64,000 bases of DNA from assembly GCF_001610835.1 (NCBI RefSeq), contig NZ_CP011270.1, forward strand, positions 5,226,001-5,290,000. Direction: 5' to 3'. How positions within the stretch are numbered: position 1 is the first letter of the stretch; every line of letters begins with the position of its first letter. This stretch comes from Planctomyces sp. SH-PL14 (GTDB lineage: Bacteria; Planctomycetota; Planctomycetia; Planctomycetales; Planctomycetaceae). This document shows, in pieces, positions 1-64,000 of this stretch. The notes beneath the pieces are model-generated. The model was not told the DNA's origin. It did not search any database and saw only the letters and a program-made list of their open reading frames with translations. The translations under genes were made by a program, and so were the position numbers.

Positions 1-9
1 CTCGGCAAC

Positions 10-34
10 TTGGTGCCTCCTTGGTGCCTTGGTG
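10..34. repeat. short direct repeat TTGGTGCC
   Basis: TTGGTGCC occurs twice with a 3-nt spacer and is followed by TTGGTG. It lies just beyond the terminator of the first DUF1559 gene. The window edge hides its full extent, so it may be chance or the end of a longer repeat. Confidence 0.4.
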
Positions 35-37
35 TTT

Positions 38-72
38 AAAAAAGACGCCCGTCATCTCAGGAGACGGAGGGC
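38..72 (-). terminator. rho-independent terminator of the first DUF1559 gene
   Basis: Read on the minus strand, an imperfect stem (GCCCTCCGTC pairing with GACGGGC, with a 2-nt bulge) is followed directly by a run of T (A at 38-43 on the plus strand). It begins at the stop codon of the DUF1559 gene at 72-1094, as an intrinsic terminator should. Confidence 0.7.
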
Positions 73-1094
73 TAGTTGATCCCTTCGAGCTTCTTGTTGT
101 CGTCCCGCTGGCAGGCCCGATAGAACATCGTCGCGTCCATGTTGTCCGACAGGAACCGGACCGAGCCGTCGCCGAAGAGCAGGTTCGCTCCGCCGGCGTG
201 GACCGAGGTGATCCGCGTGTGCCGGTAGTACGGGTAGTGGTTCCCGTTGTCCCCCTGCTTGCTGTTGATGGGGGAGCGGACGACGGTCATGTTGAGCCAC
301 CAGCCGGTGTCGTTCCCTTCGCCGCCGGACCACGGCCCGCCGTCATGGTTGCAGGCCCGCAGGTCGCGGTTGGCCCCGGTCGTCGGATCGACGTCGTAGG
401 CCGACTGCTCGCCGACGGCGATCGTGTTCGACAGCCCGTCCGGACAATCGGCGATCTTGGGGGGCTTGGCCTGCGTGTAGGTCTGGTTCGAGGCGACGAT
501 CAGGCCGTTGTAGTTCGACCGGTAATAGCCGGTCCAACTGCTCGGAACCGGGCAGCAGGCCCCAGTCTGCTGGTCGTCGTACGGACCGGCGATCCCGACG
601 TAGTTCGCCAGCTGATAGGTGATCGTCGCCGGGGCCCCCAGCCCCTGCGTGACGGAGTTCGTCGTCTGGTTCCGCGTCGCGGGCATGGAGCTCGACGGGC
701 AGCTGAAGATCGGAACGCGGAGGTTGTGGGTCACTTCCCAGTTCCGGTTCGGGGCGCTCCCCTGCATCGTCCAGTCGGTGTCGTCGAACGTCATCTTGGC
801 GTAGGCGGCGTTCTGCTCGAGCATCGGGAGCAGCCGGACCATCCACGACGCCCCGCGGCGGCCGGCACCGTCGGTCTTCACGTTCCCGGGGGGGAACATG
901 TTGTTCGTGTCGATGTAGTTGTGGAGCGCGATCCCCATCTGCTTCAGGTTGTTCCGGCACTGGGAAGCCCGGGCCGCCTCGCGGGCCTGCTGGACCGCGG
1001 GGAGCAGGATGGCGACGAGCACGGCGATGATCGCGATCACGACCAGGAGCTCGATCAGGGTGAAGCCGACTTTCGACTGTGGACGCGACGTCAT
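72..1094 (-). CDS. DUF1559 domain protein, prepilin-like N-terminus
   Basis: A 340-residue member of the DUF1559 family, which is greatly expanded in planctomycetes. Residues about 10-35 form a type IV prepilin-like leader ([10 protein letters not shown] followed by a hydrophobic helix and QQAREAAR). The C-terminus carries the H-x9-DG motif (HAGGANLLFGDG). The family is thought to be exported and processed like a pseudopilin, but its function is not established. Seen here: leader, motif and normal length. The next minus-strand genes upstream are a lipoprotein and another DUF1559. The start is chosen because it leaves a short basic n-region before GFTLIEL. Confidence 0.93.
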   Translation of the reverse strand: MTSRPQSKVGFTLIELLVVIAIIAVLVAILLPAVQQAREAARASQCRNNLKQMGIALHNYIDTNNMFPPGNVKTDGAGRRGASWMVRLLPMLEQNAAYAKMTFDDTDWTMQGSAPNRNWEVTHNLRVPIFSCPSSSMPATRNQTTNSVTQGLGAPATITYQLANYVGIAGPYDDQQTGACCPVPSSWTGYYRSNYNGLIVASNQTYTQAKPPKIADCPDGLSNTIAVGEQSAYDVDPTTGANRDLRACNHDGGPWSGGEGNDTGWWLNMTVVRSPINSKQGDNGNHYPYYRHTRITSVHAGGANLLFGDGSVRFLSDNMDATMFYRACQRDDNKKLEGIN

Positions 1095-1186
1095 GACGGA
1101 ACCTCGAGGGAGGAACGGAGGGACTTGAGAAACGCGGACGGTGGACGGAGAAGTGCGCGACGTCGGGGGCCCGGGCGGCGTGCGGC

Positions 1187-1618
1187 TCAGCCCGGGATCT
1201 GGATCTGGACTTCGCTGCCGTCGGCCTTGACCTCGACGATCAGGTCCGACGTATCGAGCTGCTGGTATTTGCGGGGGAGGGTGGCCGGGAGCTTCGGCGG
1301 TGCCGGGGGCGGTCCCGCCGCTCCTGGTTCAAACGGCATGAGGGTCGGCGAGAACGCGACCTTGTACTGGCCCGGGGGAAGCGGACCGCCGGAGGCGAAC
1401 CGGCCCTGGTCGTCGACGACGCAGCTCGTCCCGACCCCTTTGACGCCGTCCTGCAGCGTGACGGTCACGCCCGTGAGCGGCTTTCCCTTGAGGGTCACGG
1501 CCCCTTTGACCGGGTCCCCTTCGGGCATCTGGACGCTCTCGCCGCAGCCGAAGGCCGCGAGGAGCAACAGGCCGGCCACCAGGGACCGGCAGACATTCGA
1601 GGCCAGGAGTGATCGCAT
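1187..1618 (-). CDS. small lipoprotein with carboxypeptidase-regulatory-like domain
   Basis: A 143-residue protein when started at the ATG complementary to 1616-1618. The reading frame stays open upstream to 1762, but that extension has no signal-like features and overlaps the neighbouring DUF1559 gene. From the chosen start there is a hydrophobic segment and a lipobox-like LLAAFGCG, so the mature protein should be lipid-anchored. The body has the DPVKGAVTLKGKPL pattern typical of carboxypeptidase regulatory-like beta-sandwich domains and a proline-rich middle. It lies between two DUF1559 genes on the same strand, a recurrent arrangement in this window. Its role is unknown. Confidence 0.8.
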   Translation of the reverse strand: MRSLLASNVCRSLVAGLLLLAAFGCGESVQMPEGDPVKGAVTLKGKPLTGVTVTLQDGVKGVGTSCVVDDQGRFASGGPLPPGQYKVAFSPTLMPFEPGAAGPPPAPPKLPATLPRKYQQLDTSDLIVEVKADGSEVQIQIPG

Positions 1619-1751
1619 GACGCGTGGGCTTTCGATCGCGGAGCCCGAGCGATTCAGGCCGCCGCGCGAGGTTGGAATCGGGAAGTGCGGGCGAGCGGCG
1701 TTCCACCCGCGGCTGACTGACGACTGAGAACGGACGACCGACGACTCACCA

Positions 1752-2720
1752 CTAGTCACCAAAGCTCGCGGGCTTGCCGTCTTCCCGCATCGCCAGCCGC
1801 TTGAGGGTCGTCAGGTCGATCGCGTCGGCGACGAACCGGACTCCGCCGTCCGCGGACAGGCCGTTGATCCCGCCGGTGTGCTTCGAGGCGAGCGGCAGGG
1901 AGTTCGTGTAGACGTAGCCGCATTCAAAGGGAGCCCCGCAGGAGGCGTTGGGCGGGTAGAGCACGGGAGCGAGGCCCGAGGCGATGCCGCCCGCGCTGTA
2001 GGTGTTCGTGGCGCTGCCGTCCGTGAAGCCATGCCAGCCGCCGTAGTAGCCGCCGAGTCCCTGCGTCTGGCCGCCGGTCGTCAGCCCCCCGCCGGAGCTG
2101 CCGGTGAAGAGGACCGTCGCCGACTGCTCGCCGATCAGGAAGATGTTGCTCGTTCCGTCCGCCAGGTCCTTGATCCGGGTGAGGCGGTTGTACTGGAACG
2201 GGCCGTTGTCGCAGGCGAAGCCGTAGGTCTGGTTGCAGTTGCCGAAGCCCGCGTTCACCGCGCCGTTGATCCCGACATAGTGGTGGTACTGGAAGCGGTT
2301 CCCGTTCCAGCCCGGGTTGGCATTCGGATCGATCGTGCTGGAGGGGCAGATGAAGGTCGGGATGGAGAGCCCGGTGAGGGTCGCCTTGTTCGTCACCGAC
2401 GAGGATCCCGACTTGAAGTCCTCCGCGGCTCCGGTGAAGTCGAGCTTGTTGAACAGCGGGCCCTGTTCGAGCATCGGCAGGACCGAGACCCGCCAGTTGA
2501 TCTTACCCATCACCCCTTCGGGGAAAGCGTTGTGGACTTCGTGGTAGCCGTGGATCGCGATTCCGATCTGCTTCAGGTTGTTGCGGCACATCGAGGCGCG
2601 GGCCGCCTCGCGGGCCTGCTGGACCGCGGGGAGCAGGATGGCGACCAGGACCGCGATGATGGCGATCACGACCAGGAGTTCGATCAGCGTGAAGCCACGC
2701 CGGCGGCATCGGGAAGTCAT
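1752..2720 (-). CDS. DUF1559 domain protein, prepilin-like N-terminus
   Basis: A 322-residue DUF1559 paralogue. The N-terminus reads as a short basic leader, then [10 protein letters not shown] and a hydrophobic helix. The C-terminal H-x9-DG motif is HTGGINGLSADG. The first 60 or so residues are nearly identical to the other four DUF1559 proteins in the window, while the central part (glycine, asparagine and aromatic rich) diverges. A lipoprotein gene follows 133 bp downstream on the same strand, and a LacI-type regulator lies upstream. Probably surface exposed or exported; function unknown. Confidence 0.93.
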   Translation of the reverse strand: MTSRCRRRGFTLIELLVVIAIIAVLVAILLPAVQQAREAARASMCRNNLKQIGIAIHGYHEVHNAFPEGVMGKINWRVSVLPMLEQGPLFNKLDFTGAAEDFKSGSSSVTNKATLTGLSIPTFICPSSTIDPNANPGWNGNRFQYHHYVGINGAVNAGFGNCNQTYGFACDNGPFQYNRLTRIKDLADGTSNIFLIGEQSATVLFTGSSGGGLTTGGQTQGLGGYYGGWHGFTDGSATNTYSAGGIASGLAPVLYPPNASCGAPFECGYVYTNSLPLASKHTGGINGLSADGGVRFVADAIDLTTLKRLAMREDGKPASFGD

Positions 2721-2818
2721 GGGAGGGAAACCTCGTTCGAAACGTCAGCCAACGCGCAGACCGATAGCGCCGGTCGCCGCGAGCGATTGAGTGAGGGGGT
2801 CAGAAAAGCCGCCCGCGG

Positions 2819-3874
2819 CTACGACGACTCGCGGACGACAAGCTGCGTCGCGACCCGTTCGATCCGCGGAGATTCGCCGGGGACGAGTTCGTCCCGCAGC
2901 CGCGCCACGACGCGCCGGAGGAGCGTCGGCAGTTCCAGGGAGACGGTGGTCAGCGGAGGATCGAACATCGCCGCCATCTGCAGGTCGCCCCACCCGATGA
3001 CGGAGACCGCCTCCGCGATCCGCAGTCCCAGCCGGCGGAACGCCCGGCACAGGGCGACCGCCGTGAAGTCCGTATCGCACAACACCGCGTCCGCCCCCAG
3101 ATCGTCCACGATCCGCCGGGCCAGACGGTCAAACCGCTCGTAGTACTCGGGACTCGAGACCAGCCATCCGCGGGTCTCGATCACGATCCGCCGGTCGTCG
3201 AAGTCGAGGCCGAGTTCCTCCGCCGCGGCGCGGTACGCCTCGCGGCGGTGCCGGAACGCCAGGGACTCGTCCTCTTCGGCGATGAACACCGGCCGCGACC
3301 GTCCCTGGTCTTTCAGGTGGGCCATCGAAGCCCGCGCACCGGGGACCACGTCGCTGATCACGCTGTTGACGCGGGGATCTCCCACGTCGCCGATCGCCAC
3401 GACCGCCTGCGGGAACCCTCCGAAGAGTTCCGCGACGACCGGCCACTGCTGTTCGTTCTCGAACGCCAGGTAGACGATCCCGTCGACCCACCCGGCGCGG
3501 ACATCCTGAATCAGTTGTTCGAGGGTCACCGGCCCCTCGGGGGCGAACTGCGCCATGACGCGCAGGCCATCCTGCTGGGCCGCCTCGTGCAGCCAGGCCA
3601 GGGCCCGCTGCGTGAGGAAGTTGCGGCAGTCGTTCGCGACCACCGCCACGATCCCGCTGCCGCGGCCGGCGAGCTGCTGGGCCGCCCGGTTGGGGCGGTA
3701 CCCGAGGTCGTCGGCGATCTTCCGGATCCGCTCCGCCGTCTCGGTCGAGACCCGGACCCGTCCATTCCCCGTCCCCATCAGGACCGCCGAGACCGCCATC
3801 CGGGACACCCCCGCTTTCTGGGCGATGTCGACCATCCTGAGCGGCTCGGCCGGACGGGTCGGGGAAGGGCTCAC
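2819..3874 (-). CDS. LacI-family transcriptional regulator
   Basis: A 351-residue regulator. Residues about 13-60 are a LacI-type helix-turn-helix (MVDIAQKAGVSRMAVSAVL, then RIRKIADDLGYRPN). The rest is a periplasmic-binding-protein-like effector domain (VAVVANDCRNF, later VSVIGWGDLQMAAM and a terminal VATQLVVRESS). Family members repress, or sometimes activate, sugar-related genes, with a small ligand altering DNA binding. The ligand cannot be read from the sequence. An operator-like cluster lies 34-70 bp upstream of the start, suggesting autoregulation. The flanking DUF1559 gene is 98 bp downstream and may or may not be a target. Confidence 0.92.
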   Translation of the reverse strand: MSPSPTRPAEPLRMVDIAQKAGVSRMAVSAVLMGTGNGRVRVSTETAERIRKIADDLGYRPNRAAQQLAGRGSGIVAVVANDCRNFLTQRALAWLHEAAQQDGLRVMAQFAPEGPVTLEQLIQDVRAGWVDGIVYLAFENEQQWPVVAELFGGFPQAVVAIGDVGDPRVNSVISDVVPGARASMAHLKDQGRSRPVFIAEEDESLAFRHRREAYRAAAEELGLDFDDRRIVIETRGWLVSSPEYYERFDRLARRIVDDLGADAVLCDTDFTAVALCRAFRRLGLRIAEAVSVIGWGDLQMAAMFDPPLTTVSLELPTLLRRVVARLRDELVPGESPRIERVATQLVVRESS

Positions 3875-3907
3875 TCGCGTCCTTCAGTTCAGGAGTCTGT
3901 GGGTTCA

Positions 3908-3944
3908 ATATCGCGAGATATCACAGGTGATATAACGGGATATC
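3908..3944. promoter_or_regulatory. tandem ATATC/GATAT palindromes, probable LacI-family operator
   Basis: Three overlapping inverted repeats lie upstream of the regulator at 2819-3874. ATATC-GCGA-GATAT spans 3908-3921. The perfect ATATCAC-AG-GTGATAT spans 3918-3933. GATAT-AACGGG-ATATC spans 3929-3944. LacI-family proteins bind this kind of even palindrome. Binding is inferred. Confidence 0.6.
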
Positions 3945-4262
3945 TTAACAAAAACCTTTGGCAAACCGTGTGCCACTTCTCACGCTCCGGCCCTCCCGGG
4001 CTGTCGGCGGAGACGTTTTGCCTCACGCGCGGGCCGGGGTTGCCCTCAAAGATGAGGCGTATTCGACCGTCTTTCCGTCGGATTTGCCACCATAATCCAG
4101 TATAGTGGAAATTTTTCCCGGAAATTCAACTTGCTGGAATCCGGGCTTCACGGACGCTTCAGAACGGCGCGGCAATTCGGCAGGCCTGCTGACGAACAGC
4201 GCATCGGGCCCCCAGGCGAGCGGTGGGCGTCAGCCCCCTGATGAACGGCCCTGCGGCCTTAA
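3945..4262. other. intergenic region, no gene seen
   Basis: Between the LacI-type regulator and the first copy of the dispersed repeat. The part near 4075-4135 is AT-richer and could hold a promoter, but no coding or RNA feature is supportable. Confidence 0.5.
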
Positions 4263-4577
4263 ACCGCGTCCTCGCCGGCACGACTCCGTTTGCTCAAACC
4301 CAACGTGCCACGGCAGCCGGGGTCAAGGGGGCAACCCTTGCCGCCGGAGGCGCTTCCATGAGGAACCGTGGTACGCAACGGACGTCCGCTTTGTGGAAGC
4401 GACGGTGAGAACCCACCGCTCGCTCTGCAATCCCCACGGGTTGGTGGGAGGGGCATACAGCACTGTGTCCGCGCTTGGGCACTCACCCCTTCAGACATCC
4501 CTCGACGGCCAGGCCTCCGGCGGGCAAAGGGGCGTTGCCCCTCTGCACTCCCCACCAGGGTGCCCCTGGACCCGGTT
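4263..4577 (+). repeat. dispersed structured repeat, copy 1
   Basis: First of 14 copies of a roughly 320-bp intergenic element. The plus orientation is defined as starting with CCGCGTCCTCGCCGG and ending with GGACCCGGTT. Order of parts: a GGGGTCAAGG hairpin, CCGCCGGAGGC, TTCCATGAGGAA, GTGTCCGCGCTTGG, GCCTCCGGCGGGC, an AGGGGCGTTGCCCCT hairpin and a CCAGGGTGCCCCTGG hairpin. The right end stops 13 bp before the stop codon of the minus-strand GTPase gene. Open frames across it are not conserved as protein. Confidence 0.9.
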
Positions 4578-4590
4578 CTGGGCTGCGTTT

Positions 4591-5838
4591 TCAGCTCTCC
4601 GCCTTCTTCTCTTCCGCCTTCGCCCCAGCCCCCTCCCGCATCCTCCCCAGATACTCCCGCAACCGCTGACGCCCCTCCTGAAAATTCTGCTCGTAAATCT
4701 GCCGGAACTCCTCCTTGTCCGGCAGCGATCCCCGCGACTTCAAACTGAAATAAGCACACATCGTCAGCCCCAGCGCATACGTGCTCGCCGCCGCATACAG
4801 GGCCGACACCGCCGACCCATACCCGGGAATCACCTTCAGCAGTTCCCGCCCGCCAAGCCGCCCCAGGAACCCCAGCCCCAGACTGCTCAGGATCTCCCCG
4901 ATCTGCTGCCGATCGAAATCCTCGTCGTAGATCGAAGCGATCGTGTGAAACATCTTCCCCTGGACCCCCAGCACCAGCGGCATATCCACCAGCGGCATCG
5001 GCACGCTCGCCGCCGCCCCCGCCGCCACGGCATACGACAGGACATGCGGATGCGCCGCCCGGAACCGCGCATCGCGCAGCTCCTTCCTCGCCCGCTCATG
5101 CTGGTTGAACATCGCCCGCAGTCCCAGCGGCAACAGCTCCTCGATCGCGTCCCAGAGCTGCTCCAGCCCGTAGTTGACGACGTTGAACCCGTCCTCCGGC
5201 AGCGTGAAATCGACCGGCACGAACCGGGCCTCGATCCCCGCCTCCTGAAACATCAGCCGCTGCGTCAGGAGCGACCGGGCCAGGTCCTGCGGCACATGCG
5301 GCGGCAGCGGCGTCTCGGCATACGGATAAGGGACGATGTGCTGCTCATCCCGCGAGCGATAGCCGTCGTGCAGGGTCGTCTGCACCACCAGGACCGGCCA
5401 GTGGGGACGCGCCCGATGGATTGACTTCAGCGCATCCATGACCGACTGCTGCGCATGATCCATCGCCTTAATGACGACGATCAGCAGGTGCGCCTGGTCC
5501 TGAAACAGCCGGATGTCCTCGGCCGGGTCATAGCTCACTTCCCCCAGGCCCCGGGTATCGAGGAACCGCAGGATGCAGTCCTGCTCGCTCGGAAACGGAT
5601 ACTCGGCCGCCGTCCGGGTGCAGGGCCGCAGCCCGTTCCCGATCTCGGCCCGCGAGTTCTCGGTCATCGCCCGGATGAGCGACGTCTTCCCCGACTGCGT
5701 CTTCCCCAGCAGCCAGAAGACGGGGGTGGGGAGCTGCGACCGGACCTGCTCGACGCACCGTTCGAGTTCCTCACGGTCGACCTCGGGGGCGACGAGCTGC
5801 TTCCAGGCCCGGGTGAAAAGATTGCGAGGCGTTCCCAT
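4591..5838 (-). CDS. GTPase with YcjF/DUF697-like C-terminal region
   Basis: A 415-residue P-loop GTPase. The Walker A/G1 motif GKTQSGKTS is at residues 45-53 and the G3 motif DTRG near 94-97. A later TTLHD may serve as the base-recognition region. The second half (about 250-370) has alanine/glycine-rich hydrophobic helices (VAAGAAASVPMPLVDMPLV, YGSAVSALYAA), as in the YcjF/DUF697 domain often fused to such GTPases. That region probably associates with membrane. The charged C-terminus ends in EEKKAES. Family members are linked to stress or envelope processes, but the specific role is unknown. It is monocistronic; repeat copy 1 lies immediately downstream. Confidence 0.85.
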   Translation of the reverse strand: MGTPRNLFTRAWKQLVAPEVDREELERCVEQVRSQLPTPVFWLLGKTQSGKTSLIRAMTENSRAEIGNGLRPCTRTAAEYPFPSEQDCILRFLDTRGLGEVSYDPAEDIRLFQDQAHLLIVVIKAMDHAQQSVMDALKSIHRARPHWPVLVVQTTLHDGYRSRDEQHIVPYPYAETPLPPHVPQDLARSLLTQRLMFQEAGIEARFVPVDFTLPEDGFNVVNYGLEQLWDAIEELLPLGLRAMFNQHERARKELRDARFRAAHPHVLSYAVAAGAAASVPMPLVDMPLVLGVQGKMFHTIASIYDEDFDRQQIGEILSSLGLGFLGRLGGRELLKVIPGYGSAVSALYAAASTYALGLTMCAYFSLKSRGSLPDKEEFRQIYEQNFQEGRQRLREYLGRMREGAGAKAEEKKAES

Positions 5839-6113
5839 GAGCCGTCACCGGAAGGCGAATCGGACCGCGGCGCAGCGCCGCGGCCTCCGCACGATTATAC
5901 CGGAGCCGGTGCCCCGCTCCCTCTTCTGCTCAGAAGGAAGCGAGGGAAAGCCGACAGCGATCCTGGAAAGCGGTCGCGAAGGAGCGTAACGACAGAGTCC
6001 CCCGCCGACGGCGGGCGGCCCTGGCCGCCGAAGGCACATGCATCCGGAACCGTCGCAGATGGCCGGGCGCGACGCCGGAGCGATCTCCGGCGAGCGGAAG
6101 CCCGGGACCGGCA

Positions 6114-6587
6114 CTATTCCAGCGGCAGATCGATCTTGTTGTCCCCGTCCTTGACCACGGTGGCGGTCAGGCCGGACTCGTCCGCCTTGCTGTACTTCTC
6201 GGGAACCTCCGACTTCGGCCGGGGGGGATCGGTCGACTGGTTGCCGGTCGGCGGAACGTAGTTCGGCGAGTCGACCGGGGCGGGGGTGGGGGTCGGCGGG
6301 ACCGGCGGGATCTTCGTGACCGTCACCTTGTGGCTCCCCTCCAGCGCCCCGTCTCGCGGCGCGTAGGTGGTCAGCTCGTACTGCCCTTCGCTGTTCGTGC
6401 GGCCGAAGGCGCTGCGGTTGTGTTCCGCGTTGAAGAAGGTGATGTCCGCATCGGGAAGCGGTTTGCCCTTGTAGGTAACCACTCCCGTCACTTTGTAGAC
6501 GGGGAGCCGCCCCTTCGGCGTTCCCGGGCCGCACCCGGCAGCGCAGAGAGCGATGAGACACAGGGACAAGACAGTGCTGTGGCGCAT
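6114..6587 (-). CDS. small lipoprotein with carboxypeptidase-regulatory-like domain
   Basis: A 157-residue protein from the ATG at 6585-6587. An upstream in-frame ATG at 6647 adds 20 residues without signal character. The chosen start gives MRHSTVLSLCLIALCAAGC, a clear signal with lipobox and Cys. The mature part has the VTGVVTYKGKPLPDADITF pattern of regulatory-like beta-sandwich domains, then a proline-rich stretch. It follows the DUF1559 gene at 6747-7817 on the same strand, separated by a terminator hairpin. Likely an envelope lipoprotein expressed with or partly uncoupled from its DUF1559 neighbour. Function unknown. Confidence 0.82.
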   Translation of the reverse strand: MRHSTVLSLCLIALCAAGCGPGTPKGRLPVYKVTGVVTYKGKPLPDADITFFNAEHNRSAFGRTNSEGQYELTTYAPRDGALEGSHKVTVTKIPPVPPTPTPAPVDSPNYVPPTGNQSTDPPRPKSEVPEKYSKADESGLTATVVKDGDNKIDLPLE

Positions 6588-6674
6588 AACACGATCTTTG
6601 ACAGGGATGGGGTCGATCAGAGGCGTATCGCTCAACGTGGCGGCCACGGACGGAACGCTCCCGTCAGGACGCCG

Positions 6675-6710
6675 ACGAACAAAGACGCCCCTTCTCGTCG
6701 AAGGGGCGTT
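6675..6710 (-). terminator. terminator or attenuator between DUF1559 and lipoprotein genes
   Basis: A perfect 10-bp stem (ACGCCCCTTC at 6685-6694, GAAGGGGCGT at 6700-6709) with a 5-nt loop. On the minus strand it is followed by CTTTGTT. It sits after the stop of the DUF1559 gene (6747) and before the lipoprotein start (6587), so it may reduce read-through into the lipoprotein. Confidence 0.65.
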
Positions 6711-6746
6711 CGTGCAGTCAACAGTGGAGTGAAAGACTCGCGGGGC

Positions 6747-7817
6747 TCAGAACTCCGGCACCTTTTCGCCGCCGGCCTTCGATCCCAGGGCGCCCCACAC
6801 GCCATGCGGGCTGGGACCGCCGAGCGTCGACGCCGTCGAGAGGTTCCCCGTGTCGATCGTGTTGCCGACAAACTTGACGGCGCCGTCCGCCATCAGGCAG
6901 TTCACGCCTCCCGTGTGGAAGCTGCTGGCGGTCATCAGGTTGATCGCCCCGTCGGCATTTCCGTTCGTGTCATTGATGCACGAAGGGCCATTGGGGGCCA
7001 GGATCGAGTTGAACGCCACGATTTCGGGCTGTCCGTCCGCCCACTCGGAGCTGAACTTCCCCTTCACGTTCGTCGTGTCGGTGTAGCGATTGTTGGACAG
7101 GATCGCGCTCGCCGCCCCGAGGCACGCGCCCGGGTTGGTATTGATGGCCCCCACGTTCATCAGGATCCCTTCGCGAACGTCGGCATTCGCCTTGCCGTTG
7201 GCCCCGAATCGTGCGGCGACGCGCTCGCTGAACGCCAGGGTGTTGCTCGCTCCGTCGGTGATGTCCCGGATCCCGTAGGTCGTGTTCGTGGCGAACAGCC
7301 CGTTCACCGCCGTCGAGTCGCGATTCGCGGCGCCGACATAGTCACCCATGCTGAACGCGTAGTTGCAGATCCCCTTGGAGTAGTTGAAGCCCGGATCGGT
7401 CGGACAACGCAGCCCGCCGATGTTCTGGTTGTACCCGGTCCAGCCGCTCCAGGGGGCTCCACCGCCGGGGCCCGCCCCGCCGACGCCGTCCTCGATCTTC
7501 TGGTACATCGCGGCCTGATCCATGAAGGGGAGCAGGGAGACCATGCCTGAGCGGCGGTTGTAGTTCCCGGAGAACCGGGTCGTGTCCGATCCCAGTCCGC
7601 TGCTCCCCCCCTTGCGGTAGACGAACGATCCGTAGGTTTCGTGGTAGTTGTGCAGAGCGATGCCGATCTGCTTCAGGTTGTTCTTGCACTGCGACGCCCG
7701 GGCCGCTTCGCGGGCCTGTTGGACGGCCGGAAGCAGGATGGCGACGAGGACGGCGATGATGGCAATGACCACCAGCAGCTCAATGAGGGTGAATCCACGA
7801 CGGCGCAATTGGGACAC
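6747..7817 (-). CDS. DUF1559 domain protein, prepilin-like N-terminus
   Basis: A 356-residue DUF1559 paralogue with a very short leader ([14 protein letters not shown]) and hydrophobic helix. Central conserved patterns include [20 protein letters not shown], and the C-terminal H-x9-DG motif is [12 protein letters not shown]. The length is slightly above its paralogues because the tail is extended. It is divergent from another DUF1559 gene at 8308, with a 490-bp AT-richer region between them. A lipoprotein gene follows on the same strand past a hairpin. Function unknown; export is inferred from the leader. Confidence 0.93.
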
Positions 7818-8307
7818 AGGGAACCTCCGCTGGACGGAAATGATGCAAAAGAATGCGGACGAAGGGCGACGACATGCCGACGATGCGGCGAGAAGGGACT
7901 TTCAGATTAGCCTTTGATGAATATCGGAACAACAAAATCAAGTCCGCCGCTGCGAGAAAAATGCCAAAAAATGACCGCGCGGGGCAATTTCCTGACGAAC
8001 TGTTCAGAATGGATCTTTTCCTGCCGATGCGAACTTCCCCCCGCACCTTGACTTCTCATGAACGTAGAATTCAAGTGGTCCCGGTTTGCGGGTGTCCCCA
8101 GGAAGAACGTCTGCCGCGAATGACCGACCGCTGATCCCTGCCAGGGAGCGCGAAAGGTTGCGATTCGCTTTCGGCTCGTCTTCCCGTGCACGATGTGCTG
8201 TGCCGTCCTCCGGCGCGGCGCGTCCCCGCCATCGTCGTCGCTCGGCCCCGACTCGGGGTGACCACTTTTCCCGTGAAGCGTTGTCGTTTTTAGGTGAGTC
8301 GCACGTA
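7818..8307. promoter_or_regulatory. divergent intergenic region between two DUF1559 genes
   Basis: This 490-bp stretch separates two divergent DUF1559 genes. The part from about 7890 to 8060 is clearly AT-richer than its surroundings and probably holds both promoters. Short open frames cross it (for example 7853-8134), but their composition and lack of recognisable motifs argue against coding. No confident -35/-10 pair was identified. Confidence 0.5.
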
Positions 8308-9249
8308 ATGAGTCTCAAGAGTCGTCGAGGGTTCACCCTCATCGAACTGCTGGTGGTCATTGCCATCATCGCCGTTCTCGTCGCCATTCTGCTTCCGGCG
8401 GTTCAGCAGGCCCGCGAGGCCGCCCGCCGCAGCCAGTGCCAGAACAATCTCAAGCAGATCGGCCTGGCCCTGCACAACTACCAGGAAGCCCTGGGCGTCT
8501 TCCCGCCCGGAGAAATCACCCGCGGCTGCCACGGTCCCAACGCCTGGACCCAGATCCTGCCCTACATGGACCAGGGGTCGTTCTACAACAGCATCGACTT
8601 CAACCAGTCCTGCAGCTTCTGGTTCGGAACGGCGGGGGGCGGTCCCAACGCCCTCCGGATCCACGGCAAGGCGGTCCCGACCATGACCTGCCCGTCGTCG
8701 CCGCTGAATCAGTTCATCGGGGAGACGAACGGCATCACGGCTCCGGTCCCGAACCCGCTCAATGTCTTTCAGGGGACGTACGTCCTGATCGCCGGCGCGG
8801 TCGGCTATTCCGAGCGGTCCAACGACGGCAACGGCATCAAGTCGCAGTCGGGCTCGTTCCTCATCAACAAGTCGCTGAACTTCCGTGATTTCAGCGACGG
8901 CAGCAGCAACGTGATCATGATCGGCGAGCAGTCCGCCTGGGGAAAGAGCGCGACCGGCACCAACGTCGACATCCGTTCCGACCATGACGACGGGTTCTGG
9001 ATGACCCACTCCGGGGACACCCGCTGCTTCAACACCACGACGATCCGCTACAGCATCGGCGAGCGGAACGCCACGCTGGCAGGGGTCGACGGCCAGCGGT
9101 GCAACTGTCCGATCCAGTCCGCGCACGTGGGCGGTGCCAACGTCCTCGTCGGCGACGGCTCGGTCCGCTTCGCGGGGGATGCGCTGAACCTCGACCTGCT
9201 GCGGCAACTGGTGACGCGCGATGACGGCGCGGCGACCGGCGAGTGGTAG
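8308..9249 (+). CDS. DUF1559 domain protein, prepilin-like N-terminus
   Basis: A 313-residue DUF1559 paralogue. The frame is open from 8086, but the extra 74 residues are arginine-rich non-coding translation. The ATG at 8308 gives [14 protein letters not shown], the usual short leader. The body has [20 protein letters not shown], and the C-terminal H-x9-DG motif is [13 protein letters not shown] lipoprotein gene and then the large CRTAC1-like gene follow on the same strand. It is the only plus-strand DUF1559 in the window. Function unknown. Confidence 0.93.
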
Positions 9250-9421
9250 GCCAACGGCCCGGAGAGCTTCCGCCGTTTCCTTTTGCCGGCGGGATGAACC
9301 CGGCTTGGCGGGATGAACGCGCTTCGGCGGGGCAGAGGCCCCGTCAGCGGGGATAGAATCTGGAACTCACGATCCGCCGGGCCGTCAGGCGCGGCGGATC
9401 GCTTGCTTGGAGACTTGGAAG

Positions 9422-9844
9422 ATGTTTCGTTCGAGTGGTGTGTGCGCGCTGGGCCTGACCCTGGTTCTGTGCCTGGGGTGCGGCGGCGGAGACAAGACCC
9501 CCCGGGGGACGGTCAGCGGCAAGGTGACCTTCAACGGCATGCCCGTCACGGAAGGGGTCGTGACGTTCACCCGCAAGGGGGGCGGGGGGAGCGGAGCCGG
9601 GACGATCGGTTCGGACGGGTCCTACTCCGCGAGCGGGGTTGAAGGCGGAATCCCCGCAGGCGACTATACGGTTGTGGTGATGCCGCCGGAGGTGGCGAAG
9701 GATCTCGGTCCCAACACCTCGCCCACGATGGTCCTCAAGGAGATGAAGGACATCCCGGCAAAGTATCGCAGCGAAGCGACGAGCGACCTGAAAACCTCGA
9801 TCCAGCAAGGGTCGAACGAGTATAATGTGGACATGAAGCCCTGA
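9422..9844 (+). CDS. small lipoprotein with carboxypeptidase-regulatory-like domain
   Basis: A 140-residue protein. The ATG at 9422 is preferred over the TTG at 9407 because GGAG at 9409-9412 gives normal spacing. It has a hydrophobic signal and lipobox LVLCLGCGGG, then VSGKVTFNGMPVTEGVVTF, the regulatory-like beta-sandwich signature also found in the other DUF1559-associated lipoproteins. Its stop codon abuts the GTG start of the following gene, so the two are almost certainly co-transcribed. Likely an outer-envelope lipoprotein; function unknown. Confidence 0.85.
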   Translation: MFRSSGVCALGLTLVLCLGCGGGDKTPRGTVSGKVTFNGMPVTEGVVTFTRKGGGGSGAGTIGSDGSYSASGVEGGIPAGDYTVVVMPPEVAKDLGPNTSPTMVLKEMKDIPAKYRSEATSDLKTSIQQGSNEYNVDMKP

Positions 9845-12800
9845 GTGCGGGGTCAGCAGATGGCCGATGACCGCCGAGGGCAGCCGCAGTTGAGACCGGC
9901 GGATCCTCCTCTCAGCCGGTTTCCAGACAGAACGAGTCGTCGACCTCACGGCCGGTGGTTCGTTCTGTCTGTTTTTGGAGCCGCTCTCCTGGCGTTCGCC
10001 TGCTGGTGGGTGGTCGCCTCTTCGTCCGGGCCCGTGAGCCGCGGCGCGGTCCGCCGGCAGCTCGAACAGGCCCGGACTCTCCTTCAGCAGCAGCCGGCCG
10101 AGGCGGAACGGATCGCCCGCGACGCCCTGCGGCAGCTCCCCGATTCCCCCGAAGGTCTCCTCGTCGCCGGACAGGCGGCGATCCTCCAGGGGCGGCTCGA
10201 TGAGGCTCTCAAGGACTTCGAGCGGTTGCCGGACAGCGGCGACCTCGCGCCGTCGGGCTGGGCGATCGCGGCCTCGCAGCTTCAGAAGGCGGGGCGGCTC
10301 GCCGACGCCGAAGCGTGGTGGCTGAAGGTCCTGCGGGTCGATCCGAGCGCCAATCCCCGGATCGAGTACGCCAAGCTCCTCTGCTGGACCGGGCGGTTTG
10401 CGGAGGGGCGGCAGCAGCTTGAACAGACGCTCGACGCCCCGGGCCTGCCGGTGCTGCATCTCGTCTGGGCCGCGCGACCGGATGTGCTGCTCGATCCGCG
10501 GATGGCGGAGCAGCTCGGCCACTGGCGGGAGGCCCATCCCGCCGACCCTCTGCTTCCGCTCGGTCTCGGGGCCTATGCCGAAATCCAGGGCCGCTGGTCC
10601 GAGGCCGAGACCCGCTACGCCGAAAGCCTCGCGCTCTCGCCGGTCGTCATCGAAGCCCAGCTCCGCCAGGGCCGTCGACTGCTCGAATCGTCAGCCGACC
10701 AATGGTCGCGCTGGCTTGAAAGACTCGCTCCCGAGACCCTCGCCCTCTGTCAGCAGCGGTCGGAGTACTGGGTTCAGGTCGGGCTGCGGGCGCAGGCGGC
10801 CCGCGCGGACCTCCTGGCGCTGCAGGCGTTCGTCGCGGCGCTCGAGATTGATCCCCTCGACCGGACCGCGGCCTATCAGGCAGGGATCCTGGCCGAACGG
10901 GTGGGGGGAAGCCGCAATGCGGACGAGATCCTGGCCCCCTTCGCCGCGCGGATGCTGGCCCGGTCGAGGCGGCTGGACCGGCTCAAGTTCGAGATCGACA
11001 AGGTGACCGATCGGACCGCCACGCCGGAGACGCTCCGGGACATCGCGGCCCTCTATGCTCAGCTCGGACACAAGCACGAAGGGCTCGCCTGGTACCGTCA
11101 GGCGGTCCTGGCGGACGGCCGCCTGCTGGAATCGAGCCGCACGCTCTACGCCGAGCTCTCCCGGCCCGACGAGCCCCTCCCGACGCTGCTCGCCGGCGAG
11201 CGGGAGGAGGTCACGACCCGCCTGGCCGCCGACACCTCGCCGCGGACGCCCGAGCAGGCGTTCCTCGCCGCGCTCCTCCGCCGGGAGCGGCCGAACGTTC
11301 CATTCGCCGCCGAGGCCCCGACGGGAACCGCGTCGCAGGCCCACGGCTCGATCCACTTCCGGGAGGAAGCCAGGACACTCGGGATCGACTTCCGCTACCA
11401 CAACGCCCACGACCCGGCCCGCGTCGCGATGCGGATGCAGGAGTTCACCGGCGGCGGAGCGGGCTGGCTGGACTACGACCGCGACGGCCGTCTCGACCTG
11501 TTCGCCGTCCAGGGGACGCCGTGGCCCGCCGGTCAGGCCGCTCCGCCGGCGCCCGCACCCGACGCCCCGGCGCCGACCCTGCGGGATCAGCTCTACCGAC
11601 AGGCAAACGACCGGTTCCAGGCGGTTACGGTCTTGGCCCTGCCGGTTGAAGGGAACTATGGGCAGGGGGTGGCGGCGGGGGACATCAACGAGGACGGCTT
11701 CCCCGACCTGTTCGTCGGCAACGTCGGTCCCGATCGCCTGTTGCGGAACCTGGGGGACGGCACCTTCGAGGACATTTCCGCCGAGGCGGGGATCACGGCG
11801 GGGGACTGGACCACGAGCGTCTGCATCGCGGACCTGACCGGCGACGGTCTCTCGGATCTCTACGCCGCGACTTACGCCGAGGGTCTCAACGTCTACACCG
11901 AGATCTGCCGCGACCAGGACGGCACCGAGCGCTCCTGCAAGCCGACGATCTTCGATGCGGCCCCCGACCGCTTCTACGTCAACACGGGCGACGGGCAGTT
12001 CCGCGAGGAAGCGGCCGCGCGAGGACTCGTCGGGGACGACGGCCGGGGCCTCGGGCTCGTCGCCTTCGATGCCGATCACTCGGGCCGGCTCAGTCTGTTC
12101 GTCGCCAACGACGGGACCGCCAACTTCTTCTTTGCTCCGGCCGAGGCGGGAGGCGAGCCGTCGGTGGAGTCAGCCTCCCCGTCTCCCGTCGGCCGGACCT
12201 TTGAAGAGCAGGGGCTCGCGGCGGGGCTGGCGTTCGACGAGTTCGGCAAGCCGAGCGCCAGCATGGGGGTCGCGGCGGGGGACGTCGACCGGAACGGGTT
12301 CCTCGACTTCCTGGTGACGAACTATTACCTGGAGTCGAACACGTTCTATTCCGGGCAAGGGCCCGGGCAGTTTCTCGATCTGACCCGCGACACCGGTCTC
12401 CGCGAGCCGAGCCTGCACCAGCTCGGGTTCGGGACGCAGTTCGGCGACTTCGACCTCGACGGCTGGGACGATGCCCTCGTCTCGAACGGGCACGAAGGGG
12501 ATTACCGCGACCTCAACATCCCGTTTGCGATGCCGCCGCAGGTCTTTCGCAACCGCGGCTCGGAGGGGCGGGGGGGGATGTTTGAAGAGCTCTCCTCGTC
12601 GAACGTCGGCCGCTACTTCGAGGGGGAGTATCTCGGCCGCGGGCTCGCCAAGGGGGACTGGAACCGCGACGGGCTGACGGACATCGTCATCACGCACCTC
12701 GATGCGCCGCTGGCCCTGCTGACCAATACGTCGCGTCCGGCGGGAGCGGCGGTCGGCATCACGCTTGTCGGGACGACCGCGCCGCGGATCCCGATCGGGA

Positions 12801-13021
12801 CCCGCGTCACGGTCAACGGGATCACGCAGCAGCTCACCGGTGGGGACGGCTACCTCGCTTCGAACGAGCGGCGTCTGATCTTCGCTGTCGGCGATGCGAA
12901 GACGATTGACTTGGAGGTCCACTGGCCGGGCGGTGCGACTGAGAAGTGGGCCGGTCTCCCGCCCGCCGCTGACCTGATGCTCGTCGAAGGAGCCGCTGCT
13001 CCGCTCTCACTTCCCCGTTGA
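9845..13021 (+). CDS. TPR plus FG-GAP/ASPIC (CRTAC1-like) membrane-anchored protein
   Basis: A large protein of 1058 residues from GTG 9845, or 1053 from the ATG at 9860; both are plausible. A single transmembrane helix lies at about residues 38-58 (FVLSVFGAALLAFACWWVV), so most of the chain is outside the cytoplasm. Residues about 65-450 are alpha-helical TPR-like repeats (LEQARTLLQQQPAEAERIA). From about 530 there are FG-GAP/VCBS-type repeats with Asp-rich calcium-type loops (WLDYDRDGRLDLF, DINEDGFPDLFVGN). The C-terminus (about 965-1040) matches the ASPIC/UnbV domain (GGDGYLASNERRLIFAVG). Such proteins probably bind other surface proteins or glycans. Substrate unknown. Confidence 0.87.
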   Translation: MRGQQMADDRRGQPQLRPADPPLSRFPDRTSRRPHGRWFVLSVFGAALLAFACWWVVASSSGPVSRGAVRRQLEQARTLLQQQPAEAERIARDALRQLPDSPEGLLVAGQAAILQGRLDEALKDFERLPDSGDLAPSGWAIAASQLQKAGRLADAEAWWLKVLRVDPSANPRIEYAKLLCWTGRFAEGRQQLEQTLDAPGLPVLHLVWAARPDVLLDPRMAEQLGHWREAHPADPLLPLGLGAYAEIQGRWSEAETRYAESLALSPVVIEAQLRQGRRLLESSADQWSRWLERLAPETLALCQQRSEYWVQVGLRAQAARADLLALQAFVAALEIDPLDRTAAYQAGILAERVGGSRNADEILAPFAARMLARSRRLDRLKFEIDKVTDRTATPETLRDIAALYAQLGHKHEGLAWYRQAVLADGRLLESSRTLYAELSRPDEPLPTLLAGEREEVTTRLAADTSPRTPEQAFLAALLRRERPNVPFAAEAPTGTASQAHGSIHFREEARTLGIDFRYHNAHDPARVAMRMQEFTGGGAGWLDYDRDGRLDLFAVQGTPWPAGQAAPPAPAPDAPAPTLRDQLYRQANDRFQAVTVLALPVEGNYGQGVAAGDINEDGFPDLFVGNVGPDRLLRNLGDGTFEDISAEAGITAGDWTTSVCIADLTGDGLSDLYAATYAEGLNVYTEICRDQDGTERSCKPTIFDAAPDRFYVNTGDGQFREEAAARGLVGDDGRGLGLVAFDADHSGRLSLFVANDGTANFFFAPAEAGGEPSVESASPSPVGRTFEEQGLAAGLAFDEFGKPSASMGVAAGDVDRNGFLDFLVTNYYLESNTFYSGQGPGQFLDLTRDTGLREPSLHQLGFGTQFGDFDLDGWDDALVSNGHEGDYRDLNIPFAMPPQVFRNRGSEGRGGMFEELSSSNVGRYFEGEYLGRGLAKGDWNRDGLTDIVITHLDAPLALLTNTSRPAGAAVGITLVGTTAPRIPIGTRVTVNGITQQLTGGDGYLASNERRLIFAVGDAKTIDLEVHWPGGATEKWAGLPPAADLMLVEGAAAPLSLPR

Positions 13022-13028
13022 GATCTCA

Positions 13029-13365
13029 AACCCCGTCCTCGCCGGACGGACGCCCATAGCTCAAACCCAATGTGCGACGGCAGCCGGGGTCAAGGGGGCC
13101 ACGCCCCCTTGCCGCCGGAGGCATTTTTCGTCGCGGAACCGTGGGACATGACGGAAGTCCCCTTTGTGCTACCGGCGCCGAGGATCGCCGCTTGTCCTGA
13201 AGACGCCGCGGGTCGGTGAGGAGACATACGACACGGTGTCCGCGTTTGGACACGCTCTCCTTCAGACATCTCTCGACGGCCAAGCCTCCGGCGGGCAAAG
13301 GGGGCCAGAAAAACAACACAGGCCCCTCTGCATCCCCCACCAGGGGTGACCCCCTGGACCCCGGA
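13029..13365 (+). repeat. dispersed structured repeat, copy 2
   Basis: A full-length copy lying between the convergent CRTAC1-like gene and the 13384-14163 gene. The 5' hairpin is GGGGTCAAGGGGGC-CAC-GCCCCCTTG. The 3' hairpin carries the A-rich loop module CCAGAAAAACAACACAGG. The terminal hairpin is the extended form CCAGGGGTGACCCCCTGG. The central part is more diverged than in most copies. Confidence 0.88.
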
Positions 13366-13383
13366 TTGACCTGTTCAAACCGA

Positions 13384-14163
13384 CTACCAGGCGTAGTACG
13401 GCGAACCCATCCACCACGACGTGTAAGTCGTGTACCACGCCGGCACCCACGCCCCGACACCCACAACGTAAGGGCTGACCGGCCACGGAGACCCGAAGTA
13501 GTAAGCAGGATAACCGTACGAAAGACCATACACCGACCCTCCACAACACGGTCCGATGATCGGATCGGTCATGTACACGGGCGAGTCCGTCCGCTGCCCA
13601 TAGAACGTCGAGTCGATCGGATAGACCGGCGCGCCGTCAATCACCTTCAGAACCACAACCGGATCACGCGGGGCCGCGGGAGCGACGGGAACGGCAGCCG
13701 GCGGAACCACTTCCGGCGGTGCAGCGATCGGCTCAACCACCGGGATTGGAGCGAAGACCGACCCGACAATCACATCCGCCGGAAGCCGGTTCGTCCGCGC
13801 GTAGTAATCGACAACGTCCTGGATATACCGCCGGAATCCCCCCTGGGTCCGCTCGATCACCCGGCCGACCAGACCCGACCCGCTCACCCCCGCCGCCATC
13901 AGCGACGCGGCCTGATGAATCGACTCCTGCGACTCGCCATGCTTTCCGAGCGCCCGCTCCGTCAGTCCCTTCACCATCCAGGCCCGCGGATCGCCCACCA
14001 CACTCACCGCATCTTCCAGACACTCTTCCGCCAGAACATACCGCCCGGCATGGAAGGCATTGACCCCCTGAGCATACGCCGCGTCAAAGTTGATCGGTTC
14101 CCCGCGGGAAATCGCAGGGGAGAAGGCCAGGGCAATCCCCAGGCAGGCCAGCAGCGCTTTCAT
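13384..14163 (-). CDS. secreted protein with aromatic/Gly-rich C-terminus
   Basis: A 259-residue protein. The start at 14163 is chosen because GGAGG lies 6 nt upstream on the minus strand and MKALLACLGIALAFSPAISRG is a signal peptide; upstream in-frame starts lack this. Residues about 25-130 are helical and TPR-like (AYAQGVNAFHAGRYVLAEEC, AWMVKGLTERALGKHGES). A proline/valine-rich linker follows. The last roughly 60 residues are rich in Tyr, Trp, Gly and Ser (YGYPAYYFGSPW). I do not recognise a named family. Likely an exported envelope protein. Repeat copy 2 is directly downstream. Confidence 0.78.
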   Translation of the reverse strand: MKALLACLGIALAFSPAISRGEPINFDAAYAQGVNAFHAGRYVLAEECLEDAVSVVGDPRAWMVKGLTERALGKHGESQESIHQAASLMAAGVSGSGLVGRVIERTQGGFRRYIQDVVDYYARTNRLPADVIVGSVFAPIPVVEPIAAPPEVVPPAAVPVAPAAPRDPVVVLKVIDGAPVYPIDSTFYGQRTDSPVYMTDPIIGPCCGGSVYGLSYGYPAYYFGSPWPVSPYVVGVGAWVPAWYTTYTSWWMGSPYYAW

Positions 14164-14318
14164 GAGCATCCTCCAGAGTTGTGGTGTGGCACCGTTGTCC
14201 AACGGACGTGGCCGAAGCAGTTCTCGTTCCCGCGCCTCCCTGCACGGCCCAGTTTGCCCATTTGTACACAAGGTCATTCAGAAATTGCGAAGCCGAAGGG
14301 ACCCGGACGCCGCCCCAC
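14164..14318. promoter_or_regulatory. divergent intergenic region, left part
   Basis: The region between the divergent genes at 14163 and 14603. It probably contains their promoters, but no convincing promoter pair or RNA gene was seen. Confidence 0.35.
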
Positions 14319-14472
14319 GGGAGGGCGAGGCTCCGGCCGAGCCGCGTCGCTGGATGCGGCGGCCGATGTCTCCTCCGCTCCTGCCTCTCGGCTCACAACC
14401 TCGCGGAGAGTCGAAGCTGTATGTTGAAGGCAGGATAGAACCTCCGCGGCTCAGCAGGAGCTTCGCCCTCCC
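14319..14472. repeat. short element with terminal inverted repeats, copy A
   Basis: Starts GGGAGGGCGAGGCTCC followed by GCCGAGCCGCG. Ends CGCGGCTCAGCAGGAGC followed by TTCGCCCTCCC. The two ends are imperfect inverted repeats of about 28 bp. A second copy is at 53851-53947. Translation of one end gives the EGEAPAEP string common in spurious planctomycete ORFs. There is no internal gene, so it resembles a MITE-like or palindromic intergenic element. Confidence 0.75.
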
Positions 14473-14602
14473 GGTCCGCGGGAACACGCTTCGAAAGCGT
14501 CGCATCCGGCGGCATCCCCTTCACCTTGCCACCGCCGCTCGACGGGCTCACACTGAGCAATTCTCCGCCTCCTCCCTCCGCGTTGCCCCCGCATCGTCCG
14601 CG

Positions 14603-15637
14603 ATGATCCTCCTCAAAGACCTCACCTCCGACGAACTGGCGACCGCCCTGGCCGACCTCGCTCCGCCGCAGCGGCTCGTGCGTCAGCTCCACTCGTCGGC
14701 GGTCCGGCGCAACGCGACCGAGCTCCCCGCGGAAGTTCCCACCGTCTCCTGGCGGCTCCTCGACCAGATCCGCGAGCGGGTCGCCATCCCCCGGCTCAAG
14801 CTCGTCAACAAGGTCGTCTCCCCGCAGGACGGCTTCGCAAAGTACCTCTTCGAAGGGGACGGCCCCGGCCGCTTTGAAGCCGTCCGGATCCCGCTGCTGC
14901 ACCGCCCTGGCGACGAAAAGTACGTCGTCTGTGTCAGCTCCCAGATCGGCTGCGCGATGGGCTGCACGTTCTGCGCGACCGGCCGGATGGGGTTCCAGCG
15001 GAACCTCGCGACATGGGAAATCGTCGATCAGGTGACGCAGGTCCAGGCCGACTCCCCGCACCCCGTCCGCGGCGTCGTCTTCATGGGGATGGGGGAGCCG
15101 ATGCTGAACTACGACCGCGTGATCCGCGCCGCCCGCATCTTCTCCGAGCCGTGTGGAATGCAGATCAGCGGCAAGGCGATCACGATCTCGACGGTCGGGA
15201 TCGTCCCCGGCATCCGCCGTTTCACCGAGGAGGGGCATCCCTACCGGCTGATCGTCTCGCTCACGTCCGCGCGCTCGGAGGAGCGGGCCAAGGTCCTGCC
15301 GGTGGAGAAGACCTATCCGCTGCCGGAGCTGATGGCGGCGGTCCGGGAGCATCACGCGGCGACGAACAAGCGGGTGACGCTCGCGTGGACGGTCCTGGGC
15401 GGGATCAACACGAGCCGCGAGGAAGCCAAGGCGCTGGCGGAGCTGACGCGCGATCTGCCGATCCTGCTCGACCTGATCGACGTGAACGATCCGACGGGTG
15501 AGTACCGGCGTCCCTCGGGCGAGGAAGCGAACGCCTTCCGCGATGCTCTGCGGGAGGAGCTGGCGGCTCCGGTGCAGCGGCGGTACAGCGGTGGCCAGGA
15601 CATCCACGGTGCCTGCGGAATGCTGGCCGCGACCTAA
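14603..15637 (+). CDS. rlmN: RlmN/Cfr-family radical SAM methyltransferase
   Basis: A 344-residue enzyme expected to methylate C2 of an adenosine in 23S rRNA (and possibly tRNA) using S-adenosylmethionine. The radical SAM cluster motif C-x3-C-x2-C is at residues 117, 121 and 124 (CAMGCTFC). The downstream MGMGEPMLNYD SAM-binding segment is present, as is a C-terminal Cys near residue 338 (IHGACG), the site of the methyl-carrying cysteine. The frame is open from 14090 across a repeat, but coding begins at MILLKDLTSDE. The length fits RlmN. The stop codon touches repeat copy 3. Cfr, a resistance enzyme of the same fold, is not excluded by sequence alone, but RlmN is far more likely. Confidence 0.9.
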   Translation: MILLKDLTSDELATALADLAPPQRLVRQLHSSAVRRNATELPAEVPTVSWRLLDQIRERVAIPRLKLVNKVVSPQDGFAKYLFEGDGPGRFEAVRIPLLHRPGDEKYVVCVSSQIGCAMGCTFCATGRMGFQRNLATWEIVDQVTQVQADSPHPVRGVVFMGMGEPMLNYDRVIRAARIFSEPCGMQISGKAITISTVGIVPGIRRFTEEGHPYRLIVSLTSARSEERAKVLPVEKTYPLPELMAAVREHHAATNKRVTLAWTVLGGINTSREEAKALAELTRDLPILLDLIDVNDPTGEYRRPSGEEANAFRDALREELAAPVQRRYSGGQDIHGACGMLAAT

Positions 15638-15968
15638 ACCGCGTCCTTGCCGGAAGGACTTCCATAGCTCAAACCCAACGTGCCACGGCAGCCGGGGTCA
15701 AGGGGCCAAAAAACAACACAGACCCCCTTGCCGCCGGAGGCACTTCCATGAGGAACCGTGGTACGCAACGGGCGACCGCTTTGTGGAACCGGCGTTGAGG
15801 ACTCACCGCTCGCCCTGCGATCCCCGCGGGTTGGTGAGGGGGCATCCGGCACGTTGTCCGCGCTTGGACACGCTCTCCTTCAGATATCTCCCGACGGCCA
15901 GGCCTCCGGCGGGCAAAGGGGCGTTGCCCCTCTGCACTCCCCACCAGGGGTTACCCCCTGGACCCCGG
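15637..15968 (+). repeat. dispersed structured repeat, copy 3
   Basis: A full-length copy whose first A bases overlap the TAA stop codon of the preceding rlmN gene. Here the A-rich loop module (CCAAAAAACAACACAG) sits in the 5' hairpin, while the 3' hairpin has the ordinary GTTG loop. The terminal hairpin is the long form CCAGGGGTTACCCCCTGG. Confidence 0.9.
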
Positions 15969-16233
15969 TGATGGGGGGATCTGAAGAACGGCTGAGTTTT
16001 TTCCTTCGCCGCTTCTTGAACCTTCTTTCTCACCCTCGCAGAACCGTTTCTCAACATCCGCCATCCGGCCAACCCGCTCACGAAAACCGGTTTCGATTCG
16101 ACGTTCACCCTCCCCCAGGGTTACAATTCCACTCCCGCCGGAGGCTCGCCCGCGGACCGCGTTCCACTCGCGTCCGTACGCGCGCCCCAACCCGCCGCAC
16201 GCCGTTTCCTACGCCCCAGCCCGCCCGGACGCG
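15969..16233. other. intergenic region, no gene seen
   Basis: The leader region upstream of the PSCyt1/DUF1553 gene. It is pyrimidine-rich in its first half (many CTT/TTC). No supported promoter, RNA or ORF. Confidence 0.4.
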
Positions 16234-19029
16234 ATGCCCCGACTGACCCTCCTCCTGACGACGCTCCTCCTCGGCGGCCTTCCCGCTTCGATCGCCTCCG
16301 CCGCGACTCCGGAACAGGAAGCGTTCTTCGAACAGAAAGTCCGGCCGCTCCTCATCGAGCGCTGCACCCAATGCCACGGCGAGAAGAAGCAGGAAGGGGA
16401 CGTCCGTCTCGACTCCGGCGTCGCCATCGCCCGCCGCACCTCCGCCGGCGTTCCCGTCGTCCCGGGCAACGTCAACGAATCCCGCCTCCTGCAGGTCATC
16501 GCCTACAAGGACGATGACACCCAGATGCCCCCGGACGCCAAACTGCCGGAGGCCGAGATCGCCATCCTCCGCACCTGGATCGAACAGGGGGCCTACTGGC
16601 CCGCCAACGACCCCAACAACGCCAAGGCCCAGGGGGGGCTCCCCCGCAAAGCCGACGGCACCATCGACTTCCCCAAAGCCGCCGAACAGCACTGGGCCTA
16701 CCGCCCTGTCCAGAGCCATCCTCTCCCCAAGGTCAAGCAGACCGCCAGGGTCCGCGGCGAAATCGACCGCTGGATCGAAGCCAAGCTCGAAGCCGAAGGG
16801 ATGACGCTTTCCCCCGAAGCGGACCGTCCCACCCTCATCCGCCGCCTCTCCTTCGACCTCCGCGGCCTCCCACCGACGTTCGAAGAAGTCAAAGACTTCA
16901 CGACGGACCGCTCCGCGGACGCCTACAGCAAGCTGGTCGACCGCTTCCTCGCGTCGCCGGAGTACGGCGAACGCTGGGGCCGCCACTGGCTCGACATTGC
17001 CCGCTACGCCGACACCAAGGGCTACGTCTTCACCCAGGAGCGCCGTTACCCCTACGCCTACACCTACCGCGACTACGTCATCCGCTCGCTGAACGAGGAC
17101 AAGCCGTACGACCGCTTCCTCCTCGAACAGATCGCCGCCGATCAGCTCGGTCTTCCGGAGAACGACCCCGCCCTGGCCGGACTCGGGTTCCTGACCGTCG
17201 GCCGTCGCTATCTCAACAACGAGATGGACATCATCGACGACCGGATCGACGTCGTGACCCGCGGCCTGATGGGAGTCACGGTCGCCTGCGCCCGCTGCCA
17301 CGACCACAAGTACGATCCCGTCCCCGCGGCGGACTACTACAGCCTCTACGGCGTCTTCGCCAGCTCCCAGGAGCCGGGAGACCTGCCGCTCGTCGGCGAG
17401 CCGGTCGAGACGACGGACTACAAGGCCTACAAGCAGGACCGGGCCAAGCGGGAGCAGGAGCTCGACAAGTACATCGCGGAGCAGCACAAGGAGCTGACGA
17501 CCCGCGCCCGCGACCAGATCGCCGACTACTTCGTCGCGGTCGTGGTCAAGCAGGGGAAGGCCCCGGCCGGCTTCGAGCCCAAGTACCAGCACGGCAACCC
17601 CCGCGAAAAGATCGTTGAGCGGTGGAAGGAGTACCTGGACCGGCGGATCGGCGGCGGAGACAAGGACCCCGTCTTCAAGCCCTGGAAGGCCCTGGCCGAC
17701 CTTAAGCCCGAAGAGTTCGCCGAGAAGGCCCCGGCGGTCCTCGAGAAGCTCAACGGGGAGAACCCGAAGCCGGACGAGCGGGTCGTCCGGATCCTGATCG
17801 AATCGAAGCCCAAGTCGATGGTCGACGTCGCCGCGACGTACGCCAAGCTCGTCGATGAAGCCCGGACCGAGTGGCAGAAGCTCGTCGCCGGAAAGGCCGA
17901 CGCCCCGAACCTTCCGGACGCCTCCCAGGAGCGTCTGCGGCAGGTCGTCTACGGACCGGGGTGTCCTCCAATGCTCTCCCGCGAGGAAGCGGAGCGGCGG
18001 CTGTTTGAACGGGACCAGCGGGACCGGATGACGCAGCTCAAGAAGGAGATCGACGAACTGAACGTCGAGTCCCGCGGCGCCCCGGCGAGGGCGATGGTGA
18101 TGACCGACAAGAAGGACCTGGTCCAGCCGGTGATCTTCGAACGCGGGAATCCCGGACGCCGGGGGGCCCAGGTTCCGCGGCGGTTCCTCCAGGTCCTCTC
18201 GTCCGCGGACGACACGTTCAAGAACGGGAGCGGACGGCTGGAGCTGGCGCAGCACATCGCCTCGGCGAGTAATCCGCTGACGGCCCGCGTGATCGCCAAC
18301 CGGCTGTGGATCCACCACTTCGGCAAGGGGCTCGTCGTCACTCCGGGGGACTGGGGTGTCCGCAGCGATCCGCCTTCGCACCCTGAGCTGCTGGACATGA
18401 TGGCGGCGCGGCTCGTCCAGTCGGGCTGGTCGCTGAAGTCGCTGCATCGCGACATCCTGATGTCGGCAGCTTACCGGCAGGAGAGCAAGAGCACGGCCGC
18501 GGGTCGGACGAAGGATCCGGAGAACCGCTGGCTGTGGCGGCAGAACCGTCGCCGGCTGGAGTTCGAGGCGATGCGGGACTCGATGCTGGAGGTGGCCGGC
18601 CGGATGCAGCCGCAGATGGACGGCCGCCCGGTCAACATCGAGTCGGAGCCGTACACCGGCCGCCGCTCGGTCTATGCCTTTATTGACCGCAACAACTTCT
18701 CGGCGCTGCTCCGGACGTTTGATTATCCGACTCCGGACACCAGCAGTACGCAGCGGCCGGAGACGAGTGTTCCGCAGCAGACGCTGTATGGGCTGAACTC
18801 GAAGTTCGTGGCTCAGATGGCGGAGTCGCTGGCGAAGCGGGTGATGGCCACGCCGGAGGCGTCGCTTCCGAAGTTCCGGGCGATTGCTCTGTACCGTTAT
18901 GCCCTCTCGCGGGCGCCGACGGACCAGGAGATCGAGCTGTTGAAGGACTATCTGGACGGCTCGCCGGAGCGGTTGATGGAAGTCGCCCAGGTGCTGCTGT
19001 TGTCGAACGAGTTCCTGTTCGTCGACTGA
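16234..19029 (+). CDS. PSCyt1/DUF1549/DUF1553 secreted cytochrome-domain protein
   Basis: A 931-residue exported protein with a signal peptide (LLLTTLLLGGLPASIASAA). A c-type haem motif CTQCH at residues 44-48 lies in the planctomycete cytochrome C (PSCyt1) domain, which ends near residue 130. DUF1549 follows (PTLIRRLSFDLRGLPPT onward, with a second CARCHDHKYDP motif near 350). DUF1553 fills the C-terminal third (SASNPLTARVIANRLWIHHF). This architecture is characteristic of Planctomycetota. Enzymatic activity is unknown; a redox-linked or polysaccharide-related role has been proposed for the family. Unlike the second copy in this window, it has no adjacent DUF1501 gene. Confidence 0.92.
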   Translation: MPRLTLLLTTLLLGGLPASIASAATPEQEAFFEQKVRPLLIERCTQCHGEKKQEGDVRLDSGVAIARRTSAGVPVVPGNVNESRLLQVIAYKDDDTQMPPDAKLPEAEIAILRTWIEQGAYWPANDPNNAKAQGGLPRKADGTIDFPKAAEQHWAYRPVQSHPLPKVKQTARVRGEIDRWIEAKLEAEGMTLSPEADRPTLIRRLSFDLRGLPPTFEEVKDFTTDRSADAYSKLVDRFLASPEYGERWGRHWLDIARYADTKGYVFTQERRYPYAYTYRDYVIRSLNEDKPYDRFLLEQIAADQLGLPENDPALAGLGFLTVGRRYLNNEMDIIDDRIDVVTRGLMGVTVACARCHDHKYDPVPAADYYSLYGVFASSQEPGDLPLVGEPVETTDYKAYKQDRAKREQELDKYIAEQHKELTTRARDQIADYFVAVVVKQGKAPAGFEPKYQHGNPREKIVERWKEYLDRRIGGGDKDPVFKPWKALADLKPEEFAEKAPAVLEKLNGENPKPDERVVRILIESKPKSMVDVAATYAKLVDEARTEWQKLVAGKADAPNLPDASQERLRQVVYGPGCPPMLSREEAERRLFERDQRDRMTQLKKEIDELNVESRGAPARAMVMTDKKDLVQPVIFERGNPGRRGAQVPRRFLQVLSSADDTFKNGSGRLELAQHIASASNPLTARVIANRLWIHHFGKGLVVTPGDWGVRSDPPSHPELLDMMAARLVQSGWSLKSLHRDILMSAAYRQESKSTAAGRTKDPENRWLWRQNRRRLEFEAMRDSMLEVAGRMQPQMDGRPVNIESEPYTGRRSVYAFIDRNNFSALLRTFDYPTPDTSSTQRPETSVPQQTLYGLNSKFVAQMAESLAKRVMATPEASLPKFRAIALYRYALSRAPTDQEIELLKDYLDGSPERLMEVAQVLLLSNEFLFVD

Positions 19030-19033
19030 GCTC

Positions 19034-19366
19034 AAACGACATCCTTGCCGGCACGACTCGATAGCTCAAACCCATTGTGCGACGGCACCCGGGGTCAAGG
19101 GGGCCACGCCCCCTTGACCCCGGAGGCACTTCCTGTGAGGAACCGCGGTACACAACGGATGTCCCCTTTGTCTCACCGGCGTTGAGGACTTACAGCTCGC
19201 TCTGGAATCCCGGCGGGTTGGTGCGGGGGCATCCGGCACCCTGTCCGCGTTTGGACACTCACTCCTTCAGACATCTCTCGACGGCCAGGCCTCCGGCGGG
19301 CAAAGGGCCAGAAAAACAACACAGGCCCCTCTGCACTCCCTACCAGGGTGCCCCTGGACCCGGTTC
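19034..19366 (+). repeat. dispersed structured repeat, copy 4
   Basis: A full-length copy between convergent genes. Its left end is 4 bp past the TGA of the PSCyt1 gene, and its right end is flush with the stop codon of the oxidoreductase at 19367. The 5' hairpin is a perfect 14-bp stem (GGGGTCAAGGGGGC with GCCCCCTTGACCCC). The A-rich loop module is in the 3' hairpin. Confidence 0.92.
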
Positions 19367-20578
19367 TTACGCCTTCTTTCGCTCGAACGAGTACACATCT
19401 GCATACGGATGCCGCTCACTCCGTAACGCCGCTCGCAGCATCTCCGCCGCCAGCACGCTGTAAGTGATCCCGTTCCCCCCATAGCACAACGCAAAGAACG
19501 CCCGCGGCTGTTCGGACGGAAAACCGATGTACGGAAGCCCGTCCCCGGTCTCGGCGAACGTCCCGGTCCAGGGGAACGCCAGCTCCAGCGGGATCCGCGG
19601 AAAGAGAGCCCGCCACCGCCGCTCCAAACGCTCCACCTTGGCCGGAAGAAGCGCATCGCGGGCCAGGGCGTTCTGGAACGGCACGTCTTCACCGCCCAGA
19701 AGTCCGCGGCCATCGGAAGTCGTGCGGGCGTAACAGTAGGGCCGGGCCGATTCCCAGAGCAGGCACCGGTCCGGCCAGCCGGCGAAGTCGCGGATCGGCT
19801 CGCTGGCCAGCGCGAACGAACTCGTCAGCCGCACCGGAACGGATCGCCGCAGGTACTTGAGGCTCTCAAACCCGCACGCCACGACCACGTGCCCGCAGCA
19901 GATCTCCGGTCCGCGGTCGGTCTTCACCAGCAGCCCGTCCTCCCGCTCGTGACACTCGGTCGCCTCGGTCCGGGCGAAGAGCCTGGCCCCGCGCCGCTCC
20001 CCGTCGGCCAGGAGCGCGTGCGTCAGCTGAAAGGCGTCGATCTCGGCCGCCACGCGGGACCGGATCGCTCCCGGTGCCGGGAAGTCGAACTGCCGCGAGA
20101 AGTCCTCTGAGGAAATCCACTCCACCGGCAGCCCGAACTCGCGGCGCGTCTCGAACTCGTCCCGCAGGATCTCTCCATCGGCCGCCGTCGAAGCGAAGTA
20201 GACAGTGTCGCGCCGGCGGAACTCACCCGCGCCCAACGTCCGGCACAGCCCCTCGACCTTCTCGATCGCCTCCAGCCCCGATCGATACGCCGCGACCGCC
20301 AGCCCCTGTCCGGTCTCCCGGATCAGGTCCCGAAGGTGCGTATCGATCTCGTACATCAGGAGCGCCGTCGATCCGCAGGTGCTCCCCCAGCCGAAGTTCC
20401 GCCGGTCGAGCACGACGACATCGCGGCCGTCCTCGACGAGGCTGCGGGCAATGCACGCGCCGGTGATCCCACCCCCCAGGACGAGCACCTCGCACGCGAG
20501 CGAGCGATCGAGAGGCTCGTAGGTCTTGAGAAACCCGTTCTTGGCGGGCCAGAAGGGATAGCCGCTCGTGAGATCCAT
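19367..20578 (-). CDS. FAD-dependent oxidoreductase, DAO (glycine/D-amino acid oxidase) family
   Basis: A 403-residue flavoprotein. The dinucleotide-binding motif VLVLGGGITGACIARSLVE lies at about residues 31-49, followed by VVVLDRR, the acidic end of the second strand. The C-terminal GDGLPYIGF is the conserved second FAD contact of the DAO fold. The substrate is not evident. The start at 20578 is chosen because upstream sequence in this frame contains the terminator of the dps gene. It is downstream of dps on the same strand but separated by a strong terminator, so probably transcribed independently. Confidence 0.88.
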   Translation of the reverse strand: MDLTSGYPFWPAKNGFLKTYEPLDRSLACEVLVLGGGITGACIARSLVEDGRDVVVLDRRNFGWGSTCGSTALLMYEIDTHLRDLIRETGQGLAVAAYRSGLEAIEKVEGLCRTLGAGEFRRRDTVYFASTAADGEILRDEFETRREFGLPVEWISSEDFSRQFDFPAPGAIRSRVAAEIDAFQLTHALLADGERRGARLFARTEATECHEREDGLLVKTDRGPEICCGHVVVACGFESLKYLRRSVPVRLTSSFALASEPIRDFAGWPDRCLLWESARPYCYARTTSDGRGLLGGEDVPFQNALARDALLPAKVERLERRWRALFPRIPLELAFPWTGTFAETGDGLPYIGFPSEQPRAFFALCYGGNGITYSVLAAEMLRAALRSERHPYADVYSFERKKA

Positions 20579-20662
20579 GGTCGCTTCGTGAAACCGAAAG
20601 CGGAGGGCAGCAACACGCTCCGTCGTTGCCTTCCCGGCAGGACGCGTCGCCGCCCTCCGCGC

Positions 20663-20696
20663 AATAAAAAAGGGGCAGGTCCCCCAACCTGCCCCC
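20663..20696 (-). terminator. rho-independent terminator of dps
   Basis: On the minus strand a GC-rich stem (GGGGCAGGT at 20672-20680 pairing with ACCTGCCCC at 20687-20695) is followed by a run of six T. This is a textbook intrinsic terminator, 66 bp after the dps stop codon. Confidence 0.88.
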
Positions 20697-20761
20697 GTGC
20701 GACCAGCTCGCGGATCACCTTGACGGTGCTCCGCGGGCCGTGCATCCACCGTGCGGAACGG

Positions 20762-21274
20762 TCACTCCGACTGCATCAGGTACGACTGCAGCAGATACCG
20801 GTGCTGATCGAGCATCCGCAGACAGTCCACCAGCATGTCGGAGGTCCCGGGATCTTCTTCCTCATCCGCGAGGCGAATTCCTTCCTTCGTCGCCTCGCCG
20901 ACCGTGAGGTACAGGTCAACGAGATGATTCACCACTTCGGGGATCGCCTGCGTCTCCGCAGCGAGCTGCTTCAGCGACGAGTTCTTGGCGACATGCCGAG
21001 CGGTGCCGTGGGTGATGAACCCGAGCGACCGCTGCCGTTCGGCAGTCGTGTCGATCGTGGCGTCGAGCTCCTCGGCCAGCTTGTCGAGGAGCTTGTGGAC
21101 GCCAAAGAAGCTCGATCCCGCAATGTTCCAGTGCGCCTGCTTCACCTGCATCCGCAGGTCCAGAAGGTCGGTCACCCCCTGGGTCAGGGTCTTGCTCACC
21201 GCCTCGCTGCCGTGGATTTCGTTGGCGGAGTGGTGCGATTCCTTGTCGTTTCGAACAGCCAGTTTCGTTGCCAT
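20762..21274 (-). CDS. dps: Dps/ferritin-like DNA-protection protein
   Basis: A 170-residue protein of the Dps family, which oxidises and stores iron and protects DNA under starvation or oxidative stress. The ferroxidase segment is visible (QVKQAHWNIAGSSFFGVHKLLDKLAEELD spread over two helices, with the expected His, Asp and Glu). It is followed by VGEATKEGIRLADEEEDPGTSDML, typical of the third and fourth helices. The N-terminal tail is polar with Lys and His. AAAGGAG six bases before the ATG supports the start. Assembly into a 12-mer cage is inferred from family. A helical unknown gene lies upstream on the same strand. Confidence 0.92.
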   Translation of the reverse strand: MATKLAVRNDKESHHSANEIHGSEAVSKTLTQGVTDLLDLRMQVKQAHWNIAGSSFFGVHKLLDKLAEELDATIDTTAERQRSLGFITHGTARHVAKNSSLKQLAAETQAIPEVVNHLVDLYLTVGEATKEGIRLADEEEDPGTSDMLVDCLRMLDQHRYLLQSYLMQSE

Positions 21275-21365
21275 CGTGAACTCCTTTGTCGTGAATGTTT
21301 CAGTAAGGTTTCATGTTTCCAAAACCCGGCCCGCGTCGAACCGGGCCGGCGGAGCCGACGCGGGC

Positions 21366-22007
21366 TCAGGACTGCGTCGCGATCTCGATATCCCACAGCT
21401 CGCGCCAGCAGACGCGCGTCTCCTCGACGGAGCGGTGGAGTTTCATAAGGAGCGCCCGGACGCGGCCGTGGCTCTCCTGAAGCACCCGCGTGAGCAGCGC
21501 CTCGTAGGCGCTCTCGGCGAAGGCGATATCGCGGCAGAAGGTCGGAGACGAAAGGCTCCCGCCGCGGCGAAGGTGGTGGACGGCCCGGTTCCAGGCGTCG
21601 CGAACCTCTTCCATTTCGAGGTCGATCGAAACGCTCGGGGTGCGGCCCCCTAGCACGTCCCGGGCCAGGATCCGGCAGTGGCTGGAACGGACGCTCACGA
21701 CTCCTTGGGCAAAGAGGCGGACGTCGTTATCGCTGGTAACCTCGGAAAGGCGGTTGTAGCCGTGGTAGCTGGCCAGGGCCGCCTGCAGGAGCCGCTGCTG
21801 TACAACCTCCATGTTGTCCACATCGGTGAAGCAGACCGTATCACGGCCCCCGCGGCAGGCGGAATCGAATCCGCCCGAAGGCGGGAGGCGGTCAAAAGCG
21901 GACACGTCGGTGATCATGATGTCGTGGTGTCGGCGAAGCACAAACTGGTGAACCAAATCGACCCGAAACAGGCCCATTGCAATCGCGATACCAAACGCAT
22001 CGGGCAT
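21366..22007 (-). CDS. helical protein, possibly ferritin-like (DUF2383-like)
   Basis: A 213-residue frame; the start is uncertain. The first 65 residues look poorly conserved, and alternative starts exist near 21917 and 21812. From about residue 66 the protein is alpha-helical. Its pattern (LLQAALASYHGYNRLSEV, then RSSHCRILARDVLGG, then ESAYEALLTRVLQESHGRV) resembles four-helix-bundle DUF2383 stress proteins. That resemblance is by eye only. The position next to dps on the same strand, 91 bp upstream, is consistent with a stress role. It could also be an unrelated hypothetical protein. Confidence 0.55.
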   Translation of the reverse strand: MPDAFGIAIAMGLFRVDLVHQFVLRRHHDIMITDVSAFDRLPPSGGFDSACRGGRDTVCFTDVDNMEVVQQRLLQAALASYHGYNRLSEVTSDNDVRLFAQGVVSVRSSHCRILARDVLGGRTPSVSIDLEMEEVRDAWNRAVHHLRRGGSLSSPTFCRDIAFAESAYEALLTRVLQESHGRVRALLMKLHRSVEETRVCWRELWDIEIATQS

Positions 22008-22327
22008 TGCGAAGCTGCAACATTCGCGTCCTAAGGACTAGGTTTTTCGGCACTTGCGGCTACAGTTGTTCCCGCCTCCTGCCGCCGGCGGCCTGGGTTT
22101 CGGCGTTCCGCCGATGACCTGCGGCCGATCATCGGCTGGGAGGCAGTCGTCCACGACGGAAGACCTGCCGGGGACTTCGGGAGTGGGACAACGCGTCCGC
22201 CGGAACTTGGACGGGATTGGTACTCCGCACGGTCCTTCCGGAACGCGGAAGTGCCGTCTTTTGGCACCCCGCGTGCTGAAGGGGCCTTCCCCCGGACGTC
22301 GCCGGAGCGTGTCGTGTTGCAACCGTG
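22008..22327. promoter_or_regulatory. divergent intergenic region, no gene seen
   Basis: 320 bp between the helical protein gene and the hybrid kinase gene. It contains a short CCGCCGGCGG palindrome near 22083. It presumably holds both promoters; none could be assigned. Confidence 0.35.
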
Positions 22328-25300
22328 ATGGGCGTTCCCTTGTTTTCGAAATCCTCGGCGAAAACGAGCCTGGCGATCGGGTTCCTGCTGCTGGTCCTGG
22401 TGCTGGTGGCGAACGCGCTGATCTCCTACCGCAACGTCCGCCAGCTCAACGAGGACGGACAGCTGGTCAGCCGCGCGCTGGAAGTCCAGTCCGCTCTAGG
22501 AAATGTCGAGACCGGCATCAGCCGCTGCACCGCCAACCAGCGGGGGTATCTGCTCACCTCCGACCCCTTCTTCAAGCAGCGCTATCGGGAGAACGTCCAG
22601 CTCCTCGACGTGTCGATTCGCCGGCTCCGCGAGCTGGCGCAGTCCCTGGAGCAGTTCCCCGCCGACGAAGCGGACCTCGATCAGGTCGAGCAGGCCATCG
22701 AGGATCACGTCGCCAGCCTGGATCGCCTCTTCGACCAGCCGGTCCAGACCCGCGAGCCCGCCGTCGTCGACGAAATCGCCGGCGGCGAGGCGGTCGTCCG
22801 GCGGGAGGCGATCCGCAACGGCCTCGCCCGCCTGCGGTCGCACCAGGACTCGATGCTGACCCACCTGCAGCTCGTCCACGCCCGGACCTACTCCTCCGCG
22901 GTCCTCAGCCTGACCCTGACCGGGATCGTGGGACTGCTGCTCCTGGCGTTCTACCTGTGGCTTGTTCAGCGGTACGTCTCCAGCCGGGCCGAGGCGGAGT
23001 CCGCCACGCGGGCCCACCGCGCCGTCCTCCAGGCGACGCTCAACGGCATCCGCGACGGCGTCGTGGCGACCGACGCGCGCGGCAGCATCACCTTCCTTAA
23101 TCCGACCGCCGAGCAGCTCGTCGGCTGGACGACGGCGGACGCGATCGGGAAGCCGATCGAAGCGGTCTGCGGGATCGTCGACGAACGGACCCGGCAGCGG
23201 CTTCCCGGCCCCCTGGCTCCCCCGCCGAAGAAGGAAGACAGCCGCAGCGGGATCCACCACGGCACGCTCCTGATCGACCGCGCCGGGGAGTCGCGGCCGG
23301 TCGAGGAGGCGGGCGCGCCGATCGTCGACGACCACGGCCGGACAATCGGCGCCGTCCTGGTGATCCGGGACGTTACCGAGCGCCGCGCCCAGGAGCGGGA
23401 GCTGATCGAGCGGGAGACGCAGATCCGCTCGCTGCTCGACTCCACCGACGAAGCGATCTGCGGACTCAACCTGGACGGGGTCTGCACGTTCTGCAACGCC
23501 GCCTCGCTCCGCATGCTCGGCTACGGGCGGCAGGAAGACCTTGTCGGCCGCCCCCTCGGGCCGCTCGTCCATCATGACGCCCCCGACGCGTCCCCCGGGC
23601 CGGAGGCGGACTGGGCGATCGGCAAGGCGACGCGGAACGGCGACGCCCTTCACGGCGACGATCAGTGGATGCGGCGGCAAGACGGCAGCGCGTTCCCGGT
23701 CGAATACCGCTGCACCCCCGTCCACCGCGAGGGGGCGCTGGTCGGGTCGGTCGTGACGTTCCTCGACATCACCGAGCGCCGCCGCGGCGAGGCGGCCGCC
23801 GCGGAACGGGAGCGGCTCGTCGCCCTCCGGGCCGCCAAGGCGGCGGCGATGTCGCGGGATGCGCCGCTGCCGGACGTCCTGCGGGAACTCACTTCGGTCA
23901 TCGCCACCCAGCTCGGCGCGGCGGCGGTGCGGATCTGGACCCTCGAAGAGGACCAGACGATGCTCCGCCTGCGGGCCTCGGGAGGGGAAGGGGCGGACGC
24001 GGTCACCAACAGTGCCTATGAGCGGGTCCGCGTCGGAGAGCGGCGCGTGGGACGGGTCGCGCTCACGGGAGAGCCGCTGGTCGACGAGGGACCGGCGTTC
24101 GACCCGCGGGCCACGAATCCGCGGTGGACCTCCCGGGAGAAGGTCGTCGCCTTCGCCGGATTTCCCCTGCGGGTCGAGGGGCGGACCGTCGGCGTCCTGG
24201 CGGTGCTGTCGCGGCTCCCGCTCACTCCGTCGGTCCTGGCGGAGCTCCCGCCGATGGCGGACGGCCTGGGGCAGTACATCGAGCGGCGGGAGGCGGAGCG
24301 GCGGCTGCGGGAGAGCGAACAGCGGCTGCGGCTGACCGTCGAGGCGGCCGACATCGGGACGTGGGACTACAACCTCCGGACCGGGGTCCTGGAGTGGTCC
24401 GAGCGGTGCAAGACGATGTTCGGCCTGGCGCCGGACGATGCGGTCAGCTACGAGCGGTTCCTCGAGATCCTGCACCCGGACGACCGCGATCGCGTCGAGG
24501 CGGTCGTCGCGCGGGCGAGCGATCCGGAGGGGAACGGCGAGTACGACACCGAGTTCCGCGCGGTCTGGCCCGACCGCTCGCTTCACTGGATCGTCGCCAA
24601 GGGGCAGGGGTTCTTCGAGCCGGAAGGGGAGCGGCCGCGCTCAGGTTCGCCGCCGCGGACCGACACGGAGGGAGAGGGGGACCGCCGGGTTGCGGTGCGG
24701 CTCCTCGGGACCGCGATGGACGTGACGCACAGCCGCCAGGCGGCCGCGGAGCTCGCGGCGAGCGAGGCCCGGTTCCGGCAGCTCGCGGACGCCATGCCGC
24801 AGATCGTGTGGGTCGCCGACGCCGAGGGGCGGCGGGAGTACTACAACCGCCGCTGGTACGACTACAGCGGCTGCGCCCCGGACGCCTGCGTCGGCCAGAA
24901 GCTCGACCCGCTCCTGCACGCGGACGACCGGGAGCGGGCCGCGGCGGTGTGGGACCGGTCGCTCGCGTCCGGCGAGCCGTACCAGATCGAGTACCGGCTG
25001 GAGTCGAGCGGAGGGGACTCCCGCTGGTTCCTCGTCCGGGCCCTTCCGGTCCGGGATGAGGCAGGGACGATCGTCAAGTGGTACGGCACCAGCACCGACA
25101 TCGAGGACAAGAAGCGGTTCGAGGAGACCCTGCGGCGGAGCGAGGAGTTCGCCCGCAGCGTCCTCGAGAGCAGCCCCGACTGCGTCAAGATCGTCGATCT
25201 CGAGGGGCGGCTCCTGTGGATGAACCAGAACGGCCAGCAGCTGTTCCAGGTGGAGGACTTCGAGGGGGTGCGGGGGCGGAGCTGGGCCGATTTCTGGAGC

Positions 25301-27958
25301 GAAGGGGGGCACGCCGCCTCCTGCCGCGCGGCGATCGAAGCGGCCGCCGCGGGAGGGATCGGCCGGTTCCAGGGGATGTGCCGGACCCTCGCCGGAGTTC
25401 CGCGGTGGTGGGACGTGGCGGTCACGCCGGTCCGCGGCCCGCAGGAAGAGGTCGAGCGGCTGCTGTGCGTCTCGCGGGACGTGACGGCGGACCGGGAAGG
25501 GCAGGAGCGGCTCCGCATCAGTGAAGAGAACCTGCGGCACGTCCTCGACTCGATGCTGCCGTTCGTGGCCGTCATCGACCCGGCCGGAGAGCTGATCGAG
25601 GTCAACCAGTCGGCCCTGACGGTGACGGGGCTGCGGCGGGAGGAGGTCATCGGAAAGCCGTTCTGGGAGTGCGACTGGTGGAGCTACGACACCGCCGCCT
25701 CCGGGCGGATCCGCGAGGCGTTCCGGCGGGCGGCGTCCGGGGAGTTCGTCCGCTATGACGAAGCCTGCCGCGTCCTCGACGACGGACGGATGACGGTCGA
25801 CTTCCAGCTCCAGCCGGTCTATCACGGCGACGGCCTCAAGTTCGTCGTTGCCTCGGCGGTCGACATCACCGACCGCAAGCGGGCCGAGGACCAGCTTGCG
25901 AACTCGCAGCAGTTCCTCCGTTCCTCGCTCGACGCCCTGTCGAGCCACATCGCGGTCCTCGACGAGCGGGGGACGATCCTGACGGTCAACGAGTCGTGGA
26001 AGCGGTTCGGCGGACAGCACCGGTTCCACGCGCCGTTCTGTACCGTCGGGACGAACTACCTCGCCGCCTGCGAGGAGCTTCCAGGGGCCGATGTCGACGG
26101 AGAGATCCGGTCCGCGGCGGACGCCATCCGCGGCGTCATCGCGGGAGAGCGACCCCGGTACTCCGTCCAGTACTCCTGGTCCGCCGGAGAGGGGAACGGC
26201 GTCCCGGGGAGCGAGCGGCGGTGGTTCCAGATGACGGTCACGCGGTTCCTGGGGACCGGCGAAGCCCGCGTCGTCGTGGCTCATGAGGACATCACCCGCC
26301 AGATCGAGAGCCAGGAACTCATGCGCAGCCGGTCGGAGCAGCTTCGGCGGCTGGCGGACGTCGCCACGGAGCTGACCGCGGCGAACGACCTGCAGTCGAT
26401 CCTGCGGATCGTCACCGAAGGGGCGAAGAGCCTCCTCGGCGGCGACCAGGCGATGACGAGCCACGTCTTCGACGCCCAGTGGTCCGAGGGGGAGCACTTC
26501 ATCTGCCGGGATCCCGCGACTCCCGCCGCGGTCCCGGCGATCCCGTTCCCCGACGGCCTGGGGCTCGCGGACCGGGTCTGCGGCCGCAACCAGATCGTCC
26601 GGCTGACGCGGGCCGACGACGTGCAACACGGGAAGGCATCCCAGGCCGCGGCGCGGAGCTGGATCGCCGCGCCGCTGGTCCATCTGGACGGGACCAACCT
26701 GGGGATGATCCAGCTCGCCGGCAAGCGGGGCGGGGGCGACATTGGTGGCGGCGGCGCGGACTTCACTCACGACGACGAGTCGGTCCTTGTCCAGCTGTCG
26801 CAGATGGCGTCGGTCGCGATCGAGAACGCCCGGCTGTACTCGCAGCTTCAGGAGTCGATCCGCCGCAAGGACGAGTTCCTGGCGATGCTGGGACACGAGC
26901 TCCGCAATCCGCTGGCGGGGATCGTGAGCGGGGTCGATGCGCTCGGGATGCTGCCGCTCCCCGGCGAGGCGACCGAGATGCAGGCGGTGATCGGCCGGCA
27001 GGCGGCCCACATGTCGCGGATCGTCGACGACCTGCTCGACGTCTCGCGGATTGTCCGGGGGAAACTGACGCTCCGGCCGGAGCCGGTCCGGCTGAACGAC
27101 CTCGTGCGGAACGTCGTCCGAGACTACGCCTCCGCGCAGGGGGATGACGAGTGCGAGATCCGGACGGAGGTCTGCGGGGAGGAGATCTGGATCGAGGGGG
27201 ACATGACGCGGCTCAACCAGGTCCTCTCGAACCTGCTCCACAACAGCTGCAAGTTCGGCGACGGCTCCAACGTCGTGACTCTCGGCCTGCGGCGGGGGGC
27301 GAGCGGCCGGGACGCCGTGGTCTCCGTGAAGGACCAGGGGATCGGGATGACGGCCGAGACCCTGAGCCGGATCTTCGAGCCCTTCAACCAGGCGGACGTG
27401 AGCCTCGACCGGAGCCGCGGCGGCCTGGGCCTGGGGCTGGCGCTCGTGAAGGGGCTGGTTCGCCTGCACGGCGGGAGCGTGACGGCTTCGAGCGCGGGGC
27501 TGCACCAGGGGGCGGAGTTCACGATCGTCCTGCCGACGATTGCCGCTCCGTCGTCCAAGGCGCCGGAGTCGGAGTCGACCGCGATCCAGCCGTGCCGGGT
27601 CCTGCTGATCGACGACCGCCGCGACGCGATCCTGCCGATCCGGAGCATGCTCTCGAAGGACGGGCACACGGTGCAGACGGCGTCCGACGGTCCGGAGGGA
27701 ATCCAGTGCGCGGAGACGTTCCAGCCGGACGTGATCCTGTGTGACATTGGCCTCACGCCGCCGATGAGCGGTTACGACGTGGCCCGCGAGCTCCGCAGCC
27801 GCGAGGAGTTCCGCGAGACCTACATGGTCGCGGTGACGGGCTACACGCAGGACGAGTATCGCCAGCGGGCGTTCGAGGCGGGCTTTGACTATCACGTGAA
27901 GAAGCCGGTCGATCTCCACATGTTGCGGAAGATCCTTGCCTCACGGGCCCGCTTCTGA
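22328..27958 (+). CDS. multi-PAS hybrid sensor histidine kinase/response regulator
   Basis: A 1876-residue kinase. An N-terminal helix (about 14-34) and a second transmembrane helix (about 195-218) flank a CHASE3-like periplasmic sensor. Then follow two PAS domains (about 230-490), GAF (about 495-660), five PAS domains (about 665-1335) and a second GAF (about 1340-1505). After these come HisKA with the phosphoacceptor in FLAMLGHELRNP (His near 1523), HATPase (GIGM and GLGLGLALV) and a C-terminal receiver (VILCDIGL Asp, KKPVD Lys). It presumably autophosphorylates in response to a periplasmic signal and redox or ligand cues sensed by PAS/GAF. No separate response regulator is adjacent, so output goes elsewhere. 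ATG 22328 is preferred to the overlapping GTG 22325. Confidence 0.93.
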   Translation: MGVPLFSKSSAKTSLAIGFLLLVLVLVANALISYRNVRQLNEDGQLVSRALEVQSALGNVETGISRCTANQRGYLLTSDPFFKQRYRENVQLLDVSIRRLRELAQSLEQFPADEADLDQVEQAIEDHVASLDRLFDQPVQTREPAVVDEIAGGEAVVRREAIRNGLARLRSHQDSMLTHLQLVHARTYSSAVLSLTLTGIVGLLLLAFYLWLVQRYVSSRAEAESATRAHRAVLQATLNGIRDGVVATDARGSITFLNPTAEQLVGWTTADAIGKPIEAVCGIVDERTRQRLPGPLAPPPKKEDSRSGIHHGTLLIDRAGESRPVEEAGAPIVDDHGRTIGAVLVIRDVTERRAQERELIERETQIRSLLDSTDEAICGLNLDGVCTFCNAASLRMLGYGRQEDLVGRPLGPLVHHDAPDASPGPEADWAIGKATRNGDALHGDDQWMRRQDGSAFPVEYRCTPVHREGALVGSVVTFLDITERRRGEAAAAERERLVALRAAKAAAMSRDAPLPDVLRELTSVIATQLGAAAVRIWTLEEDQTMLRLRASGGEGADAVTNSAYERVRVGERRVGRVALTGEPLVDEGPAFDPRATNPRWTSREKVVAFAGFPLRVEGRTVGVLAVLSRLPLTPSVLAELPPMADGLGQYIERREAERRLRESEQRLRLTVEAADIGTWDYNLRTGVLEWSERCKTMFGLAPDDAVSYERFLEILHPDDRDRVEAVVARASDPEGNGEYDTEFRAVWPDRSLHWIVAKGQGFFEPEGERPRSGSPPRTDTEGEGDRRVAVRLLGTAMDVTHSRQAAAELAASEARFRQLADAMPQIVWVADAEGRREYYNRRWYDYSGCAPDACVGQKLDPLLHADDRERAAAVWDRSLASGEPYQIEYRLESSGGDSRWFLVRALPVRDEAGTIVKWYGTSTDIEDKKRFEETLRRSEEFARSVLESSPDCVKIVDLEGRLLWMNQNGQQLFQVEDFEGVRGRSWADFWSEGGHAASCRAAIEAAAAGGIGRFQGMCRTLAGVPRWWDVAVTPVRGPQEEVERLLCVSRDVTADREGQERLRISEENLRHVLDSMLPFVAVIDPAGELIEVNQSALTVTGLRREEVIGKPFWECDWWSYDTAASGRIREAFRRAASGEFVRYDEACRVLDDGRMTVDFQLQPVYHGDGLKFVVASAVDITDRKRAEDQLANSQQFLRSSLDALSSHIAVLDERGTILTVNESWKRFGGQHRFHAPFCTVGTNYLAACEELPGADVDGEIRSAADAIRGVIAGERPRYSVQYSWSAGEGNGVPGSERRWFQMTVTRFLGTGEARVVVAHEDITRQIESQELMRSRSEQLRRLADVATELTAANDLQSILRIVTEGAKSLLGGDQAMTSHVFDAQWSEGEHFICRDPATPAAVPAIPFPDGLGLADRVCGRNQIVRLTRADDVQHGKASQAAARSWIAAPLVHLDGTNLGMIQLAGKRGGGDIGGGGADFTHDDESVLVQLSQMASVAIENARLYSQLQESIRRKDEFLAMLGHELRNPLAGIVSGVDALGMLPLPGEATEMQAVIGRQAAHMSRIVDDLLDVSRIVRGKLTLRPEPVRLNDLVRNVVRDYASAQGDDECEIRTEVCGEEIWIEGDMTRLNQVLSNLLHNSCKFGDGSNVVTLGLRRGASGRDAVVSVKDQGIGMTAETLSRIFEPFNQADVSLDRSRGGLGLGLALVKGLVRLHGGSVTASSAGLHQGAEFTIVLPTIAAPSSKAPESESTAIQPCRVLLIDDRRDAILPIRSMLSKDGHTVQTASDGPEGIQCAETFQPDVILCDIGLTPPMSGYDVARELRSREEFRETYMVAVTGYTQDEYRQRAFEAGFDYHVKKPVDLHMLRKILASRARF

Positions 27959-27968
27959 GGGGTGGGAC

Positions 27969-28296
27969 AAATCGCGTCCTGGCCGGCACGGCTCCCATAG
28001 CTCAACCCAACGTGCGACGGCAGCCGGGGTCAAGGGGGCAACCCCTTGCCGCCGGAGGCACTTCCATGAGGAACCGTAGTAAGCAACGGATGTCCGCTTT
28101 GTGGAACCGGCGTTGAGGACTCACCGCTCGCCCTGGAATCCCAGCGTGTTGGTGAGGGGGCATCCGATACGTTGTCCGCGCTTGGACACGCACTCCTTCA
28201 GGCATCTCTCGACGGCCAGGCCTCCGGCGGGCAAAGGGGGCCAAAAAACAACACAGGCCCCTCTGCACTCCCCACCAGGGTGCCCCTGGACCCGGT
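27969..28296 (+). repeat. dispersed structured repeat, copy 5
   Basis: A full-length copy between the convergent kinase and sulfatase genes, starting 11 bp after the kinase stop codon. The A-rich loop module (CCAAAAAACAACACAGG) is in the 3' hairpin. Confidence 0.9.
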
Positions 28297-28329
28297 AGGG
28301 CGGTTGCGCTGTGCCTGGCTTGGGCCGAC

Positions 28330-29895
28330 CTACTTCCGGGCCATGACGTCGACCGGCACCGCATTCTTCTGCGGACGCCCCGGCGTGCTGCGTCCCCGCT
28401 CGACGATCCGGTCCAGTTGCTCCCGTAACTCCTCCACCCGCTTCGGCTCGGCGTCCGCGACATTGCGGGACTCCGCCAGGTCCGTCTCCAGGTTGTAAAG
28501 CTGCACCCCCATCAGCCCCTGCGCCTTCTTCGCCCCCGGCCGCGGCTCGCTCCACCCGCCGGAGTCGGGACACAGAAGCAGCTTCCACGGCCCCCGCCGG
28601 ATCGCGAACGATCCATTGATCGAGTGCGACACGAGATGATCCCGCGTCGTCCGTCCTCCCGGCTGCAACGCCGCCAGAAAGCTGAAACTGTCCTCCGCCG
28701 CCTCGTCCGCCAGCTTCTCGCCGCAGAGCTCGGCCGCGGTCGCAAAGATGTCGGTCAGACAGATCGTCTCGGGCGACGTCTCCCCCGCGGCGCATCGCCC
28801 CGGCCAGCGGACCACGAACGGCACGCGGTGCCCCCCTTCAAAGAGGTCCGCCTTGTTCCCCCGCAGCGGTCCGCTCGGGTTATGGTCGTGGACCTTCAGC
28901 TCGTCGAACTTGGCCTGCGGCGAGCAGCCGTTGTCGCTCGTCAGGATGACCAGCGTCTCCTGCTCGACGCCCGCGTCCTTGAGCGCCGACATCATCGCCC
29001 CGACGGCGGCATCGGTCTGCATCACGAAGTCCGCATAAGGGTTCATCCCGCTCTTGCCCGCCCATTCGGGCGTCGGAAGGATCGGCGTGTGCGGCCCGGT
29101 CAGCGGGACGTAAAGGAAGAACGGCTCGCGACCGCCCTCCGATCCCTTCGACTTCGGCGCCTGCCGCGCGATGATCGCGCAGGACTCCCGGACGATCTCG
29201 GGCAGCACTCCCTCGGCCTCAAACCCCGGAGCGGTCGGTCCCTGACGGGTCTTGGCCCCCTTGTCGCGGCCGGCCATCATGAGGAACTCGCGGTCCTCGG
29301 TCGGCGGGGCGGTGACCCGGTCGTTGCGGAGGAAGACGTACGGAACCATGTCGAGCGAGGCGCTGATCCCGAAATACTCATCGAAGCCGACGCTGAGCGG
29401 CCCGTTCCGGAACGGCTGCGCATAGTCGACGTTGAACACCTGCTCGCGGGGCTCGATGTTGAGCTCGGTCACCTGCTTGCCCGGCAGCACGCTCCAGTCG
29501 AGACCGAGGTGCCACTTGCCAACGGCGGCGGTGTGATAGCCCTGCTGCTTGAGGAACGAGGTGATTGTCTGCCGCTCCGCCTCGATCAGCCGCGGACTGA
29601 GCCCGCCGAGGACGCCCCGTTGGAGTTTGGAGCGCCAGTTGTACCGGCCGGTCAGGAGGCCATAGCGCGTCGGCGAGCAGACGGCGGAGCTGGTGTGGGC
29701 GTCGAGAAACCGCATCCCCTGGCTGGCGAGGCGGTCGATGTGCGGCGTCGGGATCTTGCCGCCGTAGCAGGCGGGATCGCCGTAGCCGAGGTCGTCGGCC
29801 AGGATGACGACGATGTTGGGGCGGTCGGCGGCGTCGACCGTGGCCAGACCGCTCGACACAACGACCAGAACCGCGAGCGCTCGCAGGGATCGCAT
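28330..29895 (-). CDS. secreted sulfatase (arylsulfatase family, type I)
   Basis: A 521-residue sulfatase with a signal peptide (residues about 1-23, ending VDAAD). Metal-binding Asp residues 34-35 lie in VVILADDLGYGD. The active-site motif CSPTR at residues 73-77 has the Cys that a formylglycine-generating enzyme would convert. RPNIVVILADDLGYGD and KWHLG are classical family signatures. It is expected to cleave sulfate esters from polysaccharides outside the cytoplasm. Sulfatases are greatly expanded in Planctomycetota. The substrate is not predictable. No sulfatase-maturing enzyme gene is nearby. Confidence 0.94.
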   Translation of the reverse strand: MRSLRALAVLVVVSSGLATVDAADRPNIVVILADDLGYGDPACYGGKIPTPHIDRLASQGMRFLDAHTSSAVCSPTRYGLLTGRYNWRSKLQRGVLGGLSPRLIEAERQTITSFLKQQGYHTAAVGKWHLGLDWSVLPGKQVTELNIEPREQVFNVDYAQPFRNGPLSVGFDEYFGISASLDMVPYVFLRNDRVTAPPTEDREFLMMAGRDKGAKTRQGPTAPGFEAEGVLPEIVRESCAIIARQAPKSKGSEGGREPFFLYVPLTGPHTPILPTPEWAGKSGMNPYADFVMQTDAAVGAMMSALKDAGVEQETLVILTSDNGCSPQAKFDELKVHDHNPSGPLRGNKADLFEGGHRVPFVVRWPGRCAAGETSPETICLTDIFATAAELCGEKLADEAAEDSFSFLAALQPGGRTTRDHLVSHSINGSFAIRRGPWKLLLCPDSGGWSEPRPGAKKAQGLMGVQLYNLETDLAESRNVADAEPKRVEELREQLDRIVERGRSTPGRPQKNAVPVDVMARK

Positions 29896-29954
29896 CGGAG
29901 TGACTCCTCGGGAGGGATGCGTCCCGACTGATAGCCCGTCGCGACTCGGGATTC

Positions 29955-30277
29955 AACCGCGTCCTCGCCGGCACGGCTCTGTTACCTCAAGCCCAACGTG
30001 CCACGGCAGCCGGGGTCAAGGGGGCCTCGCCCCCTTGCCGCCGGAGGCACTCCTGTGAGGAACCGTGGTAAGCAACGGATGTCCCCTTTGTGGGACCGGC
30101 GTTGAGGACTCCACACTCGCTCTGCGCTCGCAGCGGGTTGGTGAGGGGGCATACGGCACGGTGTCCGCGCTTGGACCCTCGCTCCTTCAGAGAGAGCGAG
30201 ACAAGACGGCCTCCGGCGGGCAAAGGGGCGTTGCCCCTCTGCACTCCCCACCAGGGGTTACCCCCTGGACCCCGGTT
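29955..30277 (+). repeat. dispersed structured repeat, copy 6
   Basis: A full-length copy with the 5' hairpin GGGGTCAAGGGGGC-CTC-GCCCCCTTG and the long terminal hairpin CCAGGGGTTACCCCCTGG. Its right end is 4 bp from the stop codon of the minus-strand ohr gene. The GACGGCC segment is altered by a small local rearrangement (AGAGAGCGAGACAAGACGG). Confidence 0.9.
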
Positions 30278-30281
30278 TTGG

Positions 30282-30716
30282 CTATTCCGGATTCGTGACC
30301 ACCAGCCGGACATCAATGTTGTTACGCGTCGCATTCGAGTACGGACACACGTAGTGCGCTTTCTGCACAATCGCTTCCGCATCCGCCTTCGACATCCCCG
30401 GAACCGTGATCCGCAGCTCCGCCTCAATCCCAAACCCACCCGGCAACGGACCAATCCCGACCGTCCCCTCAATCTTCGTCTCCGGCGACAGCGACACCTT
30501 CTCCTGCATGGCGACAAACTTCATCGCCCCCAGAAAACACGCCGAATACCCCGCCGCAAACAACTGCTCCGGATTCGTCCCGGTCGCGCCGTTCCCCCCC
30601 AGCTCCTTCGGCGTCGTCAGCTTGACGTCCAGAACGCCATCGGAAGACACAGCACGACCTTCGCGACCGCCCGTGGCAGTCGCATGACCACGGTACAGGA
30701 CCTTTTCGATAGCCAT
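30282..30716 (-). CDS. ohr: organic hydroperoxide resistance protein, OsmC/Ohr family
   Basis: A 144-residue thiol peroxidase that reduces organic hydroperoxides. The two catalytic cysteines are at residue 60 (FAAGYSACF) and residue 124 ([11 protein letters not shown]), both in Ohr-specific contexts. The usual length is about 140. The start at 30716 ([10 protein letters not shown]) is preferred over an in-frame upstream ATG at 30752. It is downstream of an SDR gene on the same strand (88-bp gap), and a TetR-type regulator is divergent from the SDR. Control of ohr by TetR rather than by the usual MarR-type OhrR would be unusual; this is inferred from position only. Confidence 0.93.
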
Positions 30717-30804
30717 GATGAAACCTTTTCCAGTGAGTGAATCGAGAAACAATCGATCGGGCCGCTGAAAATCGCAGCCGGAGCTCTCCGCCCCGGCGCC
30801 AGTT

Positions 30805-31554
30805 CTACCGGAAACCGCCCGAGATCGTGATCGTCTCGCCCGTCATCCACGACGAGTCGTCCGAAGCCAGGAACACCGCCGCCGTCGCAATGTCCTGCGG
30901 CTGCCCGATCCGGCCCAGCGGCGTCTGACTCTCAATCTGCTTCCGGAAGTCACTCTCAATAATCCCCGCCGTATGCGCCCCCTCGGTCTCCACCATCCCC
31001 GGATTGATCGAATTGACCCGGATCTTCTGCGGCCCCAGCTCCTTCGCCAGCACATTCGTCACGGCATCGACCGCCGCCTTCGTCGCAGAGTAGACCGCGG
31101 TTCCCGGCGGCGTCGCATGCGCGACCACCGAGCTGATATTGATGACGTTCCCGCCCCCCTCGAACTGCTTGGCCGCCTCCTGCGTCGCGAGGATCAGCCC
31201 CAGCACGTTCAGGTTGAACTGCCGGTGAAAGTGCTCAGGGGTGATTTCGCCGAGCGCCCCGAACTCATAGATCCCGGCATTGTTCACCAGGATGTCGACC
31301 TTGCCGAATGCCTTGCGGGCCTCCGCGAACAGCCCCGGAATCTCCTTCGGCTCGGCAATGCTCGCCTTCACCGCCACCGCCCGGCCCCCCTTGGCCACGA
31401 TGTCCCCGACGACCTTCTCGGCCCCCTCGCGGCTCGACGAGTAGTTCACCACCACCGCCGCCCCCTCGGCTGCCAGGTGCCGGGCAATGCTCGCCCCGAT
31501 CCCCTTCGAAGCACCCGTGACGACAGCGACTTTTCCGGCCAACTTCTGAGACAT
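30805..31554 (-). CDS. short-chain dehydrogenase/reductase
   Basis: A 249-residue NAD(P)-dependent SDR of classical type. The cofactor motif TGASKGIG is at residues 14-21, NNAG near 90 and the catalytic Ser, Tyr and Lys in [21 protein letters not shown] (split over two segments). The C-terminus [13 protein letters not shown] is typical of 3-oxoacyl-ACP-reductase-like SDRs. Arg and Asn after the first beta strand ([12 protein letters not shown]) suggest NADPH. The substrate is unknown. It is divergently arranged with a TetR-type gene across a 142-bp region that contains two similar operator-like sites, so regulation by that protein is likely. Confidence 0.92.
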
Positions 31555-31585
31555 GATCGAATCTCCGTGCAGGTCCTGGAATTCA

Positions 31586-31651
31586 GTACCGATGGGTACA
31601 CATTACGTGGAGGTTCTCGACCTCGCAAGCTGAATAGTGTATCATTCGGTA
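31586..31651. promoter_or_regulatory. probable TetR operator pair between SDR and tetR genes
   Basis: GTACC-GATG-GGTAC is a perfect 5-4-5 inverted repeat at 31586-31599. A related site, TACCGAATGATAC on the minus strand, lies at 31639-31651 and matches TACCGATGGGTAC of the first site in 10 of 13 positions. The two sit 52 bp apart between divergent genes. Confidence 0.5.
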
Positions 31652-31696
31652 AGAATTTCGAGTTTTCTTGAGGCGAGTTTCCCGAGGAGGTGTCCC

Positions 31697-32287
31697 ATGC
31701 CCGCTGGACGACCCCGCGAGTTTGATCCCGACAAAGCCCTGGACCAGGCAATGGCGGTCTTCTGGAAGAAGGGCTACGAGGGGGCCTCGCTTCCCGATCT
31801 CACTCGCGCCATGGGAATCAACCGCCCCAGCCTCTACGCCGCGTTCGGCAATAAGGAGTCGCTCTTCCGCAAGGCGATGGACCGCTACATGGGCGGCCCC
31901 GCGGCCCATGTGGCGGAGGCCCTCGCCGCGCCCACTGCCCGCGAAGTCGCGGCCCGCCTGCTTTACGGCGGCATCGACATCGTCGCCGACGGCAAAGGCC
32001 CCGGCGGCTGCTTCATGGTCCAGTCCGCCCTCGCCTGCGGCGACAGCGCCGAAGCACTCCGGAAGGAAGTCGCCGACCGCCGCGCCGCCGGAGAAGCGGC
32101 CGTGCGGGCCCGTCTCGAGCGGGCCCACAAAGAAGGGGATCTCCCCAAAGAGGTCGACGCCGCCACGCTCGCCCGCTACCTGATGGCGGTCACCTACGGC
32201 ATGGCGGTCCTCGCCGCCGGCGGGGCCACGCGGGCCGACCTGACCGTGGTGGCCGACATGGCCCTCCGGGCAATCCCCGCGGCGTAG
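31697..32287 (+). CDS. TetR/AcrR-family transcriptional regulator
   Basis: A 196-residue repressor. The N-terminal helix-turn-helix is clear (DPDKALDQAMAVFWKKGYEG, then SLPDLTRAMGINRPSLYAAFGNKESLF). The ligand domain contains GGCFMVQSALACGD, as in TetR proteins paired with reductases. GAGGAGG shortly before the ATG at 31697 fixes the start; the frame is open 20 codons further upstream. It is divergent from the SDR/ohr pair and probably represses both it and itself. The inducer is unknown; an oxidised or electrophilic compound would fit the ohr context. Confidence 0.92.
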   Translation: MPAGRPREFDPDKALDQAMAVFWKKGYEGASLPDLTRAMGINRPSLYAAFGNKESLFRKAMDRYMGGPAAHVAEALAAPTAREVAARLLYGGIDIVADGKGPGGCFMVQSALACGDSAEALRKEVADRRAAGEAAVRARLERAHKEGDLPKEVDAATLARYLMAVTYGMAVLAAGGATRADLTVVADMALRAIPAA

Positions 32288-32368
32288 CACCCGGCGATTG
32301 GCTTCACCTTGCCGCCCCGATAGGCTCTCAGGGCCCTCCCCCCACACACGCCCCGAGTCGATCCCTCC

Positions 32369-33736
32369 ATGCCGCGTCGGCCTCTCGTTCTCATCCTCGC
32401 CGTCGGGCTGACCCGCAAGCTGTTGCCGCATGCTCCGCGGCTGAGTCTGGTCGCCCAGAAGGGCTGGGTCCGGGACCTCCGCGAGATCCTTCCCGCCGTC
32501 ACCTGCTCGGCCCAGGCCACGATCCTGACCGGCGAGCTCCCGGCGAAGCACGGCGTCGTCGGGAACGGCTGGCTCTATCGCGACACTCGTGAAGTCCGGC
32601 TGTGGCAGCAGTCGAACAGTCTCATCGAGTCCGAGCCGCTCTACGTCACGGCCCGTCGCGAGGCGGAGGCCCGGGGTGAGAAGTTCCGCGCGGCGAAGCT
32701 GTTCTGGCAGTTCAATCAGGGGGCGGATGTCGCGATCAGCGTCACTCCCAAGCCGTACTACGGAGCGGACGGGAGCAAGGCCTTCGGCATCACGGGGACG
32801 CCGCACGGACTGACGGAGCAACTGGAGCGGAAGCTTGGGGCTTTTCCCTTTCCGTCCTACTGGGGCCCGACTGCGGGGCTGCCGAGCAGTGCCTGGATCG
32901 CCCGGTGTGCGGCCGAGGTTGTCACGACGGAGGTTCCGGACCTGACGCTCGTCTATCTGCCGCATCTCGATTACGACCCGCAGCGGTTCGGTCCCTCGAA
33001 GGCCGATATGCCTCGGCTCGTGCGTGAACTCGACGATGCGTGTCAGCCGCTGCTTGATGCGGCGGCGAAGGCGGGGGCGGGGGTGTGGGTGGTCAGCGAG
33101 TATGGTCTGGTCGATGTTCAGCGGCCGGTGTTTGTGAACCGCGTGCTTCGCGAGGCGGGGTTGCTGTCGGTCCGGCCGGGGCCGTTTGGGGACATCCTGG
33201 ATACGTTCGGCAGCCAGGCGTTTGCCGTTTGTGATCATCAGGTGGCGCACGTTTACTGTTCGGGGAAGATCGGGCGAGTTCGGGATGTGTTGGCGGCTGT
33301 GCCGGGGGTGGGGCGGGTTGTGGCGGGGGAGGAGCGGGCGGAGCTGGGGTTGGATCATCCGCGGTCGGGTGAGCTGGTGTTGTTGGCGGAGCGGGATGCC
33401 TGGTTTGCGTATCCGTTCTGGGTGGAGGGACGGAGTGAGCCGGACTTTGCGCGGACGATCGATATTCACCGGAAGCCGGGTTATGACCCGTGCGAGTTGT
33501 TTTGGGATCCGCAGCTGGTGTGGCCGAAGGGGCGGGCGATTCGGCGGTTGATTCAGAAGAAGCTGGGGTTGCGGACGTTGTTTGATGTGGTTCCGGTGGA
33601 TGCGATGTTGGTGCGGGGGAGCCATGGGTTGGCGACCGAGTCGGATCGTCCGTTGTTGATTGGTGATGGGGCGGCGCCGGGGGAGGGCTTGTCGCTGGCG
33701 GATGTTCGCGATCTTGTCCTGCGCGCGCTGTTGTAA
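32369..33736 (+). CDS. alkaline phosphatase/nucleotide pyrophosphatase-like protein
   Basis: A 455-residue protein of the type I phosphodiesterase/alkaline phosphatase superfamily. A catalytic Thr candidate lies in AVTCSAQATILTGELPAKHG, and metal-site histidines are likely in YLPHLDYD and CDHQVAHV. The N-terminal strand reads LILAVGLTRKLL, where many relatives have an Asp-Gly-Leu metal ligand; the Asp is missing. This may be a subfamily trait or signal altered activity. There is no signal peptide, so it is cytoplasmic. Third codon positions shift strongly from C to G in the second half. Repeat copy 7 follows 21 bp after the stop. Confidence 0.82.
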   Translation: MPRRPLVLILAVGLTRKLLPHAPRLSLVAQKGWVRDLREILPAVTCSAQATILTGELPAKHGVVGNGWLYRDTREVRLWQQSNSLIESEPLYVTARREAEARGEKFRAAKLFWQFNQGADVAISVTPKPYYGADGSKAFGITGTPHGLTEQLERKLGAFPFPSYWGPTAGLPSSAWIARCAAEVVTTEVPDLTLVYLPHLDYDPQRFGPSKADMPRLVRELDDACQPLLDAAAKAGAGVWVVSEYGLVDVQRPVFVNRVLREAGLLSVRPGPFGDILDTFGSQAFAVCDHQVAHVYCSGKIGRVRDVLAAVPGVGRVVAGEERAELGLDHPRSGELVLLAERDAWFAYPFWVEGRSEPDFARTIDIHRKPGYDPCELFWDPQLVWPKGRAIRRLIQKKLGLRTLFDVVPVDAMLVRGSHGLATESDRPLLIGDGAAPGEGLSLADVRDLVLRALL

Positions 33737-33757
33737 ACACGCAGCTCCGCTCATCTC

Positions 33758-34089
33758 ACCGGGGTCCAGGGGCACCCTGGTGGGGAGTGCAGAGGGGCAA
33801 CGCCCCTTTGCCCGCCGGAGGCCCTCTCGTCGAGAGATGTCTGAAGGAGCGCGTGTCCAAGCGCGGACACCGTGCCGTATGCCCCCTCACCAACCCACGG
33901 GGATTGCAAAGCGAGCTGTGTGGATTGAGGGAGTCCTCATAGCCGGTACCACAAAGCGGACGTCCGTTGTGTACCACGGTTCCTCACAGGAAATGCCTCC
34001 GGCGGCAAGGGGGCGTGGCCCCCTTGACCCCAGGCTGCCGTCGCACGTTGGGTTTGAGGTGGCATAGTCGTGCCGGCGAGGACGGGGGT
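33758..34089 (-). repeat. dispersed structured repeat, copy 7
   Basis: A full-length copy in inverse orientation, reading ACCGGGGTCCAGGGG... to ...GCCGGCGAGGACGGGG on the plus strand. It starts 21 bp after the stop of the phosphodiesterase-like gene. The 5' hairpin of the element (here at about 34010-34040) has the GTGG/CCAC loop. Confidence 0.9.
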
Positions 34090-34225
34090 TGACGAGAGAA
34101 AGGGCTGGCCGATTTCCGGAACGGCATCGCGGCACTTCATCCCGCTTCCTTCCCCGAATACACTCCCCGATTCGGCCTCGCCAGCCATTCTGCGCGAGTT
34201 TCCCCCCCGCCCCTCGAGTCCCACG

Positions 34226-35734
34226 ATGAGTTACCCACGCATCGGCTCCCTCAAGTCCGTCAACGACTTCCGGGACACCCTCCGCGCGGTCGGCTCCTCG
34301 CTCCCCGTCGACGATCGGTCGCTCACCGCCGCCGAAGGGTCTCCGCTCGCCGCCCCGCTCACCTGCGGCCGACTCTCCATCGGCAACCGCTGGTGCATCC
34401 ACCCCATGGAAGGCTGGGACGGCACACCCGGCGGAATGCCGACCGAACACACGATCCGCCGCTGGCGGAACTTCGGCCTCTCGGGAGCCAAACTCCTGTG
34501 GGGGGGCGAAGCCTTCGCCGTCCGCCCCGAAGGACGCGCCAACCCGAACCAGCTCTGCTACCGCCCCGAGAATGAAAAGGGAGCGGCCCAGCTGCTGGAA
34601 ACCGCCCGCGCCGCGCACGCGGAAGCCTTCGGTCCCGCCGCCTGCGACGACCTCGTGGTCGGCCTCCAGCTCACCCACTCGGGCCGCTTCTGCAAGCCGG
34701 TCGCCAAAGACCGGTTCGTCCCCCGGATCGCCTACCGCCACCCGGTCCTCGACCGCCGCGTCGGCCTCGGCCCGGACGACAATGCCGCCGTCCTGACCGA
34801 CGGCGAGATCCGCTCGATCATCGACGACTACGTCACCGCCGCCCGGATTGCCCAGCGGCTGGGGTTCCAGTTCGTCGACCTCAAGGCCTGCCACGGCTAC
34901 CTGGGGCACGAGTTCCTCTCAGCCCACACCCGGCCCGGTCCCTACGGCGGGGATTTCGAGGGCCGGACCCGCTACCTGCGGGAGATCGTCGGGGCGGTCC
35001 GGAGCGAATGCCCGGATCTCGAAATCGGAATCCGCCTCTCGCTGTTCGACGCCCCTCCGTTCCGGCCCGACCCGGCCCGGAGCCAGGGAGGAAAGCTCGG
35101 ACCCGGAATCCCCGATCTCGCACCCGATTCGCCGCGGCCCTTCGGCGCCAGTGCCGACGATCCGCTCCGGATCGACCTCGCCGAGCCGATCGAACTCCTC
35201 CGGCGGCTGCGGGACGAACACGGAGTGCGGCTCCTCAACCTCAGCTGCGGCTCCCCCTACTACAACCCCCACATCCAGCGGCCGGCGTTCTACCCCCCGT
35301 CGGACGGCTACCAGCCGCCGGAAGACCCGCTGCTGGGATGCGTCCGGCAGATCGAGGCGGTCCGGGACGTGAAGCGGGCCCTCCCGGATCTCGTCCTCGT
35401 CGGGACCGCCTACACGTACTTCCAGGAGTACCTGCCGCACGTCGCCCAGGCGGTGCTGCGGGAGGGGTGGGTCGATTCGATCGGGATCGGCCGGCTGGTC
35501 CTGAGCGACTGGCAACTCCCCGCGAAGGTCCTGGCCGGGCAGGATTACGTCGCGGACAAGAAGATCTGCCGCACGTTCAGCGACTGCACGACCGCCCCCC
35601 GCAACGGAATCATCTCCGGCTGCTACCCCCTGGACGACTACTACAAGCGCCGCACCGAAGCGGCCGAGCTCAAGGACCAGAAGGACAACCTCCGCAAGCG
35701 GCTCCTGGCCGCCGGCAGCGGCGACGGGAAGTAA
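34226..35734 (+). CDS. NADH:flavin oxidoreductase, old-yellow-enzyme family
   Basis: A 502-residue FMN enzyme with a TIM-barrel fold. Visible family elements: LTCGRLSIGNRWCIHPMEGWDG near the N-terminus, QLTHSGRFC, the substrate-site HGYLGHEFLS (family pattern HGYLLHQF), HTRPGPYGGDFEGRTRYLREI and the late VGTAYTYF. There is no C-terminal FAD/NAD domain, so it is the short form, though longer than classical members by about 100 residues. The start is set at the ATG at 34226; the open frame upstream covers repeat copy 7. The substrate is unknown. Confidence 0.9.
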   Translation: MSYPRIGSLKSVNDFRDTLRAVGSSLPVDDRSLTAAEGSPLAAPLTCGRLSIGNRWCIHPMEGWDGTPGGMPTEHTIRRWRNFGLSGAKLLWGGEAFAVRPEGRANPNQLCYRPENEKGAAQLLETARAAHAEAFGPAACDDLVVGLQLTHSGRFCKPVAKDRFVPRIAYRHPVLDRRVGLGPDDNAAVLTDGEIRSIIDDYVTAARIAQRLGFQFVDLKACHGYLGHEFLSAHTRPGPYGGDFEGRTRYLREIVGAVRSECPDLEIGIRLSLFDAPPFRPDPARSQGGKLGPGIPDLAPDSPRPFGASADDPLRIDLAEPIELLRRLRDEHGVRLLNLSCGSPYYNPHIQRPAFYPPSDGYQPPEDPLLGCVRQIEAVRDVKRALPDLVLVGTAYTYFQEYLPHVAQAVLREGWVDSIGIGRLVLSDWQLPAKVLAGQDYVADKKICRTFSDCTTAPRNGIISGCYPLDDYYKRRTEAAELKDQKDNLRKRLLAAGSGDGK

Positions 35735-35740
35735 ACCCTC

Positions 35741-35780
35741 CCGGACCCGGGTCCTCCATTTGCACTTTTCCTTTTTCCCC
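35741..35780 (+). terminator. possible terminator after the flavin oxidoreductase gene
   Basis: The 12-bp perfect palindrome GGACCCGGGTCC (35743-35754) is followed by a T-rich stretch (CACTTTTCCTTTTT). Stem and T tract are separated by about 10 nt, so this is only a weak candidate. Confidence 0.35.
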
Positions 35781-35872
35781 TCTCATTCTGCATTCCTGAG
35801 TCCCGGTTGCCGCCGGCCAGTGCACAATGGGAACGCCCCCGCGATCGCCCTCCTGTCCTCCGCCAGAATCTG

Positions 35873-37681
35873 ATGGAACCTGCTCCCCAATCCGCCGGCC
35901 CCTCCTCCAGTCCGGCCGTTGTTCCGCGCGTCCGGCCCTCCGGCCCGTCGCTGACCGCCGTCTATGAACTGATCGCCACGACCGCCTTCGGCCTCGAGGC
36001 GATCGTCGACCGCGAGCTGAAGGCGCTCGGCTACACCGACACCCGTATCGAAGACGGCCGGGTCCGCTTCTGGGGGGACTTCCAGGCGGTCTGCCGCTGC
36101 AACCTGTGGCTCCGCTCCGCCGACCGCGTGCAGATCGTCCTCGGCGAGTTCGAGGCGATGGAGTTCGACCCGCTCTACTTCCAGACGCGCGAGCTCCCCT
36201 GGGAAGAGTGGCTCCCGATGGACGCCCAGTTCCCGGTGAACGGCCGCAGCTTCCAGTCGCGACTGCACGGGATCCCGGTCTGCCAGAAGATGATCAAGAA
36301 GGCGATCGTCGAACGGCTCAAGACCAAGTACCAGCGGGCCTGGTTCCAGGAGACGGGGCCGGTCTATGAGATCGACTTCATCATCCTCCGCGACCGCGTC
36401 ACGCTGACCCTCGACGCCACCGGCGACGGCCTGCACAAGCGCGGCTACCGCCCGGTCTCGGGCGTCGCCCCGCTGCGGGAAACGCTGGCGGCGGCGCTGA
36501 TTCAGCTCAGCTACTGGAACCGGGACCGGCTCCTCGTCGACCCCTGCTGCGGAACGGGGACGATCCCGATCGAAGCGGCGATGATCGCCCGCAACATTGC
36601 TCCTGGTCTCAACCGCGAGTTCTCGTCCGAAGGCTGGCCGCAGATCCCCCGGAAGGTGTGGGCCGATGCCCGCAAGGAAGCCCGCGACCTCCGCGGCAAG
36701 CCGCTCGGGATGCGGATCTGGGGCTCGGACATCGACGGCCGGGCCCTGGAGCTGGCGAGGAAAAACGCCTACGCCGCCGGCGTGACCGAGGACATTACGT
36801 TCTCGCAGAAGCCCGCCGGCCAGCTCGCGCTGACGCAGGAATACGCCTGTCTCGTGACGAATCCCCCTTATGGCGAGCGGATGGGAGACCGGGCGGCGGT
36901 CGACGCCCTGAACCGGGACTTCGGCGCGATTGCCCGTTCGCATCCGACCTGGTCGGTCTACGTCCTGACGCCGCATCCGCTGTTTGAGCGGCAGTTCGGC
37001 CGCCCGGCAGACCGCCGCCGCAAGCTGTTCAACGGCCGGATCGAGTGCACCTACTACCAGTTCTACGGTCCCCGCCCGCCGCTCGAGGGGCAGGGGGAGC
37101 CCGAACCGGACCCGCGGGACATCGCCGAAGCTCCGCCGGTCAACCGGGACACCGCCCGAGCTGAATATCGTCGGCCAGAGCCGCCTACCGCGTCGTCGTT
37201 CGAGGAACGCCCCGCTCGTGCGGAAGCGCCCCGCGATCTCGCGGCCCCCGTCAGTCGCGAGCCCGTCGATCAGCCCGATGTCGCCCCGGAACCCCGTTCG
37301 TCGGAGCCTGTGAGCAGGTCTGACGCGGCGGTGGCGACTCCGCAGCCATCCGAGCCTCTTCCGCCCGAGCCGGCTCCGTTGCCCGAAGGTCCGCGGAGCA
37401 TCTGGGAGATGTCCGAGGACCTCCCTTCAACCGGAGCGAAGCCCGCGAAGCCGTCTCCCGAGCCGGAAGCGGCTGCACCAGCCAGCGAAGCGCTCGCATC
37501 GGAGCAGGCCGCGGCGCCGGCCGAACCCCCTTCGCAGGATTCGACCGCGCCCGTCCCAACCCCGGCCCCCGTCCCCACCGCGGCGGTTCCCGCTCCGGAA
37601 CCGGCTCCGGCCGCTGATCCGTCTCCGGCGGAGCCGGACGAGCGGAAGACCGAAACGCCGTCGAACGACTGGATGCTGTGA
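35873..37681 (+). CDS. THUMP-domain 23S rRNA methyltransferase (RlmL-type) with long disordered tail
   Basis: A 602-residue enzyme. Residues about 30-190 contain the ferredoxin-like/THUMP RNA-binding region (YELIATTAFGLEAIVDRELK). The Rossmann methyltransferase domain has the SAM site DPCCGTGTIPIEAA (from about 223) and the catalytic NPPYGERM (about 332), which is the RlmL/RlmK N2-guanine pattern. The domain ends near 405. The remaining roughly 190 residues are low-complexity, rich in Pro, Ala and Glu, acidic, and end SNDWML. Such a tail is not part of the usual family length. The start is set by the loss of coding character upstream. Function as an rRNA guanine methyltransferase is confident; the exact position is inferred. 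Confidence 0.88.
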   Translation: MEPAPQSAGPSSSPAVVPRVRPSGPSLTAVYELIATTAFGLEAIVDRELKALGYTDTRIEDGRVRFWGDFQAVCRCNLWLRSADRVQIVLGEFEAMEFDPLYFQTRELPWEEWLPMDAQFPVNGRSFQSRLHGIPVCQKMIKKAIVERLKTKYQRAWFQETGPVYEIDFIILRDRVTLTLDATGDGLHKRGYRPVSGVAPLRETLAAALIQLSYWNRDRLLVDPCCGTGTIPIEAAMIARNIAPGLNREFSSEGWPQIPRKVWADARKEARDLRGKPLGMRIWGSDIDGRALELARKNAYAAGVTEDITFSQKPAGQLALTQEYACLVTNPPYGERMGDRAAVDALNRDFGAIARSHPTWSVYVLTPHPLFERQFGRPADRRRKLFNGRIECTYYQFYGPRPPLEGQGEPEPDPRDIAEAPPVNRDTARAEYRRPEPPTASSFEERPARAEAPRDLAAPVSREPVDQPDVAPEPRSSEPVSRSDAAVATPQPSEPLPPEPAPLPEGPRSIWEMSEDLPSTGAKPAKPSPEPEAAAPASEALASEQAAAPAEPPSQDSTAPVPTPAPVPTAAVPAPEPAPAADPSPAEPDERKTETPSNDWML

Positions 37682-37709
37682 GGACGCCGGCGCTCGGGGA
37701 GCGTCGGGA

Positions 37710-38033
37710 CTAGAGCTTGGCCGCCATCGCCTCGGCGAGCTTCTTCACTTCGGCCGGGTTGGTCGTCGATTCGAGCTTCTTGAGGTCGGCCGCCAGGGTA
37801 TCGGCGAGCTTGGCGTCCTGAGCGCGGACCGCCTCGATCCCGGCGGCCATGCCGGCCGTGGCGCTGCCGGCGGTCCCGGTCTGCGCGATTTCGGCGAGTC
37901 GCTTCTTGAGTTCGTCGCGTCCTGAGACCTTGTTCTGCTCCTCGACCGGGACAGACGGCTTCGCCGTTTCCGATCCGCAGCCGGAAAAGGCCAGAGCGAG
38001 AGAGAAGACCGTTGCCGCACGAAAGCTGGACAT
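37710..38033 (-). CDS. small lipoprotein
   Basis: A 107-residue protein from the ATG at 38031-38033. The signal has lipobox FSLALAFSGC, so the chain after Cys should be lipidated. The mature part is polar and helical (GRDELKKRLAEIA, LADTLAADLKKLE, PAEVKKLAEAMAAKL) with no recognised domain. It does not share the beta-sandwich pattern of the other DUF1559-linked lipoproteins, but it lies directly downstream of a DUF1559 gene on the same strand, past a terminator hairpin. It is convergent with the rRNA methyltransferase, with only 28 bp between stops. Confidence 0.78.
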   Translation of the reverse strand: MSSFRAATVFSLALAFSGCGSETAKPSVPVEEQNKVSGRDELKKRLAEIAQTGTAGSATAGMAAGIEAVRAQDAKLADTLAADLKKLESTTNPAEVKKLAEAMAAKL

Positions 38034-38103
38034 GGGAGACGCATTCCTGGAAAGGTCTGGGCAGGCGGGTCGTAAGGGACCTCTGCCGCAGATGTTGGAC
38101 TGA

Positions 38104-38147
38104 TAAAAAGAGATGCCGCCGGAAGCCAACGGCCGCCGACGGCATCT
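38104..38147 (-). terminator. rho-independent terminator of the DUF1559 gene
   Basis: On the minus strand AGATGCCG (38140-38147) pairs with CGGCATCT (38111-38118), with further inner GC pairing, and is followed by CTTTTTATC. It lies between the DUF1559 stop (38168) and the lipoprotein start (38033), like the hairpin at 6675-6710. Confidence 0.78.
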
Positions 38148-38167
38148 TGATCGCAATGAGGACGATT

Positions 38168-39169
38168 TTACAGGTCGCCGATGGGGGCGCCATCGAAGGC
38201 ACCGCCCGCCCGCTGCCAGTTCGTGAAGTCGACGCTGTCTCCGATGAACTTGACGGCGCCGTCGGCCATCAGGACCTGGACACCGCCGGTATGCCGGCTC
38301 CGGGCCGTCCAGACCCCCTGGCTGTCGTACCAGCCGCAGCCGGCGCAGTCATGGCAGTCCGGATTCGGCGAGTTCGGAGTGTTGAGGGTGTTGAAGATCG
38401 TCTGGCCGCCAATGCCGTTCATCCACTGCTGGTGGAGGGTGGCGTGGATATTCGTCGTGCCGCCCAGGCACTGTTGTCCGTAGGCGTTCAGGACAGCCTG
38501 GGGCGTAAAGGACCGGGTGAATCCCGTGGGATAGGCCTGGGCGCGGATGAGCGACCGGCGAAGTTCGTACTTGGCCGTATCGTTGTTTCCGACCGTGACC
38601 TCTCCCATCGCGACCACGTTGGACGTTCCGTCCATGATGTCGCCGATCCGCACGCTCTTGACGAACTGCACGAACCCGACGCGATCCGCGACGCCGACGT
38701 TCCAGAAGGTGGACGGTCCGGCGCTGACGGCGTAGTTGACTCCGGCGTCGTTCACGCCGCCGGGATAGGTGAAGTCACTGGGGCACAGGAAGTTGGCGAT
38801 CCGCTTGCGGACGTCGTTGTTGGCGTTCGGCGCTTCGTCGTAGCGACGGTTGAAGTCCAGCTTCCCGTAGATGCCGGCCTGATCCATGTAGGGAAGCAGC
38901 ATCGTGTGGACGCTGAATCCGCGCCAGGCGGTGGTCGTTGAGCTGTCGTAGACCGAGGGGCAGATGGCGGGCGGAAACATTCCGAACGCCTCATGGTAGT
39001 TGTGCAGCGCGACGCCGAACTGCTTCAGATTGTTGCCGCACTGCGACCGCCGGGCCGCTTCTCGGGCCTGCTGGACCGCGGGGAGCAGAATGGCGACGAG
39101 AACGGCGATGATCGCAATGACGACCAGCAGTTCAATCAGCGTGAAACCCTTACGCGACGACCTGAGCAT
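38168..39169 (-). CDS. DUF1559 domain protein, prepilin-like N-terminus
   Basis: A 333-residue DUF1559 paralogue from the ATG at 39169; an in-frame ATG at 39178 would add MFI. The leader is MLRSSRKGFTLIEL with the hydrophobic helix after it. The C-terminal H-x9-DG motif is HTGGVQVLMADG. The mid-region contains several cysteines (CHDCAGCG), unusual compared with its paralogues. A terminator hairpin and a lipoprotein gene follow on the same strand. Export and processing are inferred from the leader; function unknown. Confidence 0.93.
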   Translation of the reverse strand: MLRSSRKGFTLIELLVVIAIIAVLVAILLPAVQQAREAARRSQCGNNLKQFGVALHNYHEAFGMFPPAICPSVYDSSTTTAWRGFSVHTMLLPYMDQAGIYGKLDFNRRYDEAPNANNDVRKRIANFLCPSDFTYPGGVNDAGVNYAVSAGPSTFWNVGVADRVGFVQFVKSVRIGDIMDGTSNVVAMGEVTVGNNDTAKYELRRSLIRAQAYPTGFTRSFTPQAVLNAYGQQCLGGTTNIHATLHQQWMNGIGGQTIFNTLNTPNSPNPDCHDCAGCGWYDSQGVWTARSRHTGGVQVLMADGAVKFIGDSVDFTNWQRAGGAFDGAPIGDL

Positions 39170-39511
39170 GATGAACACTCGGGACTTAAGGATGGAAAAT
39201 GACAGAAAGAAATATCGAAGCGAGATCGAGACGCAGCGCCCACTGCATCATCGGCACATGTTGTGTGGGGCAAACCACCGCAACATCAAGATAGGGTGAT
39301 GAATACATCACCTCCAAATATTCTTGAGGCAAGATGAAGAAAATGTCAACAATCGCCGTTTGGGGCAAGACGGTTCGTCCTGGCAGGAGTTGCTGAATCT
39401 TCTTGCTGCGGAAGAACTTGCGGATTGAGAGGCCGCCGTATCGTGGCGGCAGGCTTGCCGGACTGAGAAAATTGGCCCCAGAGGCCGTCGTGGCGGCCGG
39501 CGGAAAAATGG
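39170..39511. promoter_or_regulatory. intergenic region upstream of DUF1559, no gene seen
   Basis: 342 bp between the CDF transporter stop and the DUF1559 start. The part at about 39200-39350 is clearly AT-richer than the genes and is the probable promoter region of the DUF1559 gene. No ORF with coding character, RNA gene or repeat copy seen. Confidence 0.45.
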
Positions 39512-40408
39512 TCAGGCGAGGCGTCGGGGTTCGGAATCGGGCTCGATGTGCACGATCGCGTCCGCGATCCGGTGCGAGGATTCGCGGAGTGCCCGGCGGA
39601 CCTTGCCTCCGATGACATGTCCCTCGTGGACGGTGAGGTGTCCGTCCACCTGGACGTGGATTTCGACGAAGAAGTTGGTCCCGCTCTTTCGGACGCGGCA
39701 CTTCTCCACGCCGCGGACTCCGTCCACCTGGCTGGCCAGGGCGCGGATGTCATCGACGATCAGCGGCGAGGGGGAGACGTCGAGGAGGTCCCGCAGGGCT
39801 CTTCGCAGGAGGGCGATGCCGTTCCAGGCGATGACGAGGCAGGCGACGAGGGCGGCCCAGTCGTCGGCCGGTTCGTAGCCGGGGCCGCCGATGAGGCTGA
39901 TGGAGATGCCGACGAACGCCGCGAGGCTGGTGAGGGCGTCGGCCCGGTGGTGCCAGGCGTCCCCTTCGAGGGCTGTGCTTTCGGTCCCTTCGCCGGCCGC
40001 CATGACCCAGCGGGCGAGGGCTTCCTTGATCGCCACGACCATCGCGAGGACCAGCAGTGTGGACCAGTGGGGGAGGTGGTGGGGGGTGAGGATCTCGTGG
40101 ACGCTCTGGAAGGCGATGACTCCGGCGGCGGCGAGGATGCCGAAGGCCGCGACCGCTCCGGCGAGGGTTTCGGCCTTGCCGAAGCCGTAGGGGTGTCGTT
40201 GGGTGGGGGGGCGGGTGGCGATCCGGAGGCCGCCCCAGACGACGAGGGAGCTGACGATGTCGGCCGAGGACTCGATGCCGTCCGCGATGAGGGCGTAGGA
40301 GTTTCCGAAGACGCCGGAGATGATTTTGACGGTGGCCAGCGAGGCATTCACGGCCACGCCGACGAGGGGGACGTTGGCGAGATCGTGATCGGAGAGTGGC
40401 TGGGACAT
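39512..40408 (-). CDS. cation diffusion facilitator (CDF) transporter
   Basis: A 298-residue inner-membrane metal/proton antiporter. Predicted transmembrane helices fill the first 210 residues. The metal-site motifs are DGIESSAD (residues 43-50) and DAWHHRAD (about 150-157), the paired Asp/His sites of CDF proteins. The His-rich loop HPYGFGKAE is typical. The cytoplasmic C-terminal domain (VDGVRGVEKCRVRKSGTNFFVEIHVQVD, split) is the usual ferredoxin-like dimerisation domain. Exports a divalent metal such as Zn, Co, Fe or Mn; which one cannot be decided from these motifs. It stands alone on its strand. Confidence 0.94.
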   Translation of the reverse strand: MSQPLSDHDLANVPLVGVAVNASLATVKIISGVFGNSYALIADGIESSADIVSSLVVWGGLRIATRPPTQRHPYGFGKAETLAGAVAAFGILAAAGVIAFQSVHEILTPHHLPHWSTLLVLAMVVAIKEALARWVMAAGEGTESTALEGDAWHHRADALTSLAAFVGISISLIGGPGYEPADDWAALVACLVIAWNGIALLRRALRDLLDVSPSPLIVDDIRALASQVDGVRGVEKCRVRKSGTNFFVEIHVQVDGHLTVHEGHVIGGKVRRALRESSHRIADAIVHIEPDSEPRRLA

Positions 40409-40476
40409 GACGTCTGTGCGGGAGGTCAGGGCCGGGTGTTCAACCTTAGCTGGCCGCGTGGTCCCGGGGAATGCTC

Positions 40477-40794
40477 GGACGCGTCCTTGCCGAACGGACG
40501 CCGATAGCTCAAACCCAACGTTCCACGGCAGCCGGGGTCAAGGGGGTCACCCCTTGCCGCCGGAGGCACTTCCATGAGGAACCTTTGTAAGCGACGGACG
40601 TCCGCTTTGTGGAACCGGCGTGAAGGACTGACCGCTCGCTCCGGAATCCCCGCGGGTTGGTGAGGGGGCATCCGGCACGTCGTCCGCGCTTGGACACGAT
40701 CTCCTTCAGACATCTCTCGACGGCCAGGCCTCCGGCGGGCAAAGGGGCGTTGCCCCTCTGCACTCCCCAACAGGGTGCCCCTGGACCCGGTTCT
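40477..40794 (+). repeat. dispersed structured repeat, copy 8
   Basis: A full-length copy in a divergent intergenic region, 68 bp from the CDF start and 64 bp from the kinase start. It is one of only three copies not close to a stop codon. The 5' hairpin is shorter (GGGGTCAAGGGGGTCACCCCTTG). Confidence 0.9.
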
Positions 40795-40858
40795 GGGGCC
40801 AGCTTCCTGCACAGTGTTCGAGCGAGAGACAGACGGATAGCCTGCCGGGAAGTGCCCA

Positions 40859-42583
40859 ATGCCTCCTCACCTGGCTGTCATGTCTGACGATCGCGAGTCC
40901 CGACTGGCCGTCGCCCTCGAAGAACTCCTGGGCGCCCCCGCCCACACACCCGTCGACTGGAACTCCGTCCGCCACCGCCATCCCGACCTCGTCGACGAAC
41001 TCCGCGAACTCTGGGGAACAGCCCACCTCGCATCCCATCTCGCCGACGCCACCGACGTCTTCGTCCCCCCCTCGGGATCCGCCCGCCCGACATCAGCCGC
41101 CAACGAACCACCAACCCCCATGCCCGGGATCCTGGGGGACTACGAACTGCAACGAGAAATCGGCCGCGGCGGCATGGGCATCGTCTTCCAGGCCCGACAG
41201 CGAAGCCTCAACCGGCCCGTCGCCCTCAAGATGGTCCTCAACCCCGAGTTCGCCGGGGGAGAAGCCACAGCCCGGCTCCGGGCCGAAGCGGCCTCCGTCG
41301 CCCAGCTCGACCACCCGAACATCGTCTCGGTCTACGAGATCGGCGAGGACGACCGGCATCGGACCTACTTCTCGATGCAGTTCATCGAAGGAACCACCCT
41401 CGCCGCCAAGCTGCAGAGCGGCCCGCTCCCGTCCCGCGCCGCCGCACAGCTCCTCGTCCCCGTCTGCCGCGCCGTCGCCCATGCCCATCGCAAAGGGGTG
41501 GTCCACCGCGATCTCAAGCCCTCCAACATCCTGATCGACGGAAGCGGCAAGCCGTTCGTCACCGACTTCGGACTCGCCAAGCAGGTCCCGCTCGCCGCCG
41601 GCGCTCCTTCGTTGCCGCCCCACCCGCCGATCCGCCGGACATCGCTCACCGGCTCCGGGGCGATCCTCGGAACCCCCGGCTACATGGCCCCCGAACAGGC
41701 GTCGCAGCCGGGGATGACCCCAACCCCCGCCGCCGATGTCTACTCGCTGGGAGCGGTCCTCTACGCCATGGTGACCGCCCGCCCCCCGGTGCAGGCCGCG
41801 TCGCCCGTCGATGCCATCCTCCAGCTTCTCGAGCAGGAGCCCGCGCCGCCGAGGCTCCTGAACCCGGGGATCGACGCCGATCTCGAAATGATCATCCTCA
41901 AGTCGTTACAGAAGCCGACCGACCTGCGGTATGAGTCGGCGGACGAGCTGGGAGACGACCTCGAGGCCTACCTCAGGAACGACCCCATCCAGGCCCGCTC
42001 GTCCCGATTCACGGATGTTCTGAGCCGCATGTTCCGCCCCACCCACCACGCCGTCGTGCTGCAGAACTGGGGACGGTTGTGGATGTGGCACGCCCTCGTG
42101 CTTTGGATCCTCTGCCTGGCGACAAACGCCATGCAGCTCGAAGGCGTCGACAGCCGGCTGCCGTACCTGGCCCTGTGGATACTGGGCCTCGGGACATGGG
42201 CGGCGGCGTTCTGGGGACTGCGGCACCGGGCAGGGCCGGTGACGTTCGTGGAGCGGCAGATCGCCCACATCTGGGCGGCCAGCATGGCGAGCTCGATCCT
42301 GCTGTTCGTGATCGAAGCCCTGCTGGGGCTGCCGGTCCTCAAGCTCTCGCCGGTGCTGGGGGTCATCAGCGCGGCGGTGTTCATGGCGAAGGCGGGGATT
42401 CTGTCGGGGGAGTTCTACCTGCAGTCAGTCGCTCTGTTCGCCACGTCGCTCGTGATGGCCGCCGTCCCGCGGTGGGGCGTGGCGATCTTCGGAACCGTCA
42501 GCGCGCTCTGTTTCCTGATTCCAGGGTGGCGGCTGCAGTCCCGGGTCTCACCGGACGGTTCGGCGACAGAGAAGTCGTCGTAA
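40859..42583 (+). CDS. membrane-bound serine/threonine protein kinase
   Basis: A 574-residue Hanks-type kinase; an alternative start at 40880 would shorten it by 7 residues. The kinase domain spans about residues 95-375: glycine loop GRGGMG (about 102), catalytic HRDLKPSN (about 216), DFGLAKQ (about 236) and GTPGYMAPEQ. After it come about five hydrophobic segments (WHALVLWILCLATNAM to AIFGTVSALCFLIPGW) that should anchor it in the membrane. No PASTA or other sensor domain is visible. The first 80 residues resemble the short N-terminal region preceding many planctomycete kinases. Substrate unknown. Confidence 0.93.
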   Translation: MPPHLAVMSDDRESRLAVALEELLGAPAHTPVDWNSVRHRHPDLVDELRELWGTAHLASHLADATDVFVPPSGSARPTSAANEPPTPMPGILGDYELQREIGRGGMGIVFQARQRSLNRPVALKMVLNPEFAGGEATARLRAEAASVAQLDHPNIVSVYEIGEDDRHRTYFSMQFIEGTTLAAKLQSGPLPSRAAAQLLVPVCRAVAHAHRKGVVHRDLKPSNILIDGSGKPFVTDFGLAKQVPLAAGAPSLPPHPPIRRTSLTGSGAILGTPGYMAPEQASQPGMTPTPAADVYSLGAVLYAMVTARPPVQAASPVDAILQLLEQEPAPPRLLNPGIDADLEMIILKSLQKPTDLRYESADELGDDLEAYLRNDPIQARSSRFTDVLSRMFRPTHHAVVLQNWGRLWMWHALVLWILCLATNAMQLEGVDSRLPYLALWILGLGTWAAAFWGLRHRAGPVTFVERQIAHIWAASMASSILLFVIEALLGLPVLKLSPVLGVISAAVFMAKAGILSGEFYLQSVALFATSLVMAAVPRWGVAIFGTVSALCFLIPGWRLQSRVSPDGSATEKSS

Positions 42584-42584
42584 A

Positions 42585-42845
42585 GCTCGTTCTTGCCGGC
42601 ACGACTCGGTGGCTCAAACCGCCTTCCCACTGGCCCGTGGAACACGCAAGCGAACGACTTTGCGGCGTGGCGTCGAGAGCCCGACGCTCGCCCTGGAATC
42701 CCCGCGGGTTGGTGAGGGGGCATCCCGCACGGTGTCCGCGTTTGGACACGATCTCCTTCAGACATCTCTCGACGGCCAAGCCTCCGGCGGGCAAGAGGGC
42801 GTTGCCCCCTTGCATCCCCCACCAGGGTGCCCCTGGACCCGGTTT
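42585..42845 (+). repeat. dispersed structured repeat, copy 9 (internally deleted)
   Basis: About 260 bp between convergent genes. Both ends are present (CTTGCCGGCACGAC to GGACCCGGTTT), but the 5' hairpin and CCGCCGGAGGC segment are replaced by a shorter unrelated stretch. The left end is 2 bp past the kinase stop, and the right end touches the sulfotransferase stop. Confidence 0.82.
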
Positions 42846-44015
42846 TTAGGCGACCGCCTGCTCAACCGGCTGCTGCAGCGGCGAGGGGTAGCCAAACCGG
42901 TCAAAAGCAAACTTCAACCGCTCGTAAATCTGACGCTGCTTCTCCCGGTCCTCACCGTACTTGTTCTTCTTGTACTCCTTCACACCCTTCATCTGCGGCT
43001 CCAGCGTCCGCCGCAACTGGTCAAAACCAGGAAGGCTCAACGAGTCATACATCCGCTCCAGCTCGCCCAGCGGATTCGCGTCCAGCGTCTCGTACCGCAT
43101 CTCGTACAGGTTCTCAGGCGGAATCAACGCCTTGTCCCGCTCGTACGTCCGGAAGCAGTCCTCGTAAACATCCAGCGTCTCGTTCTCCAGGTTCACCTGG
43201 TCCCGATGACCCAGCCCGTTCTCGTCATTCATCGTCCGCCGCAGATGGCACGACGAGTTGTAGACCGCGTACGGGTTGCGATAGATGTAGACGTACTTCG
43301 CCTGCGGAAAGAGTTCGTGCAGCAGCGGAATCCGGAACGTGTGCCCGGGCGACTTCAGACACAGCGCCCGCGGATCGCGGACCGCCAGCTTCTTGAAGAA
43401 CGTCCGCATCGCCTCTAGGAAATCGGACCGCTCCCGCGTCGTCATGTTGGCGGGGTTGAAGAACCGCCCGTAGGTCTCAAAACGGTCCGGCCGGAGCGCC
43501 ATGACGTACGGCGACGCCATGGTCATCAGGCACAGGGCCATCTCGTCTTCCTGGGCACAGTCCCAGCCCGCCTCGATGTTGTCCATCGGCCGGGATTTGG
43601 GGAGGAGCCAGCCGGTCAGCGGCTTCACGACCCGCTCGGTCGTCAGGAAGTGGAACGGGTAGACGCAGGAGTAGGTGTTCGGAAACGAGTAGTGCTGGTC
43701 GTTGACGAGGAGGTTGTGGAGGAGGGTCGTTCCGCTCCGCCAGTGGCCGAGGACGATCAGCGGGGCGGGGTTGAGCTCGGTCCGGGCGATCCGGCCCCCG
43801 TAGAGCACGCTTTCGACCGCCGAGAGGGCGGTGTTGTAGGCAAAGGATCCTGGCAGTAAAGCGGTGCGGTACCAGCGGTTCCACGAAAGCGCAGGGCGCA
43901 TCCGGAGCATTTTCATGGCTCCGGAGAAGGTCAGGCCGCACCAGAGCGTAAACGGACCCTGCGACGAATGTTTGACGTAAGTGCCAGATCCATTCTTGGC
44001 CGTCGACGATGACAT
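42846..44015 (-). CDS. sulfotransferase family protein
   Basis: A 389-residue PAPS-dependent sulfotransferase. The 5'-phosphosulfate-binding loop is VLGHWRSGTTLLHNLL at residues 88-103. The 3'-phosphate-binding region is YIYRNPYAVYNSSCHL. Also typical are FLTTERVVKPL and LKSPGHTFRIP. The length is normal. It would transfer sulfate from PAPS to a hydroxyl or amine of an unknown acceptor. The sulfatase at 28330 is too far for a direct link. The start at 44015 is chosen because the upstream in-frame extension (to 44225) lacks coding character. Divergent from the Nudix gene. Confidence 0.9.
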   Translation of the reverse strand: MSSSTAKNGSGTYVKHSSQGPFTLWCGLTFSGAMKMLRMRPALSWNRWYRTALLPGSFAYNTALSAVESVLYGGRIARTELNPAPLIVLGHWRSGTTLLHNLLVNDQHYSFPNTYSCVYPFHFLTTERVVKPLTGWLLPKSRPMDNIEAGWDCAQEDEMALCLMTMASPYVMALRPDRFETYGRFFNPANMTTRERSDFLEAMRTFFKKLAVRDPRALCLKSPGHTFRIPLLHELFPQAKYVYIYRNPYAVYNSSCHLRRTMNDENGLGHRDQVNLENETLDVYEDCFRTYERDKALIPPENLYEMRYETLDANPLGELERMYDSLSLPGFDQLRRTLEPQMKGVKEYKKNKYGEDREKQRQIYERLKFAFDRFGYPSPLQQPVEQAVA

Positions 44016-44254
44016 GCGGGACACCTGCAGGGATGCGCCAGGCTGAACTAAGAACCTGGGTTGGTCATCGTCTTCATTCCTGGCGGACTGCACGCAAACA
44101 GGTGAAGGGTTCGATTCCGCAGGCTCGGAACGCTCCGCCCGTGCGCAGGGCACTTCCGTTCCGGTGAACGTTCCACAAAGATTAGCGCAAGCCTCCCCGG
44201 GTTTGGCAACAGACCTTTTCCCCATTCTGCCAAAAGTTTCCGGACTGCCATTGT

Positions 44255-44644
44255 ATGAAGACTGTTCAGTGTGTCGGGGTTGCGGTTGTCATCCACGACA
44301 ATTGCGTGCTTGTGGGAACCCGTGATGCTGGCGGTCCTCTTGCGGGGTACGCGGAGTTTCCGGGTGGGAAGTGTCATGCGGGGGAGGGGGTGGAGGCGTG
44401 TGCGGTGCGGGAGTGTCGGGAGGAGACGGGGTTGGCGGTGGGTGGGCTGGAGCGGATTGATGAGACGGAGTTTGAGTACCCTCATGGGACGGTGCGGGTG
44501 ACGTTTTTGCGATGTCGTCCGGAGCCGGAGTCGGTCGGGCAGTTGCCGGCGGGAAGTTTCCGGTGGGTGCCGATTGCGGAGGCGGTGACGCGGAAGTTTC
44601 CGGAGGCGAATGCGAAGGTCGTCGCCTGGTTACAGACGCAGTAA
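44255..44644 (+). CDS. Nudix hydrolase (MutT-like)
   Basis: A 129-residue pyrophosphohydrolase. The Nudix box G-x5-E-x7-RE-x2-EE-x-G is complete at residues 38-60 (GKCHAGEGVEACAVRECREE), with flanking strands VGVAVVIHDNCVLVG and FRWVPIAEAV. The size and WVPI ending resemble MutT-type 8-oxo-dGTP pyrophosphatases, but other nucleoside diphosphate-X substrates are possible. Third codon positions are unusually G-rich compared with neighbours. It stands alone; a repeat copy begins 11 bp after its stop. Confidence 0.92.
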   Translation: MKTVQCVGVAVVIHDNCVLVGTRDAGGPLAGYAEFPGGKCHAGEGVEACAVRECREETGLAVGGLERIDETEFEYPHGTVRVTFLRCRPEPESVGQLPAGSFRWVPIAEAVTRKFPEANAKVVAWLQTQ

Positions 44645-44654
44645 CCCCTGAACT

Positions 44655-44970
44655 GAACCGGGTCCAGGGGGACCCTGGTCAGGGGGTACAGGGGGCAGAA
44701 TGCCCCTTGCCCGCCGGAGGCTGTCTCGTCGGATGTCGTCTGAAGGAGCGCGTGTCCAAGCGGACGCCGTGCCGTATGCCCCCTCACCAAACCGCGGGGC
44801 TTCCAGAGCGAGGGGTCAATCCTCAACGCCGGTTCCACAAAGGGGACGTCCGTTGCTTACCACGGTTCCTCACCAGACGGCCTCCGGCGGCAAGGGGTTG
44901 CCCCCTTGACCCCGGCTGCCGTCGCACGATGGGTTTGAGCTAACGACATCGTGCCGGCATGGACGCGGTT
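44655..44970 (-). repeat. dispersed structured repeat, copy 10
   Basis: A full-length inverse copy between convergent genes; its right end is flush with the stop codon of the DUF1501 gene at 44971. The 3' hairpin of the element has an AGAAT-type loop instead of GTTG, shared with copies 13 and 14. Confidence 0.9.
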
Positions 44971-46443
44971 CTATGCCAGCCAGGGCGTCATCACCTTGCC
45001 CGCCACATCCGTCAGCCGGAAATCCCGCCCCTGATGCCGGTATGTCAGCTTGAGGTGATCCAGACCAAACAGGTTCAGCAGCGTCGCGTGGAAGTCATTG
45101 ATGTGCACCGGATCGCGGACCACGCCCCACCCGATGTCGTCCGACTCCCCGTACACCTGTCCTCCCTTGATCCCGCCCCCCGCCATCCACATCGTGAACG
45201 CGAACGGATGATGGTCGCGGCCCGTGTTCGCCGCCCGGCCGTTCCGATTCTCCCCCAGCGGCGTCCGGCCGAACTCCGCCCCCCAGACCACCAGCGTGCT
45301 CTCCAACAGCCCCCGCTGCTTCAGGTCCTTGAGCAGCGCCGCGATCGGCTGGTCGACGACCCACGAGTTGTACCGCAGGTCCGCCTCCAGGCTGCTGTGC
45401 TGGTCCCACGCCTCATAGATGATGTTCACGAACCGCACCCCGCGCTCCACCATCCGCCGCGCCAGCAGACAGTTCCGTGAGAACGAAAGGTGAGCGTTGG
45501 CGACATTCCCCCGCCCCGTCGCCTGCGGATGCTGCGCCCGGTCGATCCCATACGCCTCCCGCGTTGAGGCACTCTCGCCCCCCAGATCGATCAGCTCGGG
45601 GGCCGCGGACTGCATCCGGAAGGCCAGTTCATAACTGGCGATCCGGCTCGCGATCTCGGGATCGTGGACCGCGCTGAGCCGGCTCTCGTTGAGCGACTTG
45701 AGCGTGTCGAGCCCCCGCCGCTGCAGCTCCGGCGGCAGCCCCTCCGGGTTCGTCAGGTTCAGGACGGCTTCGCCCTCGTTGCGGAACAGCACCCCGGCAT
45801 GGTGTGAAGGCAGAAACCCGCTCGACCACAGTGACGCCCCGCCGCTCGACCCGCGTCCGCTCGTCAGGACGACATACCCGGGAAGGTTCTGCGACTCCGT
45901 TCCCAGTCCATAGGTCAGCCAGCTTCCGATCGTCGGAAGGCCGAAGGTCGCGCGGCCGCAGCTCAGGAGGAGCTGTCCCGGGTGATGGTTGAACTGCTCG
46001 GAATGGAGCGAACGGACCATCAGGATGTCATCGGCGCACGTCGCGATCTGCGGGACAAAGTCCGAGAAATCCATCCCGCATTCGCCGTGCTTGGACCACG
46101 TTCGCGGCGAGCCGAGCAGGACCGCGCTCTCCTTCTTGATGAAGGCGAACCGGACCTTCTCGAGCATGTCGGCCGGGAGCGGCTTGCCGTCGAGCTCGTT
46201 GAGCTTGGGCTTCGGATCGAAGAGGTCGAGCTGCGATGGCGCCCCCGCCTGAAAGAAGAAGATGCAGTTCTTCGCCTTCGGAGCGAGCTGCGTCAGCGCC
46301 GCAGGAACCCCGGCCGGTCCCCCCGCAACGGCGCGGCCGTCCTGCCTCAGCAGGCTCGCGAGCGCCGCCGCACCGAGTCCGCTGGCGCTGCTCGTCAGAA
46401 AGTCCCGCCGCGTCCGCGTGTGGTGATGTTGAAGTGATGTCAT
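44971..46443 (-). CDS. DUF1501 family Tat-exported protein
   Basis: A 490-residue protein. The N-terminus has a Tat-type signal (TRTRRDFLTSSASGLGAAAL, with the twin Arg at 12-13), so it is exported folded. The body shows DUF1501 signatures: NCIFFFQAGAPSQLDLFDPK, GRATFGLPTIGSWLTYGLG, WGAEFGRTP and DHHPFAFTMWMAGGGIKGG. The fold is related to alkaline phosphatases/sulfatases; activity is unproven. In planctomycetes this family is usually encoded beside DUF1549/DUF1553 proteins, and here it follows such a gene on the same strand after 92 bp, so an operon is likely. The start at 46443 gives a proper Tat leader. Confidence 0.93.
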   Translation of the reverse strand: MTSLQHHHTRTRRDFLTSSASGLGAAALASLLRQDGRAVAGGPAGVPAALTQLAPKAKNCIFFFQAGAPSQLDLFDPKPKLNELDGKPLPADMLEKVRFAFIKKESAVLLGSPRTWSKHGECGMDFSDFVPQIATCADDILMVRSLHSEQFNHHPGQLLLSCGRATFGLPTIGSWLTYGLGTESQNLPGYVVLTSGRGSSGGASLWSSGFLPSHHAGVLFRNEGEAVLNLTNPEGLPPELQRRGLDTLKSLNESRLSAVHDPEIASRIASYELAFRMQSAAPELIDLGGESASTREAYGIDRAQHPQATGRGNVANAHLSFSRNCLLARRMVERGVRFVNIIYEAWDQHSSLEADLRYNSWVVDQPIAALLKDLKQRGLLESTLVVWGAEFGRTPLGENRNGRAANTGRDHHPFAFTMWMAGGGIKGGQVYGESDDIGWGVVRDPVHINDFHATLLNLFGLDHLKLTYRHQGRDFRLTDVAGKVMTPWLA

Positions 46444-46535
46444 GATCTGTCGTTCCCACGCGAGGCCCGAAAACCGGACCACTCTCAATGGTCTTTGTCG
46501 GTCCCTAGTCTCTCGTCCCTAGACCCTAGTCCCCC

Positions 46536-49500
46536 TCACTCCCGCGTGATGAACTCATCGAGGTTCAGGAGAATCCGGGCCGTCGCGATCCAGGCGGCGT
46601 TCGTCTCCGGGGCGACGCCCGGGATGGCGTCGGTGCCGATCAGGGGTTTGGCCTGATCGGGATGGGCGCGATACCACTCAACGGCGTCCGCGAGGAGCCG
46701 GTTGAGCTCGGTCTGCTCCGCCGCCGTCGGCGTCCTGGCGACGCACAGCCGGAAGCCCCGCGCCAGGCGGGCCGCGTCGTCGGTCGCGGCGGTTTCGGTG
46801 TAGAGGAGCCGTTTCGCGAGACCCCGGGCCGCTTCGGCGAAGGTCTCGTTGTTGAGGGTCACGAGCGCCTGGAGCGGTGTGTTGGAAGCCTGCCGCTCAA
46901 TACAGGTCAGGTTCGCGTCCGGGCAGTCGAAGGTGGTCAGGTTGGGATGTGGAGAAGTCCGCTTGAAGAAGGTGTACATCCCGCGGCGTAACCGGTCCTC
47001 CCCCGGCGAGACCGTCCACTTGAAGTTGCCGGCGTAGCTCAACTCGGCGATGCCGGGGGGCAGCGGCGGGAAGACGCTCGGCCCGCCGACCTTGCCCGAG
47101 AGCAGGCCGGCGACGTCGAGGCTGATGTCCCGGACGATCTCCCCTTCCACCCGCAGCCGGTTCTGTCGGGCCAGCCAGACGTTCTGCGGATCGCGCTCGT
47201 GGAGGTCCGGCCGATGCCGCGACGACTGCCGGTAGGTGGCCGAGAGAACAATCTGCCGGATCAGGGCCTTGCGGGACCAGGGCTTTCGTGAAGCGGCGTC
47301 GGCCGCCGGATTGCGGCCGATGAAGTCCGCCGCCAGCCAGTCGAGCAGCTCCGGATGCGAAGGACGTTCGCCGCGGATGCCGAAGTCGGCTACCGAGCGG
47401 ACGAGCCCTTCGCCGAAGAGGTACCGCCACACATGATTGACCGTGACGCGGGGAGGGAGCGGGTTGTCCGGCGAGACGAGCCAGCGGGCGAGATCCAGCC
47501 GGTCCGCCGGTTGTCCTTCTTGACGCGAAACAAGCCCGGGGAGCGTCGCCAGTCCGCCGGGGGCGACGGGAGACTCCTTGACTGGTTCCAGGAACTCGCC
47601 GCGACGGAGAATGAAGGTCTCTCGCGGCTCTTTCATCCGCTGCAGCAGGATGCGGGCCTTGACCTCCGGCTTGGGAGGTTTGTTCTTGTAGTGGGCGTCG
47701 AGCTTCGCGATCAGCGGCTTCGTGGCCGCTTCCTGTCGGCTGATGTGATCGGCCAGTTCCTGACGCTGGGCGTCCGTTCGCTTCTCGGCCGGCGTTTCGA
47801 GAACGACCTTGATGGCGTCCGGGATCTTGACGTCCGGTTCAAACCCGGCCCGCAGCGCCACTCGGAACCGCCCGATCGTGTGCTGCTGGCCATACTCCTG
47901 CTGGAGGCGGACGCGGATGTGCGTCACGGTGTCGGCCGAGGGGCTGGTGAGCGGCTCGGTCAGGTAGAGCATGACGTCGTGCGACTCGCCGAACTTCGGG
48001 CCGATCGCCCATCCGGTGTCGGTCTTGCCATCGTAGACGTCCTTCGCCAGCCAGGGCTTGTCCGCCTGCTCGAAGTCCGCTGTCGCGGAAGAGAACGTCA
48101 GCCGGCGGGCATCGGAGAAGTCCGCCGCGGAGGCGACTTCGACGACGACCTCGCTGAGAACGAAGTTTCCATGCCCGACCCGTCCGGGCCCCTTGTTGGG
48201 AAGACGAGAGTCGTTCAGGCAATGGATCCGGATCGACTTGATGGGGGCGGTCGCGGCGGAGCGAGGGAGCTGGCCGGTCACGGTGTAGGTGGCGCGGTCC
48301 GGGTTCTCGCCCTCGACCAGAACCGATCCGTCGTCCTGCGGCGTGAACGTCACCGTTTCGTCGCAGGTGTACTGAATCTCGTCGATGCCGGAGATCTGGA
48401 CCGGCTCCGCGATCATCCGGGCCAGGATCGCCTGGGCCTTCTCCTCCCAGGCGACGAACGCCGGAGCGTGTTTCTCCTGCTCTATCCGCAGGTCGGCCAG
48501 AAGCGAGGCGGTGGTCCGGTCATAGGCGGCCCTGGCGACCTCGTACTCGGCGATCTCCCGCTCCGACTTGGGGACGACCGTCGTGTTCTCGTCGCCGTTG
48601 TTGAAGAAGCTGAAGAGCTGGTAGTACTCGCGCTGGGTGATGGCGTCGTACTTGTGCGTGTGGCAGCGGGCGCAGCCGACGGTCAGCCCCAGCCAGACCG
48701 CGCCGGTCGTCTCGGTCCGGTCAAAGCAGGCCTCGACGCGGAACTGCTCCTGGTCGGTCCCCCCTTCGGTGTTGGTCAGTGTCTGGCGATGGAAAGCGGT
48801 CGCCAGCTTCTGCATCGGCGTCGCCTCGGGGAGCAGGTCCCCGGCGAGCTGCTCGACGGTGAACTGGTCGAAGGGCATGTCGGCGTTGATAGCGTCGATG
48901 ACCCAGTCCCGCCAGCGGTAGGCGTCGGGGCGGGCGTTGTCCTTCTCGTAGCCGTCGGAGTCGGCGTAGCGGGCCATGTCGAGCCAGTGCCGGCCCCAGC
49001 GTTCGCCGAAGTGCGGCGAGTCGAGGAGGTGGTCGACGAGGGCGGCGTAGGCTTCCGGCCGCAGGTCGTTCACGAAGGCGTCGACTTCCTCGACGCTCGG
49101 GGGGAGGCCGGTCAGGTCGAGCGAGAGGCGGCGGATGAGCGTGGGGCGGTCCGCTTCGGGCGAGGGGGCGACGCCGCGGCGCTCGAGCTCCGCCAGGACG
49201 AAGTGGTCGATGGCGTTGGCGGCCCAGTCACGGCGGCGGACCTCCGGCAGCGGGGCGACGTGGAGCGGCTGGTAGGACCAGTGGGTGTTCTTCGCGTCGG
49301 CCGCGACGGTCGAGGCCGGCCAGGTGCAACCCCCATCGATCCAGGCCCGCAGGAGGCCGACCTCTTCTTTCGAGAGGGGGGTGCCTTCGGGGGGCATGAT
49401 GTTGTCGGGGTCGGTCCCGGCGACGTAGTGGATGAGGCGGCTGTCGGCGCTTTTGCCGCTGACGACGGCCGGTCCCTGGTCGCCCCCGAGCAGGAGGGCT

Positions 49501-49706
49501 TCGCGGCGGTCGAGGCGGAGGCCGGACTCCTGTTTCTCCGAACCGTGGCAGGACCAGCAGCGTTTCTGCAGGAGGGGCTGGATGTCCTGGGTGAAGTCGA
49601 CGGGCCGTGTTGCGGCGGGCGGCAGTTCATCGCCCCAGGCGGGGCAGGTGAGCATGGCCCCGAGGAGGAGAGCCTGGCAACCGCGGAGGAGAGGGAACAT
49701 CGACAA
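46536..49706 (-). CDS. PSCyt1/DUF1549/DUF1553 secreted cytochrome-domain protein
   Basis: A 1056-residue exported protein; an ATG two codons later is equally possible. The signal peptide ends near PAWGDEL. The c-type haem motif CWSCH is at residues 50-54 in a PSCyt1 domain. DUF1549 begins near 175 (PTLIRRLSLDLTGLPPSVEE) and includes CARCHTHKYD. DUF1553 is in the C-terminal third (SPDNPLPPRVTVNHVWRYLF). Between DUF1549 and DUF1553 there is a longer insert than in the protein at 16234 (about 125 residues difference), containing discoidin-like beta sequence (AATAPIKSIRIHCLNDSRLP). It probably forms an operon with DUF1501. Confidence 0.93.
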   Translation of the reverse strand: MSMFPLLRGCQALLLGAMLTCPAWGDELPPAATRPVDFTQDIQPLLQKRCWSCHGSEKQESGLRLDRREALLLGGDQGPAVVSGKSADSRLIHYVAGTDPDNIMPPEGTPLSKEEVGLLRAWIDGGCTWPASTVAADAKNTHWSYQPLHVAPLPEVRRRDWAANAIDHFVLAELERRGVAPSPEADRPTLIRRLSLDLTGLPPSVEEVDAFVNDLRPEAYAALVDHLLDSPHFGERWGRHWLDMARYADSDGYEKDNARPDAYRWRDWVIDAINADMPFDQFTVEQLAGDLLPEATPMQKLATAFHRQTLTNTEGGTDQEQFRVEACFDRTETTGAVWLGLTVGCARCHTHKYDAITQREYYQLFSFFNNGDENTTVVPKSEREIAEYEVARAAYDRTTASLLADLRIEQEKHAPAFVAWEEKAQAILARMIAEPVQISGIDEIQYTCDETVTFTPQDDGSVLVEGENPDRATYTVTGQLPRSAATAPIKSIRIHCLNDSRLPNKGPGRVGHGNFVLSEVVVEVASAADFSDARRLTFSSATADFEQADKPWLAKDVYDGKTDTGWAIGPKFGESHDVMLYLTEPLTSPSADTVTHIRVRLQQEYGQQHTIGRFRVALRAGFEPDVKIPDAIKVVLETPAEKRTDAQRQELADHISRQEAATKPLIAKLDAHYKNKPPKPEVKARILLQRMKEPRETFILRRGEFLEPVKESPVAPGGLATLPGLVSRQEGQPADRLDLARWLVSPDNPLPPRVTVNHVWRYLFGEGLVRSVADFGIRGERPSHPELLDWLAADFIGRNPAADAASRKPWSRKALIRQIVLSATYRQSSRHRPDLHERDPQNVWLARQNRLRVEGEIVRDISLDVAGLLSGKVGGPSVFPPLPPGIAELSYAGNFKWTVSPGEDRLRRGMYTFFKRTSPHPNLTTFDCPDANLTCIERQASNTPLQALVTLNNETFAEAARGLAKRLLYTETAATDDAARLARGFRLCVARTPTAAEQTELNRLLADAVEWYRAHPDQAKPLIGTDAIPGVAPETNAAWIATARILLNLDEFITRE

Positions 49707-49816
49707 GCCTTCGCGATGGACCGGGGACGGTTCCCAGGTTTGCGCGGACCGGGGACCTGTTGAGTTTACCGTGGGTGGGGATGGAGGTCACCCATCGGTG
49801 GATGTTGATTTGGTGT

Positions 49817-50134
49817 AACCGGGGTCCAGGGGGCAACCCCTGGTAGGGAGTGCAGAGGGGCAACGCCCCTTTGCCCGCCGGAGGCCTGGCCCGCGAGAGA
49901 TGTCTGAAGGAGATCGTGTCCAAACGCGGACATCGTGTCGCATGCCCCCTCACCAAGCCGCGGGGATTCCGATGCGAGCGGGAAGTCTCAACGCCGGTTC
50001 CACAAAAGGGACATCCGTTGTGTCCCACGGTTCCTCATGGAAGTGCCTCCGGCGGCAAGGGGGCGAGGCCCCCTTGACCCCGGCTGCCGTCGCACATTGG
50101 GTTTGAGTGAGCACAGCCGAGCCGGCGAGGACAC
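49817..50134 (-). repeat. dispersed structured repeat, copy 11
   Basis: A full-length inverse copy in a divergent region, with the long terminal hairpin CCAGGGGGCAACCCCTGG. It is 110 bp from the PSCyt1 gene start and about 150 bp from the next plus-strand start. Confidence 0.9.
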
Positions 50135-50282
50135 CCTTTGGCGAACGGTCGGTTCCGCGCCAGAATGGGGCGAACCCGGCGGCGTTCCTCGCCCTCTGGA
50201 GAGATGGAGACTCCGGCGTGCCCGGATCTCTCCTGGTGGCGGGGAACGGAAGGGCAGGGCGGCGCGCCAGCAGAGGATCGAC
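50135..50282. promoter_or_regulatory. upstream region of the nucleotidyltransferase module
   Basis: 148 bp between repeat copy 11 and the GTG start at 50283. It presumably contains the promoter for the two-gene module. AGAGGA five bases before the start is a plausible ribosome-binding site. No clear palindrome or promoter pair. Confidence 0.4.
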
Positions 50283-50915
50283 GTGACGGAGTTCCACGGT
50301 TCGTTCGAACTGCACATCACGATCGCCGTGCCGTCGGCGGACGAGTGGGCTCGGCTCTCGTCCTGGGGCGTCGACCACAAAGCCAAGTGCGTCTGGATCG
50401 AACTGGCCCGCGGGCTCCAGCCCTCCCAACCGATGGTCACGGTCCACCGCTCAGGGACGCTCGCCGGAATCCTCGAGGAGTGCCGGTCGCTGGAAGGGGA
50501 ACTCCGGGGCCTCGGCCTGACGCCGCTCCGGAAGAAGGTCGAATGCGCGATCGACAACGACAGCGTCCCCCGCGAGGATCGCGATTGGGGGCCAGTCCAC
50601 GTGGGCCGGTACTTCGAAAGCCACGTCAAACTGCTCCTTGAGGAGTCCGAAGACCTGACCGGGATCCGCCAACTGGCGGAACGGCACGAAGGCCACCTGT
50701 CGCGGAACGCCTTTCGGACGCGGGAGGACGGGCGGCAGGAGCGGTTCGTGACGCAGCGGGGGCGCGGCTGCGGCCGTCGAACCTTTCAGGAGCGGATCGA
50801 CGCCCTCGTCCGAACGTTCGAAGCGGCCGGCGTGTCGATCGCGGAGATCGAGCGGGAGTTCGTGGTCTTCGACAGCCGGGAACAACTGGATTCCGGATGG
50901 TTGACCGATTCGTAG
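50283..50915 (+). CDS. unknown protein paired with AbiEii-like nucleotidyltransferase
   Basis: A 210-residue protein from the GTG at 50283, supported by AGAGGA upstream; the frame is open earlier but runs through the repeat. It is soluble, with no signal or membrane helix. Notable segments: FHGSFELHITIAVPS at the start, KCVWIELARGLQPSQPMVTV, GRYFESHVKLLLEE, HEGHLSRNAFRTREDGRQ and EREFVVFDSREQLDSGWL at the end. The regular His, Arg and Glu positions look like conserved active-site residues rather than structure alone. I cannot name the family. The next gene starts 12 bp after its stop, so they are surely co-transcribed. It is not a winged-helix AbiEi-type antitoxin by appearance. Confidence 0.75.
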   Translation: MTEFHGSFELHITIAVPSADEWARLSSWGVDHKAKCVWIELARGLQPSQPMVTVHRSGTLAGILEECRSLEGELRGLGLTPLRKKVECAIDNDSVPREDRDWGPVHVGRYFESHVKLLLEESEDLTGIRQLAERHEGHLSRNAFRTREDGRQERFVTQRGRGCGRRTFQERIDALVRTFEAAGVSIAEIEREFVVFDSREQLDSGWLTDS

Positions 50916-50927
50916 TGAGGCCCTCGG

Positions 50928-52010
50928 ATGACATTCGGTAACAAGGACTGGTGGACGTTTCTCGGCGGCTGGAGCTGGAATCCGTTCGGCTTTGCGAAGC
51001 CGGTACTGCCGGCTTCGCAAAGCGACGAAACGCCGTCCGTGAGACCGTTCACAGAGCTCCACTTGGAGATGACGCGCCGCGGCTCGAAGCCGGAATACCC
51101 CTACACCTTCGTGGCGTTGCCGGAGTCCCAGCAGGCGGGCCGTCCCGTGCTCTTCGATCCGGCACTCCAGCATATCGCCAATGGATTCCGTCACGGCGAT
51201 CCCGTCCTGCCGGATCCGGCGACCCGCGTCGAGTGGCAGAAAGGACGGCGATCGGTCACGGCGGGCGTGCTCCGCAGCCTCGTCGAATCCCCGGAGTTGT
51301 CGGACCACCTGGCGCTTCGCGGAAGCCTCCCCCTGAAGTGCTGGTGCCCGGACGTCGCCCGAGAGCCAGGGGATCTCGACTTCGTCGTCGTCCCTTCGAC
51401 GATCGTGATGCAGAGCGACGCGGCGAATGCTCTTCTGGAACGGCTCGTGAAGGCGATCTCGAATGCCGACGTCGGCGGAAGGGCCCGCCTCATGCCCGAG
51501 AGGATGCGCTCGGACCTCATCTGGACTTATAGCCGCGTCCCCGGCCGGCGGTTCGTCGTCCCGTGGCAGGTCGACGAACTCCCGGTCGGGACGCTGCAGA
51601 TCGACCTTGTCTTCGAGGAAGCGGTTCCGGAGAACGCGTTCCGCCGCGACCGCCCCGTTCTACCGGACGGCTCCGAGGTGTCGTGTCTGGTGGCAACGCC
51701 GGAGATGTCGCTGATCTGGAAGCTCCAGTGGCTCCTGACCGACGCGCACGCCCAGGGGAAGGACCTGTACGATGCCGTCGTCCTCTCGCGGATCGCCTCC
51801 CTCTCCGTCGAGGAACTCGACCGGCAACTCCGAAGCGTCGAACCCCAGTGGGACCGTAACCCGCTCTCGCTGGGCCGCATTCGGGAACTGCGGACCGAGT
51901 GGAAGCATTTCGAAGCCGAGTACCCCTGGATCGGCGGCACGGAACGGGAGTGGCTCGATCGGCTGATCGAAGGAGTCCGGCCCGCGTTCGAACGTCCCGC
52001 CGCCTCGTGA
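50928..52010 (+). CDS. AbiEii/AbiGii-like nucleotidyltransferase
   Basis: A 360-residue protein. The nucleotidyltransferase core is recognisable: LALRGSLPLKCW (residues 128-139, Gly-Ser motif), then GDLDFVV with Asp 149 and 151, then the third acidic position in QIDLVF (Asp 226). The family-typical late motif is WKLQWLLTDAHAQGKDLYDA (about 265-283). These match the AbiEii/AbiGii toxin family, whose members transfer nucleotides to RNA. The first 45 residues are atypical and include a segment encoded by a 14-bp perfect inverted repeat. A start at 51069 (residue 48) is possible. It partners the gene 12 bp upstream. Whether the pair is a toxin-antitoxin or another module is unknown. Confidence 0.8.
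   Translation: MTFGNKDWWTFLGGWSWNPFGFAKPVLPASQSDETPSVRPFTELHLEMTRRGSKPEYPYTFVALPESQQAGRPVLFDPALQHIANGFRHGDPVLPDPATRVEWQKGRRSVTAGVLRSLVESPELSDHLALRGSLPLKCWCPDVAREPGDLDFVVVPSTIVMQSDAANALLERLVKAISNADVGGRARLMPERMRSDLIWTYSRVPGRRFVVPWQVDELPVGTLQIDLVFEEAVPENAFRRDRPVLPDGSEVSCLVATPEMSLIWKLQWLLTDAHAQGKDLYDAVVLSRIASLSVEELDRQLRSVEPQWDRNPLSLGRIRELRTEWKHFEAEYPWIGGTEREWLDRLIEGVRPAFERPAAS
50990..51022. repeat. perfect inverted repeat inside the nucleotidyltransferase gene
   Basis: CTTTGCGAAGCCGG (50990-51003) and CCGGCTTCGCAAAG (51009-51022) are separated by 5 nt. The hairpin lies in frame and encodes residues about 21-32. It could be a palindromic mini-insertion or a translational control hairpin. Confidence 0.85.
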
Positions 52011-52068
52011 TCGAGTACCCTGGCACACGTTTCGGGATCAGACCAGCCGGGAGGAAACGATCGACACG

Positions 52069-52842
52069 ATGGAACCGACTCCGCTCGTGATGCTCCCGGG
52101 ACTCGATGGCTCCGGACGGCTCTTTCGTCCCTTTCTCCTGCAGCTGCCGGACTGGATCGAACCGGTCGTCATTCCCTATCCGGCCGATCGGGCCATGTCG
52201 TACGGGGATCTCGTCGAGCACATCCGGCCGAGGCTGCCCCGCGATCGGCCGTTCGCGCTTCTCGGGGAGTCGTTCGGCGGGCCGCTGGCCATCCGGCTGG
52301 CCGCGGAGAAGCCCCCGCAATTGTGCGGGCTGATCCTGTGCGGAACGTTCGCGCGGAATCCGCATCTGTGGATCCCGCAGGTCTCGCGGCATCTGGTCCA
52401 TCCGGTCCTGTTCCGGCTGTGGCCGATGATCTGGCTGGCGCGGCGGGTCTTGGGGCTGGGGATCTCAAGCGAGATCCAGCACGAGATGCGCGAGGCGCAG
52501 CGCGCCGTCTCCGGGGCCGCCCTGGCGATGCGGCTCAAGGAGGTGATCCGCGTCGACGTCCGGGAGGAGCTGCGGCGGGTCGATGTGCCGGTTCTGTCGT
52601 TGACGGGGCTTCGGGACTGGATCGTGCCGGGTTGGAACGGGCGGGCGATTTCGAAACTCTGCGCCTCCCGCCAGGGGGCTTGCGGGTTTGAGGAGACGGG
52701 TTTCGAGGCCGGACACCTCATTCTGCAGGGGCACGCGGCTCAGGCGTCTTCGGTGGTCACGGACTTTGTGCGGCGCGTGGCTGCCGTAGGACCGCCGGAG
52801 CAGGTGGACGTACTGGACGAAGTGGAAGGAGAGCGAATCTGA
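52069..52842 (+). CDS. alpha/beta hydrolase
   Basis: A 257-residue serine hydrolase. An oxyanion-type LPGLDGSGRLF lies near the N-terminus. The nucleophile elbow GESFGG is at residues about 66-71. A candidate Asp is in LTGLRDWIVP, and a late His is in FEAGHLILQ, which completes the Ser-Asp-His triad. There is no signal peptide. The substrate is unknown. It follows the nucleotidyltransferase by 58 bp on the same strand and may share its transcript, but a functional link is not implied. Confidence 0.88.
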   Translation: MEPTPLVMLPGLDGSGRLFRPFLLQLPDWIEPVVIPYPADRAMSYGDLVEHIRPRLPRDRPFALLGESFGGPLAIRLAAEKPPQLCGLILCGTFARNPHLWIPQVSRHLVHPVLFRLWPMIWLARRVLGLGISSEIQHEMREAQRAVSGAALAMRLKEVIRVDVREELRRVDVPVLSLTGLRDWIVPGWNGRAISKLCASRQGACGFEETGFEAGHLILQGHAAQASSVVTDFVRRVAAVGPPEQVDVLDEVEGERI

Positions 52843-53169
52843 CCCGAGCGCTCCGTGCTCATCCGGCCCCCGATCTCGCAAAGAGCCTCCCGGTCGAGAG
52901 GGCCAGGAATTCCCTGGGGGGCCGGTCGGGCGTTGAACTTCCAACATGGATTCGCGGGAAGCGAAGACGCCCTCACGGGACGCTCGAAAAGAATTCCGAC
53001 GACGTTCATTCCCCGTGAAACCGTTGGGCTTCCTGCGGAGAGAAAGGTGGGTCCGCGACCTCCACGGGCGACATGGCACGGCGGTTGCAGACGGATCCTG
53101 ACGGGAACGGAAGAAGCTGCCAGACACGGGGTCGGCGGTTGCAGGAGTCCCCCTTCGGAAGTCACGTCC
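52843..53169. other. intergenic region, no gene seen
   Basis: 327 bp. A frame is open from 52855 into the small gene at 53170, but its translation is proline/arginine-rich and without coding pattern, so it is treated as non-coding. No RNA or repeat recognised. Confidence 0.4.
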
Positions 53170-53361
53170 ATGGAAACGCTCAACCTTGATCTGCGACTGA
53201 TGAGAATCCAGGCCCAGTGGACGGAAGCGGACCGCGCCGCCCGTCAGGTGGAGGGGCAGCGCCGGATGCGGGATTTCCTGAACAAGTTCCTCCGCACCGA
53301 GAGCAGCGACTCCTGCGACGTGGTCGTCCGCGGCCAGCGGTTCGACATGCATCCCCGCTAG
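53170..53361 (+). CDS. small hypothetical protein
   Basis: A 63-residue protein, charged and helical (LMRIQAQWTEADRAARQVEG, then RRMRDFLNKFLRTESSD), ending DVVVRGQRFDMHPR. I do not recognise the family. Support comes from a polar amphipathic pattern with little low-complexity sequence and from an ATG preceded by GGAAG at about 10 nt. It could be a DNA-binding or regulatory peptide, but nothing shows this. A spurious ORF remains possible. Confidence 0.5.
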   Translation: METLNLDLRLMRIQAQWTEADRAARQVEGQRRMRDFLNKFLRTESSDSCDVVVRGQRFDMHPR

Positions 53362-53850
53362 ATCTGCAGCCAGCCCGGAAAACTGACGTCGATCTGACGT
53401 CGAGTGTCTCAGGTGGGTTTGGTTTCAGAAGTGTGGGGATGGTTGGGGAGGGCGGTGTTGGATCCAGGCCGATGGCCTGTTTCCGTGATTCGCACCGAAC
53501 ACCAGCCGACACGATCGCTTGGTCTGCCTGGCTCTCGGGCGATGCCGCGTGCGGCGAAAGCGAGCGTCTTCTTTTCGCTCGTTCGCTCCGTTGTGCATCA
53601 GTCTGCGTGACCCGCTGGCTCTTCAGTCTGGCTCCGTGAGGGCGTCCTGCCTCGCGTTGAGTTTCTGCTTACGCTTCGGTCCGTCGGCCGACGCTTCTCC
53701 GTGATGACAGCCACGCCGAAGTTCGCGCGTCGACGCTGCCACGTTGACGGTCGGTGAACTCCGGTTGGCCCGCCTGGCTGCTTTTTGCGCGGCTGTCGCT
53801 TCGGCACCTGGAGATCGTTCTTCCCCGCGGGACATCCCAGGGACCACCAT
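53362..53850. other. gene-free region, possibly degraded sequence
   Basis: About 490 bp with no gene. TGACGTCGA is directly repeated with a 2-nt spacer near 53384-53404. Short frames on both strands are arginine/serine-rich and give no family signal. Composition is less GC-rich than genes, so it may be an old remnant or regulatory sequence. Confidence 0.4.
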
Positions 53851-53947
53851 GGGAGGGCGAGGCTCCCGCCGAGCCGCGTCGGTAGAGGACGCGTCCGAAA
53901 CCGAAGCGGCAAGGAACCTGCGCGGCTCAGCAGGAGCTTCGCCCTCC
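53851..53947. repeat. short element with terminal inverted repeats, copy B
   Basis: 97 bp with the same ends as the element at 14319-14472: GGGAGGGCGAGGCTCCC then GCCGAGCCGCG, and GCGCGGCTCAGCAGGAG then CTTCGCCCTCCC. The centre is shorter and different, which suggests the ends are the conserved part. Confidence 0.78.
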
Positions 53948-53997
53948 CGGTCCCCTTCCAGCTTTCAAGCGGGACCTGCGATCAACGCGGGTTGGAA

Positions 53998-54157
53998 TAG
54001 GGAGTCCTCAACGCCGGTTCCACAAAGGGGACATCCTTTGTGTCCCACGGTTCCTCATGGAAGTGCCTCCGGCGGCAAGGGGGTGAAACCCCCTTGACCC
54101 CGGCTGCCGCGGCACATTGGGTTTGAGCTATGGGAGTCCGTCCGGCAAGGACGCGAC
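53998..54157 (-). repeat. dispersed structured repeat, copy 12 (partial)
   Basis: Only the 5' half of the element is present, inverse orientation: from the GAGTCCTCAACGCCGG segment through CCTCCGGCGG, the 5' hairpin (GGGGGTGAAACCCCC) and the CCGGCAAGGACGCG end. The 3' hairpins are missing. It ends 16 bp before the feoB stop codon. Confidence 0.85.
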
Positions 54158-54172
54158 TCAAGACCCACTGCC

Positions 54173-56395
54173 TCAGGTCACGGTCGCAAAGAACATCCCC
54201 GCCACCCGGTACGTCACAAACGCCCCCGCGTAAGCCAGCGCGGTCATGTACACGAACGTGAAAATCGGCCACCGCCAACTGTTCGTCTCGCGGCGAATCA
54301 CCATCAGCGTCGCGGCGCACTGAGCACAGAGGGCAAAGAAAACCATCAGCGACAAAGCGACCGGCAGATTGAAAACTTTACGCTCCGTCCCCTGCCAGGT
54401 CGCCTCCTGGAGGGCCGTCCGAAGCCCCTCATCCTCCTCGTCGACCTCGCCCCCCAGGCTGTAGATCGTCCCCAGCGTCCCGATGATGACTTCCCGCGCG
54501 GGGAACGAGGAGATGACCCCCATCCCGATCTTCCAGTCCCAACCCACCGGCCGGACCAGCGGCTCGATGGCATGCCCCATCCGGCCCAGATAGCTCGCCT
54601 CAATCAGCCGCCCGCTCTCGGCATTCAGCTCCCCCTGGACCTCTTCAATCTTCGCCGTGTCCTGCTGCTCCTCCGGAACCTCTTCCAGCACCGCCAGCTG
54701 CGACTGCAGCGCGAGCTGCGCGGTGTGGTTCTCCGGGAAATACCCCAAAGCCCACACGATGACGGACGTACAGAAGATCAGCGTCCCCGCCTCACCCAGG
54801 AACGCCTTCACCCGGTCCCACACGCGGGCCAGGACCAGCCAGGGCGAAGGCCACTTGTACTCCGGCAGCTCCATCACGAACGGCGGCGTCTCACCGGGGA
54901 AGAAGGTCTTCTTGAGGATCCACGCCACCGGAACCGCGACCACGATCCCCACGAGATACATCGCAAACAGCGTGAACCCCTGCGCCGGCAACCAGCCCCC
55001 CAGCCGGACCGGCGGCACGAAGGCGGCGATGAGCAGGATGTAAACGGGCAGCCGGGCGGAGCAGCTCATCAGCGGAGCGATGAGCATCGTCACCATCCGG
55101 TCGCGACGGTTCTCGATCACCCGCGTCGCCATCACGCCGGGGATCGCGCACGCAAAGCTCGACATCAGCGGCAGGAATGACTTCCCGCTGAGGCCGATCT
55201 TGGTCATCAGCTTGTCCATCAGGAAGGCGGCCCGAGCCATGTAGCCGCAGTCCTCCATCAGCGCGATAAAGAGGAACAGGAGCGCGATCTGCGGGACGAA
55301 CACGACCACCGACCCGACGCCGGCAATCAGTCCGTCGACGATCAGGCTCCGCAGCGTCCCCGGCGACATGACCGATTCCACGAGTCCGCCGAGCCACCCC
55401 TGCAGCCCTTCGATGGCCCCCATCAGCGGCTCGGCCAGGATGAAGAGAGTCACGAAGACTGTCAGCATCAGGCCGGCGAAGATCGTCAGTCCCGTCACCT
55501 TACCGGTCAGGACCCGGTCGATGCGGTCCGTCGCGGTCTCCCGCTGGCTGTCGTCGGGACGTTCGTACACTCCTTCGAGCTGCTGGCGGATCCATCCATA
55601 CCGAATCCGCGTCTCAACAGCCGGCACGCGGCAACCGGCCTGAGCCAGCCGCTCCCGGGCCCCGGCGAGGTACGCCGGCAGCTCCAGCGGAGCCTGCTCG
55701 ATGAACCGGTGCTCGCTCTCGCCGCCGATATCGAGGAGCGTCCGCTCCACCAGGTATTCCGGGACGGTCAGCTTGTGCTTGGCGAACCACTCTCCCAGGA
55801 GCTGGACTTCGCGGGTGAAGGGCTCGGGAAAGATCGATCCCCGCCGCACCGGCGACTCCGCCGCGCGGAGGATCGCCTGCTCCAGCTCCTGAACGCCGGC
55901 CCGCTTGTGGGCGGAAGTCGTGACGACCGGAACCCCCAGCCGCTGCGACAGGGCCGCGGGGTCGAACTTGACCCCCCGCCGCTCGGCGACATCGGCCATG
56001 TTGAGGCACAGGACGACCGGGAGGCCGAGGTCGAGGAGCTGGCTGAAGAGGTACAGGTTCCGTTCGAGGTTCGAAGCGTCGACGATGCAGATCACGACGT
56101 CCGGCCGCGGCAGGTCGGCAACGCGGCCCAGCAGAACCTCCACCGAGACCATCTCGTCCGCCGAGCGGGGCGAGAGGCTGTAGGTCCCCGGCAGGTCGAC
56201 GAGCGTCGCCGCTTTGCCCCCGAGCTGAAACCGGCCGGTCTTCTTCTCAACCGTGCAGCCCGGGAAGTTGCCGACGCGGGCGTTCATCCCCGACAGGGCG
56301 TTGAAGAGCGTGCTCTTCCCCGTGTTGGGGTTCCCGACGAGGGCGATCGTCAGTTCCCGCGGAGGAGGGGCGGCCGGGGCGGAGGCAACGGACAT
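54173..56395 (-). CDS. feoB: ferrous iron transporter FeoB
   Basis: A 740-residue inner-membrane protein with an N-terminal GTPase: G1 GNPNTGKST (21-29), G3 DLPGTYSL (67-74), G4 NMAD (132-135). The membrane part contains the Gate-type repeats (MEDCGYMARAAFLMDKLM, then LMSSFACAIPGVMATRVI and LMSCSARLPVYILLIAAF), with the Cys and Met residues expected near the iron path. It imports Fe2+ under low-oxygen or iron-limited conditions. No feoA or feoC neighbour is present in the window, and no Fur-box-like site was recognised upstream. Repeat copy 12 lies just beyond the stop. Confidence 0.95.
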   Translation of the reverse strand: MSVASAPAAPPPRELTIALVGNPNTGKSTLFNALSGMNARVGNFPGCTVEKKTGRFQLGGKAATLVDLPGTYSLSPRSADEMVSVEVLLGRVADLPRPDVVICIVDASNLERNLYLFSQLLDLGLPVVLCLNMADVAERRGVKFDPAALSQRLGVPVVTTSAHKRAGVQELEQAILRAAESPVRRGSIFPEPFTREVQLLGEWFAKHKLTVPEYLVERTLLDIGGESEHRFIEQAPLELPAYLAGARERLAQAGCRVPAVETRIRYGWIRQQLEGVYERPDDSQRETATDRIDRVLTGKVTGLTIFAGLMLTVFVTLFILAEPLMGAIEGLQGWLGGLVESVMSPGTLRSLIVDGLIAGVGSVVVFVPQIALLFLFIALMEDCGYMARAAFLMDKLMTKIGLSGKSFLPLMSSFACAIPGVMATRVIENRRDRMVTMLIAPLMSCSARLPVYILLIAAFVPPVRLGGWLPAQGFTLFAMYLVGIVVAVPVAWILKKTFFPGETPPFVMELPEYKWPSPWLVLARVWDRVKAFLGEAGTLIFCTSVIVWALGYFPENHTAQLALQSQLAVLEEVPEEQQDTAKIEEVQGELNAESGRLIEASYLGRMGHAIEPLVRPVGWDWKIGMGVISSFPAREVIIGTLGTIYSLGGEVDEEDEGLRTALQEATWQGTERKVFNLPVALSLMVFFALCAQCAATLMVIRRETNSWRWPIFTFVYMTALAYAGAFVTYRVAGMFFATVT

Positions 56396-56510
56396 GGCGG
56401 GCGTTCCCAGGGAAGGGGACGGTGCGGGGACTGGGGACGAGAGACGAGGGTCTGGGGGCGGGCCGAGCTGCGTAACGGCGATCCGTCATTCGCTGATAGC
56501 CCGAACCCGG

Positions 56511-57881
56511 TCAGCCTCTCCCCTCGCCGCGGCGTGGCTTCGTCCTGCGCTGGGGGCGCCGTTTGGCTTCGCCTTTGGGGGTGCGTTTGGTGAATCGTTT
56601 CTCGCCGAAGGCTGGCCGCTTTTCGCCCCCTTCGGAGAAACGGGCTGGCCGGCCTTTGGCCGGGGCGCCCTTCGGGCGGGGAGCCCGGTGGCCCGGTGTT
56701 CGCGCTTCCGCCGGCGGAGCGTCTCCGACGGACTCGGCTCGCGGACGTCCTTTGCGGGGTGGGCGTGTCTCGCGGTCTCCGGCGCCGGCCCGATCGGAGC
56801 GCGGCCGGGCGGAACCGGATCTGGCCGCGCCGGGTCTGGCACCACCGGGTCGGCCCGAACGAGGGCCACCCGGAGGCGGGCTGTCTGACGGGGAGTCGGC
56901 GGGGCGGCCGCCGTACGGGAGAGCCGGGTGCCGGTTCAGCGGGAGATCGAAGTCCGGTTCTCCCTCGTCCATCTGCGCGGCGGGAGCCCGGCGGGGGCGA
57001 AGCGGGCGGGGAGCATCCTTGATCGGGGCGTTCGCGCGGGCTGGACGACCGGGCCGGGCCGGTTTGCGGGCCTTGCTCGAAGGACGGGACTGCGCCTCGG
57101 CCTTCATGAGGACGGAGTGGAGTCGTTCGAGCTCTTCGTGGCGGAGTTCGCGGAACTCGCCGGCCTTGAGCTTGCCGAGGCTCAGGGGGCCGAAGGCGAT
57201 CCGCTCCAGCCGCATGACCTTGTGGCCCATCTTGGCGAAGAGGCGGCGGATCTCGCGGTTGTGGCCTTCGCTGAGGATGACCTCGAGCCACATGCTCTGG
57301 CCTTGGCGTTTGACGGTCTGGACGTCGTGGACCTTGAACTTCCCTTCGAGGAAGAAGACCCCTTTCTTGAGCTGGTCGAAGATCTCGCGGGTGGGGAAGC
57401 CGGCGACCTGGACGAGGTAGGTCCGGTAGATGCGGTAGCGGGGGTGGGCCATCCGCTGTGCGAGGTCGCCGTCGTTGGTAACGAGGATCAGGCCTTCGCT
57501 GTCTTCGTCGAGGCGGCCGACGGTGAACAGTCGGGGTCCGGCGTCGGGGAAGAAGTCGACGACGCGGGGTCGGCGTTTGGGGTCGTTATTGGTGCAGAGG
57601 ACGCCGGTCGGTTTGTTGAAGAGGTAGTACTTTTTCCGCTCCATGCGGAGGCGTTCGCCGTCCAGCATGATTTTCTGGACGGAGGGGTTCACCGTGACGC
57701 CGAGTTCGGTGACTTCGACGCCGTCGACGGTGACTCGGCCCTGGGTGATGTATTCTTCGCAGGCACGGCGGGACCCGAGTCCGCAGGCGGCGAGGAACCT
57801 CTGGAGGCGGATTTTGGGGATTTCCGGAGAGGCGGGTGGTGGGCCGGTTTCCGGGGCTTCGTAATCGGAGGGATCTTGCAT
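56511..57881 (-). CDS. rluB: RluB-type 23S rRNA pseudouridine synthase with basic tail
   Basis: A 456-residue enzyme starting at the ATG complementary to 57879-57881; the frame is open to 58271 through a repeat. An S4 RNA-binding domain at residues about 22-70 ([20 protein letters not shown]) is followed by the pseudouridine synthase domain with catalytic Asp in [17 protein letters not shown] and the late [20 protein letters not shown]. Typical RluB proteins end near residue 260-290. Here a further roughly 170 residues are low-complexity, rich in Arg, Pro, Gly and Lys, strongly basic, and likely disordered. RluB isomerises a uridine in 23S rRNA helix 89 in E. coli; RluE/F relatives are less likely. 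Confidence 0.88.
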
Positions 57882-57986
57882 GGAGCTCAAGGATACGGGG
57901 AGGGGAGCGTTCCGCCCAGCGTGGGGGAGTGAGGAGGGGTGAGGCGGAAGGTAGAGAGTGGTTGGGCAGGGTGTGGTCGAAAGTCT
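57882..57986. promoter_or_regulatory. rluB upstream region
   Basis: 105 bp between the rluB start and repeat copy 13. Purine-rich on the plus strand. A promoter for rluB is expected here, but none could be assigned. Confidence 0.3.
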
Positions 57987-58313
57987 AACCGGGTCCAGGG
58001 GCACCCTGGTCAGGGGGTGCAGGGGGCAGAATGCCCCTTGCCCGCCGGAGGCCTGGCCGTCGAGAGATGTCTGAAGAAGCGCGTGTCCAAACGCGGACAC
58101 CGTGTCGGATGCCCCCTCAACTAACCCACGGGGATTGCAATGCTCGCGGTGTGTTTTGAGGGAGTCCTCAATGCCGGTCCCACAAAGGGGCGTCCGTTGT
58201 GTACCACGGTTCCTCATGAAAGCGCCTCCGGCGGCAAGGGGTGACCCCCTTGACCCCGGTTGCCGTAGCACGTTGGGTTTGAGCTATGGGCGTCCGTTCG
58301 GCGAGGACGGGGT
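57987..58313 (-). repeat. dispersed structured repeat, copy 13
   Basis: A full-length inverse copy in a divergent region, about 100 bp from both flanking starts. The 3' hairpin has the AGAAT-type loop. The internal region has a small insertion after GATTGCAATGC compared with most copies. Confidence 0.9.
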
Positions 58314-58414
58314 TCGAGCCAGCGATTGCGAGGGAAATCGTTCTCTTCCGGCCCGGCTGCGCTAGAATCCATGGCTCGTCCTGCCCCCGTTCGACCTCGG
58401 AATCGCCTTCCTTG

Positions 58415-60367
58415 ATGGACTTCGCCCGCTCCAGCCGCCAGCGCTACCTCGAATACCGGGAGGAAGTCCGTCGACGCCGCGGGGAGCGGGAGACGCCTCC
58501 GGTCTCGCCACATGGGACGGGACCGATGCGTCCCGCCGGCCCACGCCAGCGTTCCACAACGGCCCTGCTCAAAGCCTTCTGGCAATTCCTCGCCGGACAA
58601 CGCGGGCCGGTCCTCTGGTCGCTCTTCACTCTGACGCTGGCCACCCTCCTGGGGCTGATTCCTCCGGCATCGACCAAGTTCGTCGTCGACAACGTCCTCG
58701 GAAATCAACCGCTGCCGGACGTCCCCTGGATCCGCGCCCTCGTCCCGACCGATAAGTGGCGGCTCCTGATCGCCCTCACGGCCGCCGTGACGCTCCTGTC
58801 GGGAGTCCGCGTCCTCCTCAAAATCTCCGGCCGCTGGGCCGCGACCCGGGCCACCAAGCGGGTCCAGATGTCGATCCGCAAGCGGGTCATGGAACACGCC
58901 GTCCGGCTCCCCCTCCCCCGCGTCCACGAACTCAAGTCTGGCGGAATGGCGAGCCTGCTGCGGGAAGACGCCGGCGGGATCGGCGACCTGATCTTCGGCC
59001 TCCTCTACAACCCCTGGCGGGCGGTCGTCCAGCTCCTCGGGAGCCTGCTGATTCTGGCCTGGGTCGACTGGCGGCTCCTGCTCGGGGCGCTGTTGGTGAT
59101 TCCGGCGGTCTACCTCTCGCACCGGACCTGGATCCTCGAGATCCGCCCGCGGTTCCGCGACGTCCGGGCCCGGCGGCAGCAGATCGACAGTCAGACGACC
59201 GAGACCTTCGCCGGGATGCGGGTCGTGCGGGCCTTTGGCCGGCAGCGGACCGAGACCGCCCGCGTGATGACGAACGCCCATCTCATGGGCCGGCAGGAGC
59301 TGTTCGTCTGGTGGTGGATGCGGGTCATCGAGATCGTGTGGGAGCTGCTGATTCCGCTCGGCTCGGGGGCGCTGCTGCTGTACGGCGGCTGGCGGGTACT
59401 GAACGACCAGCTCACCGTCGGGGAGCTGATGATGTTCCTCGTGTACCTCGTGATGTTGCTGGAGCCGATGGCGATCCTGGCGGAGAGCGCGGCGACGCTG
59501 CAGAACAGCCTGTCGGGGCTCGATCGGGTGCTTGATCTGCTCGGCGAGCCGCGGGAGATGGAGGCGACCGACGCCTCGCTGCGGATCTCGCACGAAGACG
59601 TGCTGGGACGGGTGACGTTCAGTGACGTGTCATTCCGTTATGCCGCGGAGTCGCCGTGGGCGTTGCAGGATGTCGATCTCGACGTCAATGCGGGAGAGAC
59701 GATCGCGCTCGTGGGGCCGAGCGGGGCGGGGAAGACGACGCTGTGCAATCTTGTGGCGCGGTTCTATGACCCGACGGCGGGGGCGATCCGGCTTGACGGG
59801 AGGGACCTGCGGGAGATTGACGTCGAGAGTTATCGCGGGCTTTTGGGCGTGGTTGAGCAGGACGTGTTCCTGTTCGACGGGACGATTGCGGAGAACATTG
59901 CGTATGGGCTGCGGGATGCGACGCAGGGGGCGATTGAGGAGGCGGCGCGGGTGGCGAATGCGGACGAGTTCATCCGGCGGTTGCCGCAGGGGTATGGGAC
60001 GGTGATTGGGGAGCGGGGGGTGAAGTTGAGTGGTGGTCAGCGGCAGCGGCTGGCGATTGCGCGGGCGCTGGTGGCGGATCCGCGGATCCTGATTCTGGAT
60101 GAGGCGACGAGCAATCTGGATACGGAGAGTGAGCGGTTGATTCAGCAGAGTTTGCGGTCGCTGATGCGGGGTCGGACGTCATTTATCATTGCGCATCGGT
60201 TGAGCACGATTCGGCATGCGAGTCGGATTCTGGTGTTGGAGGGTGGTCGGATTATTGAGTCGGGGACGCATGACGAGCTGATTGCGCAGGGCGGCCGTTA
60301 TCGTCGGATGGTCGAACTCCAGGCCTCGCTTGATACGGAGCAGGTGGCAGCAGAGACGCAGACCTGA
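58415..60367 (+). CDS. ABC exporter, fused permease and ATPase
   Basis: A 650-residue half-transporter. Residues about 60-360 hold six membrane helices (for example LWSLFTLTLATLLGLIPPAS, VVQLLGSLLILAWVDW). The ATPase follows: Walker A GPSGAGKTT (about 434-442), signature LSGGQRQRLAIARAL (about 538), Walker B ILILDEATS (about 558) and a switch His in FIIAHRLSTI. The layout is that of lipid A/multidrug exporters (MsbA-like). Functional dimer inferred. The substrate is unknown. The last third has a marked change to G- and T-ending codons. Its stop codon overlaps repeat copy 14. The start at 58415 avoids an upstream extension without coding character. Confidence 0.93.
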   Translation: MDFARSSRQRYLEYREEVRRRRGERETPPVSPHGTGPMRPAGPRQRSTTALLKAFWQFLAGQRGPVLWSLFTLTLATLLGLIPPASTKFVVDNVLGNQPLPDVPWIRALVPTDKWRLLIALTAAVTLLSGVRVLLKISGRWAATRATKRVQMSIRKRVMEHAVRLPLPRVHELKSGGMASLLREDAGGIGDLIFGLLYNPWRAVVQLLGSLLILAWVDWRLLLGALLVIPAVYLSHRTWILEIRPRFRDVRARRQQIDSQTTETFAGMRVVRAFGRQRTETARVMTNAHLMGRQELFVWWWMRVIEIVWELLIPLGSGALLLYGGWRVLNDQLTVGELMMFLVYLVMLLEPMAILAESAATLQNSLSGLDRVLDLLGEPREMEATDASLRISHEDVLGRVTFSDVSFRYAAESPWALQDVDLDVNAGETIALVGPSGAGKTTLCNLVARFYDPTAGAIRLDGRDLREIDVESYRGLLGVVEQDVFLFDGTIAENIAYGLRDATQGAIEEAARVANADEFIRRLPQGYGTVIGERGVKLSGGQRQRLAIARALVADPRILILDEATSNLDTESERLIQQSLRSLMRGRTSFIIAHRLSTIRHASRILVLEGGRIIESGTHDELIAQGGRYRRMVELQASLDTEQVAAETQT

Positions 60368-60702
60368 ACCGGGTCCAGGGGCTACCCTGGTCAGGGGGTG
60401 CAGGGGGCAGAATGCCCCTTGCCCGCCGGAGGCTTGTCTCGTCGAGAGTTTCTCTGAAGGTGGGAGTGTCCAAACGCGGACACCGTGCCGTATGCCCCCT
60501 CACCCACCCGCGGCGATTGCAAAGCGAGCGGTGAGTCCTCAACGCAGGCGACACAAAGCGGACGCCCGTTGTGTGCCACGGTTCCTCATGGAAGTGCCTC
60601 CGGCGGCAAGGGGGCCTGTGTTGTTTTCTGGCCCCTTGACCCCAGTGGCCGTGGCACGTTGGGTTTGAGCTGGCGGGAGCTGTGCCGGCAAGGACGCGGT
60701 TC
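60366..60702 (-). repeat. dispersed structured repeat, copy 14
   Basis: A full-length inverse copy between convergent genes; its first two bases (GA) are part of the TGA stop of the ABC exporter. The A-rich loop module is in the 5' hairpin (GGGGCCAGAAAACAACACAG on the minus strand), as in copy 3. The 3' hairpin has the AGAAT-type loop. Confidence 0.92.
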
Positions 60703-60714
60703 GAGCCAAGAAGC

Positions 60715-61470
60715 TCACTGCTTGTCCAACAGCCCCCGGCGCACCAACTCCTCCGTCCACGACACCCGCAACGCATCCCTCTGCTGTGGAAAATGCCGCA
60801 GCATCATCCGCCGCCGCGGCGGCATCCACGTGTGATGGACATCCACGTCCAGCGTCAGACCCAGATACCGGCAGTGATACCGATCAATGCGATCGTCCTT
60901 CCCCACCAGCTCCGTCGTCACCTCCGCCTCCGGAATCAACGACCCCAGGATGAAGTGCCCCGCAACGATCCGGTCCTCATCGTCCAGCATCGCCAGCGCC
61001 GCCCGGGCCTGCTCGGCATTCAGCTTCGTCGGAACCCGCATCGCAAAGTCCGGGATCCACTGCGCATGCAGCCCCCCCTCGCCATCCAGGTCCCACACGA
61101 CATGCGCATTGAAGATGTCGGTAAACGGCCCGCTCGTCAGCTCGGACGTGTCGATGCTGGCTGCAATGGACGGCGAGAAATGCCCCGCCGCTGCCGTCGC
61201 CGTACGGGGTTCCCGGGAGGCCGCCTCACTGTCGGAAGCGGCGGCCGACGGATCGCCCGGGGCCGCCGCCTGCTTCGCATTGGGCCGGACCACGAACGCC
61301 AGAGCCACGGAAAAACACAGAATCACCGCCATCGTCCGGACGTTTCGCCACACGGCCCGTACTCCCACCGCATGCCAGATCCGCGACCAACTCCCGTGCG
61401 AGTGTAACCGCGGGCGGCGCTCGGCGGCACACTGTTTTTTCCGCCGAATCGGGAATGCCGTTGACAGCAT
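60715..61470 (-). CDS. membrane-anchored protein of unknown function
   Basis: A 251-residue protein if started at the ATG at 61470; a start at 61332 is also possible and would place the membrane helix at the very N-terminus. One transmembrane helix (MAVILCFSVALAFVV) is followed by a low-complexity Ala/Ser/Glu linker. The soluble domain (DIFNAHVVWDLDGEGGLHAQ, DDRIDRYHCRYLGLTLDVDV) is presumably outside the cytoplasm. I do not recognise the family. The C-terminus is basic (PPRRRMMLRHFPQQRDALRV). Convergent with the ABC exporter and divergent from the DUF1801 gene. Confidence 0.7.
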   Translation of the reverse strand: MLSTAFPIRRKKQCAAERRPRLHSHGSWSRIWHAVGVRAVWRNVRTMAVILCFSVALAFVVRPNAKQAAAPGDPSAAASDSEAASREPRTATAAAGHFSPSIAASIDTSELTSGPFTDIFNAHVVWDLDGEGGLHAQWIPDFAMRVPTKLNAEQARAALAMLDDEDRIVAGHFILGSLIPEAEVTTELVGKDDRIDRYHCRYLGLTLDVDVHHTWMPPRRRMMLRHFPQQRDALRVSWTEELVRRGLLDKQ

Positions 61471-61618
61471 CCGTCCGCCTCGACGGTTCCGATCCTGCCG
61501 ATCCGGTCCCCCTTGACGCCCCGATCGGACCGGCGCGAGACTGACATTCCGCTGCCCGCCGCCGTCCCGACCGCCGTGAACGCGGACCTGGTCTGCGGAT
61601 CTCCCGTGCGAGAAACCG

Positions 61619-62023
61619 ATGAAGCCGGCCACCGTCGACGACTACATCGCCCAGTCTCCGGAGGAGGTCCGGCCGATCCTCGAGAAGATCCGGGCCACGA
61701 TCCGCCGCGCGGCGCCGAAGGCGACGGAGCGGATCAGCTACCGGATGCCGGCCTTCTTCCAGGACGGCGTGCTGGTCTACATCGGGGCCTTCAAGAACCA
61801 CATCGGCCTCTATCCGCCGGTGTGCGGGGACGAAGCGCTTGAGGCCGAAGTCGCCCCCTATGAAGGGGAAAAGGGGAACCTCCGCTTTCCGCTCGACCGC
61901 CCGATCCCGTACGGGCTGATCGGCCGGATCGTCAAGTCCCACGTCCGGGAGAACGCGGCCCGCGCCGCTGCGAAGGCCTCCACGGCAAGGAGCCGCCGTT
62001 CCGGCACTCGATCTCGCGGTTGA
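61619..62023 (+). CDS. DUF1801 (YdhG-like) protein
   Basis: A 134-residue cytoplasmic protein. The family pattern is clear in the first 115 residues: TVDDYIAQSPEEVRPILEKI, then ATERISYRMPAFF, the VYIGAFKNHIGLYP segment, and GNLRFPLDRPIPYGLIGRIV. YdhG-type members have a frataxin-like fold and have been proposed as iron chaperones; that role is not certain. The last roughly 20 residues are Arg/Ser-rich and atypical. Separated from the signal peptidase gene by 155 bp on the same strand. Confidence 0.9.
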   Translation: MKPATVDDYIAQSPEEVRPILEKIRATIRRAAPKATERISYRMPAFFQDGVLVYIGAFKNHIGLYPPVCGDEALEAEVAPYEGEKGNLRFPLDRPIPYGLIGRIVKSHVRENAARAAAKASTARSRRSGTRSRG

Positions 62024-62178
62024 CCTGCCGCGGCCGGCTGGCCGCGTCCGTAAGCCCAGGTGACGGACCGTCCGATACGCGACGGGCCCCCGTCTTTCTG
62101 CCGGCCGCGCTTTCCACCCCCAACCTCCGCAGGATACCCTGCTTCGTTCCCGGATGGACCCTCCCGCTGAGTCTTCGT

Positions 62179-64000
62179 ATGTCGACCGCCCCCACGCCCG
62201 CCAACGCCGCCGCGACCTCCACCGGCACCGCCGCCCCCGGAGCGGGCCCGGCCACGTCGACGACCCCCGCCAAGACCAAGAAGGACTCCCCGCCGGAAAG
62301 CGCGCGGGACACGATCGAATCGATCATCTTCGCCCTCCTGATGGCGTTCCTGTTCCGCACCTTCGAGGCGGAGGCGTTCGTCATCCCCACCGGCTCGATG
62401 GCCCCCACGCTGTACGGGCGGCACAAGGAGGTCCACTGCCACGAATGCGGGTATCCGATCGTCGTCGGCGCGAGCGATGAAGTCGACAACAAGGACGGCA
62501 CCCTCATCAACCGCCTCAACCAGGTCGTCTGCCAGAACTGCGGCGGCGTCACCGACGCCTACGAAGACGTCCCCTTCAACGGCGACCGGATCCTCGTCAA
62601 CAAGTACCCCTACGAGTTCGGCGAGCCCGACCGCTGGGACGTCTTTGTGTTCAAGAATCCGGAACAGCCGGAGATGAACTACATCAAGCGCCTCGTCGGC
62701 CTCCCCGGCGAGACGATCCGCATCCGCAACGGCGACCTGTACCGCGTCGTCGACGGCAAGGCCTCGATTCTCCGCAAGCCGCCCGAAAAGCAGCGGTTCC
62801 TCCAGATCCCCGTCTACGACGACCGCTACCCCGCGGAAAAACTCCTCGCGGCGGGCTGGCCGGAACGCTGGGCCGCCGTCGAGAAGACGGGGCAGCCGAA
62901 CGGGAACGGGGCCATCGACGGCTGGGAACCGACCGACCTCGGCTGGAAGCACGACCCCAAGACCCGCGAGTTCCGCCTGGAGAAGGCGGACGCCGCCCCC
63001 CGCACGATCCGCTACCGCCACTACCTCGCGACCCCCGAGGTCTGGCAATCCCTCGCCAGCGGCATCGACGTCCGCCCCGCGGCCTCCCTGGTGGCGGACG
63101 ACTGCGGCTACAACAACTTCACCGTCCGGGCCCCCTTCAACGACGGCATCTCACCGGCGAACCTCGAACTCGGCGCCTACTGGGTCAACGACCTCACGGT
63201 GAACTTCGGGCTCGAGCTGACGGCGATCGATCCGGGGGCCGCCGTCGTCCTGGAACTTCTCGAAGGGGTCTACCAGTACCAGTGCAAGATCGACCCCAGC
63301 TCCGGCATGGCGACCCTGACCGAGACGTCGATGACCGGCAACGTCACGGTCGAGCTCGCCTCGCAGCAGACCTCGCTCCGCGGTCCGGGGACTTACGCCA
63401 TCACCTTCACCTGCGTGGACGACCGCCTCTGCCTGTGGGTCGACGGCAGCCTCGTCGACTTCGGCCCCAAGGCGAGCCTCGAGCATTTCGCCACCGCCGA
63501 CTCCCTGCCGCACCCGCGGGACCGGTCGCCGGTCGGGATCACGGTCGCGGGGGCCCAGGCCACGGTCCGGGACCTGCTGCTCCAGCGGGATGTGTATTAC
63601 CGGACGGCGGAGTCGCATTGCCTGCATGGCCTCGAAGACCAGCTCGCCCGGCTTCTCGGCAACGTGGAGCAGTGGAGCGAGCTGTACTCGAACACGGAGA
63701 AGTGCCAGACCCGCGACCTCCAGGTCGATCGGAACGGGTTCCTGGCCTTCGGCGACAACAGTCCCCGCAGCAGCGACAGCCGCTTCTGGCGCGACACGCA
63801 GAGCGTCCCGCGGGACTTCCTGGTCGGCAAGGCGTTCTGGATCTACTGGCCGCACGGGATCCCGTTCCTCAATGGGGGGAAGGGCTTCACCGTGATGAGG
63901 CACGCCGTTGACCGGGACGTGATCAAGGACAAGAGCTGGCTCAACTACCCCAAGATGACGTTCCCGTTCTACCCGCAGTTCTGGCGGATGAAGCGGATCC
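62179..64000 (+). CDS. lepB: signal peptidase I with large insertion (3' end outside window)
   Basis: 607 residues are visible without a stop. A Thr/Ala-rich N-terminus is followed by one membrane helix (about 47-62). The catalytic Ser is residue 73 in PTGSMAPTL, and the catalytic Lys is residue 170 in YIKRLVGLPGE. The GDNSPRSSDSRFW box is near 527. Between Ser and Lys are two CxxC pairs (CHEC 87-90 and CQNC 118-121), a zinc-ribbon-like insertion. Between Lys and the GDNS box lie about 350 residues, far more than usual, including a beta-rich, laminin-G-like stretch (CVDDRLCLWVDGSLVDFG). It removes signal peptides from exported proteins at the outer face of the inner membrane. Confidence 0.92.
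   Translation, partial: MSTAPTPANAAATSTGTAAPGAGPATSTTPAKTKKDSPPESARDTIESIIFALLMAFLFRTFEAEAFVIPTGSMAPTLYGRHKEVHCHECGYPIVVGASDEVDNKDGTLINRLNQVVCQNCGGVTDAYEDVPFNGDRILVNKYPYEFGEPDRWDVFVFKNPEQPEMNYIKRLVGLPGETIRIRNGDLYRVVDGKASILRKPPEKQRFLQIPVYDDRYPAEKLLAAGWPERWAAVEKTGQPNGNGAIDGWEPTDLGWKHDPKTREFRLEKADAAPRTIRYRHYLATPEVWQSLASGIDVRPAASLVADDCGYNNFTVRAPFNDGISPANLELGAYWVNDLTVNFGLELTAIDPGAAVVLELLEGVYQYQCKIDPSSGMATLTETSMTGNVTVELASQQTSLRGPGTYAITFTCVDDRLCLWVDGSLVDFGPKASLEHFATADSLPHPRDRSPVGITVAGAQATVRDLLLQRDVYYRTAESHCLHGLEDQLARLLGNVEQWSELYSNTEKCQTRDLQVDRNGFLAFGDNSPRSSDSRFWRDTQSVPRDFLVGKAFWIYWPHGIPFLNGGKGFTVMRHAVDRDVIKDKSWLNYPKMTFPFYPQFWRMKRI

Follow-up and report, generated by a model that had tools for sequence, protein, structure and literature searches.

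Signal peptidase I (SPase I), a textbook enzyme, is essential and serves as a target for antibiotics; its domain II is commonly regarded as a variable addition. The window analysed here, a stretch of 64,000 nucleotides from Planctomyces sp. SH-PL14, ends within a gene (called A below) that raises the question of what such an enzyme might do with two additional pieces. The initial annotation, made from the sequence alone, described the product of this gene as an SPase I with two CxxC pairs between the catalytic serine and lysine, followed by a very large insert, and it proposed that the former bind metal and that the latter recognizes substrates or glycans on the outer face of the membrane, perhaps in keeping with the many unusual exported proteins of this group. 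The question is thus whether the enzyme, the metal site and the extra domain are what they were taken for, and whether we deal with a specialised protease or with the general one of the cell.

Gene A and its layout

Protein A is almost certainly a type I signal peptidase, as judged by its similarity to known families. It matches Peptidase_S26 of Pfam with 108.6 bits (cut-off 22.9; E 4.3e-31) and TIGR02227 with 103.7 bits (cut-off 47; E 8.7e-30), the other Pfam match at E <= 1 being a weak one to a zinc finger (E 0.45). The profile of an alignment of 45 relatives (A2, whose rows were mostly picked from proteins bearing the cysteine-rich loop, or ribbon, described below) finds solved signal peptidase I chains at E 2.6e-28 to 3.4e-26, and Foldseek with the model of protein A finds the E. 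coli enzyme (1t7d) at E 1.8e-5. The GDN box at residue 525 is invariant in all 45 rows, as are Ser73 and Lys170, and an N-terminal membrane anchor is predicted from a model helix and the hydropathy maximum. Chance or artefact as the source of these similarities is ruled out by the Pfam E-value, the invariant residues and the matches to protein A in 279 of 294 genomes of the phylum (E <= 0.001, core-only matches included). Another idea, that the catalytic serine has been lost in some relatives, was also rejected: a motif search missed it in 88 frames, yet where the region was read it has SMAE, SMAT, SMAD, SMAP or similar, and some of the other frames are truncated.

Coordinates of the features are collected in Table 1. 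The ATG frame encodes 608 residues. Its start at 62179 is that of the initial annotation, whereas the end given there, 64000, is the window edge; the stop codon lies at 64003-64005, 5 bases past the window. As the frame is still open upstream as far as a TTG at 62020, the ATG start is a choice. Ser73, CHEC (87-90), CQNC (118-121), Lys170 and GDNS (525-528) are all where they had been placed, and the lysine and GDNS, estimated to be about 350 residues apart, are separated by 355. An SPase I with two CxxC pairs and a large insert is thus confirmed by Pfam, by the alignment and by a confident model of the insert. E. coli LepB shares with protein A the Ser/Lys dyad, the GDN box and the N-terminal anchor, the cores being aligned at probability 99.4, but protein A differs from it in two places. 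A ribbon is present between SMAPTL and GDRILV (Ser-Lys spacing 97 vs 55 residues), and a predicted lectin fold replaces the smaller domain II (Lys-GDN spacing 355 vs 127).

Table 1. Features of gene A, the two further signal peptidase genes of the host genome and the dispersed repeat (window positions unless a locus is named)
Feature	Position	Strand	Basis or description
Gene A, predicted type I signal peptidase, CDS, 608 aa	62179..64000	+	Pfam Peptidase_S26 E 4.3e-31, TIGR02227 E 8.7e-30; stop outside the window
N-terminal helix, residues 40-63, likely membrane anchor	62296..62367	+	model helix 40-63; hydropathy windows >1.6 start at residues 49-51
Catalytic Ser73 in IPTGSMAPTL	62395..62397	+	invariant, 45/45 rows
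Zinc-ribbon-like insert, residues 79-132	62413..62574	+	alignment, AF2 model, loop classification, Pfam scans, isolated loop model and fold matches
First knuckle CHEC, residues 87-90, starting 14 residues past Ser73	62437..62448	+	sequence, alignment
Second knuckle CQNC, residues 118-121	62530..62541	+	sequence, alignment
Catalytic core part 1, residues 133-195 (GDRILVNK ... YIKRLVGLPGE)	62575..62763	+	hhalign alignment with LepB of E. coli (probability 99.4, E 4.1e-21)
Catalytic Lys170	62686..62688	+	invariant, 45/45 rows
Predicted concanavalin A-like / L-type-lectin-fold domain, ~residues 204-473, at the position of domain II in LepB	62788..63597	+	AF2 model; structural matches ~204-473; insert profile phylum-wide
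Catalytic core part 2, residues 515-560, GDNSPRSSDSR at 525	63721..63858	+	sequence, alignment, profile
Paralogue B, predicted SPase I	L008 2963-4645	-	561-aa frame, same plan as A, CPTC and CPNC, Lys-GDN 337
Gene C, predicted ordinary SPase I	L009 2877-4019	-	ordinary plan, no CxxC pair, Lys-GDN 85, extra N-terminal hydrophobic stretches
Dispersed repeat, first six copies	4266-4588, 13034-13364, 15641-15969, 19042-19368, 27974-28293, 29959-30283		
Dispersed repeat, last six copies	33756-34085, 40477-40797, 44655-44966, 49817-50135, 57988-58323, 60366-60697		

The host genome (8.44 Mb, single contig) has two further SPases I besides A, namely B, located 1.5 Mb away from A, and C. It needs to be mentioned that the window also bears a dispersed repeat of about 330 bp, present in 12 copies and in both orientations. 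Further copies lie next to B and C and downstream of A, and in the rows read the window copies share 76-89% identity with them. A genome-wide first look gave 1185 candidates, 40 of which were scored and matched at 85-100%; if all the candidates are real, the repeat would account for a few per cent of the genome. A search of Rfam over 57800-64000 gave no match.

The cysteine pairs and the zinc-ribbon-like loop

The serine of signal peptidases I sits in the loop between strands 1 and 2, and the cleft is made up of strands 1, 2, 5 and 6 (PMC4049620, available part). According to hhalign, the additional loop of protein A is an insertion between SMMPTLL and GDFILV of LepB. As it leaves the very loop that carries the catalytic serine, the probable zinc-binding ribbon should project from there in the neighbourhood of both the peptide cleft and the membrane.

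Among the 45 rows of A2, C87, C90 and C118 are invariant and C121 is found in at least 90%, but as these rows were mostly chosen for the ribbon, a classification of 211 frames is the fairer count (25 further frames without the Ser motif stand outside it). The script assigned all four cysteines to 145 frames, found no loop in 33 and put another 33 aside. On re-reading, 6 of the latter joined the frames with a full set of cysteines, which brings their number to 151. A further 15 have a cysteine-free loop, 4 are odd or partial cases (L051, L101, L158 and L164), and 8 were mis-anchored or had another kind of loop. Wherever the serine was anchored and a pair found, the first cysteine comes 14 residues past it, L164 being the one exception read. 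Such an all-or-none pattern suits one four-ligand metal site. Several of the cysteine-free loops retain the knuckle outline, with TG in place of CG and DPM or DPL in place of CPN, and this suggests that the ribbon fold may matter more than its metal. L057, L163, L167 and L176 have three to six CxxC pairs in the Ser-Lys interval, and their ribbons are perhaps doubled or enlarged.

When loops were scanned alone, 26 of 36 matched Zn_ribbon_4 of Pfam at E <= 1, the best at 5.6e-5. These 36 loops (A3) come from A2, 8 loops of more than 75 aa and L101, which is without the second CxxC, having been dropped; within this chosen set the four cysteines are invariant and stand in CxxCG and CPNC contexts. 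The loop of protein A itself is not among the 26 and falls below the cut-off in all 23 Pfam families listed (at best 18.1 bits vs 27), and we thus call it zinc-ribbon-like without assigning it to a Pfam family. Modelled in isolation, it gave a mediocre model (pLDDT 74.2, pTM 0.50), which had no Foldseek match at E <= 0.001 and weak structural matches, with Z of 2.0 to 3.3, for the most part to proteins such as LysW, the ZitP zinc finger, RbpA and RBR ligases. ZitP is named zinc-binding in the title of its structure, and we take LysW, RbpA and the RBR ligases to be zinc-binding as well. The loop therefore resembles Zn_ribbon_4 and other zinc ribbons in its CxxC-CxxC pattern and in the short strands round the knuckles, but differs from them in these low Pfam and fold scores and in being located within a loop of a peptidase core.

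One could suppose instead that the pairs form disulfides or a redox switch in an oxidising compartment, with no metal involved, given that LepB topology would put the site outside the membrane. We find this quite improbable: it is weakened by the occurrence of the four cysteines together, as counted above, and the CxxCG and CPNC contexts and the zinc-ribbon profile matches also speak against it. Metal binding by the ribbon is strongly favoured by the sequence comparisons, and zinc is the probable ligand, with a likely structural role, i.e. the metal would most likely just hold the fold. The initial annotation read the Cys pairs as metal-binding, and this reading is probably right, considering the sub-cut-off Pfam matches, the all-or-none cysteines and weak fold neighbours that are mostly zinc-binding. 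Conservation of the pairs, by which this proposal was to be checked, proved two-sided, as they are kept in most relatives but missing in whole lineages. The ribbon, being absent or cysteine-free in many lineages, is inessential to this type of enzyme.

The insert in the place of domain II

The stretch between Lys170 and the GDNS box very probably folds as a lectin-like domain, as predicted by AlphaFold2. The model calculated on the 45-row alignment reaches a pLDDT of 83.5 and a pTM of 0.84; over residues 331-470, its ten-residue means lie at 80-98. It contains a two-sheet beta-sandwich, as in the concanavalin A-like / L-type lectin fold. Structure prediction had been named beforehand as a possible refutation of the extra domain; the domain is present in the model at about 204-473, where it is in the place of domain II of E. 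coli LepB. Together with the metal-site appearance of the Cys pairs, this bears out a part of the interpretation given in the initial annotation, apart from the lineages in which the ribbon is absent; recognition of glycans or substrates is still a proposal.

Among the nearest solved folds is that of ERGIC-53 (1gv9; Z 14.4, rmsd 3.0, 167 residues, model range 207-472). Further neighbours are galactocerebrosidase (5nxb, Z 14.0), CBM66 (4azz; Z 13.9, rmsd 3.4 over 158 residues, Foldseek E 2.2e-6), 1oq1, which has a galectin-like fold and unknown function (Z 13.8), and VIP36 (2duq, Z 13.1), and more carbohydrate binders or carbohydrate-active enzymes, such as Emp46/47, legume lectins and glucanases, are found among the nearest folds. 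Chains from amylase-inhibitor complexes are equally near (1dhk, Z 14.1; 1viw). The beta-sandwich that the predicted model shares with L-type lectins (ERGIC-53, VIP36) and CBM66 extends over 154-186 residues at Z 12.6-14.4, but identity is 8-16% in the listed rows, and the domain of protein A sits inside a membrane peptidase.

At the sequence level, the A2 profile gives weak matches of the insert to laminin alpha-1 (E 0.31), levanase CBM66 chains (E 0.46-0.54) and galectin (E 1.1), and the ubiquitin hydrolase USP28 matches as well or better (E 0.02-0.16) but over 251-352. No laminin G model was found for protein A at E <= 1, nor among the best 25 of the 60 Pfam families matched by the 45 rows, and the insert searched as a single sequence against the PDB (phmmer) gave no match. 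Laminin G belongs to the concanavalin A-like fold, and the description of the insert as beta-rich and laminin-G-like thus seems a fair one at the level of the predicted fold, given the sandwich in the AF2 model. Y311, N312, D338, D414, R470, D471 and Y474 are invariant in a 21-row alignment, and among them only D338 and Y474 are so in 45 rows; these few widely kept residues may be structural.

Selection on the parts was estimated by dN/dS for seven A-type gene pairs, estimates being formable for part of them. In four pairs, the core gave 0.012-0.032, the ribbon 0.061-0.095, the lectin part 0.046-0.099 and the N-terminal tail 0.155-0.373, with synonymous differences of up to 0.74, near saturation, in some of them; a fifth pair gave 0.219 for the lectin part. 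Mean identity over 11 A-type proteins is 0.47 in the lectin part vs 0.73 in the core. The ribbon and the lectin part are both constrained, less so than the core.

What, then, may such a domain do? The likeliest explanation is that the sandwich, filling the domain II position, acts as a cap and a docking surface which would place either the enzyme or its substrates, the partner being a protein or an envelope glycan. On the predicted structure, we give this docking role an even chance. The domain might also be a purely structural cap that enlarges domain II and has no ligand, which we consider possible but doubtful. On one hand, domain II is variable in size and without conserved sequence motifs (available part of PMC4049620), the insert evolves faster and its invariant residues are few. 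On the other hand, purifying selection acts on the domain, and as many as 234 of the 245 SPase frames have a match at E <= 1 to a profile of insert residues 300-476. A variable second domain on the S26 fold is also known from SipA of Streptococcus pyogenes, which is without the catalytic dyad that protein A keeps (available part of PMC4049620).

A more far-reaching possibility is that the domain is a true lectin. Its ligand would be a glycan of the envelope or a glycosylated pre-protein, and cleavage of the signal peptide would in this way be coupled to the recognition of glycans. Many of its nearest folds are indeed carbohydrate binders or carbohydrate-active enzymes, and LepB topology would make it face outward. 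However, a common fold does not imply a function, and amylase-inhibitor complex chains and 1oq1 are equally close; moreover, few residues are widely kept, perhaps for structural reasons, and the PDB search with the single-sequence insert was negative. We thus regard a true lectin as unlikely, and glycan binding by the modelled sandwich appears improbable too. Slightly more improbable still is that the phylum's general signal peptidase would be a lectin reading glycans of the envelope or of pre-proteins as they emerge. If this were true, signal-peptide removal would be tied to glycans, loosely as in ERGIC-53 cargo sorting in eukaryotes. The docking cap is the reading that we carry forward.

Distribution and likely role of the enzyme

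The survey proposed in the initial annotation found the insert widely present among signal peptidases of Planctomycetota. A lectin-fold SPase (E < 1e-3) occurs in 51 of the 54 planctomycete family codes examined, although the loci were chosen by similarity to A and this is thus not an unbiased rate; ribbon and insert are combined in 23. The three codes without it are f8, where E is 0.0034, f40, where two separate frames hold the core and the insert, and f55, whose enzyme is short. For frames of f12, matches to the insert profile are weak (E 9e-5 to 0.23). The order core-insert-core was seen in the rows printed, i.e. in part of the 245 frames. The profile matched none of the ordinary SPases C (L009), L180, L181 and L182, nor the ribbon-bearing or paralogous frames L102 (435 aa) and L027 (448 aa), and elsewhere among 4139 frames it reached E < 1e-3 in just 14, each also labelled SPase. 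Frames were taken stop to stop and de-duplicated by identical sequence alone, and one gene in overlapping loci may count twice. In L037, L054 and L055, the SPase frames extend over 930-1291 codons when taken from stop to stop. The stretch in L055 is also overlapped by a lepA frame, and its extra length is thus probably an upstream open frame and not protein.

Outside these loci, a plasmid search with the insert gave no match, and the viral contigs searched gave 7 weak ones. A contig scan returned at least 80 loci; among the 80 listed, titles name Planctomycetota or planctomycete taxa in 77, 'bacterium' in 2 and Bacteroidales in 1. The last of these, L127, carries lepA followed by two planctomycete-type SPases. 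Protein A is matched by 19 of the 21 genomes in the group round this record, its own among them, and the Bacteroidales label is thus doubtful and probably wrong. Peptidase_S26 was not matched at E <= 0.001 in three planctomycete genomes (G313, G206 and G263, given as 93-96% complete).

In a quick tree of 155 frames, which has long branches and in which three ordinary SPases do not form one outgroup, 38 A-type rows (33 with the ribbon) are grouped with SH-aLRT 100 and 20 B-type rows (all with the ribbon) with SH-aLRT 89; the first-of-tandem copies L104, L121, L027, L029 and L102 are outside the B group. Both types occur in records of Isosphaeraceae, Gemmataceae and Planctomycetaceae, and the A/B duplication thus looks old. 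The ribbon state needs 15 changes on this tree, 4 of them forced by starred branches.

Is this enzyme a general or a special one? In each of nine same-family genomes (7 of them single-contig), exactly two frames, of 559-680 aa, match Peptidase_S26 over the cut-off, and in 7 of the nine the two long frames are neighbours. The insert was found by profile in both of them in six genomes (G024, G048, G216, G257, G283 and G291), at most one frame having been read for it in the other three. Judging from these frames, such enzymes seem to be the only SPases I in the cells of several relatives. In a wider same-family sample, 40 of 41 genomes match Peptidase_S26; among the matches listed, 30 of these 40 have only S26 frames of at least 455 aa and 10 also have a shorter one. 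The E. coli gene order lepA-lepB recurs in part of the relatives. Of the 103 loci with 700 bases or more upstream, 25 have lepA as the immediate upstream neighbour of the SPase genes, in the same orientation, and 78 do not by these criteria (L140 being counted here only because of a frame overlap). In the host genome, lepA is far from A and B.

It might be argued that A and B are specialists that process only some of the exports, while general processing falls to the ordinary enzyme C. The host genome does have C, and the shorter frames in 10 of the 40 genomes would agree with such a division. We consider it very unlikely, because nine of nine same-family genomes have two long frames alone over the cut-off, 30 of the 40 genomes have long S26 frames throughout (again among the matches listed) and the lepA-lepB order is kept in part of the relatives. 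Taken together, the domain II position of the insert, its spread in the phylum and the presence of two long SPases as the sole ones over the cut-off in nine genomes make a niche role less likely. A general rather than niche enzyme is thus what we consider likely on sequence grounds; given that C is present and lepA distant in the host genome, this is likely rather than proved.

The explanation that we hold to be the best overall, and would endorse with some reserve, is a general SPase I with a probable zinc ribbon and a lectin-fold domain II. Protein A would be one of two general type I signal peptidases in this planctomycete, anchored in the membrane by one N-terminal helix, and its Ser73/Lys170 dyad, to judge from the conserved residues, would cut signal peptides in the usual manner on the outer face of the membrane.

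In the available part of PMC12758564, LepB appears as an E. coli control only, and a search of the open literature, with most subscription journals outside its coverage, found no description of such enzymes. We thus seem to deal with a known enzyme in an architecture for which we found no description in the open literature. A phylum with an unusual envelope appears to process its general exports via enzymes with a lectin-fold domain II. Often, these enzymes also have a piece next to the active site that probably binds metal. This opens the question of whether domain II steers the substrates or positions the enzyme in the envelope.
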